This document shows positions 1-64,000 of a stretch of DNA of 64,000 nt, piece after piece. A program made the translations under genes and the position numbers. The stretch's first letter is position 1, and every line of letters starts with the position of its first letter. The stretch covers positions 1 through 64,000 of the forward strand of contig MVRS01000047.1 of assembly GCA_002067975.1 (NCBI GenBank), read 5' to 3'. This DNA comes from Syntrophorhabdus sp. PtaU1.Bin058. GTDB taxonomy: Bacteria > Desulfobacterota > Syntrophorhabdia > Syntrophorhabdales > Syntrophorhabdaceae. The notes under the pieces were generated by a model, which was not told the origin of the DNA, did not search any database, and saw nothing but the letters and a program-made list of their open reading frames with translations.

Positions 1-43
1 TCTCCCAACCCTCCGCTCTCTGCTCCAGGCTCTCCGCTGCCTT

Positions 44-463
44 TTACACGTCCACAACGATCGTCGCCCTGAAGATCCCTTTTTCTTCCACTATCCGGAA
101 TTTGTGGTACGTAACCGCCTTGACCTCCTGTTTTATCAGGTGCTTGGCAGGGTCAAAGATCTCACCCCTTAAAACCCCTTCCGCGCGCCCTCGTCCCACA
201 TGTATTGAAAGGGTCTTTGGGAGAAACCCTTCCGTTTCCCACATGTACAGGCTGTCATTGAGAAGGTTTATCAGCAGCTCACCGTTGCCGTTAACAGTGA
301 TCCTCTTTTCTACGAGGGGTTGAACAGCCTCTATGTCCGTTATCAGCGAGAATAGCGCGTAGACCCCATTCCTGAAGAGTTCCTCGATGGTCCTGCCATA
401 TACCTCAAATCCCGTATCCGCCTCGTGGTCAAATATCCGGTAACGTTCCATAATATAGCTCAT
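44..463 (-). CDS. Archease
   Basis: Archease is a small metal-binding cofactor that helps the RNA ligase RtcB turn over (tRNA splicing and RNA repair). The 139-residue length is normal for the family. Typical features are visible: HEADTGFEVYG near the N terminus (usually HTADxGxxxxG), the acidic pocket region TDIEAV, and the C-terminal signature IKQEVKAVTYHKFRIVEE followed by a beta strand ending in VVDV. Two starts are possible: MSYIMERYRIFDHEAD, or the inner Met five residues later; the inner one is closer to most homologues. No rtcB gene lies in the window. A heptad repeat separates it from the upstream aldolase gene on the same strand, so co-transcription is uncertain. Confidence 0.9.
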   Translation of the reverse strand: MSYIMERYRIFDHEADTGFEVYGRTIEELFRNGVYALFSLITDIEAVQPLVEKRITVNGNGELLINLLNDSLYMWETEGFLPKTLSIHVGRGRAEGVLRGEIFDPAKHLIKQEVKAVTYHKFRIVEEKGIFRATIVVDV

Positions 464-474
464 AGCAATAAACC

Positions 475-616
475 CGTGAGGCGTTAGGCGTTAGGCGTGA
501 GGGGATTAAGGCATAGCGCAAAGCGCAGGGCGCATAGCGGAACATCCGTGGGGTAAAAAAGGCGGCCCACAATGACAAAGCGTACGATCTATCACCTATC
601 ACCTATTACCTCTCTC
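475..616. repeat. Three consecutive heptad-repeat arrays (archease-aldolase gap)
   Basis: Seen directly. Four units of CGTkAGG lie at 475-502 followed by GGATTAA; four units of the form GCAnrGC lie at 511-538; CTATCAC, CTATCAC, CTATTAC, CTCTCTC lie at 589-616. Each array keeps a strict 7-bp period, but the unit sequences are unrelated to one another. The gap between the two genes is almost entirely made of such units. The last array runs into the 3' end of the aldolase gene. Confidence 0.8.
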
Positions 617-1462
617 TTTCCCTCTCTCTTCCTTTATAATATTCTTTAATTTCGCGGTGATAGCCAGGGCGCTGTCCAAGGGTCTCTGCCAGATGTTCCT
701 GCCGAATATGAAGCCCGATCCGCCTGCACGTATGCACAGCCGTGCCTTTGCAAGGAGATCCTCGTCAGAGATCATTTCGCCGCCCGCAAAGATAACCGGT
801 ATGCCGGCAGCAGCACCTATGACCCTCTTCACCGCCCCTTCGAGCGTGACATCGAGCCTGTTGTACGGTGCAGGGATATTCGTATCCTTCTTTAAGCCCG
901 GGACATTCACCTTCACCATGTCCGCACCAAGCTCCGCAGCTACCCGCGCCGCATACTCAATAGCGAAAAGACTGTTCTTCCCGCCCTTTTCCTCTATATC
1001 GCGTCCCCGTGGGTATGACCAGACAATAACGGGCAGACCTGCCCTGTGCGCCTCCCCCCTGACCGCTGCGAACTGCTCTATGTCCTCATCCTGCCTTGGT
1101 GACCCTACATAGAGGGTATAGCCTACGGCAATTGCTGAAAGCTCCAGCGCATCGTCGATGGAGGCCGCCAGCGGGGAGAGGGGCTCATCGTCGCTGGGGA
1201 TGCCTGTCTTGCCGTTTATCTTCAATACCAGCGGCATCTCACCATACATAACATGGAAAAGCCTTCTGGCATTCCCGATATGGAGCGCAACGGCGTTAAA
1301 TCGTCCCTTTTTCGCAATAGTTATGATGTGCATGGGGTTTTCGGCAAAACGGGCATCGAAGAAGTCCTTTGGTCCGTGTTCAAGCCCCTGATCGTAGGGA
1401 AGAATGATGGTTTTACCGTAAGTTTCAAAAAGTTTCTGTAATCTCACATCCTTAGGCTCCAT
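599..1462 (-). CDS. Class I fructose-bisphosphate aldolase family (DhnA/FbaB type)
   Basis: A Schiff-base aldolase of the archaeal-type class I (DeoC/LacD/FbaB) superfamily, probably cytosolic fructose-1,6-bisphosphate aldolase. Relatives include the ADH synthase of the alternative aromatic pathway, so the substrate is not certain. The 287-residue protein shows LPYDQGLEHGP near residue 21, the WSYPRG segment near 148-153 and the Schiff-base lysine in GADMVKVNVPG (about K184), with a phosphate-binding FAGGE and GFIFGRN near the C terminus. Start: an ATG preceded by GGAGGGAAT. It is the first gene of a short leftward unit that may continue into archease; the intervening gap consists of repeats. 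Confidence 0.88.
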   Translation of the reverse strand: MEPKDVRLQKLFETYGKTIILPYDQGLEHGPKDFFDARFAENPMHIITIAKKGRFNAVALHIGNARRLFHVMYGEMPLVLKINGKTGIPSDDEPLSPLAASIDDALELSAIAVGYTLYVGSPRQDEDIEQFAAVRGEAHRAGLPVIVWSYPRGRDIEEKGGKNSLFAIEYAARVAAELGADMVKVNVPGLKKDTNIPAPYNRLDVTLEGAVKRVIGAAAGIPVIFAGGEMISDEDLLAKARLCIRAGGSGFIFGRNIWQRPLDSALAITAKLKNIIKEERGKERGNR

Positions 1463-1583
1463 ATTCCCTCCTTGGGATTATCTGTCTTAACCAGATTATA
1501 GCACATTTAAAAAACTTCTTAACCCCTTTTGAATAAAGAAGAAAGCCTCCGGAAAAAAATATTAAAATATTTTAATTTTTTTC

Positions 1584-1612
1584 TTGACACATTCCCTGCC
1601 AATTGCTATAAA
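1584..1612 (+). promoter_or_regulatory. Sigma70 promoter of the porin gene
   Basis: TTGACA at 1584-1589 and TATAAA at 1607-1612 with 17-bp spacing; upstream is a T/A-rich stretch (1550-1580) that could be an UP element. Transcription would start near 1619, leaving a leader of about 70 nt. The leader holds two Shine-Dalgarno-like tracts: AGGAGGTG at 1633-1640, with no usable start codon nearby, and AAGGAGGT at 1679-1686, which serves the ATG at 1691. Confidence 0.85.
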
Positions 1613-1690
1613 GATTAAAATTACTTAATAAAAGGAGGTGATTTTAAAATTTTTCGGATATTTAAAAACATTATTTTTAAGGAGGTAGGA

Positions 1691-3001
1691 ATGAAAAAGA
1701 TTGTATTAGTCCTACTTGCGCTTTTTATTGCTGTCCCTATGGTCAGCGATGCAGGTAGCGTAACAAGCAGATGGGATATGACAATTGGCGGCTTTGTGAA
1801 GTTTGATGCAGGCTGGGCAAGCCAGGCAGTCAGCGGTGATTATCTTTGGGCATCACCGGAAAGCTATACCGGCAACTGGAGTGTAACCGATAAGTACAGC
1901 AACTCCTTTATGGCAGCCGGCGAGACAAGGCTCAATTTCGCAATCAAAGGTCCGGATTCATGGGGCGCAAAGACATCGGCCTTTGTCGAAGGCGATTTCA
2001 GGCAGTCCGGTGTATATGAGGCCTTCAGGTTGAGACATGCCTTCATGAAGTTTGACTGGGGCGACACCAACCTGGTTATCGGTCAGACCTGGCAGACCTG
2101 GGGACTTATGCCCTCTTTTAACCTGCTCGGCGTGAACGAACTTGGTCCGATGAACAAAGGCGACCGTTTGCCGCAGATCATGCTCAATACGAAGTTCGCA
2201 AAGAACTGGTCAGTTGCATTCGGTATTATTTCAGCATATCAGCCGCAGTCAGCAGGCGGCACAGCGGCATCCCGTGGCGTCATTACAAATACTGCTCAGC
2301 AGAACGTCTTCTCTTATCCGCTCGTTCAGGCTGAAGTAGGTTGGTCTTCAGATGCCTGCGGCAAGATCGGTCCGTGGCAGTTACAGATGGCCCTCGGCGG
2401 TTTCGGCGGGAAAAACAAGATAGTGAGACGTATCGGTGCTGCCGGTACAGACTGGGTTGATGAAGATGTCGACATCTGGGGCGTAGCCTTCAAGGCATAT
2501 GTACCGATAATCCCCGAGAAGAAAGGGAACAAGGCCGGCGCACTCGCGATCACAGGCAGTGTCTTCACGGCACAGAGCCCGAATGCATTCTTCGGTCCGT
2601 GGTCTTATGATGCATATACGGCAGGTTCAGACCCGGCAGGCGGCTTCTATGCACAGAACGCAACAGTATCAGGCGGCTGGGGCCAGATCACCTATTACTT
2701 CCTGGATAACGTATTCATCAACGGCGTATACGGCTTTGCACGGTACAACTGGAGCGACGCGATCAGAGGTCTGCTTGTTCCGGGTACAGGTGCAGCCGGT
2801 AATGCTGCTATTGCCTCAGCGAGCATTCAGAACGTACAGCACATGATAGTAAACCTGATGTATGATGTAAGCCCTGCAGTTCGGATGGGCATAGGCTGGA
2901 CACATGCCTCAGCAGGTTATGCTGATTTCCAGGCAGCAGGTAGTGGTGGAAAATCAGGCAGTCTCGATGTTGGAAGAATCGCCGCATGGTACTTCTTCTA
3001 A
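1691..3001 (+). CDS. Outer-membrane porin-like beta-barrel protein
   Basis: A 436-residue protein with a Sec signal peptide (MKKIVLVLLALFIAVPMVSDA, cleavage probably after DA) and a mature part rich in Gly, Trp, Tyr and alternating polar/hydrophobic strands. It ends in AAWYFF; a terminal Phe is the usual BAM recognition signal of barrel proteins. Recognisable strands include GGFVKFDAGWA near the N terminus and VRMGIGWTHASAGY near the end. It resembles the DcaP-like or general trimeric porin group; the substrate cannot be read from sequence. It has its own strong promoter, a good Shine-Dalgarno sequence and a downstream intrinsic terminator, so it is monocistronic and probably highly expressed. 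Confidence 0.8.
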   Translation: MKKIVLVLLALFIAVPMVSDAGSVTSRWDMTIGGFVKFDAGWASQAVSGDYLWASPESYTGNWSVTDKYSNSFMAAGETRLNFAIKGPDSWGAKTSAFVEGDFRQSGVYEAFRLRHAFMKFDWGDTNLVIGQTWQTWGLMPSFNLLGVNELGPMNKGDRLPQIMLNTKFAKNWSVAFGIISAYQPQSAGGTAASRGVITNTAQQNVFSYPLVQAEVGWSSDACGKIGPWQLQMALGGFGGKNKIVRRIGAAGTDWVDEDVDIWGVAFKAYVPIIPEKKGNKAGALAITGSVFTAQSPNAFFGPWSYDAYTAGSDPAGGFYAQNATVSGGWGQITYYFLDNVFINGVYGFARYNWSDAIRGLLVPGTGAAGNAAIASASIQNVQHMIVNLMYDVSPAVRMGIGWTHASAGYADFQAAGSGGKSGSLDVGRIAAWYFF

Positions 3002-3022
3002 GAAACTGTTGAACAGAAACAT

Positions 3023-3050
3023 AAAGGGGGCTTCAAGAGCCCCCTTTTTT
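3023..3050 (+). terminator. Rho-independent terminator after the porin gene
   Basis: GGGGGCT, loop TCAAG, then AGCCCCC followed by TTTTTT, beginning about 20 nt after the porin stop codon. Perfect stem plus U-tract. Confidence 0.93.
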
Positions 3051-3160
3051 ATTGTCCGTTTTTCCCTCACCCCTTCTCTCTCCCCTTGCGGGAGAGGGAA
3101 TTTCGCATTGACAACGTGGAACACCTTTGTTATGCTCTTTTCGCTTTAAAGTGTAATGAA

Positions 3161-3245
3161 GCCGGAGTGGTGGAACTGGCAGACGCGCCGGACTCAAAAT
3201 CCGGTGGTGCTTGGCACTGTGCGGGTTCAAGCCCCGCCTCCGGCA
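3161..3245 (+). tRNA. tRNA-Leu (anticodon CAA)
   Basis: Class II tRNA of 85 nt. Acceptor arm GCCGGAG pairs with CTCCGGC, discriminator A at 3245. The anticodon loop reads ACTCAAAAT with anticodon CAA, flanked by the stem CCGGA/TCCGG. A long variable arm (TGGTGCTTGGCACT) and a T-loop GGGTTCAAGCCCC follow. CCA is not encoded. The gene is complete even though an island is inserted at its 3' half: the integrated end restores the same sequence. Confidence 0.97.
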
Positions 3246-3252
3246 ATAATAA
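3191..3252 (+). repeat. attL: 62-bp direct repeat, tRNA-Leu 3' half
   Basis: From GACTCAAAATCC (anticodon loop) to GGCAATAATAA, identical to 10229-10290. The flanking bases differ on both sides (G versus A before; T versus A after), so the identity block is exactly 62 bp. This is the left boundary of the integrated element, next to the integrase gene. Confidence 0.93.
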
Positions 3253-3287
3253 TTTCAACCAGTTACAATTCATTTTTTCTAAACTCA

Positions 3288-4351
3288 TTATTTTCCATCC
3301 AAAAAATTGTGAAGTTTTTGTGCAGTTGGCATCTGACTCATAACCTTACTCAATGTATCGACTGCGTTCTTTAAGTGTGCCGGGGCAAGATGAGCATACC
3401 GTAACGTCATGGTTATGGTTTTATGACCGAGCAGCTTCTGGACAGTATGTAGATCAACACCGGCCATTACCAGATGAGATGCGAAGGTATGTCTGAGATC
3501 GTGAAAGTGGAAATCAGTTATGCCCGCTTTCTTGCAGGCCCTCTTGAATGAATCCCTTATATCTCTGAATTGCCTGGGATGTATTCCGTGGTAGAACACA
3601 TAGGGGACGTCAAGGCGTCTTAACAGTCCCTGCAACGTCTCTCTTAAGACATCGTTAATAGGGATTTCCCTTCGTTCAGCGTTTTTTGTCTTTTCTAACA
3701 ATATGAATCCATGTTTAAGGTCTATATTTCGATCCCATCTTAGGCTCAATATCTCTCCCTTTCTCATTCCGCTATGCAGTGCGGTTATTACCAAGGGCCT
3801 CAGGTGTCCGGAACATGAGTCAATAAGTATCTGGCATTCTTCTATTGCCAGATACCTTAACCGCTTGTTGTTTTCTTCAAGGAGCTTTACCCTTCTGATT
3901 CGCTTTAAAAACTCTTCTTCAAGCATATCCCATTCGACAGCCTTCGTGAACATATGCTTGATCGTGGCAATATGTCTGTTTATCGTTGCAGGCTTTTTTC
4001 CTTCCTGGATCTTCTTTGTTTGATATTTTTCCAACAGCAACGGGCTGAATTTCCTTAAGGGAAGATAGGTAAATTCATCGACGAGCTGCCTGATTACGTA
4101 TTTCTTCTGGTTAAAACCCCTTTGACGCTCAGCCCACTTTTCGTATTCATTGGCAAGCTCTTTAAAGGAATAGCTGGGTATCTTCTTTATGTCCGGCTGC
4201 TTCCCTTCTCTGACCATTTGTTTTCTTTGAAGAAGCAAATCCTCTGCATCTTTGAACTTTGTTGACTTTGATGATTCCCTGATTATTTCTCCGTTAATAT
4301 CGGCATAACAAATCCAGTATACTGAGCCTCTTTTATATACCCCTCTGTCAT
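3288..4351 (-). CDS. Tyrosine recombinase (island integrase), apparent frameshift at N terminus
   Basis: Phage-type site-specific recombinase that should integrate and excise the island at tRNA-Leu. The catalytic set is complete: R in ALHSGMRKGE, K in EKTKNAE, H-x-x-R in HDLRHTF, H in LLGHKTI and the nucleophile Y in LRYAHL. The core-binding domain precedes it (about residues 25-110 counted from position 4238). Upstream of 4238 the frame stays open and encodes a canonical arm-binding start (GVYKRGSVYWICYADINGE). The only well-placed ATG (4351, one base after the stop of the upstream gene) is out of frame with it: a run of four C at 4340-4343 (G on the coding strand) would need five to give MTEGVYKRG. 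Without that base only a weak TTG at 4238 is in frame. Either a real inactivating deletion or a homopolymer sequencing error. Confidence 0.9.
3306..3326 (+). other. Candidate arm-type integrase sites (P' side)
   Basis: ATTGTGAAGT at 3306-3315 and the variant TTTGTGCAGT at 3317-3326, an 11-bp period. The same word occurs twice, with the same 11-bp period and orientation, at 10090-10110 near the other end of the island. In the excised circle the two pairs would flank the core site. They lie inside the 3' end of the integrase gene. Confidence 0.6.
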
Positions 4352-4352
4352 G

Positions 4353-4655
4353 TTACCCCCTTTTCCTCAATAAGGACAATTGCGGAACCGGCTTTATCGT
4401 ATATTCGGCAATCCACTTGTCAATCTCTGACTTTCTGAACAAATCATATTTGCCTGTTTTAAAGTATGGTATCGTTTTTTTCGACACCCGCTTATAAACC
4501 CACGATACATCCATTTTTAGGTACTCTGCCAACTCTCTTACATTGAAGATTTTATCCTCTTCATGATGCCTGTTTTTTGATAAATGAGGCTTGAGAAATT
4601 CGACAACCCTATTGGCAATAGCCTCAATATCGCGATCTTCAAATTCAGCCTTCAT
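4353..4655 (-). CDS. Excisionase-like helix-turn-helix protein
   Basis: A 100-residue protein with a MerR/excisionase-type winged helix in its middle: IFNVRELAEYLKMDVSWVYKR, then the wing IPYFKTGKYDLFRKSEIDKWI. Such proteins bind element DNA and direct the integrase toward excision or act as repressors. It lies directly upstream of the integrase, with its stop one base before that gene's natural ATG, so the pair is translationally coupled. An acidic N-terminal segment (FEDRDIEAIANRVVEFL) may dimerise. Confidence 0.75.
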   Translation of the reverse strand: MKAEFEDRDIEAIANRVVEFLKPHLSKNRHHEEDKIFNVRELAEYLKMDVSWVYKRVSKKTIPYFKTGKYDLFRKSEIDKWIAEYTIKPVPQLSLLRKRG

Positions 4656-4671
4656 TTACTTATCCCCCTTC

Positions 4672-5277
4672 TTAACTTATTTCTTTTTTATTATTTGCTT
4701 TAAACATCTTTTTTATTATTTCTTTGATATCAGGGTCTATCTTCGCCAATGATGGCGCCATCTCTTCTCTCAGGTATTTTTGAAATTCTTTCCCACCTAT
4801 ACCCCTGATAATTTGAATATACTCGTCATCCGTTAGGTCTCCCCTTCTTTTTATTTCCTCCATTATTGTTTTAAGTATGTACTTCATTGTCGCCTTCACT
4901 TTAAATTTCTTGTCCAGTTTGCCGAGTATGATGTCCGATTTGTCCGACGGCTCGTTTGCCTTATAGAGGTCGTATTTTTCTTTCAGACGTTTTACTTCTC
5001 TCAGCATCGGCGTTTCTTTCCCGTCTTTTGACGGTACTTCAGAGAGTATTTTAAAAATAGGTTCCCTTGCCGCTGTTTCAATGATAAAGGACATGGGTAT
5101 AGAAATTTTAGATTCCTCAAGCTCATTTTTGACGGACTTCAGGTATGCAAGCATCTCTTTTGTGTATTTATCGAAACAATAGGACAGGCTCACATCTACG
5201 TAATTTTCCTTGAACATCATGAAAAGTTCATTGTACGATTCGACGTCAACCGCGAATGATTTCACCTTCTTTGTCAT
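4672..5277 (-). CDS. Island protein of unknown function
   Basis: 201 residues, very lysine- and glutamate-rich, predicted alpha-helical, with no membrane segment, signal or motif I recognise. A central helix (MLREVKRLKEKYDLYKANE) could be a coiled coil. It is first in the leftward operon with the excisionase-like and integrase genes, preceded by AAAAGGAGATAATAAC as ribosome binding site and by an AT-rich dyad at 5313-5336. The region is clearly more AT-rich than the flanking chromosome, consistent with transfer. Position suggests a role in control or maintenance of the element; this is inference only. Confidence 0.65.
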   Translation of the reverse strand: MTKKVKSFAVDVESYNELFMMFKENYVDVSLSYCFDKYTKEMLAYLKSVKNELEESKISIPMSFIIETAAREPIFKILSEVPSKDGKETPMLREVKRLKEKYDLYKANEPSDKSDIILGKLDKKFKVKATMKYILKTIMEEIKRRGDLTDDEYIQIIRGIGGKEFQKYLREEMAPSLAKIDPDIKEIIKKMFKANNKKEIS

Positions 5278-5312
5278 GTTATTATCTCCTTTTTGTTATT
5301 AGTAGTTAATCA

Positions 5313-5336
5313 TTATTAATGAAGATAGATTAATAA
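5313..5336. promoter_or_regulatory. Perfect 8-8-8 dyad upstream of the integrase operon
   Basis: TTATTAAT, an 8-bp spacer, then ATTAATAA, centred about 47 bp upstream of the start codon at 5277. The arms are perfect. Plausible operator for the operon (autoregulation by the helix-turn-helix protein is possible), but AT-rich dyads arise by chance. The rest of the 5278-5637 gap holds only the promoter described at 5494-5522 and no convincing gene. Confidence 0.4.
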
Positions 5337-5493
5337 CGCTGTTTTGTCAAGTAAATTTTGGATTGATTATTAGAGGGTGACTTGCCCTTACCCTTTCTAC
5401 TGATGACTGAGGGCTTATTGTCATAGTTCCAGGTTGGATATAGAAACATCAAAATTAGCCCCTCTTAAAAAACTGTCAAATAAAATTAACAGT

Positions 5494-5522
5494 TTGAAGC
5501 TGACTCAAAATTACAGTATAAT
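5494..5522 (+). promoter_or_regulatory. Putative sigma70 promoter for the DUF433/DUF5615 pair
   Basis: TTGAAG at 5494-5499 and TATAAT at 5517-5522, 17-bp spacing, about 115 bp upstream of the antitoxin start. Confidence 0.5.
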
Positions 5523-5637
5523 ATTAAATCAGGCTGCTCCGGAGTACGAGAAGGATCAAGGAGCTCACTCTATCGCAACGGAGGGAGTTCCTCAAGAAGG
5601 TAGATTCTTTTCAGAAGGGTAGCCGGAGGAGGATATC

Positions 5638-5883
5638 ATGGCGCAACTGGACCGCATTACAATCGATCCCGAAATATGCCTCGGACAGCCAACAATCCGG
5701 GGCATGAGAATAACGGTTTCCATAGTTCTCAATCAGGTGGCTGTCGGCATGTCTGTAAAAGAGGTTCTCGAAGCATATCCGGAACTGGAAGAGGAAGACA
5801 TCAACCAGGCGTTGCGTTATGCAGCATGGCTTTCTTCAGACAGAACAAAATCCCTCCCGATAAAAGGGGCAGTAGGTGCCTGA
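5638..5883 (+). CDS. DUF433 antitoxin
   Basis: 81 residues. DUF433 signature: DRITIDPEICLGQPTIRGMRITVSIVLN, then the helix GMSVKEVLEAYPELEEEDINQALRYAAWL. DUF433 proteins carry a winged HTH-like fold and act as antitoxins (VapB45-like) to DUF5615 PIN-like toxins. AGGAGGA stands before the ATG. The stop overlaps the start of the toxin gene by 8 bp, so the two are translationally coupled. The pair lies in the island and probably stabilises it. Confidence 0.88.
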   Translation: MAQLDRITIDPEICLGQPTIRGMRITVSIVLNQVAVGMSVKEVLEAYPELEEEDINQALRYAAWLSSDRTKSLPIKGAVGA

Positions 5884-6259
5884 ACTCTCCTTCCTTGCAG
5901 ACATGAACATATCGCCCCTGACTGTCTCTCACTTAAAAAAGCAGGGGTGGGACATCCTTCGTGTTTCAGACGTCATGGACAAATCAACAAAGGACATCGA
6001 TTTACTGGAGTACGCACGAAAACACGGAATGGTCATCATCACTCAGGACCTTGATTTTTCTATGTTACTGGCCCTCAAAGGCTACGAAAAACCGAGTCTC
6101 GTCAACGTTCGTCTTGAAGAAGCAAGGCCGGATTATGTCACAAGCCGGATCATCGACACCGTGTCGGAACTGGAACAGGAATTGTCAAAGGGTGTGGTCG
6201 TGACCGTCGACGAAACCTCCGTCCGTTACAGGTACCTACCCATAAAACAGGAACTCTAA
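5876..6259 (+). CDS. DUF5615 PIN-like toxin
   Basis: 127 residues from a GTG start at 5876 inside the antitoxin's last codons. DUF5615/Mut7-C-like PIN fold: SFLADMNISPLTVSHLKKQGWD with the first acidic residue, DIDLLEYARKHGMVIITQDLDFSMLL with the paired acidic residues, and the strand SLVNVRLEEARPD. Members are putative Mg-dependent ribonucleases. It is complete and paired with its DUF433 partner in the usual order, so it is likely functional. Confidence 0.87.
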   Translation: MPELSFLADMNISPLTVSHLKKQGWDILRVSDVMDKSTKDIDLLEYARKHGMVIITQDLDFSMLLALKGYEKPSLVNVRLEEARPDYVTSRIIDTVSELEQELSKGVVVTVDETSVRYRYLPIKQEL

Positions 6260-6611
6260 ACCCGACTCCTCTGTTCCTCCTCTTCAAGATCATGACTTGC
6301 ATCAATTAGCAAATGATAGAGATTGAAACCGTCTATGAAGAATGTTGTTCTGTTCATCATATAAAAAACCCTCTGGGTCGCAACCCAAAGGGACCCACCG
6401 AGTTCGCACTCACTGGGGGGGATATTTATTATTTAAAACTAATAAAATATGTTGCCAATAGAAGAGTTAACTATTCATCGGTCTTTTATTTTTTATAGGG
6501 GACCGTGGATATTGTCAAGAATCTTTCGTGCTTTTCATAGCAATCCCACTACGAGACACCCGGCCTGAAGCCCACAAAGGACAGGGGACGGGGGCAAAGC
6601 AGTCGCATTTC
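6260..6611. other. Non-coding gap with a leftward terminator
   Basis: No convincing gene. The stretch holds the minus-strand terminator at 6363-6392 and separates the rightward toxin-antitoxin pair from the leftward cassette array. The GC-rich part from about 6570 is the remnant of the last cassette's recombination site. Confidence 0.5.
6363..6392 (-). terminator. Rho-independent terminator of the cassette array
   Basis: Read on the minus strand: CCCTTTGGGT, loop TGCG, ACCCAGAGGG, then TTTTTT. One mismatch in a 10-bp stem. It would end transcripts coming from the cassette genes at 6644-9051. Confidence 0.8.
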
Positions 6612-6640
6612 CCGCCGCGTCCGGTGCAATGACGTTAGCT
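6612..6640 (-). repeat. Truncated attC site
   Basis: Downstream of the last cassette gene, minus strand: AGCTAAC (6640-6634) followed by a GC-rich L''-like arm (GTCATTGCACCGGACGCGG). The partner half (an L' complement and a GTTRRRY box) is not found in the next 100 bp, so the site appears cut off. It marks the distal, degraded end of the array. Confidence 0.5.
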
Positions 6641-6643
6641 GAC

Positions 6644-7399
6644 TCATTTTTCCTTTCTACTGGACATAAAAAACTTGTTTTCAGAAAACTGCTTTCTCAC
6701 TGTACCACGGTCAAAGGATATTGATATCTCATTACTCCTGAGAGTTTCAGACATGTTGATATGCGAATACCATATTATCCCTCGCGTTTTGGAACCTGGC
6801 GCAATTCGATCAAGGTCAAAGGACAGCACTGAACCCTCGGTCACTGAACCAGTTATCTTATTGTCGCTATCAACCAGTGGTTTCTTGTAGACTGTACCTG
6901 CCAGTCTAATTACAATATGAGGATTACCAGCACTGATGCATCCATCGTTGTCGATCTCAAAGAAAAGGGCTCCGTCAGGAAGTTCCATATACTTTTGCAA
7001 AACAGTTGGCATAAATTCGGCATTCATTTTGGATACCGCAGCTTTTATTATATTTTGTTCATAAGGCTTCCATTCTACTTTAGAAGAGCCTTCTTTCTTA
7101 TCTTTCTTTTGGAGAGTTGATATTGCCAGCTTGATCCTGCCCTCTGACAAACCACGCTCCCTAAGAGCGGATGAAAGTTTCTCCACAATTTCTTTTTGTA
7201 GTTCTTCGGGGCTCATCATCATTTTCCAGCTAAGTATCTCTATCTGGTATTGAGCAGGGATATTGTAGTCAATCGCGCCGCATGAAATGGACACCTTTGG
7301 CCTAAGAAGAAAACCTTGGCCCCATAACAATCCAACAATAGCAATGAGTAAACCAATCGTCGGATAGACCACCTTTGACTTCATGATATTTACAATCAT
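6644..7399 (-). CDS. Cassette-borne membrane-anchored protein of unknown function
   Basis: 251 residues. One N-terminal membrane helix (VVYPTIGLLIAIVGLLWGQGF, about residues 10-30) is followed by a large soluble domain, probably periplasmic. I do not recognise a family. The C-terminal part is beta-rich (SVLSFDLDRIAPGSKTRGIIWY, NEISISFDRGTVRKQF) and may be an Ig- or C2-like sandwich; the middle helix region (SPEELQKEIVEKLSSALRERG) is amphipathic. GAGGAAAAC precedes the ATG at 7399. It is the last gene of the array, lying between attC sites at 7411-7466 and 6612-6640. Confidence 0.7.
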   Translation of the reverse strand: MIVNIMKSKVVYPTIGLLIAIVGLLWGQGFLLRPKVSISCGAIDYNIPAQYQIEILSWKMMMSPEELQKEIVEKLSSALRERGLSEGRIKLAISTLQKKDKKEGSSKVEWKPYEQNIIKAAVSKMNAEFMPTVLQKYMELPDGALFFEIDNDGCISAGNPHIVIRLAGTVYKKPLVDSDNKITGSVTEGSVLSFDLDRIAPGSKTRGIIWYSHINMSETLRSNEISISFDRGTVRKQFSENKFFMSSRKEK

Positions 7400-7410
7400 C
7401 TGTTTTCCTC

Positions 7411-7466
7411 AGCTAACGATAAAATCACCCAGAACGTCAGCAACTGGATGTATTGCTTTGTTAGGC
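7411..7466 (-). repeat. attC site (after the zinc-finger cassette)
   Basis: Minus strand: R'' GCCTAAC at 7466-7460 (perfect RYYYAAC), L'' AATACATCCAG, loop, L' CTGGGTGATT pairing with L'' apart from one extrahelical A, and R' GTTAGCT at 7417-7411. Length 56 bp. The stop codon of the zinc-finger gene (TAA) lies inside R'', which is typical of integron cassettes. Confidence 0.8.
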
Positions 7467-7766
7467 TTTCTGTTTACGGACTGCACGTGTTGCACCACGT
7501 GGGCCGGGTTCTTGAACAAAGCGACGTGCCAATACATGTGTAACAACAGTGTCACCATTCTTTGTTGAAACTGAATCGTCCCAAGCATCGGCAAGAATGG
7601 TCTTTGGTCCGCCATAGAAACAGATTTTATAAACTTCGTATGAGACTGGAGGATGAGCACCTTCAATGTGTGTTTTCAAGGCGCCTCCTTTCCCGCAGTT
7701 CTTCCCACAAATGTTGCACATCACGCCGTGTCCAGTTCTTACTGCTCCTTTACGTCTTGCTGCCAT
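7461..7766 (-). CDS. Cassette-borne C2H2 zinc-finger protein
   Basis: 101 residues. The N-terminal part is basic (MAARRKGAVRTGHG) and is followed by CNICGKNCGKGGALKTHIEG with a final His: C17, C20, H33, H38, spacing C-x2-C-x12-H-x4-H, the classical eukaryotic-type C2H2 finger. Bacterial C2H2 proteins (the Ros/MucR group) usually have other spacing. The remaining 60 residues (YKICFYGGPKTILADAW, DSVSTKNGDTVVTHVLARRF) resemble nothing I know. GGAGGAATCGACA precedes the ATG. Probably nucleic-acid binding; whether it regulates transcription or binds phage or plasmid DNA is open. Confidence 0.75.
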   Translation of the reverse strand: MAARRKGAVRTGHGVMCNICGKNCGKGGALKTHIEGAHPPVSYEVYKICFYGGPKTILADAWDDSVSTKNGDTVVTHVLARRFVQEPGPRGATRAVRKQKA

Positions 7767-7797
7767 TGTCGATTCCTCCCATGATATAAGTAATGTA

Positions 7798-7870
7798 GTA
7801 TAACGCGGAGTTCACCTGGAAGCCCGTTTTTTGGGCGAGGTACGCGATCCGGTGGAACGCCTTGTTATCA
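7798..7870 (-). repeat. attC site (after the kinase cassette)
   Basis: Minus strand: R'' TGATAAC at 7870-7864; L'' GTTCCACC pairs with L' GGTGAAC with one extrahelical C; a central GCCC/GGGC stem; R' GTTATAC at 7804-7798. 73 bp. The last ~19 codons of the kinase gene run through the site. Confidence 0.85.
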
Positions 7871-8417
7871 GTCTTTCATACAAAATATTCGCCTTATCTT
7901 GAGGCCTGTAGTTGTAATGATAGCGGATGATTTCTTCATCCAATGCAGGAAACTCAACGTCAGTCCGTGGTTCTTCGCCGGTCATGTAAGCGTCCATCTC
8001 CGCAAACTTCCGCAGTTCTCCTCTTTTGTTGTTTATGAAGTCATCAATATCTTCGCTTACAGTACAGTCTTCTTCGTCGTACCATCTGCCGTTATGAGCC
8101 ACTCTTTTGACGTAAATGAGAAAGTCCATGTGCCGTTGTAGTCTTTCAAACACATGGAGAAGGCATACGCCTTCAATAATGACGGGCCCACTGGTGTTGT
8201 TGAGTATGTTTTGAACTTCGTTGTAATGTACGTGTTCCACGTACCCGCCCATATTGTTCTCAATGTGGTCGTCCAGATCAACGTGAGGCCAGCCCAGCTC
8301 TTTTGATAGTAGCGTGGCGAGCCAACTCTTACCAGAGCCATCAACTCCGTCTACTCCGGCCAAGCGGGGTTGTGTAGTTCTGAGTACTCGCGAAATCTCA
8401 GATATCTCCGCAGTCAT
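7812..8417 (-). CDS. Cassette-borne P-loop kinase, uridine-kinase-like
   Basis: 201 residues from the ATG at 8417 (AAAAGGA upstream; the ATG at 8423 is too close to it). Walker A is GVDGSGKS near residue 25, followed by LATLLSKELGWPHVDLDDH, then a beta strand ending GPVIIEGVCLLHV (Walker B-like) and DFLIYVKR. Overall it resembles uridine kinase or (d)NMP/cytidylate kinase-like P-loop NTPases that phosphorylate nucleosides or other small molecules; the substrate is unknown. The C-terminal tail RLITRRSTGSRTSPKKRASR is translated attC sequence and probably has no function. One gene per cassette, no promoter of its own visible. Confidence 0.75.
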   Translation of the reverse strand: MTAEISEISRVLRTTQPRLAGVDGVDGSGKSWLATLLSKELGWPHVDLDDHIENNMGGYVEHVHYNEVQNILNNTSGPVIIEGVCLLHVFERLQRHMDFLIYVKRVAHNGRWYDEEDCTVSEDIDDFINNKRGELRKFAEMDAYMTGEEPRTDVEFPALDEEIIRYHYNYRPQDKANILYERLITRRSTGSRTSPKKRASR

Positions 8418-8436
8418 TTGCATTCCTTTTCTCTAC

Positions 8437-8502
8437 TGATAACAAAAAGCTAAACGGGAGCAGCCCGACAGGGCTGCGATCCGCTTCAGCGCCTAGTTAT
8501 CG
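8437..8502 (-). repeat. attC site (after the SLATT cassette)
   Basis: Minus strand: R'' CGATAAC at 8502-8496, holding the TAA stop of the SLATT gene; L'' GCTGAAGCGG against L' CCGTTTAGC with an extrahelical G; central perfect stem GCAGCCC-TGTC-GGGCTGC; R' GTTATCA at 8443-8437. 66 bp. All attC hallmarks are present. Confidence 0.88.
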
Positions 8503-9051
8503 CTCCGACATTTCGGATTGTACGGCATTGGTATTGACAGTATCCTCATCGCCAACATAGAGTACATCCCGCTGAACTCGAAGAAAGATGCTTGCAGGAA
8601 CATGAAGCGATTCCTTTGCCAGCTTGTCAAGCTCCTGACAAAGCGTTTCTACAGCCTTTGAATCTATGCCTTTATCTCGTTTTGCGTACACTTTTTCAAA
8701 CTGTCTTCTGACCGCTCCGAATCGAGCCGCTGACGTACGGTGCTTTTCTGCTCGATCCGCATAACCAAAAAAGGTTTGCAAACTCGATAGAATTGCAGCT
8801 GCGATACTTAGTAGCCCAATAAGTATCTTTGCCCAACTAGGGATTATTTGCGAAGCGACAGAGGTGAAGGCGCTTGCACCAATGAGTGACGTTAACAAAA
8901 TGACGGGGACGCCGAGCACCCGCCCTTTCTTTGAAAGTAAATCAGCCATTTCATAATGAGCCATCTGAGACTCGCGTGCTCTCCTCAGCCAGGCCAAAAC
9001 GAGTTGATCCTCACACTGCGGGGGTATATATCTTGATGTCTTGGTTGCCAC
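8497..9051 (-). CDS. SLATT-like two-transmembrane protein, candidate defence effector
   Basis: 184 residues. The pattern is that of SLATT proteins (SMODS/SLOG-associating two-TM effectors): an N-terminal helix LAWLRRARESQMAHYEMAD, TM1 about residues 46-67 (VLGVPVILLTSLIGASAF), TM2 about 74-96 (AKILIGLLSIAAAILSSLQTF), then a cytosolic helix with AEKHRTSAARFGAVRRQFEK. SLATT domains are predicted pore-forming effectors of nucleotide-triggered conflict systems; here no cyclase or SLOG sensor is adjacent. GTG start at 9051 with AAGGAG upstream. It is the first cassette of the array, so it would be the best expressed if a promoter lies in the 9052-9500 gap. Confidence 0.78.
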   Translation of the reverse strand: MATKTSRYIPPQCEDQLVLAWLRRARESQMAHYEMADLLSKKGRVLGVPVILLTSLIGASAFTSVASQIIPSWAKILIGLLSIAAAILSSLQTFFGYADRAEKHRTSAARFGAVRRQFEKVYAKRDKGIDSKAVETLCQELDKLAKESLHVPASIFLRVQRDVLYVGDEDTVNTNAVQSEMSER

Positions 9052-9449
9052 TAACTACTCCTTGGCTTACTTGCTTTGCCGGAAGGCCGAAATGCCGTTC
9101 AGAATGAGACACTCCTGGGATCGACCAACTCTCCTACAGCGAAAACGTTGTCTTCCATCCTGCGATAACACTTAATATACCAACTTGGCTTTTTCTTAGA
9201 TGATATCCCAGGCACAGGAAAAGTCAAACAAAATATTCATATATTTTTAATGCTCATAAATCTTTTAAATAGATTTTGCTGATATTACGTAGCAAAAGCC
9301 AATATACTTTTTTTGGTCTTCTGTGTAACGAGACGAGATGAATTGATTGCCACGTGTAATCTTGCATGGACAAAAACAGTGGTGCAGGAAGTACTTTGTT
9401 AAAGATATGGAATAAGCGATAATCATCTTTCTTTATTTATACCTTACTC
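9052..9449. other. AT-rich non-coding gap upstream of the cassette array
   Basis: No gene seen. On the minus strand the stretch contains GTTATCG (9169-9163), which could be an old recombination box, but no complementary R'' was found. No integron integrase gene is present here or elsewhere in the window. The part 9180-9440 is strongly AT-rich and could hold a promoter for the array or an element origin; no good -35/-10 pair was recognised. Confidence 0.4.
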
Positions 9450-9490
9450 TTGGCATAGCTCACCTATCAAGCAACGGTTCGCTATGCCAA
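9450..9490. repeat. 10-bp inverted repeat beside the Rep-like gene
   Basis: TTGGCATAGC at 9450-9459 and GCTATGCCAA at 9481-9490, perfect 10-bp arms with a 21-nt loop. It begins 14 bp after the stop of the HUH gene. There is no T-run, so a terminator is unlikely; a replication or nicking structure for the HUH protein is possible. Confidence 0.6.
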
Positions 9491-9503
9491 CGGGGTACCC
9501 TCT

Positions 9504-9959
9504 TTAGCTTAGCAGTGTCGTCTGGATGCCGTTTTTGGGAATATAGAGGTCAATCTCTCCACCCTTCAAGATGTATTTGACCATGTAGTAAACGGCACCC
9601 TTGTCTTTGTCATATGGCTGGATACGGGCAATACCGTTGTCCTCGTACCACCTGTCCATGTAAGTTAACCGTCGCAGAACACTTACACCGCCGCCATACA
9701 ACACATGAAAATGAATTACGTCTCTCTTTTGCCACTCCTGACCACGCACCCAGGATACACCCTGTCCGTTCTCCCCGTATCTCCTGCCGAATAATGCCCT
9801 GTTTATATCCCTGGTAAATCTTAAGAACCGTTTATTTGCCTGTTCCGGGTGCACAGGGTCCTTAAAGGTAAAGTGACAATACCATTGCCAGTCATCGAGC
9901 GGCATTATCCACTCTACGTATGCTTGCCGTAACTTCTTGCCTTCCTCATAGCTGACCAT
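9504..9959 (-). CDS. HUH endonuclease, rolling-circle Rep-like
   Basis: 151 residues from the ATG at 9959 (GTGGAG 5 nt upstream). Motif 1 is YCHFTF (about residues 28-32), motif 2 is VIHFHVLYGG with the metal-binding HUH pair (H83, H85), and motif 3 is YYMVKYILKGG with candidate catalytic tyrosines Y124/Y125 and Lys128. These are the three motifs of single-strand-nicking Rep/relaxase/transposase HUH enzymes; the size fits small replication initiators of integrative elements or phages. An open frame continues upstream to 10055, but it is GC-rich and basic and is probably not translated. It would let the excised island replicate or transfer as single strand; this is inference. Confidence 0.72.
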   Translation of the reverse strand: MVSYEEGKKLRQAYVEWIMPLDDWQWYCHFTFKDPVHPEQANKRFLRFTRDINRALFGRRYGENGQGVSWVRGQEWQKRDVIHFHVLYGGGVSVLRRLTYMDRWYEDNGIARIQPYDKDKGAVYYMVKYILKGGEIDLYIPKNGIQTTLLS

Positions 9960-10228
9960 CGGTACTCCACAAACACGCTTGCCTGAGCGCTTTTGCCGCC
10001 TTTTGCGCCGGCGGCCTCCGCAGTGCGGGGGCTCCGGCCTCGGCGCAGGCGGCACGCTTTTCTAATTTCTCTTTTATTTGCCTTTTGTGATTGTGAAGTA
10101 ATTGTGAAGTTGACTTAAGGAAAATGGGACAAAATAGGTTAAAAATGATCCTTCTAAATTCTGCTGTTTTTCCAATACAGACCTTGGATTTTTGAATATT
10201 GAGATAATTTGTATAACGTCTTAAATCA
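9960..10228. other. Island right-end non-coding region with GC-rich dyads
   Basis: About 9985-10055 is a GC-rich block with nested inverted repeats (GCCGCC...GGCGGC), unlike the surrounding AT-rich island DNA. It is directly upstream of the Rep-like gene and could be a replication signal. Candidate arm-type sites follow at 10090-10110. No gene is seen. Confidence 0.45.
10090..10110 (+). other. Candidate arm-type integrase sites (P side)
   Basis: ATTGTGAAGT at 10090-10099 and again at 10101-10110, a perfect direct repeat with 11-bp period, about 120 bp inside attR. Matches the pair at 3306-3326 on the other side of the core in the excised form. Confidence 0.6.
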
Positions 10229-10290
10229 GACTCAAAATCCGGTGGTGCTTGGCACTGTGCGGGTTCAAGCCCCGCCTCCGGCAATAATAA
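10229..10290 (+). repeat. attR: 62-bp copy of the tRNA-Leu 3' half
   Basis: Identical over 62 bp to 3191-3252. It lacks the 5' half of the tRNA (preceding sequence AATCA does not pair), so it is not a functional tRNA. Marks the right end of the island; 7,038 bp separate equivalent points of the two repeats. Confidence 0.93.
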
Positions 10291-10292
10291 AT

Positions 10293-10479
10293 CAGTCGTC
10301 AGTCGATAGTAGATAGCATAAAGCGCGTTGTGCCTTCCGATGTATCTCCTCATACCTTTTGATCTTCATAGAATTTACGTAGAAAATAGTTTATTGTCGA
10401 AAGCTCAAGATGTTCGGTTCGTATTGTCTCTTTGGTTTCTTTTGTCCCTTGCTATTCACTATTCACTATCGACTATCCA
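10293..10479. repeat. Heptad arrays outside attR
   Basis: CAGTCGT, CAGTCGA, TAGTAGA, TAGCATA at 10293-10320, and CTATTCA, CTATTCA, CTATCGA, CTATCCA at 10452-10479 just before the kdsB stop. Exact 7-bp period in both. The remainder of this gap shows no gene. Confidence 0.7.
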
Positions 10480-10491
10480 CTGCCTTTAGCG

Positions 10492-11229
10492 TCAGTGGAT
10501 ATAGCGAGCAAGGATCTTCTCTGCCCTCTTGAGGTCTTCTTCGGTGTCTATGCCGAACCCGTCGTACTGGGTCGTCAGGACCTTGATCTTGTATCCGTTC
10601 TCGAGGACCCGTAATTGCTCCAGCGATTCCGTCTCCTCAAGTCTGCCCTTCTCCATCCTCACGAACTGCTCAAGCAAGGTCATTGAAAATCCGTAAATAC
10701 CGACATGCTTATAGGGCGACGCCCTTCTGTCGTCACGCACATAGGGGATCGGGGCACGCGAAAAATAGAGGGCATACCCTGCCCGGTCGAGGACAACCTT
10801 CACTGTATTGGGGTCTTCATATTCATGGTTGTCTTTCAATGGGCAGCAAAGGGTTGCCATGTCGAGATGCTCGCGTTCTATAACAGAGAATATCGCGTCG
10901 ATCATGTCAGACCTGATAAAAGGCTCGTCCCCCTGGAGGTTGACAACGATATCGGCGTTTCTTTCCCGGACGGCCTCGTAGACCCTGTCCGTGCCGCTCG
11001 TACAGGCAACGCTTGTCATGACAACCTCAGCCCCGAAGGATTGCGCCCTGTCCCGTATCTGTTCATCGTCGGTAGCGATAAGGATCTCATCTGCCAAGCG
11101 GGATTCCCGGGCCCTCTCATGGACCCATTGGATGAGGGGCTTTCCGCATAAGTCCAGCAGAGGCTTTCCCGGAAGCCTTGTGGAGCCGAACCGTGCAGGT
11201 ATGACAATGGTCTTTTTCACCGCAACCAT
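10492..11229 (-). CDS. kdsB: 3-deoxy-manno-octulosonate cytidylyltransferase (CMP-KDO synthetase)
   Basis: Activates KDO with CTP to CMP-KDO for lipopolysaccharide inner-core synthesis; cytosolic. 245 residues, the usual length. Visible motifs: IPARFGSTRLPGKPL (nucleotide binding), LIATDDEQI, VVNLQGDEPFI (metal/CMP binding), ALYFSRAPIPYVRD and the C-terminal GFGIDTEEDLKRAE. Its presence implies an LPS-bearing outer membrane. It lies just outside the tRNA island, in front of a pilin cluster, and is probably transcribed alone. Confidence 0.95.
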   Translation of the reverse strand: MVAVKKTIVIPARFGSTRLPGKPLLDLCGKPLIQWVHERARESRLADEILIATDDEQIRDRAQSFGAEVVMTSVACTSGTDRVYEAVRERNADIVVNLQGDEPFIRSDMIDAIFSVIEREHLDMATLCCPLKDNHEYEDPNTVKVVLDRAGYALYFSRAPIPYVRDDRRASPYKHVGIYGFSMTLLEQFVRMEKGRLEETESLEQLRVLENGYKIKVLTTQYDGFGIDTEEDLKRAEKILARYIH

Positions 11230-11311
11230 TCCTTAACTGGCAAAATTATAGTGAAAGGAAAATGTATATGCAAGAAATAATTGTCACATAGAAACCAGGT
11301 CCTGGCCGGTT

Positions 11312-13129
11312 TCAGGGGCTGGTGAATGTAGCCGTTACATCTGTATCACTGCTGAGTGTTACGAGACAGGTTCCCGTCCCTGTGCACCCCCCACCCGACC
11401 ATCCCGTGAAGGTGTTCCCTGTATTCGCCTCTGCTGCAATGGCAATAATGGTGCCGTTGCCGAAATATGCCTCACATACACTGCCGCAAAGGATACGTTC
11501 CGGAGATACCAGCCCAAAGGAGCTTGCCACGGTCCCCGAACCGCTGCCCGCCTTGATTATCCTCAATTGCCGTACTACCTTGCTGTATATCTGGACCTGA
11601 TCCATTACCACGCTGTTGTAATAGTTCTGGCCGTAATCTCCGAGCCGCAAGGGCTGGGTGTTGACGATACTTCCATTCGCGAGGTTATCACGGTATGCTG
11701 CATTCGCTGAGCCTCCGTTCACATATACCTTGACGCCCGATGCCAGTCCGTTGCCATCATACGAAGCGGCAATATGATACCACGAGTTGATCGTGTTGAT
11801 CGGGGTCGTATTGTACACCCATATCATCGGTCCTGCCCCGCTGTTCCATTGATTCGTAAGCTGGAATACAAGCCGGTTGTACCCGACTGCGGGCTGGTTA
11901 TATGCCGAACTGTGTATCTCAAAATAATACCCGTTATAATCCGGCGCCGCACCGCCTTTTGATACCAGGGGGTACACAAGCGACGTCGGAGCAGTGGCCG
12001 GCAGTTTTGTTAATTTAACCCACATGACGATCGAGAATGGCTGGTTGTACTCAAAGCTGAACAGGGAGTTGTTGAATCCCTGATTGTAAGGGGTAAAAGT
12101 CCCGGTGCCGGTGAACTGCAGCGCGCTCCCCATGATCCCTGTTGTGGAAGTGATGCCTCCCGCAACAGTCCCTCCAAGGCTGCCGGGATCATCAAAATCC
12201 CACGATCCCAGAGGGCAATCCCTCACGGTTAACCTCAGCGCCTTCTGTGCGGTATTGCCGTCACTGTCATTTCTGGAAAATGTTATGGTATACGTCTGGG
12301 CAGGCCCGCCGGCAGTACCGGATATCACCCCGCTGGCGGCATTCATTGATAATCCGGACGGCAATACAGAGGCAGCCCAATTGCTGTATGGAGACACCCC
12401 GCCGTCACTGTACATCGTTGCGCTGTAAGGCTGTCCGGTGCATGCGTCCGGCAACTCATTATTTAATATCTTAAACCTGCCCTGCACCGTTCCGTAACAC
12501 CCTATCCCGTTTTTCAATTCATCCAGCGTTACCCATTTGGCGACATCATCGTAGGGCTCTGCACGTGTACCGCCGAGATCCCCGGCGTAGTTGTCGACAT
12601 TGAGCCCCGCTGAATAAACGTTAATGACCGTTGCCCCCGTTACCGCCTGGGTCGCCGCTGTCTGGTTATTTACATTTTCCCCTCCGCTCAGGATCAAAAA
12701 GGCAACGTTGGGAATATCGGTATATGTCGTGCAACCCGCGTTCGTACAGTTCCTTACGGTCAGATTGGCCGTCCTCCTCCCGCATATCGCGTCGTAAGAC
12801 CCGGCAGGTATGGAGGTTAAGTTGTTGTCGACAACATAGATGATCTGGTTACCCCATATGTCATTTGATGTTTTGATGACAGCGGCAATTTGTGCCGTCG
12901 TGGGGAGACGATGGTTTGTTGCGGCATAACTGATAACCGACTTTATCCCCGCGTCGATGACACTGTTCGTTTCAGCCATCTTTGTCCTTTTCGTCAACAA
13001 ACCGACGACCGCTATTCCCGCAGCTACAATGGAAGCAATAAACATGAGCAGTATCGCGATAAACAGGAGGGTCATACCCTTGTTGTTGCCGGTTATTGAT
13101 TGCCGATGGCTGATAGTGCTTCTCTCCAT
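11312..13129 (-). CDS. Large prepilin-like protein with Ig-like, LamG and InlB-type domains
   Basis: 605 residues. The N terminus has a type III prepilin-like signal (NNKG, cleavage before MTLLFIAILLMF) but lacks Glu5, as GspK/PilX-type minor pilins do. Residues ~19-245 match the neighbouring pilin at 13133 (shared VDNYAGDLGGTRAEPYDD and CTNAGCTTYTD). Then come a putative Ig-like (He_PIG) domain (~245-325, SVLPSGLSMNAASGVISGTA), a concanavalin/LamG-like domain (~330-510, FSIVMWVKLTKLP, WYHIAASYDG, LRLGDYGQ) and a divergent InlB-type repeat (~520-605, GSGSGTV, TFTGWSGGGCTGTGTCLV). Probably a tip adhesin binding glycans. The start lies 3 nt after the upstream pilin's stop. Confidence 0.82.
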   Translation of the reverse strand: MERSTISHRQSITGNNKGMTLLFIAILLMFIASIVAAGIAVVGLLTKRTKMAETNSVIDAGIKSVISYAATNHRLPTTAQIAAVIKTSNDIWGNQIIYVVDNNLTSIPAGSYDAICGRRTANLTVRNCTNAGCTTYTDIPNVAFLILSGGENVNNQTAATQAVTGATVINVYSAGLNVDNYAGDLGGTRAEPYDDVAKWVTLDELKNGIGCYGTVQGRFKILNNELPDACTGQPYSATMYSDGGVSPYSNWAASVLPSGLSMNAASGVISGTAGGPAQTYTITFSRNDSDGNTAQKALRLTVRDCPLGSWDFDDPGSLGGTVAGGITSTTGIMGSALQFTGTGTFTPYNQGFNNSLFSFEYNQPFSIVMWVKLTKLPATAPTSLVYPLVSKGGAAPDYNGYYFEIHSSAYNQPAVGYNRLVFQLTNQWNSGAGPMIWVYNTTPINTINSWYHIAASYDGNGLASGVKVYVNGGSANAAYRDNLANGSIVNTQPLRLGDYGQNYYNSVVMDQVQIYSKVVRQLRIIKAGSGSGTVASSFGLVSPERILCGSVCEAYFGNGTIIAIAAEANTGNTFTGWSGGGCTGTGTCLVTLSSDTDVTATFTSP

Positions 13130-13132
13130 GGA

Positions 13133-14107
13133 CTATGGACTGACAGTAACGACAAAGGCCTTGGATGCGATATTGTCGTTGGTGCCGGCAGTATCCGCAT
13201 TGTCCCTTACAAAGACCGTAACGCTGTATGATCCTGCCGTCCCTGAGCCTGCCGGTTTCGAAAGCTGGAGATTATTTGCCTGCCCCCATGTACCTTCAGC
13301 CAGTCCCTGGCAATTGGCATTCACTACATTCGGGGTCACGGTAAAACCGGGAAGGTCTGTCGCAAGTACCCCTGTCGCGGTCTGCAAACACCACCGGTAA
13401 CTCCCGCCTGCGGTGAATGGTATTCCTCCGTCGCCATAGACGTTACTGCCGTAGGAGGCAGTCACGCTCCCCGACGGAAGTTCGTTATTGAGGATCTTCA
13501 ACTGCTGGCCTGCACACCCTGCCTTTGTCCTGAGCTCGTTTAATGTTACCCAGCGCACGATATCGTCATAAGGCTCTGCGCGCGTACCGCCCAGGTCTCC
13601 CGCGTAGTTGTCAACATTTAATCCGGCATCATAGATGTTGATCGTTGTTGCCGCCGCAACGGCCTGCGTTACCGCAATCTGGTTATTGACGTTTGCACCG
13701 CCGCTGAAGATAATATAGGCCGTATTCGGTGTATCCGTGAAGGTTGTACAACCGGCATTTACACAACTCCTCACTGTCAGGTTTGTCGCTTTTCTCCCGC
13801 AGATCGTGTCTGTCGTTCCTGCAGGAATAGCTGTGAGGTTTGTATCGACAACATACCAGAGCGGATTGCCCCAGGCATCATTCGGTTTCTTCACTGCACC
13901 GGTAAATTCCGCTATTGTGGGGAGGCGGTGGTTCGTTACTGCGTAGCCCACCAGGGATTCCACGGCAGCGTCAATTGTACCTTTTGTATCGCTTTCCCGG
14001 GCCCTTTTCGTCAAAGGACCGATCATGCTTACGCCAAGCGAAATCAATATGCCGACAAGGACAAGGACGACTGCAAGCTCGACTATGGTAAAACCTTTCC
14101 GGTTCAT
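13133..14107 (-). CDS. Type IV prepilin-like protein (GFTIVE)
   Basis: Class III signal MNRKGFTIVELAVVLVLVG, cleavage after the Gly, Glu5 present. I place the start at 14107 because the 21 nt upstream are heptad repeat; an in-frame ATG at 14128 adds seven residues. Residues 25-220 are paralogous to the large pilin downstream. The C-terminal third is a secreted beta-domain (SYSVTVFVRDNADTAG) like cadherin/Ig folds. Six to eight cysteines suggest disulfides. It is in one leftward run with three other prepilins and is probably a minor or structural subunit of the MSHA-like pilus. Confidence 0.82.
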   Translation of the reverse strand: MNRKGFTIVELAVVLVLVGILISLGVSMIGPLTKRARESDTKGTIDAAVESLVGYAVTNHRLPTIAEFTGAVKKPNDAWGNPLWYVVDTNLTAIPAGTTDTICGRKATNLTVRSCVNAGCTTFTDTPNTAYIIFSGGANVNNQIAVTQAVAAATTINIYDAGLNVDNYAGDLGGTRAEPYDDIVRWVTLNELRTKAGCAGQQLKILNNELPSGSVTASYGSNVYGDGGIPFTAGGSYRWCLQTATGVLATDLPGFTVTPNVVNANCQGLAEGTWGQANNLQLSKPAGSGTAGSYSVTVFVRDNADTAGTNDNIASKAFVVTVSP

Positions 14108-14131
14108 AGCTGATGACTCATGGCTCATAGC
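14104..14131. repeat. Heptad array overlapping a prepilin start
   Basis: On the minus strand GCTATGA, GCCATGA, GTCATCA, GCTATGA (14131-14104). ATG occurs in three of four units, so potential start codons recur every 7 nt in different frames. The last unit holds the likely start codon of the 13133 prepilin. Confidence 0.75.
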
Positions 14132-14191
14132 AAAACCATGTAATCCTTATTATACCATACTGCACCTGGAGGCCGATGGCAATATTACCCT

Positions 14192-14788
14192 TCACAGGCA
14201 GATCGCTGTGTTTGCGATCGTTGTATTCGGCGTATAGGCAGCACCGGCCCGTACCTTGCCCTGGTTCCACACACCGTCATCCAGAGCTGAGTCGAAGGCC
14301 TGGGCTACCTCAGCAGACAGGGCCGTGAAATCGATAATGTTACTGCACAGGGATGACAGCCCGGCAGGCGGTGTTACTCCTCCCGGTACGCCGGTTGCGC
14401 CAAACGCAGACATGATATACACATTGCCTGTATACTTTGCTACACGTATCGCCTGGCTTGTACCGTCATATGTACCTGCTATAAAACCCGCCAGGGCAAG
14501 ATGCTGGTTCACCAGGAACGGCTCGGCAACATCGATCCTGCCGTTGTTGTTTCCGTTCGTTGTCGTCGCCCAGCGGTTTGTTGCGAGGTTGTCGTCACCC
14601 GGCAGCTTACCATACTTATCCTGGTACGAATAAACGGCAGTTGCCAGGTCATTCGCCTGACTGATGACGGCCTTTAGTTTCGCGTTCTCCATCATCGTCG
14701 CCCCCTTCAGGACAACCCCGATGAGGATCCCGATAATGACGATAACGACCGCCAGTTCGATCAGCGTGAAACCTTTTTTGCGGCCCAT
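14192..14788 (-). CDS. Type II secretion/MSHA-type prepilin
   Basis: From the ATG at 14788: MGRKKGFTLIELAVVIVIIG, a textbook prepilin signal with Glu5. Then a long N-terminal helix and the assembly motif KLPGDDNLATNRW, which is common in this type of environmental pilin. A longer frame reaching 14923 is open, but its leader (HFRTMAKTGLGCAACVKRTYV) is not a prepilin leader and a heptad array covers 14785-14812. C-terminal sequence AFDSALDDGVWNQGKVRAG resembles that of the next pilin (QYDDGIQTTGDIRGSAAYT), so the two are paralogues. Role: fibre subunit. Confidence 0.85.
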   Translation of the reverse strand: MGRKKGFTLIELAVVIVIIGILIGVVLKGATMMENAKLKAVISQANDLATAVYSYQDKYGKLPGDDNLATNRWATTTNGNNNGRIDVAEPFLVNQHLALAGFIAGTYDGTSQAIRVAKYTGNVYIMSAFGATGVPGGVTPPAGLSSLCSNIIDFTALSAEVAQAFDSALDDGVWNQGKVRAGAAYTPNTTIANTAICL

Positions 14789-14812
14789 AGCCCATAGCTC
14801 ATAAACCATAGC
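14785..14812. repeat. Heptad array overlapping a prepilin start
   Basis: Minus strand: GCTATGG, TTTATGA, GCTATGG, GCTATGG (14812-14785); ATG in every unit. ATGs 21 nt apart (first and fourth) are both in the pilin frame; those in between are not. Confidence 0.75.
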
Positions 14813-14969
14813 AAAACCACCTGATCGCACGTAAGTTCTCTTCACACATGCGGCACAACCTAAACCTGTCTTAGCCATAGTTCGAAAATGGCAGGGAATT
14901 TTACCTCCCTGCCATTCATTCAAACATATACCGGAAACAGTCCCCGCTTTGCCGCGAGCATCTTCTCTC

Positions 14970-15596
14970 TTAGAACCTTATCGCTAATGTAGGGACGATC
15001 GTATTTGCCGTATAGGCCGCACTACCCCTGATATCACCGGTGGTTTGAATTCCGTCGTCATACTGGGTATCAATAATCTGACAAACCTCCGCCGGTACGT
15101 TCTGGAACTGGACAAAGTTTGTAGTAAGGCCGCTCACTGTAGAGTAGCTCACGGCGACAGCACCGCCGTATGAATGCGTAGGATTTCTGAATGAAGCAGC
15201 ACCTGCAGCAGTTGAGCCGCTTATTATGTTGGCCAGCCTCAGCTCCCTCCACATGTCACACTGTTCAGCACCGGTGGCAGCACAAGTAAAGTTGGCTGCA
15301 GTCGCTGTAGTACCGGTTGCGATTAAACCGTTACCGTCTCCGGCAGTAAGACCGGTCCATATTCCTCCTCTGGTTGCCGCAGTGGTATCATCGCCGGGGA
15401 AAAAACCATATCTGTCATAATAGGTGTACATTGCTGCGTAGGTCTCCCTGTATTGCTGGTAAAGCCGCTTGGTCTTCGCGTTGTTTACAAGTTCCTGGCC
15501 CTTCAGGACCGCACCGAGTATGATACCGATGATAACCAGCACGATTGCCAGCTCAACGAGTGTAAAACCTTTCGTGTTTCTTATTGTCTTTGCCAT
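14970..15596 (-). CDS. Type II secretion/MSHA-type prepilin (first of cluster)
   Basis: 208 residues from the ATG at 15596, preceded by GGAGGAAGC. Signal MAKTIRNTKGFTLVELAIVLVIIG, cleaved after Gly, Glu5 present. Motif YDRYGFFPGDDTTAATRGG matches the KLPGDD motif of the downstream pilin. Two cysteines (TCAATGAEQCD) probably form a loop. As the first gene with its own leader, a good ribosome site and an AT-rich promoter region containing a direct repeat (15696-15722), it is the best candidate for the major pilin of the MSHA-like system. Confidence 0.87.
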   Translation of the reverse strand: MAKTIRNTKGFTLVELAIVLVIIGIILGAVLKGQELVNNAKTKRLYQQYRETYAAMYTYYDRYGFFPGDDTTAATRGGIWTGLTAGDGNGLIATGTTATAANFTCAATGAEQCDMWRELRLANIISGSTAAGAASFRNPTHSYGGAVAVSYSTVSGLTTNFVQFQNVPAEVCQIIDTQYDDGIQTTGDIRGSAAYTANTIVPTLAIRF

Positions 15597-15695
15597 ATTG
15601 CTTCCTCCTTTCCCCTTATTTCTGTAATCTATTTTCATTATATCTATATTACTATAATGTATTATCGGAAAACACTACAATATGTAAAATGAATA

Positions 15696-15722
15696 TACAG
15701 ATAATTCGATTTTACAGATAAT
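15696..15722. promoter_or_regulatory. Direct repeat TACAGATAAT x2, candidate operator
   Basis: TACAGATAAT at 15696-15705 and 15713-15722, 17 bp apart, about 100-127 bp upstream of the first prepilin start (15596) and just beyond the 3' end of the sensor kinase gene. Good position for binding by the adjacent response regulator. Downstream on the minus strand a TATAAT-like box stands near 15644. Confidence 0.5.
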
Positions 15723-15744
15723 GGCCTGCTGCCAGAGGGTTGAA

Positions 15745-16854
15745 TCAGGCGGTTGCCTCCTCGATATGATCGGCCGCACGTGCAGCCTTCACAAAAGAGA
15801 TGTTGAATTCAACACCTCGCTCAGTGTTCGCGACTGTCATGGTGCCGCCCAGATTTTTTACTATGTGACGGGCCTGAAAGAGGCCCACACCGAGACCCGA
15901 GCTCTTTGTCGTGTAAAAAGGCTCGAACATACGCTCTATCTCCTTCACGGGACTCCCCGTATCACCGATAACGACCTGAAGGGCCTCACCCTTTTCATGG
16001 ACAGAGGCAAAGCACCGAAGGCCAGGTTCACTGAGGGATTTTTCGTGGATGTTTTTGATGATGTTTTCAAATACTGTTACCGCGAGATGCTTTTCTGCTA
16101 CGATAACGCCGTCCCCCGCGACATTCCCCTTGATCCCGTGCAGCTCAAAAAGCTCGCGAATAAGGCCGGCAATCTCGATTTCCTGCTTGTCCTCCTCACT
16201 GCTTTGCTTTGCAACACCTATCTCCAGGGTCCCCAGTATCTTGTCGGTCCTCACCTTCAGTGCCGGCGTCGACTCCCTCAGATATTCTATCAATTTATGT
16301 TCCCGTTCCGCTCCCTCTGTTCTGCCGACGTTAAAGAGGAGGCCCCTGATGAACTGCGTAACATTCTTTACATCATGGAGCAGGAAGGCCTGAAGTTTAG
16401 AGAAATTATAGAACGCGTCATTTGTCACCTTTATCTTCATGAGGATGTCCATCTCGATAAGCAGAAATAAGGCCTCAAAGACGATCATGTAGATGTATTT
16501 CTGGTAGCCTCTTGGGCTCAAAGGCACGATGCCAAGTCGTATCGAGTAATCAGGCCGCGAGACCTCCCTTACGACTCTCCGTTTCTTTCCGGCAGGCAAT
16601 TTCGACAGACTGTTTTCACCATAGGTGATCTCATAAAAAACGTCGTCTATTTCAACGACCTTTATGAGACCCTGCACATTCGGGAGGAAACGGGCAAGGT
16701 CATAATTGCAGTCTCTGTTCGTATCGATCATCCGGAGCATTACCTTGAATGCCCGGTTGGTGAGGTAGCGCAGATAAAGAAGGATGAGGATCGTTACCGC
16801 ACCGGCAACGATAAAGAAGAGGTACATGTATGCAAGAAGCTTAATCGTTACCAT
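15745..16854 (-). CDS. Membrane sensor histidine kinase (pilin cluster)
   Basis: About 369 residues from the ATG at 16854 (AAGAGGACG before it; the ATG at 16878 is also open). Two membrane helices (LLAYMYLFFIVAGAVTILILLYL near the start; YIYMIVFEALFLLIEMDILM in mid-protein) enclose a short sensor region. Kinase motifs: H-box LQAFLLHDVKNVTQ, N-box VFENIIKNIHEKS, G1 IGDTGSP, F-box MFEPFYTTKSSG, G2 GLGVGLFQARHIV. The H-box is HDVKN, as in PrsK-type kinases. The gene overlaps the response regulator upstream by 14 bp, a coupled pair. Signal unknown; likely regulates the adjacent pilins. Confidence 0.88.
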   Translation of the reverse strand: MVTIKLLAYMYLFFIVAGAVTILILLYLRYLTNRAFKVMLRMIDTNRDCNYDLARFLPNVQGLIKVVEIDDVFYEITYGENSLSKLPAGKKRRVVREVSRPDYSIRLGIVPLSPRGYQKYIYMIVFEALFLLIEMDILMKIKVTNDAFYNFSKLQAFLLHDVKNVTQFIRGLLFNVGRTEGAEREHKLIEYLRESTPALKVRTDKILGTLEIGVAKQSSEEDKQEIEIAGLIRELFELHGIKGNVAGDGVIVAEKHLAVTVFENIIKNIHEKSLSEPGLRCFASVHEKGEALQVVIGDTGSPVKEIERMFEPFYTTKSSGLGVGLFQARHIVKNLGGTMTVANTERGVEFNISFVKAARAADHIEEATA

Positions 16855-17449
16855 CGTCCTCTTCCCGTTTGAAACCAAATTTTTTCATAAAGTAGTAAAT
16901 ACTCTCCCGTTTCACGTTCAGGAGCTTTGCAGTTTTATATACGTTAAAATTCGTATCCCGCAGCACCTTCAGGACGACGTTCTTTTCCGCCTCCTCCCGC
17001 GCAGGCTGGAGGCCTTGTCCTACCTCAACGTTAAAGGAAATCTTTTTGACGCCACGTTTTTCCAGTTTCTCCTCTGCGTCGCGGAAGAGGATCGCCCTCT
17101 CTATGGAAAAGAGGATCTTTTCCATATTCACCGGTTTCAAGATATAGTCGAAGGCGCCGCCTTTAATTGCCTCCATCGCGATCCCCGCGGTAGTCTGGCC
17201 GGTAAGGATGATCACCTTTGCAGTCAGGTTTTCAAGTATGTGCTGCAGGAGCTTTATCCCTTCATCGGGGGCGTTCTCGTGCGGAGGCAATCCCAGGTCG
17301 AGTATGACAACACCGATATCCTCTTTCTCGAGGCACTCCATGGCCGCCTGACGATCACCGGCCTCAAATACGTTGTAATGCTCTTCCAAGGCAAAACGTA
17401 TCTGTGAGCGCAACGCCCTATCGTCTTCTACTATAAGGACATTCACCAT
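16841..17449 (-). CDS. Response regulator with REC and Fis-type HTH, no AAA+ domain
   Basis: 202 residues. REC domain: VEDDRALR, phospho-acceptor Asp in VVILDLGLPPHE, VIILTGQTT, the Lys in FDYILKPVN. A ~40-residue linker follows, then a Fis/NtrC C-terminal helix-turn-helix (NVVLKVLRDTNFNVYKTAKLLNVKRESIYYFMKK). The REC plus HTH look like an NtrC protein with the sigma54-activating ATPase removed (ActR/PrrA-like layout), so it should act as a conventional activator or repressor rather than on sigma54 promoters. First gene of the pair with the kinase. Confidence 0.88.
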   Translation of the reverse strand: MVNVLIVEDDRALRSQIRFALEEHYNVFEAGDRQAAMECLEKEDIGVVILDLGLPPHENAPDEGIKLLQHILENLTAKVIILTGQTTAGIAMEAIKGGAFDYILKPVNMEKILFSIERAILFRDAEEKLEKRGVKKISFNVEVGQGLQPAREEAEKNVVLKVLRDTNFNVYKTAKLLNVKRESIYYFMKKFGFKREEDDGND

Positions 17450-17475
17450 AACAAATCCCGAAGCACGATTAAATC

Positions 17476-17534
17476 CGCAAGGCGTGAATCGTAAGGGGTG
17501 AGGGGGTTAAACCATTCACGCCCGACGCCTTACG
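17476..17534. repeat. CGTnAGn heptad hairpin
   Basis: Left arm CGCAAGG, CGTGAAT, CGTAAGG, GGTGAGG; core GGGTTAA; right arm ATTCACG, CCCGACG, CCTTACG, which is complementary in kind to the left arm. Lies between the divergent response regulator and lytic transglycosylase genes. Confidence 0.8.
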
Positions 17535-17580
17535 TCTTTACTCTTTTAACCGGTTCTCATTATATTATCCACAAAATTGT

Positions 17581-17608
17581 TTGCTTTTCATAGCTTTTTT
17601 TATATAAT
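17581..17608 (+). promoter_or_regulatory. Putative promoter for transglycosylase-TPR operon
   Basis: TTGCTT at 17581-17586, 16-bp spacer, TATAAT at 17603-17608. Transcription would begin about 17615, essentially at the ATG (17617), implying a leaderless message; no Shine-Dalgarno sequence is visible upstream. Confidence 0.5.
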
Positions 17609-17616
17609 TGAAAAAA

Positions 17617-18153
17617 ATGCGCTGGATAATCCTCTGTACGATCTTAATGCCTTCCGTGCTCTTTGCCTTTTGTTTCGAATATGCAGGCAATGAGTACGGC
17701 ATCACCCCGGTAATCCTTGAGAGCATTGCGAAGGTCGAATCAAACCTTAATCCCAGGGCCGTAAACAGGAACAGGAACGGCTCCGTTGATATCGGCCTCA
17801 TGCAGATCAATTCCGGGTGGTTGAAGACCCTTCAACTGAACCAGCAAGACCTGCTCAATGATGCCTGTCTCAACGCCAGGGTCGGTGCGCAGATCCTGAG
17901 AAAATGCATCGACAGACATGGCCTGAACTGGGAGGCAATCGGCTGTTATAATGCAACAAGCAGGGATAAGAGGGTCGATTACGCCTGGAAGGTATTCAGG
18001 ATATTGCAGAACGAACAGATGAAAAGAGGCGATATGCAAGGTGGGTCCGCTCAAAAAGGTTGTGACACGTCAGTAATGGGCCATGAACAAAAGAGTTCTT
18101 CGCTCGTTTTTCGCGCAAGGGATATCACTGAAACAGAAGGAGAGACGCCGTGA
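17617..18153 (+). CDS. Lytic transglycosylase (SLT), pilus-assembly type
   Basis: 178 residues from the ATG at 17617; signal peptide MRWIILCTILMPSVLFA. The SLT fold begins with the catalytic Glu in IAKVESNLNPRAVNRN, then GSVDIGLMQINSGW, RVGAQILRKCIDRHG and AIGCYNATS. This is the IagB/VirB1/PilT-like small transglycosylase type that opens peptidoglycan for envelope-spanning machines. Its C-terminal ~45 residues are polar and probably disordered. It overlaps the next gene by 4 bp and sits inside the MSHA-like locus but is transcribed opposite to the rest. Confidence 0.9.
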   Translation: MRWIILCTILMPSVLFAFCFEYAGNEYGITPVILESIAKVESNLNPRAVNRNRNGSVDIGLMQINSGWLKTLQLNQQDLLNDACLNARVGAQILRKCIDRHGLNWEAIGCYNATSRDKRVDYAWKVFRILQNEQMKRGDMQGGSAQKGCDTSVMGHEQKSSSLVFRARDITETEGETP

Positions 18154-19250
18154 GCCTTCTTGCAGACCTCCTTTCCAAAGTCAAACATCAGGACCAGCAA
18201 AGTTCCGTCCCTCCTGATTTAGCCCGGATCATCCAGAAATCAGCACAAAAGAAAAAGGTGGAACGGAAATTTATCATCCTTCTTGTTTTTATGCTGTTGT
18301 TCGTCATTATCGGTTTCGGGGCAGTATACTTCTTCGAATCATACCTTACGTCACCATCAGGGGGTATTGCTGCGCGGCAAAATCCTGCTCCGAGGGAGAC
18401 CCAAAGAAATATCCCTCCGGCCCCGTCTCCACCGCCTGTAACCCAGGGGGCTTCGATCGCCGGGCAAACACCGGAAGTAGCGCCCCCTGTATCTCAACCG
18501 GAAAACCAGGCCGAGCCGAAGGTCGCACCAAAGATCGAAGCGAAGTTGCCCCCTGCGGAGACTCAAAAACCTAAGATAGAAACAACACCACAGCCTGCGG
18601 AGACAAAACAAGACCGTAAGGTAGCTGCAAGGCCCCGAACAACACAGCCGCCAAAAAGGTCCTCGGAAGCAAGCGAAAATCTTAAGGCCGAACGCGACAC
18701 CCTTCTATACTCAGCAAGGTCTAACGAGTACAACAAAAATTACAGCCAGGCCATTACGGATTACAAAAAGGCCCTGGAAAAAGACCCCAGGAACTATCTT
18801 ATCATGAACAGCCTCGCAAGCACTCTGATAAAAACAGGCTCTTTCGAAGAATCGATCAGGTATTCAAGGAATGCCCTCGACTATCAGAAAAACTATATCC
18901 CTGCCCTTATAAACCTCGGTATAGCATATATACAAAGCGGTAATATGACGGAGGGAGAGACATATCTCACACGGGCACGGACAATTGATCCAACGAACAA
19001 GGTAGTCCTCCTCAACCTCGCCTTGCTCTACGAGAGGCTCCCGAATTATCAGGAGTCACTGGCACATTTCCAGAAATTATTGGAGATGAAAGACATCAGG
19101 GGTTATCTCGGTATGGCAAGGGTCCTGGAGAAGCAGGGAAAGCGCCTCGAGGCAGAGAGGGTCTATAGAAATATACTGTCGATGGATGATGTGGACCCCC
19201 AAACCAAGCAATTCGCGAACGAACGCATTCTCGCAATAGGCAACAGATAG
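18150..19250 (+). CDS. Membrane TPR protein, MshN/GspB-like
   Basis: 366 residues: a short cytosolic segment beginning MSLLADLLSKVKHQDQQ, one membrane helix (about residues 43-63, FIILLVFMLLFVIIGFGAVYFF), a Pro/Ala/Lys-rich periplasmic stalk (~70-180) and four to five tetratricopeptide repeats (~188-355; ITDYKKALEKDPRNYLIMNS, SLASTLIKTGSF, ALINLGIAYIQSGNM). MshN and similar proteins have this layout and help assemble the secretin or pilus through the periplasm. Coupled to the upstream transglycosylase by a 4-bp overlap. Confidence 0.82.
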   Translation: MSLLADLLSKVKHQDQQSSVPPDLARIIQKSAQKKKVERKFIILLVFMLLFVIIGFGAVYFFESYLTSPSGGIAARQNPAPRETQRNIPPAPSPPPVTQGASIAGQTPEVAPPVSQPENQAEPKVAPKIEAKLPPAETQKPKIETTPQPAETKQDRKVAARPRTTQPPKRSSEASENLKAERDTLLYSARSNEYNKNYSQAITDYKKALEKDPRNYLIMNSLASTLIKTGSFEESIRYSRNALDYQKNYIPALINLGIAYIQSGNMTEGETYLTRARTIDPTNKVVLLNLALLYERLPNYQESLAHFQKLLEMKDIRGYLGMARVLEKQGKRLEAERVYRNILSMDDVDPQTKQFANERILAIGNR

Positions 19251-19263
19251 AACAACGGAAACC

Positions 19264-19323
19264 CGTGAGGCGTCAGTCGTTAGGCGATTTAACCCCTTAC
19301 GACTTACGATCCATGACTTACGG
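19264..19323. repeat. CGTnAGn heptad hairpin
   Basis: CGTGAGG, CGTCAGT, CGTTAGG, CGATTTA, core, then CCTTACG, ACTTACG, ATCCATG, ACTTACG. Located between the convergent TPR and ExeA-like genes; it could form one long hairpin in either transcript, but there is no U-tract. Confidence 0.8.
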
Positions 19324-19333
19324 ATGTGTTGGC

Positions 19334-20590
19334 TTACCGTTTTCCCGTGATTGAACCTATGACGACAACCCGTTCGGATATCCAGCACTCGTTCCCGTCA
19401 ACGTTGCGTATCTTATACCATCTCCGGCCGATATCGTCTTTCTTCTCATCTATGACCCTGAATACCGATCCCCTGTTTGCCCATGCAATTTTCTCTGTTT
19501 CGATTGACGGACCTTTTCTCAGGTTCGCTATCTCCACGCTTACCGTTAAAATCTTTTGCTGTCCATCCTGGACCGTCCTGGAAACCGATCCCGTTCCGGT
19601 ATTTTGATCTTTTCCGGCATATATCGCTTGAGCACTCGTCCGGGGAGCGTTTGCCTGAGAAACAGCGGACCTCAGGTGGTTCACGTATTTGAAGGCGCCG
19701 AAGACAATCGCGACAATCAGGATGATACCCAGCACCCCGTATCCTGCAAACTTCAGATATCCCCTTGAGGGGGTTGTATCCGCAAGATGATCAATGGCGT
19801 ACTGTACGTGGTTCTTCTTGATCACCCCGTTTCCCGAAATAAAGGCGGCCATGAGTGCCCGTGAGGCGATTATATTGATCAACCTCGGTATACCCTTCGA
19901 CATACTATAGATCGCCTTTTTTGCGTCATCATCAAAATTTACGGAACCTCTCCCTGCCTTGATAAGCCTGAAATTGATATAATCAGAGGTTTCACTCTTT
20001 GTCAGGGGTTTCAGTGTTGCCTTTATCGTTATTCGCTGGTTGAGCTGCTTCAGGTGGTCTGCCTGTAGTTTTTTTCTCAGTTCAGACTGGCCCATGAGGA
20101 TGATCTGCAAAAGCTTTTCCTTCTCTGTCTCGAGATTTGAAAGGAGCCTCAATTCCTCAAGCGTCTCATCAGGTACGTTCTGGGCTTCATCAACGATGAT
20201 GATGATCCTCCTGCCTGTCTCGGAGTGCCTGATAAGGATGTCCCTGAAGGCCTTGATCATCTCATTCTTGTTGACCGACGGCAATTTTACGTTGATGTCT
20301 TCCAGTACGGCCTGCAGGAACTCTTCCGGAGAAAGCCGTGGGGTCATGATCAGGGCGATCTCTGCCTTGTCCTTCCAGTTGTCGATAAGTATTCTCAGGA
20401 TCGTCGTCTTCCCCGTGCCGGGTTCGCCTACAACAAGCGAAAAACCCTCTTTCTGCTCTATGGCATAGTTCAGCGACGTCAATATCTCGTTATGTTCCTG
20501 GGATGGATAATAATACAGGGGGTCGGGCGTGAGCCTGAAAGGGTCGTCCGTTAGATTAAAAAATTTCAGATAATCCATTGCAATCATCAC
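19334..20590 (-). CDS. ExeA/MshM-type AAA ATPase with C-terminal SH3 domain
   Basis: 418 residues. Starts MMIAMDYLKFFNLTDDPFRLTPDP, the ExeA-family opening (the Met at DYLKFF is an alternative start). AAA ATPase: Walker A VGEPGTGKTT, Walker B RIIIIVDEAQNVP, sensor-like ILMGQSELRKKL. A membrane helix (~288-308, GVLGIILIVAIVFGAFKYV) leads to a periplasmic linker and an SH3b-type domain (~345-410: VEIANLRKGPSIETEKI, WYKIRNVDGNECWISERVV) expected to bind peptidoglycan. ExeA/MshM proteins use this to place the secretin in the cell wall. Overlaps the GspF gene by 4 bp. Confidence 0.9.
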   Translation of the reverse strand: MMIAMDYLKFFNLTDDPFRLTPDPLYYYPSQEHNEILTSLNYAIEQKEGFSLVVGEPGTGKTTILRILIDNWKDKAEIALIMTPRLSPEEFLQAVLEDINVKLPSVNKNEMIKAFRDILIRHSETGRRIIIIVDEAQNVPDETLEELRLLSNLETEKEKLLQIILMGQSELRKKLQADHLKQLNQRITIKATLKPLTKSETSDYINFRLIKAGRGSVNFDDDAKKAIYSMSKGIPRLINIIASRALMAAFISGNGVIKKNHVQYAIDHLADTTPSRGYLKFAGYGVLGIILIVAIVFGAFKYVNHLRSAVSQANAPRTSAQAIYAGKDQNTGTGSVSRTVQDGQQKILTVSVEIANLRKGPSIETEKIAWANRGSVFRVIDEKKDDIGRRWYKIRNVDGNECWISERVVVIGSITGKR

Positions 20591-21801
20591 TTATCAAATT
20601 TTGTAACAACGTCATAGATGGGCAGCAAAAGACCAATAATAATCACTGCGAATATAATGCCAACCACTGTTATCATTAAGGGCTCTATCGTCTTTCCCAG
20701 CTTTTCGGAGATGTCGCCCAATCTTTTATAGTAATAATTAGAGAGGAACCCGAACTGATTGTCAAGATTACCGCTCGATTCACCGATATCCACCATCCTT
20801 ATTACCAGGGGAGAAAAAACGCTTTGCTGCCTCATCGCATCCGATATCCTGCTGCCGGTCATGATCTGGTCTTTTATCTTTAAAAGGACCCTCTTGAAGA
20901 CTTCAGAGCCTATGGCGTTCCCCACAATGACAAGCGATCTGTCTATCGTAATACCCGCCACAATAAGGATCCTTAACTGTTCGGAAAACATCGCAAGAAG
21001 TTTGTTGTAAATAAATTGCTTAATAAGCGGCAGTTTTATCTTCAGTAAATCGATATAAAACCGCGTGCCCTCCTTCTGCTTCATGATCTTTAATATGATG
21101 AAAAAGGCCACCGGCACTAAAAGTATTATGTACCAGTAAGCCTTCATGAGGTTGCTGATAGAGAACAGGAACTTCGTTAAAAAGGGCAACGGAATGCCCA
21201 TATCTTTTATGATCATCATGATCTTCGGCAAGACATAGACCATCCAGAATACCAGCGCACCCCCGGTTACAACTAAGGCAAAGACCGGATAGATGAGGGC
21301 CCGCTTCACCATAGCGGCCAGGTCTTCCATCTTTTGCAGATGTTCGGCCACCTCTGCGATGCTCCCCTCAAGCCGTCCCGTCTCTTCGCCGATCGTGGCA
21401 AGCCTGATAAATATATCCGGAAATACGCCCGGATGCTGGGCAAGGGCACTGGAAAAACTCGTACCTGACTGGATCCTGTCCCGTATATCATCCACAACTC
21501 GACTGAGGTATTTGTTGTCCAACGTGTGACTGATATCGTCGAGGGCATCAAGGATAGGGATGCCCGCCTTCATGATCACGGAAAGGTTCGTCGCAAACTC
21601 AGCAACCTCGCTCCTTTTGACCTTCCAGAAAGAAAGGCTTCTCGTAATACCCGAGGTAAGCCTGCTTGCCCTTACTACGTCCAGCACATTCAACCCGCGG
21701 GAAGCAAGATCACCATAGACCGCCTCTATGGTATCTGCATCGGTAGTGCCGCTCTTCAAAACCCCGTCCTGGTCAATTGCTTTATATAAAAAAGTACTCA
21801 T
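20587..21801 (-). CDS. GspF/PilC/MshG inner-membrane platform protein
   Basis: 404 residues with the duplicated T2SSF domain: first copy ~70-190 (FATNLSVIMKAGIPILDALDDIS, IRLATIGEETGRLEGSIAEV), second ~270-395 (FSEQLRILIVAGITIDRSL, VIRMVDIGESSGNLDNQF). Three to four membrane helices. The N terminus STFLYKAIDQDGVLKSGTTDAD is typical. It is the polytopic protein that couples the GspE ATPase to pilin insertion. Same operon as the secretin and ATPase; a 50-bp heptad hairpin separates it from gspE. Confidence 0.93.
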   Translation of the reverse strand: MSTFLYKAIDQDGVLKSGTTDADTIEAVYGDLASRGLNVLDVVRASRLTSGITRSLSFWKVKRSEVAEFATNLSVIMKAGIPILDALDDISHTLDNKYLSRVVDDIRDRIQSGTSFSSALAQHPGVFPDIFIRLATIGEETGRLEGSIAEVAEHLQKMEDLAAMVKRALIYPVFALVVTGGALVFWMVYVLPKIMMIIKDMGIPLPFLTKFLFSISNLMKAYWYIILLVPVAFFIILKIMKQKEGTRFYIDLLKIKLPLIKQFIYNKLLAMFSEQLRILIVAGITIDRSLVIVGNAIGSEVFKRVLLKIKDQIMTGSRISDAMRQQSVFSPLVIRMVDIGESSGNLDNQFGFLSNYYYKRLGDISEKLGKTIEPLMITVVGIIFAVIIIGLLLPIYDVVTKFDK

Positions 21802-21824
21802 TTTTTAACTGATCATAACATACC

Positions 21825-21876
21825 CGTAAGTCGTGAGACGTAAGAGGTTAAATCGCCTAACGCCTGACGTCTTTAC
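21825..21876. repeat. CGTnAGn heptad hairpin
   Basis: CGTAAGT, CGTGAGA, CGTAAGA, core GGTTAAA, then CCTAACG, CCTGACG, TCTTTAC. Between gspE and gspF in the same operon, so it may be co-transcribed and could affect mRNA stability. Confidence 0.8.
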
Positions 21877-21889
21877 ACTCCGGGCAGTT

Positions 21890-23539
21890 TCACCCTGCCA
21901 CCCTCAACACCTCGTCGATTGTTGTAATGCCCTGAACAACCTTCCGGATCGCATGGTTCTTTAACGGCCTCATCCCTTTCTGAATCGCCTTTTCTTTAAT
22001 TGCAGGCGCTGAGGCGCCCTCGTAGATCATCTGTTTGATCTCGTCGTCTACAACGAGTATTTCACCGATGACGGTCCTGCCCGCATACCCTGTATTATTA
22101 CACTTGGCGCATCCGGCGCCCTTGAAGGCCTTTGTTTCGGTAATGCCATGTTCCCGGAGGATTGCAGCCTCGTGATCGTCCAGCGTATACTCGACCCTAC
22201 AGAAGCTGCATATCTTCCGTACCAGCCTCTGAGCGACAATAGCAAGCAGTGACGAGGACATAAGGTACTTGTCCACGTTGAGGTCAATGAGCCTCGGTAT
22301 GGATGTTACCGCATCGTTCGTGTGAAGCGTTGTAATGACAAGGTGGCCGGTGATGGATGCCCTGATCGCTATCTTCGCCGTCTCTTCGTCCCTTATCTCA
22401 CCGAGAAGGATCACGTCAGGGTCCTGCCTCATGAAATTTCTCCCTGCAAGGGCAAAGTCGTATCCTGCCCGTTCAAGTACCTGGGTCTGTCGTATAAAAC
22501 TGAGCTTGTACTCAACAGGGTCCTCGACGGTCAGCACGTTCCTTTCAAGGATATTCACTTCCCGCAATGCCGAGTAGAGTGTCGTTGTCTTCCCGCTGCC
22601 CGTTGGTCCGGTGATAAGGATGACGCCGAATGGTTTTTGAAAAAGCGACCTGATGCTTTGGGTGTCTTCAGGATCAAATCCAAGGGCCTCCATCTGAAGC
22701 AAGGTCCCCTTCCCGGACAGAACCCTCATAACGACATTTTCTCCATAGATGGTGGGAATGGTGGATACGCGGATATCATATCCTTTATTCAGAAAGACAA
22801 AGGTAAAGGCGCCGTCCTGCGGCAATCTCGTTTCTGCTATATCCAGGTGGGAGAGGATCTTTATCCTTGACACAATACCAATATGGATCGCTCTGGGCAG
22901 ACAGTGTCCGAATTGCAGAACACCGTCGATGCGGTAAAAGACCTGTGTTACGTCGGCAGTGGGCGCAAAATGGATATCGGTGGCGTTGTTCCGTATCCCT
23001 TCCACGATCAGCATATCCGTCATCGATACGACGTCGTTGCCTGTCGGAGAACCTGTCGTCTGAACAGCCTGAACAATCTTCTCCATCTGCTGATAGATGG
23101 GATTCTCAAGGAAATAATAGGCCTTTTCCATGGCATCATAGTAAGCGTCGCGATCAACGATATAGATCCTTGCCTGCTTCTTTGTGATGCGGGTGACCGT
23201 GTCGATGGCCTTTATATTGCCAGGTTCCGTGATCCCGATACTTACCTTCCCATCTTCCAGATCAAGGGGGATAAACTGGTTTTTTTCCGCGACGTCTTTC
23301 GGAACAAGCCGCAAGGCCTCCTCTGAGATAACGAATTCATCGAGATCTACAAACCCTATACCTGACTGTTCGGCAAGGATCTGCCCCCGCTCTTTTGCCG
23401 ATAAAAATCCGAGCTTGACAAGGACATCGCCCAGGAGGTCCCCTGTAATCTTACTCTGGATAAGGGCGATATCGAGCTTTTTGTCGGTAATCAATCCCCG
23501 TGCCTTGAGGATATCGCCTATCTTGACAGGTACCGCCAT
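21890..23539 (-). CDS. GspE/PilB/MshE assembly ATPase
   Basis: 549 residues. An N-terminal MshEN domain (~1-140; ILKARGLITDKKLDIALIQ, VDLDEFVISEEALRLVPKDV), the family often binding c-di-GMP, then the secretion ATPase: Walker A GPTGSGKTTTLYSAL, Asp box, Walker B DPDVILLGEIRDEETA, His box TGHLVITTLHTND and a C-terminal tetracysteine zinc motif (CSFC ... CAKC). Drives extension of the MSHA-like fibre. All catalytic elements are intact. Confidence 0.95.
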   Translation of the reverse strand: MAVPVKIGDILKARGLITDKKLDIALIQSKITGDLLGDVLVKLGFLSAKERGQILAEQSGIGFVDLDEFVISEEALRLVPKDVAEKNQFIPLDLEDGKVSIGITEPGNIKAIDTVTRITKKQARIYIVDRDAYYDAMEKAYYFLENPIYQQMEKIVQAVQTTGSPTGNDVVSMTDMLIVEGIRNNATDIHFAPTADVTQVFYRIDGVLQFGHCLPRAIHIGIVSRIKILSHLDIAETRLPQDGAFTFVFLNKGYDIRVSTIPTIYGENVVMRVLSGKGTLLQMEALGFDPEDTQSIRSLFQKPFGVILITGPTGSGKTTTLYSALREVNILERNVLTVEDPVEYKLSFIRQTQVLERAGYDFALAGRNFMRQDPDVILLGEIRDEETAKIAIRASITGHLVITTLHTNDAVTSIPRLIDLNVDKYLMSSSLLAIVAQRLVRKICSFCRVEYTLDDHEAAILREHGITETKAFKGAGCAKCNNTGYAGRTVIGEILVVDDEIKQMIYEGASAPAIKEKAIQKGMRPLKNHAIRKVVQGITTIDEVLRVAG

Positions 23540-23618
23540 ATAAAAACCCCCTCCTTAGCTCATAGAATACAAGGGGAAAGGTTAAACATTTCACCTTTCA
23601 CTTCGTGTTCCTGAATCT

Positions 23619-25217
23619 TTACATATTCACCAGCACCGGCTGCAGGACTATAACGAGCTCGGTCTTGCGTTCCAGCTTATTACGGCTTTTGAACAGATAC
23701 CCGAGGAGCGGGATATTGCCGAGAAAGGGCACCTGGTCATCGGTCACCGACTCCTTCTGCTGTATCAGCCCCCCGATAACGATGATGTCTCCATGCCTCA
23801 CCTTAACGGTGGTGCTCAGTTGCCTCAGGTCAACGGTCGGCAGCGACAGCTCGACAACCGTCGGGGTTCCTACATTCTTCGTGGTAAATTTCACCAGGTC
23901 CGATACGATAGGAGTTACCGTGAGAGATATCTCTCCACTTTCGTTGATGTATGGAAGGATGCCGATAAGGATGCCGGAGAGCACGCTGTTCGTATCAACG
24001 GTAAAGGTTGTGACCGTGGAGGTCCCTCCGGTGGTCGTCGTCTCGACCTTCGAGATGTACGCCTCGTTTCTTCCCACAGTCAAAAGTGCTGTCTGTCCGT
24101 TCATGATGTTTAGCTTTGGATTCGAAAGCGTTCTGACCTCGCCCTGTTCTTCGAGGGCCTGCATTGTAAAATTTAAATCCCCTTCAGCGCCCCCGAAGCT
24201 CGGTGCGCCGGCGATCGTAAAAACAGGGCCCGTATTTGGCACCACAGTATTGAAACGTGTTGTACCGAAGGTAAAGCTGCTTGTAGTCCTCCCTGCGCTC
24301 GTCATGAACCGGTCTACCAATGTCCAGTCAATACCGAACTGGAATGTGTCGGCAAGGGTAACCTCTATTACTCTCGCCTCTATCATAACCTGCCTGCTTA
24401 TAGCCCTCTTCACTGACTTGATGTAATCTTCGACCCTCTGGAGGTTTTTCTTCGATGCAGTTACATAGACCATACCGGTGAGCCTGTTGATGGTACAGCC
24501 CTGCTGAGCTTCTGCTGCGGCTCCCCCTGCGCCCGCCCCACCTGTCTGTATCCCCAGTATGCTATTGATGGATCTTTCTATTGCATCCCAGAATTTGAAG
24601 GCCGTCTCGTCGCTTTTGATATTTTGCGTTACGCTTCCCTTGATAGATGCACTGCTGCCGCCGCCTCCGCCGCTGCCCGATGGGGTTATATTCATAGCGC
24701 CGCCGAATATATCTCCCCCCACATCGACCCCGTAGGTCTGGGTCATGGCGGGATGACCGAGTTCGAACATCCTTGTATCTACAGCCTTCACGACAAGGAG
24801 GTTTTCCTGAACCTTATAAAAGTAGTCAACAGCCGCAAAGATCGTGTTCAGGGCGTTTTCAGCGGTTACGTTCTTGAGGGTGAGGTTCACCTCTGTTTCA
24901 GGATCAACGCCTTTTTCCATCACAAGATTGAGGCTCGTTGCCTCTGCAATGACGTGGAGGACATCCCTGAGGGGCGTCTTCCGCGCAGCGATATCGACAA
25001 TCCTCGTTTTCAGGGGAGAGACATCTTCGGCCACAGGGACAAACTCAGGTATTTTTGGCGGTACCGGCGACGGTCTCTCTACCTTTGTCTTTCTCAGTTC
25101 CTCAGGGATCTTTACCTCCCGCTTGATGTTCGGTTGAGACAGGCTGCACGACAAGAGGGCACAACATACACAAAAACATACAAAAATCCCGATCTTTGTT
25201 ATCTTATTGTTAGCCAT
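23619..25217 (-). CDS. Secretin (MshL/GspD/PilQ family)
   Basis: 532 residues; lipoprotein signal with lipobox ALLSC (Cys about 24), so the protein is probably anchored in the outer membrane. An STN/secretin N-domain (~70-140, ETEVNLTLKNVTAENALNTI), a Gly/Ser-rich loop (GSGGGGGSSASIKG), an N1-like domain (GMVYVTASKKNLQRVEDYIKSV) and the secretin barrel (~300-532, GEVRTLSNPKLNIMNGQTA ... VPFLGNIPLLGYLFKSR ... ELVIVLQPVLV). It forms the outer-membrane channel of the MSHA-like system. Overlaps the PilP/MshK-like gene by 19 bp. Confidence 0.94.
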   Translation of the reverse strand: MANNKITKIGIFVCFCVCCALLSCSLSQPNIKREVKIPEELRKTKVERPSPVPPKIPEFVPVAEDVSPLKTRIVDIAARKTPLRDVLHVIAEATSLNLVMEKGVDPETEVNLTLKNVTAENALNTIFAAVDYFYKVQENLLVVKAVDTRMFELGHPAMTQTYGVDVGGDIFGGAMNITPSGSGGGGGSSASIKGSVTQNIKSDETAFKFWDAIERSINSILGIQTGGAGAGGAAAEAQQGCTINRLTGMVYVTASKKNLQRVEDYIKSVKRAISRQVMIEARVIEVTLADTFQFGIDWTLVDRFMTSAGRTTSSFTFGTTRFNTVVPNTGPVFTIAGAPSFGGAEGDLNFTMQALEEQGEVRTLSNPKLNIMNGQTALLTVGRNEAYISKVETTTTGGTSTVTTFTVDTNSVLSGILIGILPYINESGEISLTVTPIVSDLVKFTTKNVGTPTVVELSLPTVDLRQLSTTVKVRHGDIIVIGGLIQQKESVTDDQVPFLGNIPLLGYLFKSRNKLERKTELVIVLQPVLVNM

Positions 25218-25648
25218 CGCTCTCCCTCGTTATCTCTAAGTAATATACCATTTTTGTCGATCTTTTTGATCTGGCCGTTTTTCAATTTATCGCCTTCCCT
25301 TACAACCATCCCATCAACAATGGCAATCTTCGTGCGGTCTTTAATGAGAACCATGGAAACCCTCTGGCTTTCGCCTTTTTCCTCTCCCGGCGGAGCGAGC
25401 TTTGAAAGGTCCGCCGGAGGGAAATCCTTCTGGGTGTCTTCCGTCCCGGAAAAGGGACTGCTTACGCCGGTCACTACAACAGGGGTCCTCTCGATGATCC
25501 CGACCTTTTCATAATTAAATTGTACCAGTTGTCTTTCATGGGGCAGCAGCGAAGGTTTCATGTTCACCATGGACATCCCAAATATTACCACAATAATGAC
25601 AACAACGGTAATAACTATAAGACGGATAATATCTTTAAACGTTCCCAT
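25199..25648 (-). CDS. MshK/PilP/GspC-like pilus assembly protein
   Basis: 149 residues: membrane helix (~8-28, RLIVITVVVIIVVIFGMSMV), a linker, and a small HR-type domain (~95-149: RVSMVLIKDRTKIAIVDGMVVREGDKLKNGQIKKI, then ILLRDNEGERWLTIR). That 'activity-needs-no-repeat' beta-domain is typical of GspC/PilP/MshK, which link the inner-membrane platform to the secretin. The gene order (before the secretin, after the PilO-like gene) supports this. Confidence 0.78.
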   Translation of the reverse strand: MGTFKDIIRLIVITVVVIIVVIFGMSMVNMKPSLLPHERQLVQFNYEKVGIIERTPVVVTGVSSPFSGTEDTQKDFPPADLSKLAPPGEEKGESQRVSMVLIKDRTKIAIVDGMVVREGDKLKNGQIKKIDKNGILLRDNEGERWLTIR

Positions 25649-25650
25649 GT

Positions 25651-26289
25651 CTACCCGCCCACCGGTTTCCTGACAGGAAGCTTCCCGGGTGGCGGAGAAG
25701 CCCCTGCGGTCTGCGCCGCTTCTTTCGGCAACTTCAACTCTCCAACGATTTCATAGACGACAAGCTGTTTTTCATTCTTTTTCTCGAACCCTGTAATGGC
25801 CGTCTTCTTCATGGCGAGATTTTGTATGCTGAAAAAAGGGAACATCATTGCCTGTAATCTACCGATATTATTGATAAATATTGAGTAATCACCAACCAAC
25901 CCCTTTATCGTTACCGGCAGGCTCACTTCTCCTTCTTTCGTTACAAACCCGGATACGCCTATTTCGGCATTCGGCATGATACTCTTCAGGGTATCGAGGC
26001 TCACCAGCAAAGATTTCTCCGGTGTATCAACGAAGTAATGTGATGGGATAACGCTCCCCGATGCGGCAATTGTCTTTTTCATATCGGTGGTAAAATTACT
26101 TATCCTGATAAGACTGCTTCTCAGTTTGGCAAGACTATTCAATGTCTCGTCCAGCGATCTCGAGTACTCGCGTGCAATAAGGCAGAGAAGCAGGATAATA
26201 ATGAAAGCAGAGGCCGCGTATAGATAGTAGGCAAACAACCTCTTTAATTTGTTATCCGTTACCGGTATTCTTTTTATTGGGTTTTCCAT
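25651..26289 (-). CDS. PilO/MshJ-like inner-membrane protein
   Basis: 212 residues with one N-terminal membrane helix (~22-42, YYLYAASAFIIILLLCLIA), a coiled-coil segment (SRSLDETLNSLAKLRSSLIR) and a ferredoxin-like periplasmic domain (VSLPVTIKGLVGDYSIFINNIGRLQ). The end is Pro-rich (GASPPPGKLPVRKPVGG). This is the PilO/GspM/MshJ layout; sequence identity is low, so the assignment depends on topology and position. Starts within the last codons of the PilM/N-like gene. Confidence 0.75.
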   Translation of the reverse strand: MENPIKRIPVTDNKLKRLFAYYLYAASAFIIILLLCLIAREYSRSLDETLNSLAKLRSSLIRISNFTTDMKKTIAASGSVIPSHYFVDTPEKSLLVSLDTLKSIMPNAEIGVSGFVTKEGEVSLPVTIKGLVGDYSIFINNIGRLQAMMFPFFSIQNLAMKKTAITGFEKKNEKQLVVYEIVGELKLPKEAAQTAGASPPPGKLPVRKPVGG

Positions 26290-27632
26290 TTCAGCTCTAT
26301 TTTAAAATTCTGCATTTTGAGATCAAGTGATTGTGATGCGATCTCGAATTCTTTTATCTTTTTGAGCCCGTCGAGGACATTCTGATAATTCGATTGGAGG
26401 TCCGCATAGGTCTGTGCCTTTACATGGCCTTCTATGGATATCAGGCAGGCCTCCCTGCTGTTGCTGACAGTGATGGCCCCGATGTTCACCCCTTGCATAT
26501 TAAGGGTCTTCAACGCAATAAGCACCTTCTGCATATCGGGAGATGTATTAATCCGGTTCATAAAGGTAATGGGCACCATCAATTTCTGCAGCTCATTCGA
26601 GGTACTCGTGAAATCACCGATAATCGGCTGTCTCTCTCCTATACCCTCCCGTAAAAAATTGATCTCCTTTAACGTCAGCGATACATCAAAGAGCTTCAAA
26701 CCGATATAGCCTACACCCATCAGGGAAAAGACAAGGAAAACAATCACGGCATAGGCAAGGATCTTCCGCTGAGTAAAGATGCCGCGATAACCTTCGGGCA
26801 GCATATCGCAGGAAGAAAGGGTCTTTTCGTACAGGGCGGCCGCTACGGGCGTGATATATTCCTCTATCGTCTCCTTGAAGGCGGTTATATCCGATGGGTA
26901 CTTCATGGTCGCTGCAGGGACAATGGGGTTTACCGCAGACCCCTGGACGTCCGGTTTGTCCCGAAAGACAACACGGACCGGATTCACGCGAAGCGTCTGC
27001 CGGCAATGGGCGATCGTCATGTTGATGCTCTCGATGTCGGCGGTATTCAAACCCTTCTGATCCGACTGGGCAACCCTCACGAAAAGGAGCTTTTTATCCT
27101 TCACCAGGAACATCGTCTTGTGTGTCATCAGATCAATGACGCCAAGCAGCGGCTGGTCGGGTTCCACGCCATCGGCTTCTATTATGTTTGAGAGTACGAG
27201 AACATCCGGATAGAGGTGCGTAATGATCTTGTCGTGTTTACTAAACCGTGAGAGCAGATTATTTATGTCGTCATTGTTGACTACAAAGAAAAATATATCC
27301 TTTAGCCATTTCCCCTCGCGCTGTGTCTGCCTGAGGGTGATGTAAAAGAAAGAGGTATCCTTCCAGTCGGTAATCCTTTTCCTGATCTCGATGCCTACAA
27401 GAGAACGGAGGTATTTCTCCTTCGCCGGCGGGAGCGATATGATGTCCTGGTACATCTCGTAGAAATCATTAATTACAACAAATTCGTTGTCTGTCGTGGT
27501 CGCCAGGTAATGGTCGAATTCTTCATTGGAAAAACTAAATGACTTATCTACGGAAAGATTGCCATGCCTGACGTTTGCATGGATGACTTTTATGATCTCA
27601 TTCTCGAAGCTTACTATTACCTGTCCACTCAA
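26274..27632 (-). CDS. PilM-PilN (MshI)-like fusion protein
   Basis: 452 residues. The N-terminal ~250 residues are a degenerate actin-like PilM/GspL domain (VIVSFENEIIKVIHANVRHG, LLGVIDLMTHKTMFLVKDKKL); the C-terminal part is PilN-like: a membrane helix (~285-305, AYAVIVFLVFSLMGVGYIGL), a coiled coil and a ferredoxin-like domain (ALKTLNMQGVNIGAITVSN). MshI proteins have this fused form. It is the first gene of the leftward operon, with a strong promoter at 27707-27735. It likely recruits the ATPase to the membrane. Confidence 0.8.
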   Translation of the reverse strand: MSGQVIVSFENEIIKVIHANVRHGNLSVDKSFSFSNEEFDHYLATTTDNEFVVINDFYEMYQDIISLPPAKEKYLRSLVGIEIRKRITDWKDTSFFYITLRQTQREGKWLKDIFFFVVNNDDINNLLSRFSKHDKIITHLYPDVLVLSNIIEADGVEPDQPLLGVIDLMTHKTMFLVKDKKLLFVRVAQSDQKGLNTADIESINMTIAHCRQTLRVNPVRVVFRDKPDVQGSAVNPIVPAATMKYPSDITAFKETIEEYITPVAAALYEKTLSSCDMLPEGYRGIFTQRKILAYAVIVFLVFSLMGVGYIGLKLFDVSLTLKEINFLREGIGERQPIIGDFTSTSNELQKLMVPITFMNRINTSPDMQKVLIALKTLNMQGVNIGAITVSNSREACLISIEGHVKAQTYADLQSNYQNVLDGLKKIKEFEIASQSLDLKMQNFKIELKWKTQ

Positions 27633-27706
27633 TAAAGCTCCTCAATGTTAGTATGCTCCTTTAAGGATACATCTGAACTTCCTTAAAACGCTGGCGATTT
27701 TAATCA

Positions 27707-27735
27707 TTTATACCCTTAAGTATATGAAGTGTCAA
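27707..27735 (-). promoter_or_regulatory. Sigma70 promoter of the MSHA-like operon
   Basis: Minus strand: TTGACA at 27735-27730, 17-bp spacer, TATAAA at 27712-27707. Transcription would start near 27700, about 68 nt before the 27632 gene. It is next to the heptad hairpin at 27762-27826. Confidence 0.82.
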
Positions 27736-27761
27736 GTGAAATTAGCTCAAGGCGAAAAACC

Positions 27762-27826
27762 AGTTAGGCGTTAGGCGGAAGGCGTAAATGGTTTAACCCC
27801 TTACGATTTACGATTCACGTTTCACG
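27762..27826. repeat. CGTnAGn heptad hairpin
   Basis: AGTTAGG, CGTTAGG, CGGAAGG, CGTAAAT, core GGTTTAA, then CCTTACG, ATTTACG, ATTCACG, TTTCACG. The right end overlaps the last five bases of the methyltransferase gene. Confidence 0.8.
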
Positions 27827-28439
27827 TTGTCTTTGTTGCCGTTGCCCATATATTCATCCCTATCTCGAAATACCCTGTCCTGATGTTTTCCGTGGTGAAG
27901 CCACCTTGCTGCAAGACGGAAGCGATCTTCCCCCGAGAGTACCTGTCCTTGTGTTCTTCAATCTCGGCAGGACTGACGAGCATCAACCTGGCCATGAACC
28001 GCAGAAGCCTGTCGGTCCACCATGCCGGAGTGGTCAGTATATACATACCGCCCGGCTTTAATATGCGGCGGATCTCTTTCACAACCGCAGGAAGATGTCC
28101 GGGCAGGATATGCTCGAATACCGCAAGCATTGTTACAGCGTCGAAATAATCATCTTCAAAGGGGATCTTTTCTGCCCTTTCAATATCAAAGCCTGCAAGG
28201 ACTATACTGTCGGCGGAGGCGACGGTTTTCTCATCGCTCCGGGTCACCTTATCAAGACCATATCTTTCATGAAACGAGGTATTCATGAGAAAATACGGCG
28301 TCGTTCCGCAGCCGATGTCAAGTATCCTCCCGGTGCGAAGCCGTGGAGGAATCAGTCTGTTTGCCATACCGGCGCGTTTCTTTGCGAGGAAGGTCTCCAG
28401 GAGACCGTAGCCTCGGGTCACATTTGGCTCATTGCCCAT
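27822..28439 (-). CDS. Class I SAM-dependent methyltransferase
   Basis: About 205 residues from the ATG at 28439 (MGNEPNVTRGYGLLETFLAKKR). The frame is open to 28490, but the extra residues KTLYELRYTIYYMRFA are translated heptad repeat, so I reject that start. Methyltransferase_11 motifs: I RILDIGCGTTPY, acidic end IVLAGFDIE, post-I FDAVTMLAVFEHI, then LKPGGMYILTTPAWW. The substrate is unknown; such enzymes next to YfhO-like and glycosyltransferase genes often act on polyprenyl-linked sugars or quinone precursors. Confidence 0.85.
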   Translation of the reverse strand: MGNEPNVTRGYGLLETFLAKKRAGMANRLIPPRLRTGRILDIGCGTTPYFLMNTSFHERYGLDKVTRSDEKTVASADSIVLAGFDIERAEKIPFEDDYFDAVTMLAVFEHILPGHLPAVVKEIRRILKPGGMYILTTPAWWTDRLLRFMARLMLVSPAEIEEHKDRYSRGKIASVLQQGGFTTENIRTGYFEIGMNIWATATKTT

Positions 28440-28448
28440 AGCGAATCG

Positions 28449-28483
28449 CATATAGTATATCGTATATCGTAGTTCGTATAAGG
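28449..28483. repeat. Heptad array overlapping methyltransferase 5' end
   Basis: CATATAG, TATATCG, TATATCG, TAGTTCG, TATAAGG. Exact 7-bp period. Confidence 0.65.
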
Positions 28484-28533
28484 TTTTCAACCTTTGATAT
28501 TTTACATTTCACTTTTCACGCTCCTGTTTGCTC

Positions 28534-30828
28534 TCACTCTCTGCCCTCTGCTGCCTTATCCCTCCTCCACAACCATATGCACAGAAGTATCCCGATGATG
28601 GTCAGCGCGAGCCCGATGTAGAAGGACATGGGCACGTATTTGAATACTACGATATGGTTCCCTTTCGGTGCCTCTATGGCCCGGAATGCAAGGTCCGCCC
28701 TGTATATCTTCGTCTCCTTCCCGTCCACGTAGGCCCGCCAGCCTGGATAGTAGGTATCGCTCACGTAAAGGAAGGCATCACCGTCCGCTTCGTATTGCAG
28801 GCTGAATCGATTCGCTTTATAGGAAAGAAGCCGCACCTTTCCCTGCAAATCCTTATTCTCATGCGTATATTCTTTGTCCCCGATGAGAATCAATTCTCTT
28901 CCCGGATCAAAGGTATTGGATCGCAATCTCTCAATAACCGTCTTGTCGTCTTTGACGAAACTCGCCTTTGGAAAGAGCAGGAATCTTCCGGGGCACCGGG
29001 TATACTCATAGAGATATGCGGTTTTGTCTCCGATATCTATGCTTTTCACCAGCTTAAAATCATTATCGTCGACTTTATAAGAGGTAATAATGTAGCGCAC
29101 GCCGCTCATATCAAAAAACCTCTCGGCATCCGAGATCGAAGGGACACCATTCATTATTGACAAAAAGGTCTCGTGATGGTCTACCTTCATGACCTCTACC
29201 CCTTCGACAGAATATAGATTAAATAAAGGGGCGTAATGAGGCAAGGTAACGTACATATCAATCATATCAATCGGTGATAAAAAAAATTCATTATTTGTTC
29301 TTCGCGTGGATAAATATCTCTCTGTTTCTAAATTTTTTGATAGTTCTCCTGCAAAGCCCTTATTTTTATTATACCAATCCCATGGTACCACGTGATAAAA
29401 ACCATAATTCGCAAGAAACAGATCCATGGTCAATATGCCTGCGATTACGTACATAGCGATCTTATTAAACCGTGTCCTCAGAGAGACAAGGAGCATGACG
29501 CAGAACAAAAAGGTAAAAAGGAGAAACCGCTTCAGATTGTGAAGGTTAAACTTGATATCGTTGTATTCCTCCGGTTTAAATCCATGTACGCCAAGAAACC
29601 TCTGCGCGTCCGCGTCGAAGAGACAGAGATAGCCCCAGAGAACGGCAAATAGAAATCCGGCATAGAATGCACTATATATAATAATTTTTGTTCTGCTGTC
29701 TTTTTGTTCCACACCGGTTCTTAACCTGTCAAGGCCAAGGCCGGCAGTGAGCGATATAACAAAAAAGAAAAGAAACAGGAATTTTACCGGATATCGTATA
29801 CTGTTGAAGGGGGGAATATGGTAAAGGACTGAATAGAGCGGCGTGTATTTCCCCATTGCAAGCAAAAAGGATACAACGATAAGAAGAGATAAAAACAAGC
29901 GCTTTCTGTCTTTGCTGAGGAAAAAAAAGGTAGAGAGGATAAAGGGAGCCATTCCTATATACATTGTTTTTAGCCATGACTGATTGGCCCAGTACTTCTC
30001 CACCGTTCTGAAGTATCCGAACACATCGGGAAGAAAGAGCTGCAAAAAATCCTTCCAGGCAAAGGACCAGAGGGTTGCCTCTTTATACCCTAAGCCGGCA
30101 TGTCTTATACTCCATGCTTTCAGTTCATAAAAGGGTAAAAGCTGTACGGCGGAGAGAAGAAAAAAGGTTACGGCCACAAGCATTATTGCCTTAAAGTTGA
30201 ATGACACATTCACCTTTTCGGTACCAACTGCTGAAGGGAATATTGCTGTGATCCCGAGGACAAAAAAGGTTATTATCACGATCTCCGGAGCACCCGCAAA
30301 GAACTCCATTGTCACAAAAATACCTGTCAATACAATATGCCTTGACCTCCCGCCTTCCAAATACTTTAAAAAATACATCACAACAAGGGGGAACCACGGA
30401 ACAGCCAAAAGATGTGTGAGGGAAGCGTGGACTGAAAATAAATATCCTGATAGCATGAATGTTACCCCACCGATGAACGAAGCGAGAGAGGATGCCTTTA
30501 AATACCTCAAGAAACAATATACTGTGAATCCGGAAAACACAAAATGGAGGATGATTATCCAGTTCCATACTATATTGAAAGGCAGAAATAAATAGAATAT
30601 GTTCGGCGGGTAAAGGATTCCCGGCTGAAGTGTGGCAAGGAGGGGAATACCTGAGGAGTTGTATGGATTCCACAAAGGCATCTGGAAAGACTTAACAAGG
30701 GTTACCCAGAGATAACGGGGTGGAATAAAAAAAGCAGAAAGATCTCTTTCTGCAAAAATATACGAAGATGAAAGTACTTTATGAAAATAAAAAAAGATCA
30801 GAAAAAAAAATATCGGAATTGCAATCAT
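28534..30828 (-). CDS. YfhO-like polytopic membrane protein
   Basis: 764 residues with about a dozen membrane helices and a C-terminal soluble domain. The N terminus matches the YfhO/GT-C group: AERDLSAFFIPPRYLWV with an acidic pair in the first extracytoplasmic loop, then WNPYNSSGIPLLATLQPGILYPPNI. The C terminus has the beta-domain VRYIITSYKVDDNDF ... GWRAYVDGKETKIYRAD followed by a last helix. These proteins are glycosyltransferases (or suspected ones) using lipid-linked sugars to modify wall polymers, lipoteichoic acids or surface glycans. The target here is unknown; a nearby pilin (31132) is a possible but unproven one. Confidence 0.85.
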   Translation of the reverse strand: MIAIPIFFFLIFFYFHKVLSSSYIFAERDLSAFFIPPRYLWVTLVKSFQMPLWNPYNSSGIPLLATLQPGILYPPNIFYLFLPFNIVWNWIIILHFVFSGFTVYCFLRYLKASSLASFIGGVTFMLSGYLFSVHASLTHLLAVPWFPLVVMYFLKYLEGGRSRHIVLTGIFVTMEFFAGAPEIVIITFFVLGITAIFPSAVGTEKVNVSFNFKAIMLVAVTFFLLSAVQLLPFYELKAWSIRHAGLGYKEATLWSFAWKDFLQLFLPDVFGYFRTVEKYWANQSWLKTMYIGMAPFILSTFFFLSKDRKRLFLSLLIVVSFLLAMGKYTPLYSVLYHIPPFNSIRYPVKFLFLFFFVISLTAGLGLDRLRTGVEQKDSRTKIIIYSAFYAGFLFAVLWGYLCLFDADAQRFLGVHGFKPEEYNDIKFNLHNLKRFLLFTFLFCVMLLVSLRTRFNKIAMYVIAGILTMDLFLANYGFYHVVPWDWYNKNKGFAGELSKNLETERYLSTRRTNNEFFLSPIDMIDMYVTLPHYAPLFNLYSVEGVEVMKVDHHETFLSIMNGVPSISDAERFFDMSGVRYIITSYKVDDNDFKLVKSIDIGDKTAYLYEYTRCPGRFLLFPKASFVKDDKTVIERLRSNTFDPGRELILIGDKEYTHENKDLQGKVRLLSYKANRFSLQYEADGDAFLYVSDTYYPGWRAYVDGKETKIYRADLAFRAIEAPKGNHIVVFKYVPMSFYIGLALTIIGILLCIWLWRRDKAAEGRE

Positions 30829-31131
30829 TGTTAAGAAGAAAAGACCCTTACAGGCCCCCTCCTTTCTTATCCAATCAGTAACGTATTTATCTTGTTACCG
30901 CGTTGCGCAATCAGGAGCGAGGATACGGCTTACTGTCCAACGTTTAACAACTGCGGTATTCACAGACGTACGTGTTTGTGGTACGGAGAAAGTATAAATT
31001 ACTGCACCAGCGATGCTAACTGCCGGAAACATTTACAGCAAACCTTGTATATTCGCTGCCGCAGTAATTTCAGCTATATAACACTCATATGTTGTGCAGG
31101 ATCCCACTCCTCAAAGAGTAAAACGGAGCAC
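30829..31131. other. Gap between pilin and YfhO-like gene
   Basis: No confident gene. A small frame on the minus strand (30895-31032, 45 codons, MFPAVSIAGAVIYTFS at its start) is open but has no good ribosome site or recognisable sequence. AAGGAGGGGG at about 30856-30867 lies too far (about 30 nt) from the YfhO start to serve it directly. No terminator was seen between the two genes. Confidence 0.4.
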
Positions 31132-31545
31132 CTACCAGTTGGTACATACAGGGTCCGTTGCGGGGGAAGAACCCGTACATGCGATTTGCCCCGGGCTCGA
31201 CGGAAGGGACACCCCGCTCAAACCAAAGGTATATTGACGGTTTTGAATTGTAATAGTATAACTGGGTTCAGCGAGTACACCAGGAGAAATACCTTGCAGT
31301 TGAGTGTTGGTTACAATATCGCTCATTGTATATGCAGTGGAATCATTTTTTAAGTTCTTATTGGCGAAGAGTATACTGATAGACCCGCGAAGCGCTGACA
31401 GCACACCTTTTGCCGTTGCGTCGGCAGCTTGCTGTTGTATCTCCTGATATTTCGGAATTGCCACCGCTGCAAGAATGCCGATGATGATGATGACGATGAT
31501 AAGCTCGATGAGGGTAAAACCCCTCTGGTTCCTTAATGCCTTCAT
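31132..31545 (-). CDS. Type IV major pilin-like protein (PilA/MshA type)
   Basis: 137 residues. Leader MKALRNQRG, cleavage before FTLIELIIVIIIIGILAAVAIPKYQ, Glu5 present: textbook type IVa pilin. A short globular part ends with a disulfide-size loop (IACTGSSPATDPVCTNW), as in PilA/MshA. Preceded by CCAGGAGGATTGAT as ribosome site and by a sigma54 promoter at 31606-31623. Its position after pilB, pilC, pilS and pilR marks it as the main fibre subunit of the type IVa locus. Confidence 0.93.
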   Translation of the reverse strand: MKALRNQRGFTLIELIIVIIIIGILAAVAIPKYQEIQQQAADATAKGVLSALRGSISILFANKNLKNDSTAYTMSDIVTNTQLQGISPGVLAEPSYTITIQNRQYTFGLSGVSLPSSPGQIACTGSSPATDPVCTNW

Positions 31546-31605
31546 ATCAATCCTCCTGGTAGTGCATTATACAATAAGTAATAAACATAATATGTTATAA
31601 AATAT

Positions 31606-31623
31606 ATGCAATTATGATGCCAA
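31606..31623 (-). promoter_or_regulatory. Sigma54 (-24/-12) promoter of the pilin gene
   Basis: Minus strand TTGGCATCATAATTGCAT: GG at 31621-31620 and GC at 31609-31608, exactly 10 bp between them, as sigma54 requires. It would initiate near 31597, about 52 nt before the pilin ATG. The adjacent NtrC-family regulator (31921-33276) has the GAFTGA loop that contacts sigma54. Confidence 0.85.
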
Positions 31624-31825
31624 TATAGCTGAGAACGGAAAGATGAGAGCAGGGAGCGGATAAAAACACAACATATAGCAGGGATACGTTTACCGACAGG
31701 CATATATAGTATAAATATGTGTGTATTCATTTAAAATCATTGCATTTTTTTGTATACCCAAGGGACCGGGGCGCTAAAAAAGCTACAATTTTTGTAGCTA
31801 AACTACCTAAATTGTAGTCAATACC

Positions 31826-31914
31826 CGTAAACAGTAAGGGGTTAAAGCTCCTCACGTCTGACGCCGAACGTTTTCTTTAGAACTTCGATATACGATATAC
31901 AAATACGATATACG
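31826..31914. repeat. Heptad hairpin plus GATATAC array (pilR-pilin gap)
   Basis: CGTAAAC, AGTAAGG, core GGTTAAA, then CCTCACG, TCTGACG, CCGAACG at 31826-31870; CGATATA units at 31886-31914 with one unit shortened to 6 bp. The rest of the 31546-31920 gap holds the sigma54 promoter and an AT-rich upstream region suitable for activator binding. Confidence 0.7.
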
Positions 31915-31920
31915 GTCATT

Positions 31921-33276
31921 TTATATATTGGTATCTATCTCGTACTTCTTCACCCTGTACCACATGCTCCGCTCTGAGATGCCAAGGAGCTTTGCCGCCT
32001 GCGCCTGTGAGCCCTGGGATTTTTTAAGGGCCTCTGTGATCATATTCTTCTCGAGCTCCGAGATCGCTTCGTCCAGCGTTTTATCCGAATAGGTCTGACT
32101 CGCCAGTGGGAACCCGCCTTTCAGGTAAAGAGGCAGATCGTCAATAGTAATTGTGTCACCGTCACACATCACAGCGGCCCTTCTGATAACACTTATCAAC
32201 TCCCTTACATTTCCGGGCCAGTCATATTGAACCATTAGCTCATGCGCGTCTTCGGCGATATTGATGATCCTGCCGGATTCCTTTTCAAATTCCAACAGAA
32301 TATATTCGATGATGGCATCGATGTCCTCTTTCCTTTCGCGTAATGGCGGAACGTGTATTTGCATCTGTGACAGGCGGAAGTAGAGGTCTTCCCTGAATTT
32401 GCCGTTTTTTGCCTCATTTTCGAGGATACGATTTGTTGTCGATATGACCCTAACGTCAACTTTATTTGTTTTTGTTGAACCAAGGTGTTCGATCTCTTTT
32501 TTTTCTACTGCCCGTAATAACTTTGCCTGGAGGTATGGGGTCATCTCTCCTATTTCGTCGAGCACGATTGTTCCGTTGTCCGCGGCCTCAAACTTACCCT
32601 GTTTCTGCTGGTGTGCACCGGTAAAGGCACCTTTCTCATGTCCGAACAGTTCGCTCTCAAGGAGGGTATCGGGTATGGAGGCGCAGTTGACTACAACGAA
32701 GTTGCCTTTCCGTTGAGAAAAACTATGAAGGAGTTTCGCGACCTCTTCTTTACCGACCCCGGTCTCCCCTGTAATGAGAACGGTCAGTTCTGTAGCTGCA
32801 ATCTTTTCAATATCCTTAAAGATGTCTCTCATCTGACGGGACCTTCCCACAACACCATGAACCATATCGTTCGCAAGCTCCTTTTCTCTCAGGAGCTCCA
32901 TTTCTTTTTTTAATTTCCTGGTGCCGAGGATCCTCTTGACAATTATCTTCAGTTCGTCAAGCAGGATAGGCTTCACAAAAAAATCCGTCGCGCCCCGTTT
33001 GATTGCATCAAGGGCATTCTTTTTTGTCCCATAGGCCGTAATGATGAGGATCGGCACGTTTACGTTCTTCTTGAGATCGGACGTGGCAGCCAAGCCGTCC
33101 ATGCCCGGCAGGCTGATGTCCATTATGACAAGGTCTGTTTCATCGTTGATTGCGCTTACAGCATCCTCGTATGCGACAAAAGACAGGACAGAGTAGCCTT
33201 CATTCTTCAAGGCCTCTTCGAGAAAGAACCGCACGCCAGGGTCGTCTTCGATTATCACAATTTGATTAGCATTCAT
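31921..33276 (-). CDS. pilR: Sigma54-dependent response regulator (PilR-like)
   Basis: 451 residues: REC (~1-120: VIIEDDPGVR, Asp in DLVIMDISLPGMDG, Lys in TDFFVKPIL), AAA+ (~140-370: Walker A TGETGVGKEEVA, the sigma54 loop EKGAFTGAH, Walker B GTIVLDEIGEM, arginine finger region FREDLYFRLSQM) and a Fis-type HTH (GSQAQAAKLLGISERSMWYRV). Activates sigma54 promoters; the only one found nearby is that of the pilin immediately downstream. Coupled in function with the histidine kinase at 33455. Confidence 0.92.
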   Translation of the reverse strand: MNANQIVIIEDDPGVRFFLEEALKNEGYSVLSFVAYEDAVSAINDETDLVIMDISLPGMDGLAATSDLKKNVNVPILIITAYGTKKNALDAIKRGATDFFVKPILLDELKIIVKRILGTRKLKKEMELLREKELANDMVHGVVGRSRQMRDIFKDIEKIAATELTVLITGETGVGKEEVAKLLHSFSQRKGNFVVVNCASIPDTLLESELFGHEKGAFTGAHQQKQGKFEAADNGTIVLDEIGEMTPYLQAKLLRAVEKKEIEHLGSTKTNKVDVRVISTTNRILENEAKNGKFREDLYFRLSQMQIHVPPLRERKEDIDAIIEYILLEFEKESGRIINIAEDAHELMVQYDWPGNVRELISVIRRAAVMCDGDTITIDDLPLYLKGGFPLASQTYSDKTLDEAISELEKNMITEALKKSQGSQAQAAKLLGISERSMWYRVKKYEIDTNI

Positions 33277-33454
33277 TGTTAAACCCGCATTTCATAAATA
33301 AGTTACCTGATACTCGATGCCGGATAAAAAAGTTTCAGTGTTCATTGCTTACACTTTAAGGTTTTAGCTTTCGCATCGACTTGTTTCTTCTACACTGCTT
33401 ACTCTTTTCTGCTGTTGCCATGATCCGTGAATGAACCACAGACCCTGCATATCC

Positions 33455-34519
33455 TCATAATGTGCTCATCCCACTCACGATGTCTTCTTGCAATTTCATT
33501 TCAGGCAGGACTATGGTAAACGTTGTCCCTTCATCGCCGCTCTCCACTTCAATGGTGCCTCTATGGAGGCGCATATTCCTCATACCGATAAAAAGACCCA
33601 GCCCACGGCCGCCTCTCTTCCGTGAAAAGAATGGTTTAAAGATGGACTCAAGATCATCCTTCCCGATCGTGGAGTGCCTGTTGTAAACGGAGACACGAAA
33701 AGAAGTATTAATTTTTTCTGAGGATATTTTGATGAAACCGCCGGGCCTTTCATGCTCAACTGCATTTCTCAGGATATTGCTGATAACCTGAAAGATCTTT
33801 GTCTTATCTGCAACGCACACGAGGGAACCCTTTCTCTCAAACCGGCACTCAATGCCTTCCAGTTCAGGAGAAAGGCTTCCCATGGCATCTTCGACAACGT
33901 TGTTCAGATCAAACTCTTCCCTGACAAGTTCATTGTCGGTGAAGTCAAGCAGGTCATGGGTAAATTTATCTATCTTTTTTGCCGCTTCGAGCATTGCGTT
34001 AATATACGCCAGCTGCGATCCATCCGTTGACTTCTGTCTTAAAAGTTCGCTCATCCCCGTTATGGTATTTAAGGGGTTTCTGACCTCGTGGGCAACCATA
34101 AGGGACATATATCCGAGGGGAATAATGTAATCGAGTCTCTCCATGCTCTCCATCAATGTTCCCTTGTCTCCCCCATCGGTCTCCTTCTTAACGTGTTCCA
34201 TAAGGCGCTCGATAAGGTTGTACACCTCGATCATCTGCCCCCGTTCTTTCCTTAATTCCTCGAACTTTACAAATTTCTCTGCCTGTTTCACCAGGTCGTT
34301 GATAGGCTGGATCATGGCCCTCACCACGATAAACGCACAGAACGAGGAGAAAAGACAGACAACGACTACCCACATCCATGCAGTATGCGTGCGCACGGCA
34401 ACCGTAAGGACATTTGCGCCTATGACAACAGAGAGGAGGCTTGTAAGAAAGACCACAAGCGGAACGATCGTGTTGAGGCTGTACTTCAGGTTGCTTGGAT
34501 CCCTGAAAAAACCTTTCAA
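33455..34519 (-). CDS. pilS: Sensor histidine kinase (PilS-like)
   Basis: About 354 residues from a TTG at 34519, overlapping the pilC stop (TTGA) and preceded by GAGGGGGGCC. A longer frame runs inside pilC and is spurious. Two membrane helices (~18-40, TIVPLVVFLTSLLSVVIG; ~50-70, WVVVVCLFSSFCAFIVV), a HAMP-like linker (QPINDLVKQAEKFVKFEEL), the H-box MVAHEVRNPLNTITGMSEL, N-box VISNILRNAVEHE, F-box IFKPFFSRKRG and G-box GRGLGLFIGMRNMRLH. Only two helices, fewer than the six of Pseudomonas PilS, and no PAS domain. Confidence 0.87.
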   Translation of the reverse strand: MKGFFRDPSNLKYSLNTIVPLVVFLTSLLSVVIGANVLTVAVRTHTAWMWVVVVCLFSSFCAFIVVRAMIQPINDLVKQAEKFVKFEELRKERGQMIEVYNLIERLMEHVKKETDGGDKGTLMESMERLDYIIPLGYMSLMVAHEVRNPLNTITGMSELLRQKSTDGSQLAYINAMLEAAKKIDKFTHDLLDFTDNELVREEFDLNNVVEDAMGSLSPELEGIECRFERKGSLVCVADKTKIFQVISNILRNAVEHERPGGFIKISSEKINTSFRVSVYNRHSTIGKDDLESIFKPFFSRKRGGRGLGLFIGMRNMRLHRGTIEVESGDEGTTFTIVLPEMKLQEDIVSGMSTL

Positions 34520-35742
34520 CCGGCCCCCCTCATTGCGCTCATCATGTCCCACCACGGCATGAATATAGCGAGGGCGAGGAACAGGACCATAACGGAAAGG
34601 CCTGCCGTGAGTATAGGCTCTACCCACGCCGACAACCTTGTAACAGAGTATGCGACCTCCCTGTCGTAGTGCGTGGAGACTTCCTTCAGCATCTCTTCGA
34701 GGGCGCCCGTCTCCTCGCCCGTCGAGATAAGGTGTATCACAAGGGGCGGAAATATCCCCGCATCTCTCAGGGGTTTTGAGATACCCCGTCCTTTCTCTAT
34801 GTTCTGACCGATCTCAATAACCTTCTGTGCGATATAGTTGTTGCCCACGGTCCTGGACACAATCTCCAGGGTCTTTACAATAGGGATGCCTGCCCTTACA
34901 AGGTTCTCAAGGGTAAAGGCAAACCTCCCCATACATATCTTCAGGACGATCTGGCCCACAAGGGGTATCTGCAGTTTGATCCTGTCGATGGTCATTGCGC
35001 CGTTGGCCGTCCTCTTATAAAGGATAAAAAGCACAATGGCAAGCACAATGGCGCCGATAGTAAAGACTGTATATTTCTCGGCAAGATCATTTATCAGGAG
35101 CAGTATCTGCGTAGGGAGAGGGAGGGCAATCTTTGCGTTCTTGAACATAGGGACAAACTTCGGAACCACCATCTTTATCAGCACGACAAAGGCAATGACA
35201 AGGGTGCTCACCACGAACAAGGGGTAACGCATAGCAGATTTGAGCATCTCTTTCGTCTTCATCTGAAACTCGATAATGCCCGCAAGCCTTTCAAGCACCT
35301 CTTCTAAGCTGCCGCCGGCCTCGCCTGCGCTGACCATGCTGATGTAAAGTTCAGAAAAGATGCCCTTGTGTTGTGAAAGGGCCTCTGAAAGGCTCTGGCC
35401 TCTGTCTATGTCCTGGGCTACCGTCTTGATCGCCGCCTTCAGTTTCGGACTTGTGGTCTGCTCTTCGAGTGCCCTCAGGCCGGCAACTACGGGTATACCT
35501 GCCCTGATGATCGTCTGGAGCTGTCTCGTGAAAAATATCAGGTCGTCATATTTGACCTTCTGGAACCGCAGCAGGAAATCATCGGCAGCGAATGAAGCGG
35601 CAGTTTTTGTCTCTTTTGCGGAGACAGGGAAAAGCCCCATGGTATCGAGCTGGGTATAAACGTCCCGCTGGCTGGCCGCCTCCATGCTCCCCGTTACCAA
35701 AAGCCCCTTGTCGTCACGCGCCCTGTATGTGAATGTACTCAT
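34516..35742 (-). CDS. pilC: Type IV pilus inner-membrane platform protein
   Basis: 408 residues with two T2SSF domains: ~70-190 (FTRQLQTIIRAGIPVVAGLRAL, ISMVSAGEAGGSLEEVLERLA) and ~275-395 (FAFTLENLVRAGIPIVKTLEIV, VIHLISTGEETGALEEMLKEV), and membrane helices around 170-190, 220-245 and 375-400. N terminus STFTYRARDDKGLLVTGSME typical of PilC. Immediately follows pilB, separated by three bases. Confidence 0.94.
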   Translation of the reverse strand: MSTFTYRARDDKGLLVTGSMEAASQRDVYTQLDTMGLFPVSAKETKTAASFAADDFLLRFQKVKYDDLIFFTRQLQTIIRAGIPVVAGLRALEEQTTSPKLKAAIKTVAQDIDRGQSLSEALSQHKGIFSELYISMVSAGEAGGSLEEVLERLAGIIEFQMKTKEMLKSAMRYPLFVVSTLVIAFVVLIKMVVPKFVPMFKNAKIALPLPTQILLLINDLAEKYTVFTIGAIVLAIVLFILYKRTANGAMTIDRIKLQIPLVGQIVLKICMGRFAFTLENLVRAGIPIVKTLEIVSRTVGNNYIAQKVIEIGQNIEKGRGISKPLRDAGIFPPLVIHLISTGEETGALEEMLKEVSTHYDREVAYSVTRLSAWVEPILTAGLSVMVLFLALAIFMPWWDMMSAMRGAG

Positions 35743-35745
35743 TGT

Positions 35746-37446
35746 TTATTCTTCCTGTACCACGTTAAGCGCCTCTTCGAGCGTCGTAATGCCGAAGAGG
35801 ACCTTCATGACCGCATCGTCCCGCATGACCCTCATCCCTTTTTCATGCGCCCTCTTCTTGATGACCTCGCTCGGTGCCTTTGCTATAATCATCTCCCTCA
35901 ATTCGTCATCCATGACAAGGACCTCATAGACACCCGTCCTGCCTTTATATCCTTTGTATTTACATGACGGGCAGCCTTTGCCCCGGTACAGCAGGACGTC
36001 CTCTTTTATCTGGAATGTCCTGTGGACCGAAGGTGCAGGATAATAGGATTCCTTACAATCAGGACATATCTTCCGGAGGAGTCGCTGCGCTACCACGCAT
36101 GTAACGGAAGATGTTACGAGGAAGGGCTCAACACCCATGTCAACGAGCCTCATGATAGCGCTCGCGGCATCATTGGTGTGAAGCGTCGACAGCACAAGGT
36201 GTCCTGTAAGGGCGGAATGGATTGCGATGTTTGCCGTCTCCCCGTCACGGATCTCGCCAACCATAATGACATCGGGGTCCTGCCTCAGGATAGATCGCAG
36301 ACCGCTATCGAAGGTCATTCCCGCCTTCACATTGACCTGCGCCTGGGCGAGACCTTCAAGGGTATACTCAACGGGGTCTTCGATGGTGATGATGTTCTTC
36401 TCCGGTGAATTGATGTAATTAAGGATCGCGTAAAGTGTCGTCGATTTTCCGCTGCCTGTCGGACCCGTTGAGAGGATAAACCCGTAAGGTCTTTTCAGGA
36501 CATTCTTTATCTTTTCCTTGTCATCGAGGAGCAGTCCCAGGTTATCGATCCCGTAAAGCGCTGTGCTTTTATCGAGAAGTCTGAGGACGACCTTCTCACC
36601 GTGGATCGTAGGGAATGTGGAAACCCTGACACCGACTTCCTTTGTCGATTCACGGATATTAAATCTCCCGTCCTGGGGCGTCCTTGTCTTGGCTATATCT
36701 ATGCCTGCAAGGATCTTGATCCTCGACACGATGGGAAGAAAGAGCCTTTTTTCAGGGGTAGGTACGTCGCGCAGTCTGCCGTCGACCCTCATCCTGATCC
36801 TCATCTGTTTTTTTGAAGGCTCCACGTGGATATCGCTTGCTCCGTCTGCAAGGGCCTGCGCAAGAAGGCTGTTTACAAATCGCACCACGGGCTCATCTTC
36901 GATAAGGTCAGCGGAGATACGCTCATCGAGGTCTTCTTCTTCCTCCTCCTTAAACAACGTAACCTCATCGCTTTCCTTCATCTTTTCCAGGGTCTCTTCA
37001 ACAAGGGTTTTAAGTCCGTAATATTTCTCAAGGGCACGCTTCAACTCGCCTTCAGTGACGATAACAGGGTCAATCTCCATATTGACGAGCCTCGAGACAT
37101 CGTCCATCGCATCAATGTCAAGGGGGTCTACCATCGCAAGCTTCAGGACATTGAAAATCCTGTCTACCGGAATGATCATGGAGTTTTTCGCCATATCCGG
37201 CGAGATAAGTTTTGCGAGGTCTTCGGGGATCTCGATTTCGTCGAGATTGATAATCGGGATGCCGAGCTGTTTGCTGACGGTATCAATAATTTCTTTTTCC
37301 GAGAGAAGTCCCAGTTTGATAATAACCTTTCCGAGCTTGTCGCCATATTTCTTCTGTTCTGCAAGTGCCTTCAGAAGGTCCTTATCGCTTAATTTTTTCG
37401 CCTCCAGAAGAAGTTCACCAAGACGCTTACGAACTCTCTGTGCCAT
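35746..37446 (-). CDS. pilB: Type IV pilus extension ATPase
   Basis: 566 residues. MshEN domain at the N terminus (LGELLLEAKKLSDKDLLKALAEQ, INLDEIEIPEDLAKLISPDM), then N2 and the ATPase core: Walker A GPTGSGKSTTLYAIL, Walker B DPDVIMVGEIRDGETA, His box TGHLVLSTLHTND, zinc motif CPDC ... CPSC near the C terminus. A TATAAT box lies 33-38 bp upstream (37479-37484) with a weak -35, so it may start its own transcript after the hairpin at 37521-37580. Confidence 0.95.
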   Translation of the reverse strand: MAQRVRKRLGELLLEAKKLSDKDLLKALAEQKKYGDKLGKVIIKLGLLSEKEIIDTVSKQLGIPIINLDEIEIPEDLAKLISPDMAKNSMIIPVDRIFNVLKLAMVDPLDIDAMDDVSRLVNMEIDPVIVTEGELKRALEKYYGLKTLVEETLEKMKESDEVTLFKEEEEEDLDERISADLIEDEPVVRFVNSLLAQALADGASDIHVEPSKKQMRIRMRVDGRLRDVPTPEKRLFLPIVSRIKILAGIDIAKTRTPQDGRFNIRESTKEVGVRVSTFPTIHGEKVVLRLLDKSTALYGIDNLGLLLDDKEKIKNVLKRPYGFILSTGPTGSGKSTTLYAILNYINSPEKNIITIEDPVEYTLEGLAQAQVNVKAGMTFDSGLRSILRQDPDVIMVGEIRDGETANIAIHSALTGHLVLSTLHTNDAASAIMRLVDMGVEPFLVTSSVTCVVAQRLLRKICPDCKESYYPAPSVHRTFQIKEDVLLYRGKGCPSCKYKGYKGRTGVYEVLVMDDELREMIIAKAPSEVIKKRAHEKGMRVMRDDAVMKVLFGITTLEEALNVVQEE

Positions 37447-37520
37447 TCTTATTTTCCTTTTAGTTTTTTTCTCTTCATATTATACAACATCTTGCTCCGC
37501 ATAACTAAATCCTATAATTC

Positions 37521-37580
37521 CGTGAGGCGTCAATCGTGAGTCGTAAGGGGTTAAGGCCCCTCACGCCTGACGGGTTTACG
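37521..37580. repeat. CGTnAGn heptad hairpin
   Basis: CGTGAGG, CGTCAAT, CGTGAGT, CGTAAGG, core GGTTAAG, then CCTCACG, CCTGACG and GGTTTACG. Between pilT and pilB, same strand. Confidence 0.8.
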
Positions 37581-37582
37581 CG

Positions 37583-38626
37583 CTATTTGATGTATTCACT
37601 GACATTCGCATTCATCAACGCATCTTCACGGGTTATGATGCCTTTTTTCAGCAGCTCGCTCAGATTTTGTTCCATCGTATGCATGCCGTATTCTTTCCCC
37701 ATCTCGATCTGCCCGTAAAGCTGATAACTCTTTGCCTCCCGTATCAGGTTCCTCAATGCCGGCGTCGCTATGAGGATCTCCGTAGCCGGTATCCTCCCTT
37801 TCGCATCGGCACGCCTCAAAAGCTTCTGCGTGATCACGGCCTGAAGGGTGATCGAAAGCTGAGACCGTATCTGTGCCTGCTGATGGGGCGGAAAGACATC
37901 GATGATCCTGTCAATGGTCTGGGAGGCGTTTGTTGTATGGAGCGTGGAAAAGACAAGATGCCCGGTCTCGGCGGCGGTTATGGCAGCCTGCATTGTCTCC
38001 AGATCCCGCATCTCGCCGATGAGGATTACATCGGGGTCCTGTCTCAATACATGCCGGAGCGCCAAGGAGAACGACTTGGTATCGTCGCCTATCTCCCTCT
38101 GGGAGATAATCGCCTTTTTCGCCGTATATGCGTACTCGATCGGGTCTTCCACCGTGATAACATGGAGCGACCTCTCTTCATTAATAAGCTCAACCATCGC
38201 GGCGAGCGTTGTCGATTTGCCGCTTCCCGTGGGACCGGTCACCAGTACCAATCCGTTCGGTTTCCTGGTAAGCTCCTTCAGGATGACAGGCAGGCTGAGA
38301 TCTTCCAGCCTGGGCACGGCGAGCGGTATATGCCGGACCGAAAAGGCTATGGTGCCTTTCTGGTGGTAGACATTGATCCTGAAACGCCCGACATTTGTTA
38401 GTTCATAGGAAAAATCGAGTTCCTGGTCTCTGCGAAAACGTTCTTTTTTTACCTGATCAACAACGATCTCATCAAAAAATTCCCTCATATCCTTGTGGTA
38501 TATCGCGTCCTCATTCAGGTAGGTCAGCTCCCCGTTTCTCCTTATGGCAGGCGGAATACCGTCGATGAGATGCAGATCAGAGGCCTCTTGTTCGACCATC
38601 GTATACAACATCTTTATAATACTCAA
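37583..38626 (-). CDS. pilT: Type IV pilus retraction ATPase
   Basis: 347 residues. N terminus IIKMLYTMVEQEASDLHLIDGIPPAIRR (PilT N-domain), Walker A GPTGSGKSTTLAA, Asp box, Walker B DPDVILIGEMRDLETMQ, His box TGHLVFSTLHTTN and the C-terminal hallmark ALRNLIREAKSYQL (AIRNLIRE motif). Retracts the fibre by disassembly, giving twitching motility or DNA uptake. The ATPase paralogue at 38636 lies 9 bp upstream. Confidence 0.95.
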   Translation of the reverse strand: MSIIKMLYTMVEQEASDLHLIDGIPPAIRRNGELTYLNEDAIYHKDMREFFDEIVVDQVKKERFRRDQELDFSYELTNVGRFRINVYHQKGTIAFSVRHIPLAVPRLEDLSLPVILKELTRKPNGLVLVTGPTGSGKSTTLAAMVELINEERSLHVITVEDPIEYAYTAKKAIISQREIGDDTKSFSLALRHVLRQDPDVILIGEMRDLETMQAAITAAETGHLVFSTLHTTNASQTIDRIIDVFPPHQQAQIRSQLSITLQAVITQKLLRRADAKGRIPATEILIATPALRNLIREAKSYQLYGQIEMGKEYGMHTMEQNLSELLKKGIITREDALMNANVSEYIK

Positions 38627-38635
38627 TGGCGCACC

Positions 38636-40195
38636 TCACAAAAAAAAGATATTATCAAAGGAGATCTCCTTTATATCCCCGTCAAACAGAAGCATGTAGA
38701 ACTTCACGGTCCTGTTTGTGTATATCTGCGGTATCTGTATTGTTATTGTATGCCAGTTTCCGTCCTTAATCAAATCAAGCGGCCTTTCGGTCAGCTCGTA
38801 ATCATTTTTGCTGTCTTCAAAAACCCTCACCTTGAAGGCATAGACGGGTTTTTCGATCTTTGTCTCCAGTATCTTGTATGAGATGTTCAGAAAGGATTTG
38901 AGCCTGAAAGGGTCCTTCTTTCCATTGAGTATGGTGTAATCAGCGGCAAAATGGTAGGGACCTTTCAACGTTCCCGTATCCCTGAACAGAAAACCGACAG
39001 GCGTACTGAAAAGCCTTCCCGAAGCGTCAAAGGAACTTAAGTTCGTGACGCTGAGGTCCGCCTGGTAGACCGCAAGGTCTTTTTCAAGGGCCATTATGCC
39101 CCGTGTCGTCGAGATCCCGTCTTTTGTCGGCTTTACATCGGCAATATCCTCGATGAATTTACTGCTCCTCGATGAGTGGGCAATCGCCTGTGCGACATCG
39201 ATTACGCCCTGTTTACTGAGCATTCGCAACGATTCGTCGAGGGATGTCATCCCCTCGTTCTTCGAAGTATCAAGGATCGTGACGATCTGGTGGATCTTGT
39301 CTTCCCTGATGAGGTTCCTGATCGCCGGGTTGACCTTCATAACCTCACAGGCGCAGACACAGCAGGTCGCATCGGTCTTCAGCAATAACCTCTGGGAGAC
39401 CACGGCCCTCAGGACATTTGCGATCTGAATCCTCGCCGTATTCTTTTCCTGGTCCGGGAAAAAGTCCATTATCCTGTTTATCGTTTGCGCAACATTAAGG
39501 GTATGGAGTGTTGAAAACACGAGTGCCCCTGTCTCGGCGAGCTCCAGCGCCGCTCTCATGGACTCTCTGTCCCTGATCTCCCCGACAAAGATAATGTCGG
39601 CATCCTCACGGACTATCCTCCTTAATGCGCCGGAAAACGATTTTGTATCTCTGCCGATCTCTCTCTGGCTGACGATCGATCTCTTCGGCCTGAAGACAAA
39701 TTCTATCGGATCCTCTATGGTAACGATATGGCACATCCGCTCCCTGTTGATCATCTCAAGGAGAGCGGCAACGGTCGTCGATTTGCCGCTTGCTGATGGA
39801 CCTGTTACCAGTATCAGTCCGCTGCGGTATTTTGTAAATCCTTTTAAAGAATCCGGCAAGCCGAGTTCGTCAAAAGAAGGCAAGGCGTCAGAGACGGGCC
39901 GGACAACTATCCCGAGTGAGCCGCGCCTCATAAATGCACACATCCTGAACCTTCCGAAGCCACCCATCTCGTATGTGTAGTCGAGCTCGTTGTCTTTCGT
40001 AAAACGCTCAAACTGCATCTCTGTAGTCGTGCCCTGCAGCAGTTCAACGATATCGTTATTTGTTAAAGGCTCTTTGCTCAGGCGGGTGATACCGCCATTA
40101 CTGCCAAGGGGAGGGAATCCTTCAAAGAAAAAGACACTCTGTACTCCCTGATTGATCCCTCTTTTAACGACGTTCAGGATTCCGGTTCTCTTCAA
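38636..40195 (-). CDS. PilT-like ATPase with extra C-terminal beta-sandwich domain
   Basis: 519 residues, about 150 more than PilT/PilU. Residues 1-345 are PilT-like: a divergent N-domain (VQSVFFFEGFPPLGSNGG in place of ASDLHL), Walker A TGPSASGKST (usually GPTGSGKST), Walker B DADIIFVGEIRDRESM, His box TGALVFSTLHTLN and AIRNLIREDKIHQI at ~291. Residues ~370-519 form an unrelated beta-rich domain (YHFAADYTILNGKKDPFRL, WHTITIQIPQIYTNR, ISFDNIFFL) resembling carbohydrate-binding or discoidin-like sandwiches, odd for a cytosolic motor. Start overlaps the GspB/TPR gene by 32 bp. Confidence 0.85.
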   Translation of the reverse strand: MKRTGILNVVKRGINQGVQSVFFFEGFPPLGSNGGITRLSKEPLTNNDIVELLQGTTTEMQFERFTKDNELDYTYEMGGFGRFRMCAFMRRGSLGIVVRPVSDALPSFDELGLPDSLKGFTKYRSGLILVTGPSASGKSTTVAALLEMINRERMCHIVTIEDPIEFVFRPKRSIVSQREIGRDTKSFSGALRRIVREDADIIFVGEIRDRESMRAALELAETGALVFSTLHTLNVAQTINRIMDFFPDQEKNTARIQIANVLRAVVSQRLLLKTDATCCVCACEVMKVNPAIRNLIREDKIHQIVTILDTSKNEGMTSLDESLRMLSKQGVIDVAQAIAHSSRSSKFIEDIADVKPTKDGISTTRGIMALEKDLAVYQADLSVTNLSSFDASGRLFSTPVGFLFRDTGTLKGPYHFAADYTILNGKKDPFRLKSFLNISYKILETKIEKPVYAFKVRVFEDSKNDYELTERPLDLIKDGNWHTITIQIPQIYTNRTVKFYMLLFDGDIKEISFDNIFFL

Positions 40196-41258
40196 GGAAC
40201 CTTAACCTCTCTATAACTTCCTTTCGCGCCTCAGGGGATTTGACGGTACTGAGGTACTGCCTGTAGTATCTTACCGCGTCTTCAGTTTTGCCCATTGTGT
40301 CTTGAATGATTGCATAGGACAGAAAAAGGGCCGGGTTCCTTACCTTCTTCCCGATGGGGACATTGAGGAGCCTGGAGGCTTCGTCCAGTCTCCCGTTTCT
40401 CCTTAAAAGTGCCGAAAGGTTCAGATAGGGCTCGATACTGTCGGGTTCCATGACGATCGCCTTTCTGAAATACTCCTCGGCGAGCCCTGCATCGCCTTCA
40501 CTCATCATCAGGAGGCCTATGTTGTTGTATGCCTTTGGATAATTTTTCTGAAGATCAAGTATCTTTTTAAAATAAAAAAGCGCTTCTTTTGAATTCCCTT
40601 CCTGGACGGCAATAACGCCGAGATTATTCAGGGCCTCGACATGGTCCGGTTTTATGGCGAGGACGGCGCGGTATATCCTCTTCGCCTCGCCTGAATGGCC
40701 TGTCTGGAGCGCCGCTGCAGCCTCGTTGTACAACAAATTGGCCTTTTCGTTATCTGTTGCCCTTGTGACAACCTTTCCGTCTTCTTTTAGTTCCCCGGTC
40801 TTTTCGGCAGGCCGCGCAGATGCTGCCATTTTCACCGGCATTGTCTTTGCCGGAATATCTTTTATCTTCTTCCTGTCCCCGGCAACGGTCTTTCGCGGGG
40901 CAGCAACAGATACCTTTTTTTCTTCAGGTGCTGCCTCGGTTACTCGCAATGGAGCTTGCTTTACCGGAGCCTGCTCTTTTTTTACAGCCTCTGCATCGGG
41001 TTTTTGAGACGGCGTTTCGATCTTTGCAACCTGCTGTTTCGGGGAAGCAGGCGGGATAATGGCCACTTTAGTCTGTTTCGGACTTTGGAATGCCGGGACA
41101 AAAAGATAGCCCAGCACAACAAGGACGCAGACGAGCAGGATCCCATACACAAGGAACCTCGATTTCTTCTTTGGACCAGGCAGATTAAAGGGGACACCGG
41201 GAGCAGTCTTCTTTCGCTCCTTTTGGGCCTTTTTCAGTGCATCGAGGATTATGCTCAT
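40164..41258 (-). CDS. GspB-like membrane TPR protein
   Basis: 364 residues. MSIILDALKKAQKERKKTAP is the GspB/ExeB N-terminal signature; then one membrane helix (~34-54, FLVYGILLVCVLVVLGYLFV), a Lys/Ala/Pro-rich stalk (~60-165) and TPRs (~172-355: ANLLYNEAAAALQTGHSGEA, AYNNIGLLMMSEGDAGLAEE, LFLSYAIIQDTMGKTEDAV). It is fused from parts otherwise found in GspB and PilF/PilW-type pilotins, and probably helps secretin assembly. In operon with pilQ (4-bp overlap). Confidence 0.85.
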   Translation of the reverse strand: MSIILDALKKAQKERKKTAPGVPFNLPGPKKKSRFLVYGILLVCVLVVLGYLFVPAFQSPKQTKVAIIPPASPKQQVAKIETPSQKPDAEAVKKEQAPVKQAPLRVTEAAPEEKKVSVAAPRKTVAGDRKKIKDIPAKTMPVKMAASARPAEKTGELKEDGKVVTRATDNEKANLLYNEAAAALQTGHSGEAKRIYRAVLAIKPDHVEALNNLGVIAVQEGNSKEALFYFKKILDLQKNYPKAYNNIGLLMMSEGDAGLAEEYFRKAIVMEPDSIEPYLNLSALLRRNGRLDEASRLLNVPIGKKVRNPALFLSYAIIQDTMGKTEDAVRYYRQYLSTVKSPEARKEVIERLRFLEENRNPERR

Positions 41259-42739
41259 TTTTCAGCCTTATCGTATATGATCCGTGGCGTCAGGAACACT
41301 ATAAGTTCGGTGGTCTTGCTCTGTTCCGTACTCGATTTGAAGAGATAGCCGAACAAGGGGATGGAGCTGAAAAGCGGTATGCCCTTTTCATCATTATATT
41401 TTGTCTCGTATAGAATACCGGCGATAATGACTGTCTCGCCGTCCTTTACCCGTACGATGGTGTCTGTTTCTCTTGTAGATATTACAGGAACTGTCCCTTT
41501 GGAATTAGGGTTAGGCGAGTTGACGGAGCTGTCCTTGGTCGAGTAGATGGGATGGATGCCGAGGATAATGTTGCTTTCATTGTCGATCTGCGGAATGACG
41601 TCGAGGACTATCCCGACGTTCATGAACCTCGGACTATAGGTTGCGATAGTGGCAGCCCCTCCTGTCGAAGATTGCTGCTCTTCGAAATAGACATCCTGTG
41701 TTGTCGATTTGATGATCGCCCGCTGGTTGTTAAGGGTCGCAATCTTAGGCGTTGCAAGCACCTTCGTTTCACCCTGTGCCTTTAAAAGATCGATATAGGT
41801 GTTTGTAATGTTCAACTCCCCCGAGGCCTCCGAGCCGACATAGAAACGAAAATATTCGGTATAGTCTCCCAGGAAATTTGCAGGCGCGGGGAAACTCTGT
41901 GTGGCGCTGATCCTTCCGACACTCCCGAGTCTCGAGTTGACAAGTTGCCAGTTTACGCCCATCCTGAAACCCTCTGACAACTTCACTTCAACTATCTTTG
42001 CCTCAATCATGATCTGCCTGTGCATGGTCCTTTCAATATTTTCCAGAAACATCGATACGCGCTTTAAATTTCTCGGGTAGTCCGTTACCATTATTGTAAA
42101 CGTCTGTTTGTTGATAATAAGCTTCCCGTCGGCAGACAATATGGCCTTCAGATTATCTTCAAGGCTTTTCCACAGGTCTGATTCGGTCTCGCTTTTTACT
42201 TCAAGGGTTTTTGTTTCCGAACTTGTTGTTCCTCCTGTGCTCGATGTGCTGGAGGTGCCGCCGCTTTTCCACTCGACCGTGCTCGTGCCGATCTTCTTTA
42301 AGGCAAGATAATTGATCGTAAATATCTTTGTTTCTATTTTCGGCTTCGAGGCATAAATAGTCCTGCCCTCAATCTTGTATGCAAAACCAAGCGGCTCCAG
42401 GATATATTCCAGCGCCTTTTCAAGGGTCACGTTCTTCAGGTCGACGGTCGTTACCCCCTTCACATCCGGCTCAGTCACCACATTATAATTTGTCTGTTTC
42501 GCGATGGCCCTGAGGATATCCTTTACGTCCGCTTCCCGCAACGAGAAAGAGAAATAATCCTGGGGCCCGGTGCTGTCGGGCGCTTTTGCCTTTTCCATCT
42601 GGAAGGATACCGGGCTCGGGATATCAACCGGTTTTGCTGCCGCCTTGGCCTCCTCAGGCTTCTTCTCTTTCGCCTGATCAATATGCGCGCAGGATACCAG
42701 GACAAGCAACATTACAACAAAAATAAGTCCTTTTTTCAT
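41255..42739 (-). CDS. pilQ: Type IV pilus secretin
   Basis: 494 residues with a lipoprotein signal (lipobox VLVSC, Cys17) unlike the Sec signal of classical PilQ. An STN-like domain (~62-130: DYFSFSLREADVKDILRAIAKQ, GVTTVDLKNVTLEKALEYILE), an N1 domain (TIMVTDYPRNLKRVSMFLENIE) and the secretin C-domain (~290-485: GETKVLATPKIATLNNQRAII ... GIPLFSSIPLFGYLFKSSTEQ ... ELIVFLTPRII). No AMIN domain. Outer-membrane pore for the type IVa fibre. Overlaps pilP by 4 bp. Confidence 0.94.
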   Translation of the reverse strand: MKKGLIFVVMLLVLVSCAHIDQAKEKKPEEAKAAAKPVDIPSPVSFQMEKAKAPDSTGPQDYFSFSLREADVKDILRAIAKQTNYNVVTEPDVKGVTTVDLKNVTLEKALEYILEPLGFAYKIEGRTIYASKPKIETKIFTINYLALKKIGTSTVEWKSGGTSSTSSTGGTTSSETKTLEVKSETESDLWKSLEDNLKAILSADGKLIINKQTFTIMVTDYPRNLKRVSMFLENIERTMHRQIMIEAKIVEVKLSEGFRMGVNWQLVNSRLGSVGRISATQSFPAPANFLGDYTEYFRFYVGSEASGELNITNTYIDLLKAQGETKVLATPKIATLNNQRAIIKSTTQDVYFEEQQSSTGGAATIATYSPRFMNVGIVLDVIPQIDNESNIILGIHPIYSTKDSSVNSPNPNSKGTVPVISTRETDTIVRVKDGETVIIAGILYETKYNDEKGIPLFSSIPLFGYLFKSSTEQSKTTELIVFLTPRIIYDKAEK

Positions 42740-43299
42740 TTCGCCCTCTCCGTACCTTTTGTTTTCGGCGTTTCTTCCTGGGTTACCATGTCCTCTATCT
42801 TTACCAGGTTGAGTACTCTCTTTAAACCGCCCCGAACGAGTATCACCTTGTCTTTTTGTATATCCTGTACCTTCTCGCCGCCTACCATATCGCCTTTCCT
42901 GACGACCTCGTGGTCAATGATCGCGACCCGTTCGTTTCCCTTTTCCATGATGGCAGCCAGCTTGAAGGTGACCTCCTGTGCCTCCCCAAACCTTTTCCCC
43001 TCTTTGGATTTCGGCGCGAGGAAGGGGTCCCGTGTCCATGCAACACCGAGTTTATCGAATTGCTCTTTATCGAATTGCTGCGGCATCTCTGCCTTTCTAT
43101 CTTTGGAAGGGATGCCCGGCATAACTGCACCGGGCTTTGCCGGTGTCCCTGCGGGTGCTGCCTGCACGGGCGCCCGGGCCGCCGACGCTGCTGCCGGCAC
43201 AGGTGTGGGTGTCTTCTTCTTGCCGGTAAAAAATTGAATATATCCGGCGAGGAGTATCCCCAGGATGCCTATGATAATAACCGGTTTACTTACCTTCAA
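42736..43299 (-). CDS. pilP: Type IV pilus assembly protein PilP-like
   Basis: 187 residues: an N-terminal helix (~6-22, VIIIGILGILLAGYIQFF), a Pro/Ala-rich linker (~28-60) and the PilP beta-domain (~80-175: VAWTRDPFLAPKSKEGKRF, AIIDHEVVRKGDMVGGEKV, VILVRGGLKRVLNLVKI). The uncleaved-helix N terminus differs from the lipoprotein PilP of Pseudomonas. Bridges PilN/PilO to the secretin. Confidence 0.87.
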   Translation of the reverse strand: MKVSKPVIIIGILGILLAGYIQFFTGKKKTPTPVPAAASAARAPVQAAPAGTPAKPGAVMPGIPSKDRKAEMPQQFDKEQFDKLGVAWTRDPFLAPKSKEGKRFGEAQEVTFKLAAIMEKGNERVAIIDHEVVRKGDMVGGEKVQDIQKDKVILVRGGLKRVLNLVKIEDMVTQEETPKTKGTERAK

Positions 43300-43843
43300 A
43301 GATCTTCCCCTTCAATGCCTTGAACTCTATAGTATATCTGCCGGCCACCGTAGGATATTGTTTTTCGTTATAGGAGATCCGCGCCTTTTGAATGCCCTTG
43401 AATGCGATCCTTTTTGAAAGTTCCTCCAAGAATCTTCCCGTCTCAAGGAATCCGCCTTTTAACTCAAATTCAAAGACAGGGTTGATGACATAAGACTTCT
43501 GTTCCGTATCGATCGTGGAATGGATGCCGGCCACGTTGTCTACTATCACCCCCCGGTTCCGGGCAGCCTTCTCTATCTCCCTGATGAAATCGGGCATCTT
43601 CTCGATCAGGGGCGCCTTCGTCTTGAATTCAACCAAGGACTCTTTCCATTTCTCATCGGATTTCGCCTGCTGGGATATTGTTATGATCGATGCCTCTACC
43701 TGCTTCCTCTCCTGCTTCACGGATTCCAGAGATATCTCCCGGCTCTTGACCTGAGAGGAAAACGGCAGATACACGGCAAATACCCAGATGATAATGAGGG
43801 CAAGCGGCATGCCGTACCATATATAGATCGACTTAAATCTCAT
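43286..43843 (-). CDS. pilO: Type IV pilus assembly protein PilO-like
   Basis: 185 residues with one membrane helix (~9-29, YGMPLALIIIWVFAVYLPF), a coiled coil (SREISLESVKQERKQVEASI) and the PilO ferredoxin-like domain (MPDFIREIEKAARNRGVIV ... EFELKGGFLETGRFLEELSK ... TIEFKALKG). Forms the periplasmic heterodimer with PilN, here the C-terminal half of the upstream fusion. Overlaps neighbours on both sides. Confidence 0.88.
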   Translation of the reverse strand: MRFKSIYIWYGMPLALIIIWVFAVYLPFSSQVKSREISLESVKQERKQVEASIITISQQAKSDEKWKESLVEFKTKAPLIEKMPDFIREIEKAARNRGVIVDNVAGIHSTIDTEQKSYVINPVFEFELKGGFLETGRFLEELSKRIAFKGIQKARISYNEKQYPTVAGRYTIEFKALKGKIFEGK

Positions 43844-45458
43844 ATCTCATACACCGCGAGGTGATGGTAAACTCCATGACCTGTTTGCCTTTCAGTGTTT
43901 TCATCTCTTTGCCGACAAGCTCAACATTCTGGACAAGCCCCGATTTTTTCAAGGTAAGCATGAGGTTAAACAATGTCAATTCAAGGCTGTCCGCTTCCCC
44001 TGTGATATAGCCCTTTAATACCAGCGGGTAGTCGTTTCCCGATGTCTTCGCCGGGGCCTGTCCGGGTCCCGGGGCCGCCATGGAAACAGGTACGCCCTTC
44101 CCTACGGGAACCGGTGGCGGGAGAAGCTGAGTAGAGGCAGGGGCTGCCGGCGCCTGAGCGTTTTCGCCAAATTCGATTGATTTGAGATACACGTCCCGCG
44201 GTATCTGCGAAGCGAGGAACTTGAGGAGGGTGACAAATGTAAGGTCCTTCTTCTGGATCTCGTTTTTGACCGTCAGAACCTCATTATAGTTCACGGTGCT
44301 CCGGGGAACGACGGCGATCTTCTTGATCCCTTCTTTTATCTTTTCGAGATTGCCCCTTTCAAGGGTGAGCTTCAGGTTGGCGTTGCTCAACGTACCCCAC
44401 ATGGTAAACGTTAAAAGGAGAAGTATTACCACAACGCCGATCGTCCCGAGCACGATCAGATTCTTGTATGATCTTTCCTTGCCCTTTTGCAGCACCCGCT
44501 CAGGCAAAAGGTTTGGAAACCCCGTTCTGCTTACGGCCAGCGTATATGCCGGTATATACTCCGGTTTGATATCGGACACGCTCTCAAGGGATGACACTTC
44601 CTCAACAAGGGATTCCTTCATCCTCTCGAGGAATTTCGGGATCTTCGATCCACGTCCCGATATAAATACCTTTGAAACCGGCTTACCGGGGTACCGCTGA
44701 TTATACACGCTTAAGGTTCTGAGGATCTCGCCTTCAAGCCTTTCGAAAGGCAGGCGCATTATCTCTGCGAGTTCCTCATCAAAACCCCTCTCGCGCTTAT
44801 ATTGTTCTGCCTGGTCATAGGAAAGTCCCGGTCCGCTCATCAGCGCGTCAGAAAAGCTCTCAGAGGCCGTGAGGATCTCCCGCGCAAACATGAGCCTTTT
44901 TGCATTCGCAATATAGAGGCCTGTCCTCCGTCCACCGACATCGATAATGGCCGTCGACGTATCTCCGTTCTCATCTATCGCATTGATGTATGCAAATGCG
45001 GTGTCGGTAATCACGGCAACGTCATGGAATCCGACGCGCTCAAAGATAGAAAGGAGGCTGTTGATGTAACTCTTGGGCGCCCCCACAAAGAGGATCTCAT
45101 CCTTATTGACCCCCTTCTCGTCGATCTCCCCGAGCATCAGGTGCTCATATATCATATCGTCGAGGGGCGTGGTCAGGATCTTAGTGGTAGACCAGTTGAG
45201 GACATCCTTTTGTTCCTTTTTCGGAAGGATCGGGATAGTGAAGGTCTTCTTGATGATCTCCTGGGAGCTTATGCCTACGGCAACCTCTACATCGTCCCCT
45301 TCCTTGATCTTGATGTCAGAGAGTATCATCTCAAGGTCATCAAAACCGCCTTTATAGGGATAATCGCCTGATGAGATCACGGACCAATTACCTGAGGTTC
45401 CTTTGACCTTTACGTACTTTACACTGACGGTCCCTATGTCTATGCCTAAGATATCCAC
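43833..45458 (-). CDS. PilM-PilN fusion protein
   Basis: 541 residues from a GTG at 45458 with AGGAAGG upstream. Residues 1-310 are PilM: DILGIDIGTVSVKYVKVKG (phosphate 1), STAIIDVGGRRTGLYI (phosphate 2), VSKVFISGRGSKIPKF (adenosine). Residues ~325-541 are PilN: membrane helix (LIVLGTIGVVVILLLLTFTM), coiled coil, then a ferredoxin-like domain interrupted by a Pro-rich insert (~445-485, QAPAAPASTQLLPPPVPVGK). In most type IV systems these are two proteins joined by a short peptide. First gene of the pil operon. Confidence 0.88.
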   Translation of the reverse strand: MDILGIDIGTVSVKYVKVKGTSGNWSVISSGDYPYKGGFDDLEMILSDIKIKEGDDVEVAVGISSQEIIKKTFTIPILPKKEQKDVLNWSTTKILTTPLDDMIYEHLMLGEIDEKGVNKDEILFVGAPKSYINSLLSIFERVGFHDVAVITDTAFAYINAIDENGDTSTAIIDVGGRRTGLYIANAKRLMFAREILTASESFSDALMSGPGLSYDQAEQYKRERGFDEELAEIMRLPFERLEGEILRTLSVYNQRYPGKPVSKVFISGRGSKIPKFLERMKESLVEEVSSLESVSDIKPEYIPAYTLAVSRTGFPNLLPERVLQKGKERSYKNLIVLGTIGVVVILLLLTFTMWGTLSNANLKLTLERGNLEKIKEGIKKIAVVPRSTVNYNEVLTVKNEIQKKDLTFVTLLKFLASQIPRDVYLKSIEFGENAQAPAAPASTQLLPPPVPVGKGVPVSMAAPGPGQAPAKTSGNDYPLVLKGYITGEADSLELTLFNLMLTLKKSGLVQNVELVGKEMKTLKGKQVMEFTITSRCMRYEI

Positions 45459-45479
45459 GCCGCCTTCCTAAAAGTATTG

Positions 45480-45488
45480 ATTATAACA
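45480..45488 (-). promoter_or_regulatory. Extended -10 promoter of the pil operon
   Basis: Minus strand TGTTATAAT (TGnTATAAT) at 45488-45480; no good -35. Transcription would start about 45473, 15 nt before the GTG of the PilM-PilN gene. Confidence 0.55.
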
Positions 45489-45707
45489 TAGCGGTTAATC
45501 ATTTTGCGAATATTACAATGTCCTAAATGTTTTGAACTCTGTATTATCAACCCCTCCCGCTCACACAATTTTTGCTGATTTCTCATTACATTATAGATGT
45601 TTGCATAATTTCCTGAGATATGTCAACAAGAAAATGGTGTATCATATCAATTTTTATAATGAAATTTGTTTTCAGCAATTCGCTCCTATCGGAAATACTA
45701 ATAGATA

Positions 45708-46910
45708 TCATTTCATCAGCACCTCAACATCCATAGACAGGAACTCATTAAGCGGGATGCCCCCTGTACCTACAAGGAGTTTCTTTTTTGCAGGAAAGGT
45801 GCGGGTGAAAGATTCTAATCCCGGCAAAGCTGTCCTCGCTCTCCCGCTTTTAACTTCTATTGCGACAAGGTCATTCCCTTTCGCAAGGACAAAATCGACC
45901 TCGCGGTTCCGTTCAGCCCAGTAATACAATTGTATATCTTTTCCGATTATACTGTTCGCAAGCATACTCCCGACGGCAGTCTCCGCTAACCTGCCCCAAA
46001 GCTCACTGTTCCGTCTTGCCTCATCGTAGCTCAGATGCGACATTGCGGTCATAAGGGCGTTATTCAAGACAATGAGCTTCGGGCTTGACGCCCGTTGACG
46101 TACTGCCTGACCTGCATACTTCGGCAGGCCCATGACCAACCCCGAACCCTTAAGGAGGTCAAGGTAATGGGCGAGGGTGGTTGTATTGCCCGCATCCTGA
46201 AGCTGGCCTATCATCTTTTGATATGAAAGTATCTGACCGGAGTATAGGCATCCCAGCTCAAAAAGGCGTCGAAGTAAAGCCGGTTTGTCGATACGGACCA
46301 TGAGCAGTACATCCCTGGAAACGGTCGTCTCGATAAGGGAATCAAGAATATATTGCCTCCACCGTTGTTGATCGCTGATCAGCGAGGCCGAGCCGGGGTA
46401 GCCGCCATAATAAAGATACTGTTCAAGCTCCCATCCGAATGCGTCTCTCATCTCAGAATATGACCAGTGTCTCACCGGGATGATCTCGAACCGGCCCGCA
46501 AGGCTTTCCGTAAGCCCCTTTTGAATAAGCATCGGGGAAGAACCAAGGATGATCACATGAAGACGAACGTTCTTTGCCGTATCGTCGTCCCACAAACGCT
46601 TGACCGTTTCCGACCAGCCCGGGATCTTTTGAATCTCGTCCAATATGAGGATCCCTTTTCTTCGTGGTTTCCCGGGCGTTCCGATGCGCGCGGCCCCCCA
46701 TTGCTGCTCTATCCACAAACGATTCTTCGGGGCCGGCTCGTCGGCAGATGCATAGTATCCCGTTCCTGTTTCTTCCATTAATTGGCGTACAAGCGTTGTC
46801 TTGCCGGTCTGACGGGGGCCTGTAACCACCTGGATAAATCTCCGCGGTTCGGAAACCCGGCGCAATAGTACGCGGAAAACCGGTCTCTTATATGTGATAG
46901 TCCGCGCCAT
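45708..46910 (-). CDS. AAA_14/DUF4143 ATPase with nuclease-like C terminus
   Basis: 400 residues. Walker A VTGPRQTGKTTLVRQL, Walker B GILILDEIQKIPGW, arginine-rich sensor segment, then DUF4143 (~200-330: LFELGCLYSGQILSYQKMIG, TLAHYLDLLKGSGLV) and a C-terminal PD-(D/E)xK-like fold (REVDFVLAKGNDLVAIEVKSG). This large family is widespread on mobile and accessory DNA; the function is unknown and proposed to involve DNA handling or defence. It interrupts the pilus gene clusters and has its own operator-bearing promoter at 46919-46967, so it is an independent accessory gene. Confidence 0.88.
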   Translation of the reverse strand: MARTITYKRPVFRVLLRRVSEPRRFIQVVTGPRQTGKTTLVRQLMEETGTGYYASADEPAPKNRLWIEQQWGAARIGTPGKPRRKGILILDEIQKIPGWSETVKRLWDDDTAKNVRLHVIILGSSPMLIQKGLTESLAGRFEIIPVRHWSYSEMRDAFGWELEQYLYYGGYPGSASLISDQQRWRQYILDSLIETTVSRDVLLMVRIDKPALLRRLFELGCLYSGQILSYQKMIGQLQDAGNTTTLAHYLDLLKGSGLVMGLPKYAGQAVRQRASSPKLIVLNNALMTAMSHLSYDEARRNSELWGRLAETAVGSMLANSIIGKDIQLYYWAERNREVDFVLAKGNDLVAIEVKSGRARTALPGLESFTRTFPAKKKLLVGTGGIPLNEFLSMDVEVLMK

Positions 46911-46918
46911 TTTACAAT

Positions 46919-46967
46919 TTACTCAGTATGTTGAGTAATTTTACTCAACGCCCTGAGTAATTGTCAA
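46919..46967 (-). promoter_or_regulatory. Promoter overlapped by two tandem palindromes
   Basis: Palindromes TTACTCA-n6-TGAGTAA at 46919-46938 and 46941-46960, 22 bp apart. On the minus strand TTGACA lies at 46967-46962 and TAAAAT at 46943-46938 with 18-bp spacing, so the two operators cover the promoter. No Shine-Dalgarno sequence precedes the ATG at 46910. Confidence 0.8.
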
Positions 46968-47024
46968 GGACAAAAAGGGCCATCATAGAATTCACTTATT
47001 GGGCTGATACCGATTTTTTTCTGG

Positions 47025-47465
47025 TTAATGATTCGCGTAGGTTTGAAAATGACTCAAAACGATCTTCCGCTGAGCGTTTCCGAAAATGCCGATGGATGTA
47101 AGCTGGTCATAGGTCGGACTTCCGATCGTGCTGTCATAACAAAGATAGAAGAGCGTATTGTTTGAGCTATCCTTCACGTTTTTGATATTGGGATGAGTAG
47201 TTGTGCAATTTGCCGGTGTAATATTGGGGATGTATGTCGACGGACCGGCACTAAAGGCAATCCAGTTGTCATGCGCATAACGTATGGCAAATTCAACTCC
47301 GGCGTTGGCGAGGGTATATGCCTGGTATGACTGGGTCTGGAACGGGTAGGCCCTGTGCTTTGAGCCCACCAGGGAAACGATGCCCGCCCCTATCACGCCG
47401 ATGATCGTAATGGACATAATGAGAAGAACGAGGGCGATGCCCCTGTTATTGGATGACTTCGTCAT
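47025..47465 (-). CDS. PilX-like minor pilin
   Basis: About 146 residues from the ATG at 47465 (MTKSSNNRGIALVLLIMSIT). Leader cleaved after Gly; the hydrophobic helix lacks Glu5, as in PilX/GspK-type minor subunits. Typical following sequence: SYQAYTLANAGVEFAIRYAHDNW. One probable disulfide (NCTTTHP ... LCYDS). The ATG at 47489 is an alternative. Last gene of a four-pilin operon; it begins inside the PilW-like gene. Confidence 0.8.
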   Translation of the reverse strand: MTKSSNNRGIALVLLIMSITIIGVIGAGIVSLVGSKHRAYPFQTQSYQAYTLANAGVEFAIRYAHDNWIAFSAGPSTYIPNITPANCTTTHPNIKNVKDSSNNTLFYLCYDSTIGSPTYDQLTSIGIFGNAQRKIVLSHFQTYANH

Positions 47466-48033
47466 AGTCACGATTGTAGCTTCTCCCATTATAGTTGGCA
47501 GTGCATGAAGAACTGCCCGGACCGGCAGAGCAATAATTCTTCGGGCACACCGTTGTAGTCAACGTTATCTTCTGGCGGTTTGCAGTATCGGGGTTATTGA
47601 GGTCTTCCACAACAACGGTGATTGTAAAGACGGTATTTTCCTGCGTGTTGGGAAGAACGGGATTTGCCGCGATGCTGAAGCCGGTGACGTTGCTCCCGAA
47701 GGGCTTGTTCGGGTTGTTCGTCGATGACCTCAGGAGATCTGTGCCGGATTGATAAAAACCGACATCTAAACTGTTGTCATACGTCTGCGAATAATTGACC
47801 TTCTGAAAGGTTATTGAATTTGCAGTAGAACCAGCAGATATGTATGTCCCGTCCCGCAGCTCCCTCGAGATCCTCTCCAGCACGTATGCTGCTTCCTGAT
47901 ATAGTTCGCCCTGGGTTTTCACTATCCCATATGTCCTTGAACTGCTTATCATGAAAGAAAATGTAAAAAGACTGAGTACGGAGAGAACGACGATTGCCAT
48001 TACCGCTTCTATGAGTGTAAATCCTTTTTGCAT
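47446..48033 (-). CDS. PilW/GspJ-like minor pilin
   Basis: 195 residues from the ATG at 48033: MQKGFTLIEAVMAIVVLSVLSLFTFSFMI, class III signal with Glu5 and a long helix continuing through ELYQEAAYVLERISRELRDG, the pattern of GspJ/PilW proteins. A beta-domain and a short Cys-rich end (CPKNYCSAGPGSSSC) follow. The frame extends to 48096 but that part lies within the previous gene. One base separates it from the upstream stop. Confidence 0.83.
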   Translation of the reverse strand: MQKGFTLIEAVMAIVVLSVLSLFTFSFMISSSRTYGIVKTQGELYQEAAYVLERISRELRDGTYISAGSTANSITFQKVNYSQTYDNSLDVGFYQSGTDLLRSSTNNPNKPFGSNVTGFSIAANPVLPNTQENTVFTITVVVEDLNNPDTANRQKITLTTTVCPKNYCSAGPGSSSCTANYNGRSYNRDYDEVIQ

Positions 48034-48034
48034 C

Positions 48035-49198
48035 TTAAGGCCTCGTTGTGTAATTCCTTCCCGTGACAACATTGGTTGTGATATAGGCGCAGGCATCGCT
48101 GCCGCAACTCGGCGATCTCACGTAGACCTTGATCAATTTATAGACGTTGCTTTCGACCCACTTCAAGCTATTGTCATCTATGAACCCGCCTGTGGCTGTC
48201 GGCCATGCTGGCTCTGTAGTCGATGATCTCATCGAAGTATCTTCAAGCCATTGCGCATAGCTCCCGTCCGAGGTAATGCTGCCGGACCCTGTCTGCCATG
48301 AGGGTGCTGTGCTGCCTGACTTTATTGCGTAAGCCCGCCAGGTTATATTATTATCGACAACGGTACCGCCTTCCGCAGGCCATGACGGCTGCGTTAAACC
48401 CGATTTTAGATCAATACGTCTCCATGTAATCCAATAATCTGAAACATACATTGCGCCCCAGGAAGGCTCGGAAGAACCCTGAATACACCACCACCAGCAA
48501 CTATCACACCTATATACATATTGACTGTCGGAGGAAACAATGATGTCGCCTGCGTCATACCAAGTCGATGAATTCCACGACGAACCAGGCGGAACTACCT
48601 TGTAGAAAAGTTGACTATTAAAGTAAGAGACACTGCTGTTAGGGGTATATTGTGTATTGGCCTGCCAGGAGGGATAATATAGCCTATAGACATGGCCATT
48701 CCACGTTGTGGGGATGATGTTGTTGCCGTTCCTGTAGGCTGTGTTTGCCTGCCATTTTGGGAAATAGACCCTGTAGAAATGACCGTTCGCAGTGGTCGGT
48801 CTTACATATGCGCCAAGACCATATGTTGTATTGGCCGTCCAGGTGTTCTGCGGGGTAGATGCTATTGTGGTCGTGTAAGGGGTAGTGCCCGTATTGTCCC
48901 GGAACACGATATCGGTGATCTCCCATTTCCACTGATAACCGTTATAGGAAGCATCTGTGAAACGTGAGTCCGTATTTACGGCGGTATACGCAGCAGGAGA
49001 GGGAATACTGTCGTATGCCTCCTTTGTGATATCCTCCATCTTTGCCTCTGCGATAAAACGTGTCTTGATGACAGTTTCGGGTGTTGTCAAATCCCTGATT
49101 ACGGAATTAAAGGCTATATAGACAAGAGGTACGAATAGCCCCCCGACGATGATGAATATTATAAGCTCGATAAGGGTAATGCCCCTTTCGTCCCTCAT
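48035..49198 (-). CDS. Prepilin with two sets of tandem adhesin-like repeats
   Basis: 387 residues. Signal MRDERGITLIELIIFIIVGG with Glu5, PilV/GspI-like helix. From ~115 to 225 there are about four copies of a W-x-A-n-T-x-Y-x3-(G/S)-x-x-V...G-H-x-Y-R motif (WQANTAYRNGNNIIPTTWNG, WQANTQYTPNSSVSYFNSQ), like small carbohydrate-binding modules; from ~240 to 350 four copies of SGxTxPxWP...G...D...W (SGLTQPSWPAEGGTVVDNN, SGSTAPSWQTGSGSITSDG). A short pilin-type end follows. Probably a tip-adhesive minor pilin; overlaps the GspH-like gene by 4 bp. Confidence 0.82.
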   Translation of the reverse strand: MRDERGITLIELIIFIIVGGLFVPLVYIAFNSVIRDLTTPETVIKTRFIAEAKMEDITKEAYDSIPSPAAYTAVNTDSRFTDASYNGYQWKWEITDIVFRDNTGTTPYTTTIASTPQNTWTANTTYGLGAYVRPTTANGHFYRVYFPKWQANTAYRNGNNIIPTTWNGHVYRLYYPSWQANTQYTPNSSVSYFNSQLFYKVVPPGSSWNSSTWYDAGDIIVSSDSQYVYRCDSCWWWCIQGSSEPSWGAMYVSDYWITWRRIDLKSGLTQPSWPAEGGTVVDNNITWRAYAIKSGSTAPSWQTGSGSITSDGSYAQWLEDTSMRSSTTEPAWPTATGGFIDDNSLKWVESNVYKLIKVYVRSPSCGSDACAYITTNVVTGRNYTTRP

Positions 49199-49641
49199 TC
49201 TGTTTTTCCCGTAATGCCGTATATTGTAATGGTTCTGCCCCCTGACAGATCTATTGTGCCGCTGCCTGTCCCGAAAGTCGGCTCGCCCAATGAGTTGAAC
49301 GTCAGGGTATTCCCAAAGCTTGTGCCGGTAACGGCTACGTTGCCTGGCAGGTTTTTCTGTTCGCCTCCGGCAGTATATGTATCTGAACCTATTGTAAATG
49401 TAATGCCCTGGCTTGTTCCCATCCCCATTGCACGCACCTGGACATAACGTATATCGGCAATCAACTGGTCGGCGGCTACATTTGCCTTGCCGGTTGCAGT
49501 ATTCATTTTAAAACCTATACTGACCACCAGTACGCTCAGCACCATCATAACAATGATAAGTTCCACGGCGGTGAAACCAAAAGAGGAGCGGAGAGCGAAA
49601 ACCCTTTGAAGGCAGTGTCGGGTTGATGACTCACGGCTCAT
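49195..49641 (-). CDS. GspH/FimT-like minor pilin
   Basis: 148 residues. Prepilin signal RSSFGFTAVELIIVMMVLSVLVVS with Glu5 preceded by an unusually long leader (about 22 residues). A GspH-type pattern follows: NVAADQLIADIRYVQVRAMGMG, then GITFTIGSDTYTAGG and LTFNSLGEPTFGTGSGTI near the end. FimT/GspH proteins prime fibre assembly. First of the minor-pilin operon (H-V-W-X order). The start codon lies in a heptad array (49624-49644), and a more internal start is possible. Confidence 0.8.
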   Translation of the reverse strand: MSRESSTRHCLQRVFALRSSFGFTAVELIIVMMVLSVLVVSIGFKMNTATGKANVAADQLIADIRYVQVRAMGMGTSQGITFTIGSDTYTAGGEQKNLPGNVAVTGTSFGNTLTFNSLGEPTFGTGSGTIDLSGGRTITIYGITGKTE

Positions 49642-49680
49642 AGCGGAGCACCCGTAAGTCGTAATTCGTAAACAGTAATC
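49624..49680. repeat. Heptad arrays upstream of the minor-pilin operon
   Basis: TGATGAC, TCACGGC, TCATAGC at 49624-49644 (overlapping the pilin 5' end) and CGTAAGT, CGTAATT, CGTAAAC, AGTAATC at 49653-49680; only the left-arm type is present in the second. Confidence 0.7.
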
Positions 49681-49733
49681 CTTTCAATGTGCTACGTTCA
49701 ACGTATTTGCCATCTCCTGTCTTCTCCATGCTC

Positions 49734-50168
49734 CTATTCTCTGCGTACCATTTTTATAAAAACATCGGGGCTTACTATCTCCACGCCCTGAAAGGCCTTG
49801 ACCTCCTTCAGGTGGCTGTCCCCCGATACAATAAAATCGGCCTTTCCTTCCACGGCGCTGGCGAGGAACATATTGTCCGATACGTCCTTCTTGGTGCGAT
49901 CCACCTTCTTTGCGCCCGGCACTGTGATCGCTATCCTTTCGATCTTATACAGCAGGTCTTTCACCTCGTCCATCGAAACATCGTTCCCTTTCATCAATGT
50001 CTGGAGCTTGGGGTACTGCAAGACCGCATAAAGCTCTTTCCACATGGCAGGAGCTATCACAAGATGCAATTTTCCGTCAAGAACGAGCTTCACGATAGAG
50101 GCGGCCTTGCTCTTCGGCGACAGGATCGCGCTTATGAAGATATTCGTATCGAGGACAACCCGTGTCAT
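49734..50168 (-). CDS. PIN-domain toxin (putative ribonuclease)
   Basis: 144 residues of the COG1569-type PIN family. MTRVVLDTNIFISAILSPKSK gives the first acidic residue; a second is in MWKELYAVLQYP; the last acidic cluster is KKDVSDNMFLASAVEGKADFIVSGDSHL. Expected to cleave RNA when not bound by the antitoxin. It overlaps the antitoxin gene by 4 bp (ATGA). Confidence 0.9.
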   Translation of the reverse strand: MTRVVLDTNIFISAILSPKSKAASIVKLVLDGKLHLVIAPAMWKELYAVLQYPKLQTLMKGNDVSMDEVKDLLYKIERIAITVPGAKKVDRTKKDVSDNMFLASAVEGKADFIVSGDSHLKEVKAFQGVEIVSPDVFIKMVRRE

Positions 50169-50434
50169 ATACGGCGGACGGACCTGACAGCTTCCTGAAT
50201 TGTGTTCTCAATTACTTCTGGCCTTTCCTTCTTCATCTTCTTCCAGATCTTGTCCAGCGCCCGTGCTGCCGACTCTCCGTCCTTTTTGAGGATCTCGTAT
50301 TTATCAATAGAGATGATCGCCACCATCGGACGTCCCGCCCGCTCCACGATGTACTCATCTCCTGTCAACAGCACCTCATTCATGACCTGTCCGAGATTCT
50401 GTCTTGCCTTAATTGCCGTAACCTTTTTAACCAT
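50165..50434 (-). CDS. Phd/YefM-family antitoxin
   Basis: 89 residues: KKVTAIKARQNLGQVMNEVLLTGDEYIVERAGRPMVAIISIDKYEIL is a full Phd/YefM N-terminal DNA-binding domain; the C-terminal helix (WKKMKKERPEVIENTIQEAV) would wrap the PIN toxin. It probably represses its own operon. The pairing of a Phd antitoxin with a PIN toxin is common. Confidence 0.9.
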   Translation of the reverse strand: MVKKVTAIKARQNLGQVMNEVLLTGDEYIVERAGRPMVAIISIDKYEILKKDGESAARALDKIWKKMKKERPEVIENTIQEAVRSVRRI

Positions 50435-50540
50435 TTCTTTACCTCACACGATCATATCAATCATATCAATTGTTATATTATAGCCTGAATGTACAAGATG
50501 TCAAAGGGATTTCGCCACGAGTTATGAGCCGCCTTTTTCT

Positions 50541-50561
50541 CCTTACGACTTACGCCTCACG
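50541..50561. repeat. Half heptad element
   Basis: CCTTACG, ACTTACG, CCTCACG followed by GGTG: the right arm of the hairpin family without a matching left arm, near the 3' end of the glycosyltransferase gene. Confidence 0.6.
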
Positions 50562-50576
50562 GGTGTGTCCCGCATG

Positions 50577-51257
50577 CTACCTGAACACGTTATATTTCAG
50601 TATCGTGAAGAAGGCCTTGATCCCGTCGCGCCAGGTGATCTTCTTCCCTTCCTCATAGCTCCTGCCGTAATATGAGATGGGGATCTCAAATACCCTGAAG
50701 CGGCCCTTGGCTATCTTTGCGGTGATCTCGGGCTCAAAACCGAACCTGTCTGATTCTATCGTAATATCTTTGAGGGCCTCCCTTTTAAATACCTTGTATC
50801 CTGTCTCCATATCGGTAAGGTTCAGGTTGGTAAACATATTGGAGAGCAGCGTCACGATCATGTTCCCTATATAATGCCAGAAATAGAGCACCCTGTGCGG
50901 CCCGCCGAGGAATCTCGATCCATAGACGACATCCGCCTTTCCTTCAAGGATCGGCTCAAGCAGCCTCGGGTAATCCCGCGGGTCATATTCGAGGTCGGCG
51001 TCCTGTATAATGACAATGTCGCCCTTCGCGCGTGCAAAACCGGCCCGCAGGGCAGCGCCCTTGCCCTGGTTCACCTCCTGCAGGACGACCGTGATGTTGG
51101 GTTCTTTCAGGTCTTTAAGGATGTCCCTGGTGCCGTCAACGGACCCGTCATCGACGATGATGATCTCCTTCTCGTAAGGGGTCTCCTGCACCCTCTTTAT
51201 TGTTTCACGTATGAAATTAACCTCGTTATAAGCAGGAATAATGATCGATAATAACAT
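50577..51257 (-). CDS. GT2 family glycosyltransferase
   Basis: 226 residues, similar to dolichol-phosphate mannose synthases and undecaprenyl-phosphate glycosyltransferases: [63 protein letters not shown] (metal-binding D-x-D), [14 protein letters not shown]. No C-terminal membrane helices, so it is the short soluble type. It would load a lipid carrier with a sugar, possibly for a GT-C enzyme such as the YfhO-like protein; this link is inference. Confidence 0.92.
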
Positions 51258-51302
51258 TGTCGCACCTTTTAAGGTTTCAATCTCTCAGTACCAGGTTGAA
51301 TC

Positions 51303-51480
51303 CATAAGTCGTGAGTCGTAAGGGGTAAGAGGTTTAAGCCACTGACGCCTAACGCCTGACGGCTTTTATTTGTTTCAATTATACTCACCTGCGCCCTCAA
51401 TGCAAGGAAATTGTAATAAAGGCAGCTCTCAGCAGACAGCATACAGCCGTCAGCTGAAACAAAAAAGGTTTCAAGCTGAT
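51303..51480. repeat. CGTnAGn hairpin and a CAGCnnn heptad array
   Basis: CATAAGT, CGTGAGT, CGTAAGG, GGTAAGA, core GGTTTAA, ACTGACG, CCTAACG, CCTGACG at 51303-51361. A separate array CAGCTCT, CAGCAGA, CAGCATA, CAGCCGT, CAGCTGA at 51423-51457 is followed by the inverse (AGCTGATGGCTGA), so it too can fold into a hairpin. No gene lies between 51258 and 51537. Confidence 0.75.
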
Positions 51481-51537
51481 GGCTGATTTTCATAAAATTA
51501 TTTGAAAGACACTTGCAAGTATGTCATAGTGGTATAT

Positions 51538-52971
51538 ATGGAAATACCCTATCTCGAATATTTTGGTTTTTCCGAAAAACCCTTCGGGATGTCTCCTGAC
51601 CCTGCCTTCTATTACGAGTCCACAGAGCACAAAAAGGCCGTTGATTACCTGACCTTTTTCCTCTCCCAGAAAGAGGGGTTTGCGCTGATATACGGCGACG
51701 TGGGCTCCGGCAAAACGACGGTCTCCCGCATCTTCATCAATTCCCTCCCGCGCGAGTCCTATAATACGGCGCTGATCCTCAATCCCGTGACCGACGACAC
51801 CGAATTCATGAAAGAGCTTCTCAGGGAATTCTACGTTCAGAACATACCCGACACGAACAAGGAGCTTTACGATACATTAAGGCTCTTCCTCCTCGAAGAA
51901 TTCAGGAACGGGAAGGAGAATGTGCTCGTTATCGATGAGGCGCAATTGCTTTCCTATGAGCTCCTTGAATTTATACGGCTCCTATCAAATATCGAGACCG
52001 ACAAACAGAAGATACTCCATACCGTCTTCTTTGCCCAGCCTGAATTTCTTGAAAAGCTGAAGGCACAGAACATGAGACACCTTGCGCAGAGGATCACCGT
52101 CACCTATGGCATTGAGCCGCTGACCCTGAATGAGGTGAAATCATACATCAACTACCGTCTCTACAAGGCAGGCTCGAAAGGACCGCTGGAGTTCCAGGAC
52201 AGGGCAGTCAGGCTGATACATATCGCGTCGAAAGGTTTTCCCCGGCTTATCAATTATATCTGCGACAGGTGCCTTCTCGCCATCTATGCCCAGTCATCAC
52301 ATACGGTGGACGGCCACGTCGTATCAAAGGTGCTCCTCGAGGAGAGCATCTCCCTCGGGTCTGTCAAAAAACAGCAGGATATACAAGGACTGAGGTCTCC
52401 CTATATTGTCCCTGCCATCGTGATCCTCCTCATCGTGATCTTAGGGGCTATCGGATACCATTTTGCCTCCACGGGAGTCTTCGATCGCTTTTTTGTAAAA
52501 AAACCCCTGTCGGTTCAGAAGGACGCGGCCGTTGCTGAGACCGGGCTGCCGGTGAAGGAAGAGGCACCGGCGAAAACTGAAACACCCGTAAAAGCAGAGA
52601 CACCGGTGAAGGCGGAAATACCGGTGAAGGCGGAGGTGCCGGTAAAGACAGAGACACCCGCGAAGAACGAAAAAGCGCAGGTGCCGGCGGCAAAGACGCC
52701 TGAACCAAAAACAACACCGGAGAAGCCTAAAGTGGAAGGCGCGGCGCAAAAAGCCGAACCGCTGTCAAAGAAGGCGACGGTAATAAAAGACGCCGCGAAT
52801 GTAAGGGCAGTTCCCGGCCTGGAGGCCCCCCGTATCGGCATGATCTTCAAGGGGGCGACCCTGAATGTGGTAGGAGAACAATCCGATAGGCATAACGCTA
52901 AGTGGTATAAGGTCATCCTCTACGAAAACAGGGAAGGCTGGATATCGGAAAGCGTCGTAACGGTAAAATAA
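51538..52971 (+). CDS. ExeA-like AAA ATPase with Pro/Lys-rich linker and SH3 domain
   Basis: 477 residues from the ATG at 51538 (MEIPYLEYFGFSEKPFGMSPDP); an upstream TTG at 51502 is less likely. AAA ATPase: Walker A GDVGSGKTT, Walker B ENVLVIDEAQLLS. Membrane helix ~285-305 (VPAIVILLIVILGAIGYHF); then a periplasmic repeat region built from PVKAExP units (TETPVKAETPVKAEIPVKAE) and an SH3b domain (~405-475: ATVIKDAANVRAVPG ... WYKVILYENREGWISESVV). Same architecture as the 19334 protein. It is far from other machine genes, but a short heptad gap away from the minor pilins. Confidence 0.88.
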   Translation: MEIPYLEYFGFSEKPFGMSPDPAFYYESTEHKKAVDYLTFFLSQKEGFALIYGDVGSGKTTVSRIFINSLPRESYNTALILNPVTDDTEFMKELLREFYVQNIPDTNKELYDTLRLFLLEEFRNGKENVLVIDEAQLLSYELLEFIRLLSNIETDKQKILHTVFFAQPEFLEKLKAQNMRHLAQRITVTYGIEPLTLNEVKSYINYRLYKAGSKGPLEFQDRAVRLIHIASKGFPRLINYICDRCLLAIYAQSSHTVDGHVVSKVLLEESISLGSVKKQQDIQGLRSPYIVPAIVILLIVILGAIGYHFASTGVFDRFFVKKPLSVQKDAAVAETGLPVKEEAPAKTETPVKAETPVKAEIPVKAEVPVKTETPAKNEKAQVPAAKTPEPKTTPEKPKVEGAAQKAEPLSKKATVIKDAANVRAVPGLEAPRIGMIFKGATLNVVGEQSDRHNAKWYKVILYENREGWISESVVTVK

Positions 52972-53083
52972 CAATATCTAAATACTAAGCACCAAATCCT
53001 GAACAATTCCCATGCCGCGCTTCGCACGGCACCCTCAAGGAGGGTACATGATGTATCCCGGGTTTAGTCTTCTATTTTGTTTT

Positions 53084-53149
53084 AACGTTGAACGTTGAAC
53101 ATAGAACGTTGAACGGAATTCCTTCACGCCTAACGCCTTACGTTTTACG
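53084..53149. repeat. AACGTTG heptad array and half hairpin element
   Basis: AACGTTG, AACGTTG, AACATAG, AACGTTG at 53084-53111; CTTCACG, CCTAACG, CCTTACG, TTTTACG at 53122-53149. The 52972-53083 part shows two small GC-rich dyads and no gene. Confidence 0.75.
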
Positions 53150-53167
53150 CGATCAGCCGCAGGCTGA

Positions 53168-55312
53168 TCAAACGTACCACATCTCCATCTCGAATGTCTC
53201 TGATGGGACCTTGATAGAGATATACCCCCGCTTCGGTATCCTGTCCACGAACATGTCGTTCATCTTGACGGAAAACCAGACATCGACCGTGTCGTTCTTC
53301 TCAACACCGAGGGCATTGAAGGGGACCTCCACCTCGAGGATATCGGCGAACATCACGGAGACAGGCAAGACAGTGTCGAGCCTCTTGTCTTTGATGCTGT
53401 AGACAATCTTAAAATTATCCTTTGTCATCAGGTTAATCTCAAACGAGACGTCGGCAATGTCCCCGATAAACGCATGGTCGATATCAACCCTCAGAAAAAG
53501 CGAGGTCTCATTGAATCCGTAATAACACCCCTTGATGAGGGTAACGGACTCGTGCATGGCTACCCCGTGGCCTTTTCCCTCAAAGAACCCGGACCCTATC
53601 CATTCAAAGTAGTTCGTCACCCTTCCGTCAATGATCGGCTTGATGAAATTCACCGGTTCCCTGGTCGGCCTTGCCTCGCGGTCTTTAAGGATAATCGGGA
53701 TACTGAGGATCTCCGGCGGGTCCTTCTTGAGAAACCGGTACACATTGGCAAGGTTCTCGCGGAAAAGCAGATCGAAGATCTCGTCGTTTTCCGAGGAATG
53801 CTCGTCTCCGTACCACCAGAACCAGTCGCTTCCTTCCGCTATGTAGATGGATTCCCAGGCATCCTTGTTCTGTTTTCCCGGATCTTCAGCCTCCAGGAAA
53901 TCCCTTGTTTCGGAAAGCAGCGACCAGCCCGTATTGTCTTCTATATGACCGATCCATATGGAGAAGTTGTGGCCGATCCATGAGCCCGCAAAACAATGGG
54001 AGAGGCTCCCCATATCCTCTGCCTCCCTGAGATATTCCGATATGGTGACAGGGATAATATCCTTTTCCCGGAGGATGCCTTCGTAGAGGTAATTGAAAAA
54101 ATCCCTGCCGTCGTTCTTATAATTCTCCCAGGCATTTTCGCCGTCCATTGCAATCGTGACAAGCGGTCTTTTGATCCTGCCCTTCACTGAATCCCCTATC
54201 CTCTTTATCCTCCTCAAGCAATCGTTCGCAGCATCTTTTGCGTCCATCCGCGAATAATGAAAGGATATAAGATCCGAGAGGGACTGGTCCCTGAATATCA
54301 TATCGATGTGTCTGCCTTCCTTCTCATACCGGTACGGCTTGTAGAGGAGTTCCGGGTTCGACAGAAACCCGCTTCCGTCCCTTCTTGCATCCCATTTGAG
54401 GCTCTGGAAAAGTATATCTTCATCCGTCGCAAGCCACTCTACCCCATGTTCCATATACAATTGGAGGGCATCATTGCTCACAGACCCTTCAGGGGGCCAC
54501 ATACCCTTAGGCGTATCCCGGAACACCTCCCTGAAAAGCCCGATGGCCTTGTCCATCTGGCTCGAGGCGTCTTCCGGTTTTGCGAACAGCCTTTCGGGGA
54601 GCGCTGCGTTGGGGATCGATTCCCTGGCAACCCTGCTGTCAATAAGGAGCGGTATGATCGGGTGGTAGAAGGGGGAAGTGGATAATTCGATGATACCGGC
54701 CGAGGAAAGCTCTCTGTAGAGCGGTATGATGCCCTGGAGGATCTTCTTCTGGACGTCCTCCAGGATGCCTTTGTCGTCTTCCGAAAAGGCCCTGCCCTTC
54801 TTCTTCAGATACTGCAGGCCGTCGTATTGTTCGTAAAAGATCGGGTCTATCCAGGCAAGGAAGAAGAGGATCTGGATGTCCCTGAAGTCTTCGTCGTTAA
54901 AATAATCCTTGATATTGTGAATGGCATCCCTGGGATAATAAAACCCGCGCCTGTTCAGCAATTCATAGAAACGGGGGTGGGGCCTGATCATGTTGTCCCA
55001 GTTCGCGTTAAAAAAATTTGTAAGGATAAAGACCTTTTCGTCGTCCGTCAGGTCCTTCGGGGGCTTTTTAAATACCTCGAGATAGGTATCTTTCGCCCCG
55101 AGATTTTCATAATCAATGAGCTGGAGGAGGAGGGAGGGGACAACATTGAAATTCTGCTTCATCCCGCTAAAGTCTTTCAGCATCGCGGCCATATCAAAAT
55201 AATCTTTGGTGCCGTGAAGCAGTACCCAGGGGAGGAGGTATTCCCCTGTATAGAGGTTCTTGTAGTAAGGCTGGTGCATGTGCCACAGGAAGGAGAGGCA
55301 GACTGAATCCAT
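53168..55312 (-). CDS. Glycoside hydrolase family 57 protein
   Basis: 714 residues. GH57 opening CLSFLWHMHQPYYKNLYTGEYLLPWVLLHG, FNVVPSLLLQLIDY, then HPRFYELLNRRG and IELSTSPFYHPIIPLL; nucleophile region GMWPPEGSVSNDALQ and acid/base segment TIAMDGENAWENY. A C-terminal beta-domain (residues ~540-714; RVDIDHAFIGDIADVSFEI) is present. GH57 contains amylases, amylopullulanases and 4-alpha-glucanotransferases; probably alpha-glucan (glycogen) metabolism. No signal peptide, so cytosolic. Confidence 0.9.
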   Translation of the reverse strand: MDSVCLSFLWHMHQPYYKNLYTGEYLLPWVLLHGTKDYFDMAAMLKDFSGMKQNFNVVPSLLLQLIDYENLGAKDTYLEVFKKPPKDLTDDEKVFILTNFFNANWDNMIRPHPRFYELLNRRGFYYPRDAIHNIKDYFNDEDFRDIQILFFLAWIDPIFYEQYDGLQYLKKKGRAFSEDDKGILEDVQKKILQGIIPLYRELSSAGIIELSTSPFYHPIIPLLIDSRVARESIPNAALPERLFAKPEDASSQMDKAIGLFREVFRDTPKGMWPPEGSVSNDALQLYMEHGVEWLATDEDILFQSLKWDARRDGSGFLSNPELLYKPYRYEKEGRHIDMIFRDQSLSDLISFHYSRMDAKDAANDCLRRIKRIGDSVKGRIKRPLVTIAMDGENAWENYKNDGRDFFNYLYEGILREKDIIPVTISEYLREAEDMGSLSHCFAGSWIGHNFSIWIGHIEDNTGWSLLSETRDFLEAEDPGKQNKDAWESIYIAEGSDWFWWYGDEHSSENDEIFDLLFRENLANVYRFLKKDPPEILSIPIILKDREARPTREPVNFIKPIIDGRVTNYFEWIGSGFFEGKGHGVAMHESVTLIKGCYYGFNETSLFLRVDIDHAFIGDIADVSFEINLMTKDNFKIVYSIKDKRLDTVLPVSVMFADILEVEVPFNALGVEKNDTVDVWFSVKMNDMFVDRIPKRGYISIKVPSETFEMEMWYV

Positions 55313-55483
55313 ATTAAAACCGCCTCAGAGAAGCAGAAGAGCAGAGGACGAGAGGGTGAGAGGAGAAGAAGGGAAGCAAAAGAGGAAAAAGACCTTTGGG
55401 ATATGTTCCGTTATATATCATACCCGTATTATCGTCCATAACGAATAATTCGTAAAATAGTCGGACACGTGTTCGGGGACATT

Positions 55484-55957
55484 TCATACCTCAATATGCC
55501 GGAAGTTTACTTCATCTCCTATCTCCATAATACCTACCGTGCCTTTTTGAGAATAAGACCCCCTATAGCTGCCGGGATTGAACATGATCACCCCTCCCCT
55601 CCTGACATTCGCAGGGACATGGGAGTGTCCGAATATAATGATATCAACATCCTTAAACTCTCCGAAAACAACGTCTTCGATGGTATGGGGCGAGCCCCTG
55701 CCGTGGATTATCCCGACCTTCTTCCCCATGATCAGCTCGACGCGTTTCACGGGGAGGATCATCCCAAGATCGTAATCGTCCATGTTGCCTCTGACCGCCT
55801 TCAGTTCCCAGTTGGAGAGAAAATCGTAAACGGCAACGGATGTCATATCACCCCCGTGGATTATCATATCCACGTCGCTGAATTGCCTTTTCAACGTCTT
55901 TTTAAAGTCTTCTGTTGCGCTCGCCAGGTGGGTATCGGAGATTACGCCTATCTTCAT
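55484..55957 (-). CDS. YfcE/MJ0936-type metallophosphoesterase
   Basis: 157 residues from the ATG at 55957 (MKIGVISDTHLA); upstream in-frame residues TYLFFSYTLNIN are not conserved-looking. Metal-ligand motifs: VISDTHLA, DMIIHGGDMTS, VRGNMDDYD, IIHGRGSPH, IIFGHSHVP. A small cytosolic phosphodiesterase; the natural substrate is unknown. Confidence 0.92.
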   Translation of the reverse strand: MKIGVISDTHLASATEDFKKTLKRQFSDVDMIIHGGDMTSVAVYDFLSNWELKAVRGNMDDYDLGMILPVKRVELIMGKKVGIIHGRGSPHTIEDVVFGEFKDVDIIIFGHSHVPANVRRGGVIMFNPGSYRGSYSQKGTVGIMEIGDEVNFRHIEV

Positions 55958-56121
55958 CGCATTGATGTTTAATGTATAGGAAAAAAACAGGTATGTCAAT
56001 GAAAGTAACGCGCAAACAGCGCTTGCCCAATGCGCCTGAAAATATTATAATTATACGCAGATACATTGCATATATTATAGATAATTCTCTATAAATATGC
56101 ACATGCAGATCAGGAGGCTTT

Positions 56122-57036
56122 ATGTCGTGTATTTCTCTCTGGTGGCGGGCTTCCCGTCCTTTTTCCTTCACGATGAGCGTGCTCCCGCCAATCATCGGGG
56201 GCATTGCGGTAAAGATAGAAAATCCCGGATTCGGCCTTGACTGGCTCAATCTCGTCCTTACCATGCTCGGCTGTGTTCTCGCCCATGCAGGCGCCAATCT
56301 GATCGGCGACTACTTTGACTTCAAAAACAGGGTCGATCGCGAAGGGACATTCGGTTCAAGCGGCGTACTCACCGGAGGGTTCACACAACCAAATACGATC
56401 CTGACCGGGGCGATCGTCGTCTATGTTATCGCCTCGCTGATCGGTCTTTATCTTGCCTTTTCGATACCGAACGGCAAGGTCCTTCTCTGGCTTATCCTTA
56501 TCGGCGCGGTGCTGGGTTTTTTCTATACGGTGAAACCCTTTGCCTTCAAGTACCGCGCGCTCGGCGATATCGCCGTATTCATCTCATTCGGGCCTGCCAT
56601 GACCCTCGGTACATACTATGTGCAGACTCAGCAATTTTCCTGGGGGCCCATCCTGTACGCAATCCCTTTTGCATTTCTGGTGGATGCCGTTCTTCACAGC
56701 AATAATCTGCGGGACATCAGGAATGATTCAGCGGTAAACATCAAAACCGTGGCGATCCTCATCGGCGAAAGGAATGCACGGTTTATGTATTACGGTCTCG
56801 TCCTCAGCTCATACCTCTCGGTCATCGTCCTCATCCTTGCAAACCGGCTTCCCGTGATCTCCCTTGCGACGCTCCTCTCTTTTCCGCTGGCGATAAAGCT
56901 CATCAGGATAGTCCATACAAAAGAGAGGCGGCCTGAGCAGCAGTTCATGATGATCGATGCCGCCACTGCACAGCTCCACTCAGCGTTCGGAGGGCTGCTC
57001 CTCCTCTCCCTTCTTGCACAGTACCTGATGCAGTAG
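56122..57036 (+). CDS. menA: UbiA-family prenyltransferase, probably MenA
   Basis: 304 residues with about eight to nine membrane helices. First Asp-rich motif NLIGDYFDFKNRVD, second NNLRDIRNDSAVNIKT; RASRPFSFTMSVLPPIIGG at the N terminus is typical of 1,4-dihydroxy-2-naphthoate polyprenyltransferase (menaquinone synthesis). Related UbiA enzymes use other aromatics, so the substrate is inferred. GGAGGCTTT precedes the ATG. Four bases separate it from the CPBP gene. Confidence 0.82.
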   Translation: MSCISLWWRASRPFSFTMSVLPPIIGGIAVKIENPGFGLDWLNLVLTMLGCVLAHAGANLIGDYFDFKNRVDREGTFGSSGVLTGGFTQPNTILTGAIVVYVIASLIGLYLAFSIPNGKVLLWLILIGAVLGFFYTVKPFAFKYRALGDIAVFISFGPAMTLGTYYVQTQQFSWGPILYAIPFAFLVDAVLHSNNLRDIRNDSAVNIKTVAILIGERNARFMYYGLVLSSYLSVIVLILANRLPVISLATLLSFPLAIKLIRIVHTKERRPEQQFMMIDAATAQLHSAFGGLLLLSLLAQYLMQ

Positions 57037-57040
57037 CTTC

Positions 57041-57688
57041 ATGAGGGCGGCCGGCAGAAGCGACCGATGGGTCGTCATATTCAGCATCATTCTCGCCTTT
57101 TTCCTCTGGTATGTAACGTTCATCATCAGGCCTTTTAATTTCTGGCTCACGATGGCCTTCAACACGATACTTCTGAGCGCTATCTCCTTTGCTGCCGGTA
57201 GAATCCCCTGGAGCGGGAAGGAATGGAGCCTTCGGAATATCTGCATCGGCGTCCTTGCCGCAATTGTGCTCTACGGGGTCTTCCGGCTGGGACACGAGAT
57301 ACTCATCCTTGCAAACACGTACACGGGGATATTTCCCCGGAGGGCAGAAAACCTCAACGCCATATACGCGAGCCGCGCGGAACTGCCTCAATACATTATC
57401 GCCGCCCTGCTCTTCTTCCCCATCGGTTTCGGAGAGGAGATATACTGGCGGGGCTTTATCCAGAGATCCTTCCAGGTGCGGTGGGGCAAAGGCGCTGCAT
57501 TCCTGCTGACGGTAATCCTCTACACCGGGGCGCACCTGTCCACCGGGAACCCCGTCCTGATACTCGCTGCATTTATATGCGGGGCGTACTGGGGCGGTCT
57601 CTACCTGTATACGGGGAGCCTCGTACCGGTCCTCATATCACACATGCTCTGGGACCCCTTTATCTTTGTCATCGCACCGATAAAATAG
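57041..57688 (+). CDS. CPBP family intramembrane metalloprotease
   Basis: 215 residues with six to seven membrane helices. Motif 1 GFGEEIYWRGFIQRSFQ (Glu-Glu and Arg), motif 2 ILYTGAHLSTGNP (His) and motif 3 VLISHMLWDPF (His): the full set of the CAAX/Rce1-like (Abi) family. The start ATG overlaps the end of the UbiA region and is coupled with it. Its role here is unknown; co-operation with the prenyltransferase is not implied by family. Confidence 0.88.
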   Translation: MRAAGRSDRWVVIFSIILAFFLWYVTFIIRPFNFWLTMAFNTILLSAISFAAGRIPWSGKEWSLRNICIGVLAAIVLYGVFRLGHEILILANTYTGIFPRRAENLNAIYASRAELPQYIIAALLFFPIGFGEEIYWRGFIQRSFQVRWGKGAAFLLTVILYTGAHLSTGNPVLILAAFICGAYWGGLYLYTGSLVPVLISHMLWDPFIFVIAPIK

Positions 57689-57771
57689 TCTACCATCGTC
57701 AAAAACAGATGGCTCTTATACCGAGGACAGAAAGATGGACTCTGTAAAGATATTGTTTCTTTTGTCTCTTA

Positions 57772-57799
57772 CTATCTACTATTCACTATCGACTATCGA
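57772..57799. repeat. Heptad array (CTATyNA)
   Basis: CTATCTA, CTATTCA, CTATCGA, CTATCGA followed by CTGCCTC, the same dialect as 10452-10479, between convergent genes. Confidence 0.75.
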
Positions 57800-57805
57800 C
57801 TGCCT

Positions 57806-58291
57806 CTATTCAATTCCCACATGAACGAGGACCGGCCTTAAAACCCTTACCATCTCTTCCGGGGTGATGCCGATAATATAACCCCGCTTCCCGCCGTTGA
57901 TATAGATAAGGGGGAGGCCAAGGATAGTCTTTTCCATGTAGAGCGGCATCGCCTTGCGGGTACCGAAGGGCGATGTCCCCCCTACCATATAGCCGGAGTG
58001 TTTCTGGGCCGTATCGGGGGTACAGGGCTGGATCGTTTTAACCCCGATGGTGCGGGCAAGCTCCTTCGTCGATACCTCGCGGTCACCGTGCATCAGCACC
58101 ACCAGGGGCCTTCTCGTCTCGTCCTCCATGATGAGGGTCTTGATCACCGCATGTTCATCGACGCCGTACTGTTTCGCAAAGTTCCCGGTACCGCCATGCT
58201 CGACGTATTTATAGGGATACTCGGTAAACCGGACATTCTCTTTTCTGAGCACCCTTATCGCAGGCGTTATAGGGCTTTTATCTTTACTCAC
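57806..58291 (-). CDS. YbaK/EbsC Cys-tRNA(Pro)/Cys-tRNA(Cys) deacylase
   Basis: 161 residues of the YbaK/ProX trans-editing family: TPAIRVLRKENVRFTEYPYKYVEH, VIKTLIMEDETRRPLVVLMHGDREVS, the conserved Lys-containing strand and the substrate loop GYMVGGTSPFGTRKAMPLYM. Removes Cys mistakenly attached to tRNA-Pro. Cytosolic; stands alone. Confidence 0.93.
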   Translation of the reverse strand: MSKDKSPITPAIRVLRKENVRFTEYPYKYVEHGGTGNFAKQYGVDEHAVIKTLIMEDETRRPLVVLMHGDREVSTKELARTIGVKTIQPCTPDTAQKHSGYMVGGTSPFGTRKAMPLYMEKTILGLPLIYINGGKRGYIIGITPEEMVRVLRPVLVHVGIE

Positions 58292-58626
58292 GGGTCACCT
58301 CGTTCGTTCTTTGACAACAGGTCCGTCTGCGCCTTCCGTACCGCCATTTCTATACCAATATTATACATTACGCAGGCGACTCTTCAAGGCTTCGGGACAA
58401 TAAAAAATTGGCTTGACAAAAAGGCTTGGCAGATTATAATAATTCTAAATTAAGTTTCCCGCCATGCCCTTTGCCATAGTTTACAATACGATGGGGACGT
58501 TGATCTGAAAAGGAAAAATGCAGATTTGATATCACGGGAAGCTATACGGATTTCTAAAGGACATGCCGATAATGTACAAGAAAGGCAGGCACGATCCGCG
58601 CATAAAATAACATAAGGAGGTATGAT
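58292..58626 (+). promoter_or_regulatory. Rubredoxin leader and promoter region
   Basis: TTGACA at 58413-58418 and TATAAT at 58435-58440, 16-bp spacing. Transcription would start near 58447, leaving a 180-nt leader before the rubredoxin ATG. A 15-codon frame (58563-58610, [15 protein letters not shown]) with AAAGGAC before it lies in the leader. AAGGAGG at 58614-58620 serves rubredoxin. Confidence 0.55.
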
Positions 58627-58761
58627 ATGGTCTACACATGTTCTGTATGCGGTTATCAGTACGATGAAAAGGTTGAGAAGGTCCCTTTTGACCAGTTGCC
58701 CGATGACTGGCACTGCCCGATCTGCAACGCACCTAAAAGTGCCTTCGAGAAAACATCATAA
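58627..58761 (+). CDS. Short rubredoxin
   Basis: 44 residues, too short for many gene finders. [18 protein letters not shown] holds the first C-x2-[19 protein letters not shown] holds the second C-P-x-C-x-A-P-K. Between them PFDQLPDDW is the typical rubredoxin turn, but the usual DPxxGDPxxGIxPGT loop (about 10 residues) is missing, so it resembles the rubredoxin-like domain of rubrerythrin. An electron carrier with one Fe(Cys)4 centre, common in anaerobes for oxygen and peroxide detoxification. Strong ribosome site AAGGAGG. Confidence 0.92.
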
Positions 58762-58824
58762 CGCCACCGGTCCCTGGCTCTCTGCTTGCCTTGCAAAAGA
58801 TAGTGGTTGTTTTGAACGATAAAA

Positions 58825-59430
58825 TCAGAAATTGATCTTGAACTTGACGCGCCACCCGTCGTCCTGGGCCTCGAAGGAGGCATCCTCTTTCCGGTCCAGC
58901 TTCACCCCCCGGCCAAGCAATACCTCACCGAATGGCGTCACCTTATAGCCAAGCATCACTTCCGCCTTATACTCCTTCTGGGCGGTCCGTTTGACGCCCG
59001 TTACATCAAGGTTATCTATCTTTGCAAGGTTTATGTATATCCTGTCTTCGGAACCGCCTTCTGGTTTTATGAGGAAAGGGGCGGCCTTCTCCGTAAACTC
59101 AACCGCGTATGCCGAATCTAAGCCCTTCTCCAGGTCTTTCCCGGATATCAGCTTCAGCTTTACGTATCCTGCCTCTTCAAGTCTTCTATACTTCTCTACG
59201 GTCTTTTCATCCGATCCTATATAATAGAAGTTTCCATGTTGCTGGTAACGCTCGAGGGATTCGACCTTGTCTTCGTGTTTAACCACATCCTGGATGAGCT
59301 TTTTCGCCTCTTCCTCTGTAAGTTCGGCGGCACTGATCCCCGCTGCGAATCCGCTGAATATGAGAAAAGAGCACAAGACGATATATACTATCTTTTTCAG
59401 GGATATTTTCGGGCATTGTATAACTTGCAT
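58825..59430 (-). CDS. Exported protein of unknown function
   Basis: 201 residues. Signal peptide (about residues 10-34, KKIVYIVLCSFLIFSGFAAGISA), mature chain starting AELTEEEAKKLIQDVVKHEDKVE. No cysteine or repeat; mixed alpha/beta ending in FEAQDDGWRVKFKINF. I do not recognise a family. It has the look of a periplasmic or outer-membrane-facing lipid- or protein-binding domain. Convergent with rubredoxin; no partner gene. Confidence 0.7.
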   Translation of the reverse strand: MQVIQCPKISLKKIVYIVLCSFLIFSGFAAGISAAELTEEEAKKLIQDVVKHEDKVESLERYQQHGNFYYIGSDEKTVEKYRRLEEAGYVKLKLISGKDLEKGLDSAYAVEFTEKAAPFLIKPEGGSEDRIYINLAKIDNLDVTGVKRTAQKEYKAEVMLGYKVTPFGEVLLGRGVKLDRKEDASFEAQDDGWRVKFKINF

Positions 59431-59495
59431 TATCCGTTATACCTTCTGTTCTATTATAAACATGAAAAAATATTTACGTCAATCCTCCAAAAACA

Positions 59496-59555
59496 CGTAA
59501 GTCGTCAGTCGTAAGGCGTTAGCGGTATAAATCCCTGACACCTCACGGCTTACGG
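59496..59555. repeat. CGTnAGn heptad hairpin
   Basis: CGTAAGT, CGTCAGT, CGTAAGG, CGTTAGC, GGTATAA core, then CCTGACA, CCTCACG, GCTTACG. Confidence 0.8.
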
Positions 59556-59561
59556 GTTTAA

Positions 59562-60161
59562 TCAGGTTTTCCGGATCAACGCCCACAATCCTCCCTCTGA
59601 GACAATCTCGACGCCACCTTCAATGCCGCTGGATTCTATGTCCCTTAACAGTCCCTTTTCGTTCATCCCCGTCTTACCGAGAAAGATGTTGAGCTCCTTT
59701 GACCGTTCACCGATCTGCCCTATGACGGCATTTGGGGTCATCCTTCCAAACCCTCCGCCGACCACAGCCAGTCCATCTTGTCCGAGCACCCTGTAGACCG
59801 CACGAAAATCCGTCCGGAAGGTCTCCGGAAAAAATAACGCCCCCCGGAAGACAACAAGGTCGTATGTGTTGTCTGTGATCCCCGTCAGGGCAGGGTCGGT
59901 CGCTATCACCGTGACCTTGTCGTCATAATCAAGTCTTTTTACCTCCTCGCGGAAGAACCGGTCGATCCCCGGAGGAAAGGTCCCCATTGAAAAGGATTTG
60001 CCTGTCCCGTTTCTGCACAGCTCGAATATGGTGCCGCAGAAAGGGCCGACCTCGAGGACGTTTCCGTCTGTACGGCCATAAAGCTCACCGATGTACTTCG
60101 CAAGGTGCGGATAGACAGGCCGCCAGAGATGATAGAGCTCTATGAAAGGCTGCAGATCCAT
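59562..60161 (-). CDS. Class I SAM-dependent methyltransferase
   Basis: 199 residues. Motif I GNVLEVGPFCGTIFEL (a G-x-F-x-G variant), acidic end VTVIATDPALTG, post-I YDLVVFRGALFFPE, then LGQDGLAVVGGGFGR. A methyltransferase_11-like fold without a recognisable specificity domain; the VGPFCG loop hints at an anaerobe-specific subgroup. It follows heptad repeats on both sides and appears monocistronic. Confidence 0.75.
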   Translation of the reverse strand: MDLQPFIELYHLWRPVYPHLAKYIGELYGRTDGNVLEVGPFCGTIFELCRNGTGKSFSMGTFPPGIDRFFREEVKRLDYDDKVTVIATDPALTGITDNTYDLVVFRGALFFPETFRTDFRAVYRVLGQDGLAVVGGGFGRMTPNAVIGQIGERSKELNIFLGKTGMNEKGLLRDIESSGIEGGVEIVSEGGLWALIRKT

Positions 60162-60193
60162 TTGACCTCCTCAGGCCCTTAGTATAAACCAGC

Positions 60194-60440
60194 TCATGGT
60201 TCATGGCTCTTAGCAGAAGCAAGAACCAGGTAGGGGCAGCACAAAAACCTCTTGTTGCCTACTCCCTGCTGCTTACTATGTTTCGTTTTTACTATGAGCT
60301 ATCAGCTATGAACTATGAGCCGCTTTTCTTATCCAGCATCCAGGATCCGGTAACCAGGAACGTATTCAACGATATACTATATACGATATACAAAATCAAT
60401 TTTTTGCTGATCGCTGAAGGCTGCAAGCTGATAGCTGCGT
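60194..60440. repeat. Four heptad arrays in one intergenic region
   Basis: TCATGGT/TCATGGC/TCTTAGC at 60194-60214; CTATGAG, CTATCAG, CTATGAA, CTATGAG at 60292-60319; CGATATA, CTATATA, CGATATA at 60370-60390; GCTGATC, GCTGAAG, GCTGCAA, GCTGATA, GCTGCGT at 60406-60440. No gene is visible in 60162-60529. Confidence 0.75.
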
Positions 60441-60529
60441 AAATAAGAGGGTTGACCTTGCGGCATTCCCGTATTATCTATGATATAACATACTGTGCAA
60501 AAACCTGATGCAGGGATGGTGGTGATTAC

Positions 60530-61240
60530 GTGAATCACTTTGTCAATCCTCAGCAGATAGGGGACAACATATACCGCGTCTGCGGACCTGATCTCTCCGA
60601 TGCGAGAGACGGCTTTGCCTACCTTCTGGATCTCGGCGAATTGGCGCTCATCGATTGCGGCTCAGGGGTCGGCTTCAAGCGGACAATCCAAAATATTGAG
60701 CGCCTCGGGTTTAAACCTGAGACGATCAAAAGGGTCATTTTAACACACTGCCACGTAGACCATTCCGGCGGCGCCCATCTCTTCCGGTCGCATTTCGGCT
60801 CACAGCTCATCATGCATGCCCTTGACGCGACGATCATCGAACGGGCGGACGAGAGGCTTACGGCGGCATTCTGCTTCAATGTCGATCTTCAGCCTCTCCG
60901 CGTGGATATGAAGCTTGCAGGCGATAGCGGCCGTCTGCATATCGGCAGCGAGGAACTCTGCTGGATACACACACCGGGTCATACACCCGGGTCTATCTCG
61001 GTCTACATGGACATCGGCGGCAAGAGGATTCTCTTCGTACAGGACATTGCAGCACCGCTTCTTAAAGAATTCGATTGCGATCCCGATGCCTGGATGGAAT
61101 CGATCCAGACCCTCTTTGCGCTGGAGGCAGATATGCTCTGCGACGGTCATTCCGGCGCCTACGCACCGAAAAGCAACGTCAGGAAATACCTTGAATACTG
61201 CGTCGCGTCCCAGTATCAGCAGGGGTATATAAAGCTTTAA
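60530..61240 (+). CDS. MBL-fold metallo-hydrolase
   Basis: 236 residues from a GTG at 60530. Beta-lactamase fold: ALIDCGSGVGF, metal motif THCHVDHSGG, third His in HTPGHTPGSISVYM, Asp in ILFVQDIA and last His in MLCDGHSGAYAP. The glyoxalase II-like group; the substrate is unknown. Alone between repeats. Confidence 0.9.
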   Translation: MNHFVNPQQIGDNIYRVCGPDLSDARDGFAYLLDLGELALIDCGSGVGFKRTIQNIERLGFKPETIKRVILTHCHVDHSGGAHLFRSHFGSQLIMHALDATIIERADERLTAAFCFNVDLQPLRVDMKLAGDSGRLHIGSEELCWIHTPGHTPGSISVYMDIGGKRILFVQDIAAPLLKEFDCDPDAWMESIQTLFALEADMLCDGHSGAYAPKSNVRKYLEYCVASQYQQGYIKL

Positions 61241-61253
61241 TCCGAATAAAAGC

Positions 61254-61307
61254 CGTCAGGCGTAAATCGTAAGGGGTTAAAATCGCCTAACGCCTCACGA
61301 CTTACGG
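61254..61307. repeat. CGTnAGn heptad hairpin
   Basis: CGTCAGG, CGTAAAT, CGTAAGG, core GGTTAAA, then CCTAACG, CCTCACG, ACTTACG. Between convergent genes. Confidence 0.82.
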
Positions 61308-61325
61308 GTTTATCGGAATTAATCG

Positions 61326-61763
61326 CTATATACTGTATACTTCTTTTCCTATGGTGTGGACCCAGTTCTGTTGCAGGACCTTCTGGGCCTCTTCTGTCCG
61401 GTCAACACCGAGGATAACGATCGCATTGTTGCTGATGCGCCCGAGATGCGGGTAGAGGTAGTGGACGTTGATCCCGGCCTGCTTCAAGGGTCTCAGGACA
61501 GCGACCAATCCTCCCGGATGGTCCGGGGTCTCAACGGCGATCACGTCTGTCTCTTTCGGCGAATAACCGTTTGCCTTGAGGATGTTTTTTGCCTTTTCCG
61601 GATCATCCACGACAAAGCGGACAGTACTGATGTCCGACGTATCGGCAACGGAGATCGCCCTGATGTTGACGCCTTCTCTCCCCAGTATCTCACTGATGCC
61701 GTGAAGCGCGCCAGGGACATTGTCCAAGCTTACAGAGATCTGTTTGATAACCATCCGCATCAC
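61326..61763 (-). CDS. Tandem ACT-domain protein
   Basis: 145 residues with two ACT domains: KQISVSLDNVPGALHGISEILGREGVNIRAISV and ETPDHPGGLVAVLRPLKQAGINVHYLYPHL. ACT domains bind amino acids. Related small proteins occur next to indolepyruvate and branched-chain 2-oxoacid:ferredoxin oxidoreductases and phenylacetate-CoA ligases. Here it directly follows the oxidoreductase gamma subunit with a 4-bp overlap, so it is likely an amino-acid-sensing partner; substrate inference is weak. Confidence 0.87.
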   Translation of the reverse strand: MMRMVIKQISVSLDNVPGALHGISEILGREGVNIRAISVADTSDISTVRFVVDDPEKAKNILKANGYSPKETDVIAVETPDHPGGLVAVLRPLKQAGINVHYLYPHLGRISNNAIVILGVDRTEEAQKVLQQNWVHTIGKEVYSI

Positions 61764-62299
61764 TCCTTTACGAAGGTATAACCTGCCTCAAGGGCCTCTT
61801 GATTGAGTTTTATCATCTTTGCCTTTCCCTCGCCGAGGATCTCCTGGAGGTGCGCGAGCATAAAATCGAATGAAACGATGTTGCTCGCCTTTAAAAAGGC
61901 GCCAAGCATTATCATATTCGCCACCTTTATCGTGCCCATCTTATCTGCCAGCTCGCTTGTCGGGACAGCGAGGATCTCAATATCCCCCCTTGCTGATGTC
62001 GTATTCACGATGGAAGAATTTACACAGATAAGTCCTCCGGAAGTAAGGACGCTCTGAAAGCGTGCGAAGGACGGCTGGTTCATTGCAACAATGAATTCAG
62101 GCTCTGAAGCGACAGGAGAGGCGATCTCCTCGTCGGAGACGACGACGGTACAGTTCGCCGTCCCTCCCCTTACCTCAACGCCATAGGAAGGGAGATAGGT
62201 CACATACTTCCCTTCGAGCATCGCCGCATTGGCAAGGGTAAATCCCATAGATAAAACGCCCTGCCCGCCGAACCCTGAAAAGATCGTCTTTATGGTCAT
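61760..62299 (-). CDS. 2-oxoacid:ferredoxin oxidoreductase gamma subunit
   Basis: About 179 residues from the ATG at 62299 (ATGA overlap with the beta subunit stop). TIKTIFSGFGGQGVLSMGFTLANAA, YLPSYGVEVRGGTANCTVVVSD and KVANMIMLGAFLKAS are the standard pyruvate:ferredoxin gamma-type motifs. With the TPP and alpha subunits it forms the enzyme converting a 2-oxoacid and CoA to acyl-CoA, CO2 and reduced ferredoxin. The neighbouring ACT protein suggests an amino-acid-derived 2-oxoacid (2-oxoglutarate and 2-oxoisovalerate also possible). Confidence 0.92.
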   Translation of the reverse strand: MTIKTIFSGFGGQGVLSMGFTLANAAMLEGKYVTYLPSYGVEVRGGTANCTVVVSDEEIASPVASEPEFIVAMNQPSFARFQSVLTSGGLICVNSSIVNTTSARGDIEILAVPTSELADKMGTIKVANMIMLGAFLKASNIVSFDFMLAHLQEILGEGKAKMIKLNQEALEAGYTFVKE

Positions 62300-63033
62300 G
62301 GTACGTCCTTGATAACGCCGAGAGGGAACTGTTTTGCCATCACATCGTCTATCCACCTGCATGAATCAATGGGGCTCATCTTCCAGTTCGTCGGGCATGG
62401 CGACAGGATCTCTACGAGTGAAAACCCATTCCCTTTGAGCTGGTTCCGGAAGGCCTTCGCGATCGTCTTTTTCGCCTTGATGATCGCTGCGGGCTTATTC
62501 ACCGCAACGCGTTCAAGGTACGTTGTGCCGTCGAGCACCGCAAACACCTCGCATATCCTTACAGGGTGGCCTGCCGTTGCCGCATTCCTCCCGGAGGGTG
62601 TTGTTGTCGTCACCTGTTCGGAGAGCGTCGTCGGGGCCATCTGCCCGCCGGTCATCCCGTAAACACCGTTGTTGACAAAGATGATCGTGATGGGCTCACC
62701 GCGGTTCGCCGCGTGGAAACCCTCTGCCGTGCCTATTGCCGCAAGGTCTCCATCGCCCTGATAAGAGAATACGAGGTTTTCCGGCCTCACACGCTTGATC
62801 CCCGTCGCAACCGCTGCGCCCCTCCCATGGGCAGACTCGAGCGTATCGATATCAAAATAATTGTAGACAAGCATGCCGCAGCCGGCAGGCGCCACGCAGA
62901 TCGCCTTCTCGCGCAGGTCCATCTCATCGATGACCTCCACTATCAGGCGTCCTATGATACCGTGACCGCAGCCCGGGCAGTAATGGAAATGGGCCGGCTT
63001 CAATGATTTAGGACGGGCATAGACCTGTTTCAC
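62296..63033 (-). CDS. 2-oxoacid:ferredoxin oxidoreductase beta subunit (TPP-binding)
   Basis: 245 residues. HYCPGCGHGIIGRLIVEVIDEM (metal/TPP domain start), VAPAGCGMLVYNYFD, AVATGIKRVRPENLVFSYQGDGDLAAIGTAE with the thiamine-binding GDGDL ... N motif (FVNNGVYGMTGGQMAP) and SLVEILSPCPTNWKMSP. No ferredoxin domain is encoded in the window; one would be expected upstream. Overlaps the alpha subunit by 4 bp. Confidence 0.93.
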   Translation of the reverse strand: MKQVYARPKSLKPAHFHYCPGCGHGIIGRLIVEVIDEMDLREKAICVAPAGCGMLVYNYFDIDTLESAHGRGAAVATGIKRVRPENLVFSYQGDGDLAAIGTAEGFHAANRGEPITIIFVNNGVYGMTGGQMAPTTLSEQVTTTTPSGRNAATAGHPVRICEVFAVLDGTTYLERVAVNKPAAIIKAKKTIAKAFRNQLKGNGFSLVEILSPCPTNWKMSPIDSCRWIDDVMAKQFPLGVIKDVP

Positions 63034-64000
63034 TTTTTGCCTCTGTGGGATTGCTGGTAGTAGTGTCTCGATATTACCCGGGACAATTCGATCGGCGTGG
63101 GGATGACGCCGCCGGGTCTGCCGTAGAAATGGATATGCCCTTTTCCTTCGAGGGCAAGCCTCACATCTTCGATCATCTGCCCCGTGCTCATCTCGAAGAC
63201 AAAAAAATCGGTTACCCTGTTCGCGGTCTCCCTGATTATCTTTGCCGGAAAAGGCCAGAGCGTGATGGGACGTATCATCCCGATCTTCAGGTTTTCCTGG
63301 CGCAGCCTCTTGATGGCGCCCTTTACGATCCTCGCCCCGATGCCGTAGGCAACGACGATCATCTCGGCGTCATCGACGAGGTATTTCTCGTAACGGACCT
63401 CGTTCTGCTCCATCCGCTGGTACTTCCTGAAGAGCTTCCAGTTGTGTTCCTCCTCTTCCTTCGTATCGAAGAGAAGGGAGCGGACCATCCGGGAAGGTCT
63501 TCCCCTGGCGCCCGTCAGGATATAATCCTTCGGATACTCTTTCGGAGGTTTTATGTTGTCAAAACTCACCGGCTCCATCATCTGTCCCAGCATCCCGTCG
63601 CCGAGGATAATGACGGGATTCCTGTACGCCTCTGCGAGATCAAATGCGAGCGGGACGATATCGGCCAGTTCCTGGACCGACCCCGGCGCAAGGACGATCG
63701 TTCTGTAATCACCGTGACCGCCGCCGCGCGTAGCCTGCAGGTAATCGGACTGGGCAGGAGAGATATTCCCCATGCCTGGTCCGCCTCTCACCATGTTGAC
63801 AACGACTGCCGGGAGTTCGTCTGCCGCGAGATAGGAGATGCCTTCCTGCTTGAGGCTCATGCCGGGACTGCTCGACGACGTCATGGCGCGTGCGCCTGCA
63901 ACGCTTGCGCCGAGGACCATATTGATCGCCGCGATCTCGCTTTCAGACTGGATAAATATCCCACCGGCTTCCGGCACCCGCTTCGCCATGTATTCCGTCA
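63030..64000 (-). CDS. 2-oxoacid:ferredoxin oxidoreductase alpha subunit (5' part beyond window)
   Basis: C-terminal ~323 residues. The frame stays open to the window edge, reading TEYMAKRVPEAGGIFIQSES, so it is not a start at 63989. VorB/KorA-like: GARAMTSSSSPGMSLKQEGISYLA, RGGPGMGNISPAQSDYLQATRGGGHGDYR, VIILGDGMLGQMMEPV, MIVVAYGIGARIVKGAIKRLR and the C-terminal FFVFEMSTGQMIEDVRLAL, YGRPGGVIPTP. Holds the pyrimidine and domain-II parts of the TPP enzyme. Confidence 0.93.
   Translation of the reverse strand, partial: TEYMAKRVPEAGGIFIQSESEIAAINMVLGASVAGARAMTSSSSPGMSLKQEGISYLAADELPAVVVNMVRGGPGMGNISPAQSDYLQATRGGGHGDYRTIVLAPGSVQELADIVPLAFDLAEAYRNPVIILGDGMLGQMMEPVSFDNIKPPKEYPKDYILTGARGRPSRMVRSLLFDTKEEEEHNWKLFRKYQRMEQNEVRYEKYLVDDAEMIVVAYGIGARIVKGAIKRLRQENLKIGMIRPITLWPFPAKIIRETANRVTDFFVFEMSTGQMIEDVRLALEGKGHIHFYGRPGGVIPTPIELSRVISRHYYQQSHRGKK

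Follow-up and report, generated by a model that had tools for sequence, protein, structure and literature searches.

A diverged PilT paralogue with a C-terminal beta-rich domain, encoded beside pilT in an MSHA-like type IV pilus operon

Analysis of the window (the whole stretch of 64,000 nucleotides under study) revealed a gene for a PilT-family ATPase with a C-terminal beta-rich domain, here designated PilT', inside an MSHA-like type IV pilus operon and directly upstream of canonical pilT (Table 1). By analogy with PilU, and with a probability of roughly 0.55, PilT' is best explained as an accessory retraction motor that would work with the adjacent PilT, its tail serving as a docking or regulatory module. 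The regulation of pilus retraction is less clear than that of extension. PilT' is a lineage-conserved retraction-motor paralogue which, in the operons examined, was present only with a PilT partner, and the PilT'/PilT pair offers a natural system for testing the dependence of a second motor on PilT and a separate input to retraction. No description of this fusion was found in the literature searched, the coverage of which was partial.

Table 1. Features of the PilT' gene and of the surrounding pilus operon, in window coordinates.
Feature	Coordinates	Strand	Basis and remarks
Type IV pilin-like protein	31132..31545	-	model matches
NtrC-type response regulator	31921..33276	-	model matches
Sensor histidine kinase of the operon	33455..34627	-	model matches; start uncertain
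PilC/GspF platform protein	34516..35742	-	model matches
PilB/MshE-type extension ATPase, MshEN domain with c-di-GMP motif	35746..37446	-	NF053729, 56 bits (cut-off 38)
Canonical pilT, sister paralogue, adjoining PilT' downstream	37583..38626	-	TIGR01420, 457.8 bits
PilT' (PilT/PilU-family ATPase with C-terminal beta-rich domain)	38636..40195	-	519 aa, TTG start; ORF calling, TIGR01420, full-length orthologues
C-terminal domain, residues 363-519	38639..39109	-	predicted all-beta, without Pfam family; dN/dS 0.055 in the genus
Linker, ATPase to C-terminal domain	39110..39166	-	sequence; without transmembrane stretch
Walker B region GEIRD, residues 205-209	39569..39583	-	alignment; Glu to Asp in two orthologues
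Walker A GPSASGKST, residues 132-140	39776..39802	-	alignment; first G and GKST invariant, middle differs between genera
N-terminal domain, residues 1-105	39881..40195	-	SDLHL lost, RFR...F..RG stretch kept; alignments with orthologues and PDB PilT
Overlap of PilT' start with end of upstream TPR gene	40164..40195	-	32 nt
TPR protein, MshN-like position, N-terminus MSIILDALKKAQ	40164..41258	-	model matches
Secretin, best model MshL	41255..42739	-	224 bits, below cut-off 250
PilP/MshK-like protein	42736..43299	-	by position; GspC_delta 20.8 bits only
PilO-like protein	43286..43843	-	PF04350, 22.4 bits (cut-off 22)
PilM-PilN fused protein	43833..45458	-	PilM_2 and PilN matches

ORF analysis of the window confirmed positions 38636-40195 as one uninterrupted frame of 519 residues on the minus strand. 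An earlier reading of this DNA from its letters alone (the sequence-only reading) had reported about 150 extra residues after the ATPase and had itself named a frameshift or assembly join between the two parts as the finding that would overturn it; the extra part is present, at about 155-175 residues, and no internal stop was found in the window copy or in 16 other genomes. Because this fusion runs uninterrupted through independent genomes at 46-95% identity, and the tail is under purifying selection (below), an assembly join, a frameshift or chance read-through into an unrelated downstream frame was rejected as practically excluded. Most of the listed orthologues share the 32-nt overlap between PilT' and the TPR gene, which shortens to 26 nt in the two from the third family, and the TTG start recurs in the orthologues together with a purine-rich AGAGAGG-like stretch upstream of it, which doubles as coding sequence of the TPR protein. 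The gene order TPR - PilT' - PilT - PilB was the same across families wherever the contigs permitted it to be read.

The identification as a PilT paralogue was borne out by the PilT/PilU family model TIGR01420, which PilT' matched over residues 8-343 with 366 bits (curated cut-off 319.1; E=1.9e-109), and the ATPase part aligned over nearly its whole length with solved PilT structures (e.g. PDB 2gsz and 6ojx). The catalytic motifs described as retained, namely Walker A, the Walker B region GEIRD, the His box TLHT and AIRNLIRE, are all present in the window protein, the Asp box of which is IEDPIE. The alteration of the N-domain was likewise upheld, with QSVFFF in place of SDLHL, and the loss of SDLHL is common to all 16 aligned PilT' sequences. 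The unusual Walker A GPSASGKST is also as reported, although this altered form is genus-specific: other orthologues have GPTGSGKST, GPASSGKST, GPAGCGKST, GSAGSGKST, GPAGSGKST or GVTGSGKST. Across the aligned PilT' proteins the P-loop GKST, the Asp-box Glu and the His-box His are invariant; the Walker B Glu is replaced by Asp (GDIRD) in 2/16 sequences and the flank of this motif is changed to HEIRD in some orthologues. Given a changed Walker A, HEIRD or GDIRD, some of the orthologues may be inactive. The two proteins with GDIRD where the window PilT' has GEIRD (L018:637-2268 in G013, and L014 in G022) also carry extra residues inserted into the ATPase behind the FFP/FFG stretch, more of them in G013.

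In a tree of 57 PilT-family proteins the PilT' sequences (16 rows) were monophyletic (100/99) and the operon's PilT formed another clade (100/99), the two grouping together (99/95) apart from a PilT-PilU pair encoded at a different site in the window's genome, with longer branches in PilT' than in PilT. Since PilT' is thus sister to the operon's PilT and not to the genome's pilU, the tree indicates that PilT' stems from an ancient duplication in the pilT lineage of this operon and then diverged, and the same grouping led us to reject PilT' as a PilU orthologue. The separate pair is a second pilT-pilU set of the same genome and lies outside the pilus operon (L046:2510-4673, G000:C8). A further PilT-family gene, without the tail (L058:13850-14929, G020:C9), is an apparent chimera, its first 120 residues being nearer the PilT of G009, of the same genus, and its residues 241-320 nearer the PilT' of that genome; its product is probably catalytically dead because VDGIKD replaces GEMRD and TLRT replaces TLHT.

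A survey of the fusion elsewhere, which the sequence-only reading had proposed, was made across the order with one genome per species, contigs ending inside some operons, and found it in 16 further genomes, two copies being cut by contig ends. Within the genus, five other genomes carry the gene whole (90-95% identity) and a sixth has a copy truncated by its contig start (90%). Outside the genus, identity was 46-57%, with copies in other genera and two additional families of the order, one copy being truncated by a contig end; the ten orthologues taken from other genera for alignment to the window protein contained no stop. A profile of the tail matched 17 of the 46 order genomes, one copy each and always inside a PilT' frame, and across the phylum 10/395 genomes, all from the same order. 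The named relatives returned by a short-pattern search for the tail beyond the phylum sample were Syntrophorhabdaceae and other delta-proteobacterial MAGs, and tblastn of plasmids with the tail found nothing. Within the genus, dN/dS in the tail was 0.055, compared with 0.090 in the ATPase core and 0.072 in the neighbouring PilT, so the tail is under stronger purifying selection there than the ATPase; these low values and the stop-free copies establish the tail as a conserved domain.

Both PilT' and PilT, in that order and directly adjoining, were present in 16 of the 26 operons readable across the site, and neither in the other 10 (L066-L075), where PilB comes after the TPR gene and both are missing from the space between; no operon had one alone. 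In one of these ten, a frame of 107 codons that starts like PilT' (L071:9793-10116, G020:C26) is left over at this place, the rest of PilT' and PilT being absent. With 20 of these loci placed on a PilB-plus-secretin tree, the distribution of the pair requires at least six state changes, including changes between sister genomes in two genera. Such co-occurrence suggests that PilT' serves a purpose only alongside PilT; block deletion of adjacent genes can give the same pattern with no functional dependence needed. The repetition of the pattern raises the question of how this pilus operates where no retraction motor is encoded locally, and a separate pilT-pilU pair of the kind described above may serve it in genomes that do not have PilT' and PilT.

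PilT' residues 344-519 matched no Pfam family. No transmembrane stretch follows the ATPase (the 19-residue Kyte-Doolittle maximum after residue 340 is 0.81), and the tail is for this reason most likely cytosolic. The sequence-only reading had seen in it a ligand-binding sandwich and had suggested structure prediction: the AlphaFold2 model of the tail alone was all-beta, which agrees with a beta-rich C-terminal domain, at a low confidence (pLDDT 44) that the full-length model did not improve (48) and that is attributable to input alignments made up of fusion rows about 90% identical or more. The ligand-binding half of that description fared less well, since the best PDB profile match was a non-significant one to 3f95, a beta-glucosidase C-terminal domain (E=0.2), and hhalign against CBM_4_9, CBM_11 and CIA30 gave probabilities near zero (E 0.042-0.44), of which the value for CBM_4_9 (0.042) was slightly better than the reversed (0.2) and shuffled (0.79) controls and the others fell within the range of such controls. 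Foldseek matches of the tail model to viral haemagglutinins, CBM4, CBM61 and ephrin-receptor domains (TM <0.4, from a low-confidence model) were taken as uninformative. Compared with jelly-roll carbohydrate-binding domains (CBM_4_9, the ExoP C-terminal domain 3f95), the tail is weakly similar around D-x-x-W-H-T-x-x-I-P and in its beta-rich pattern but differs in having no significant profile match and in its probable cytosolic location; the ExoP_C domain was not found in 40 relatives or in 297 phylum genomes. A PilZ identity of the tail was discarded: PF07238 had no Pfam match in 12 members at E up to 10, the RxxxR / DxSxxG motif pair occurred in no member, and hhalign to PilZ was not significant. 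An MshEN identity (PF05157) was likewise rejected, the tail showing neither a profile match to it nor the RLGxxL motif.

The tail could be a true small-ligand sensor, binding a metabolite such as a sugar or a nucleotide and thereby gating the motor ATPase, so that retraction would answer a cytosolic signal. The predicted all-beta fold points in this direction, as do a D-x-x-W-H-T-I-T-I stretch like the equivalent one in jelly-roll carbohydrate-binding domains, polar positions conserved across families (D-x-S-G, R, D-Y and K) and the weak top matches to 3f95 and CBM_4_9; yet neither match is significant, the Foldseek scores stay below 0.4 on a low-confidence model, the tail contains no known ligand motif and soluble sugars would be unusual ligands for a cytosolic motor, so that we regard a ligand sensor as unlikely. 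The same doubt attaches to a retraction motor with a built-in sensory beta-sandwich, in which the binding of a metabolite or signal would switch the PilT-PilT' motor; if it were true, retraction would receive a direct input, mirroring the c-di-GMP control of extension via MshEN on the PilB of the same operon. PilT' might also be a paralogue in decay, with weak or absent ATPase activity, retained mainly as a structural or dominant-negative subunit that slows or blocks retraction. Its longer branches, its relaxed Walker A and Walker B flanks (with Glu to Asp in two orthologues) and the repeated gain or loss of the pair, with a remnant in one genome, are consistent with decay, but dN/dS of 0.03-0.10 in all segments within the genus and the invariant GKST, Asp-box Glu and His-box His argue that selection still holds PilT', and we consider degeneration improbable.

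In the preferred reading, as an accessory motor, PilT' would be a second, diverged retraction ATPase of the MSHA-like pilus, produced by the old duplication in the operon's pilT lineage and provided with its C-terminal beta-rich domain. It would form a hexamer at the pilus base that is active only in concert with PilT, like PilU in other systems, while its C-terminal domain would dock or regulate by linking PilT' with PilT, the platform or a cytosolic signal; such coupling would tune retraction, extension being driven by the MshEN-bearing PilB. PilU is the nearest functional parallel: it drives pilus retraction only alongside PilT (PMC6762196), and a requirement for PilT in attaining its active state has been proposed (PMC13142100). 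In the Vibrio MSHA pilus PilT supports extension too (PMC9815625), so that a PilT partner might influence extension as well as retraction.

The comparison with PilU is an analogy, PilT' being encoded upstream of pilT and not being a PilU orthologue. Each is a diverged second PilT-family ATPase beside a canonical PilT, with motifs retained but less strict and a presumed need for PilT, whereas PilT' differs in its separate clade, its position upstream rather than downstream of pilT, the loss of SDLHL and the added beta-rich domain. With canonical PilT (TIGR01420; PDB 2gsz, 6ojx) it shares a two-domain ATPase bearing Walker A/B, the Asp and His boxes and AIRNLIRE, as well as common ancestry with the operon's PilT, but it has an altered N-domain, a varied Walker A and the extra C-terminal residues. 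MshE/PilB proteins with the c-di-GMP-binding MshEN domain, one of which is encoded in this operon, are likewise pilus motor ATPases with a fused extra domain; there, however, the domain lies at the N-terminus of the extension motor and can be recognised by its motif, whereas the tail of PilT' shows no match to the domain or to that motif.

Between the pilus operon and minor pilin-like genes, the window also contains a frame (45708-46910, minus strand) with a P-loop ATPase-like N-terminus, GPRQTGKTTL, a close relative of which occupies the same place in L055.
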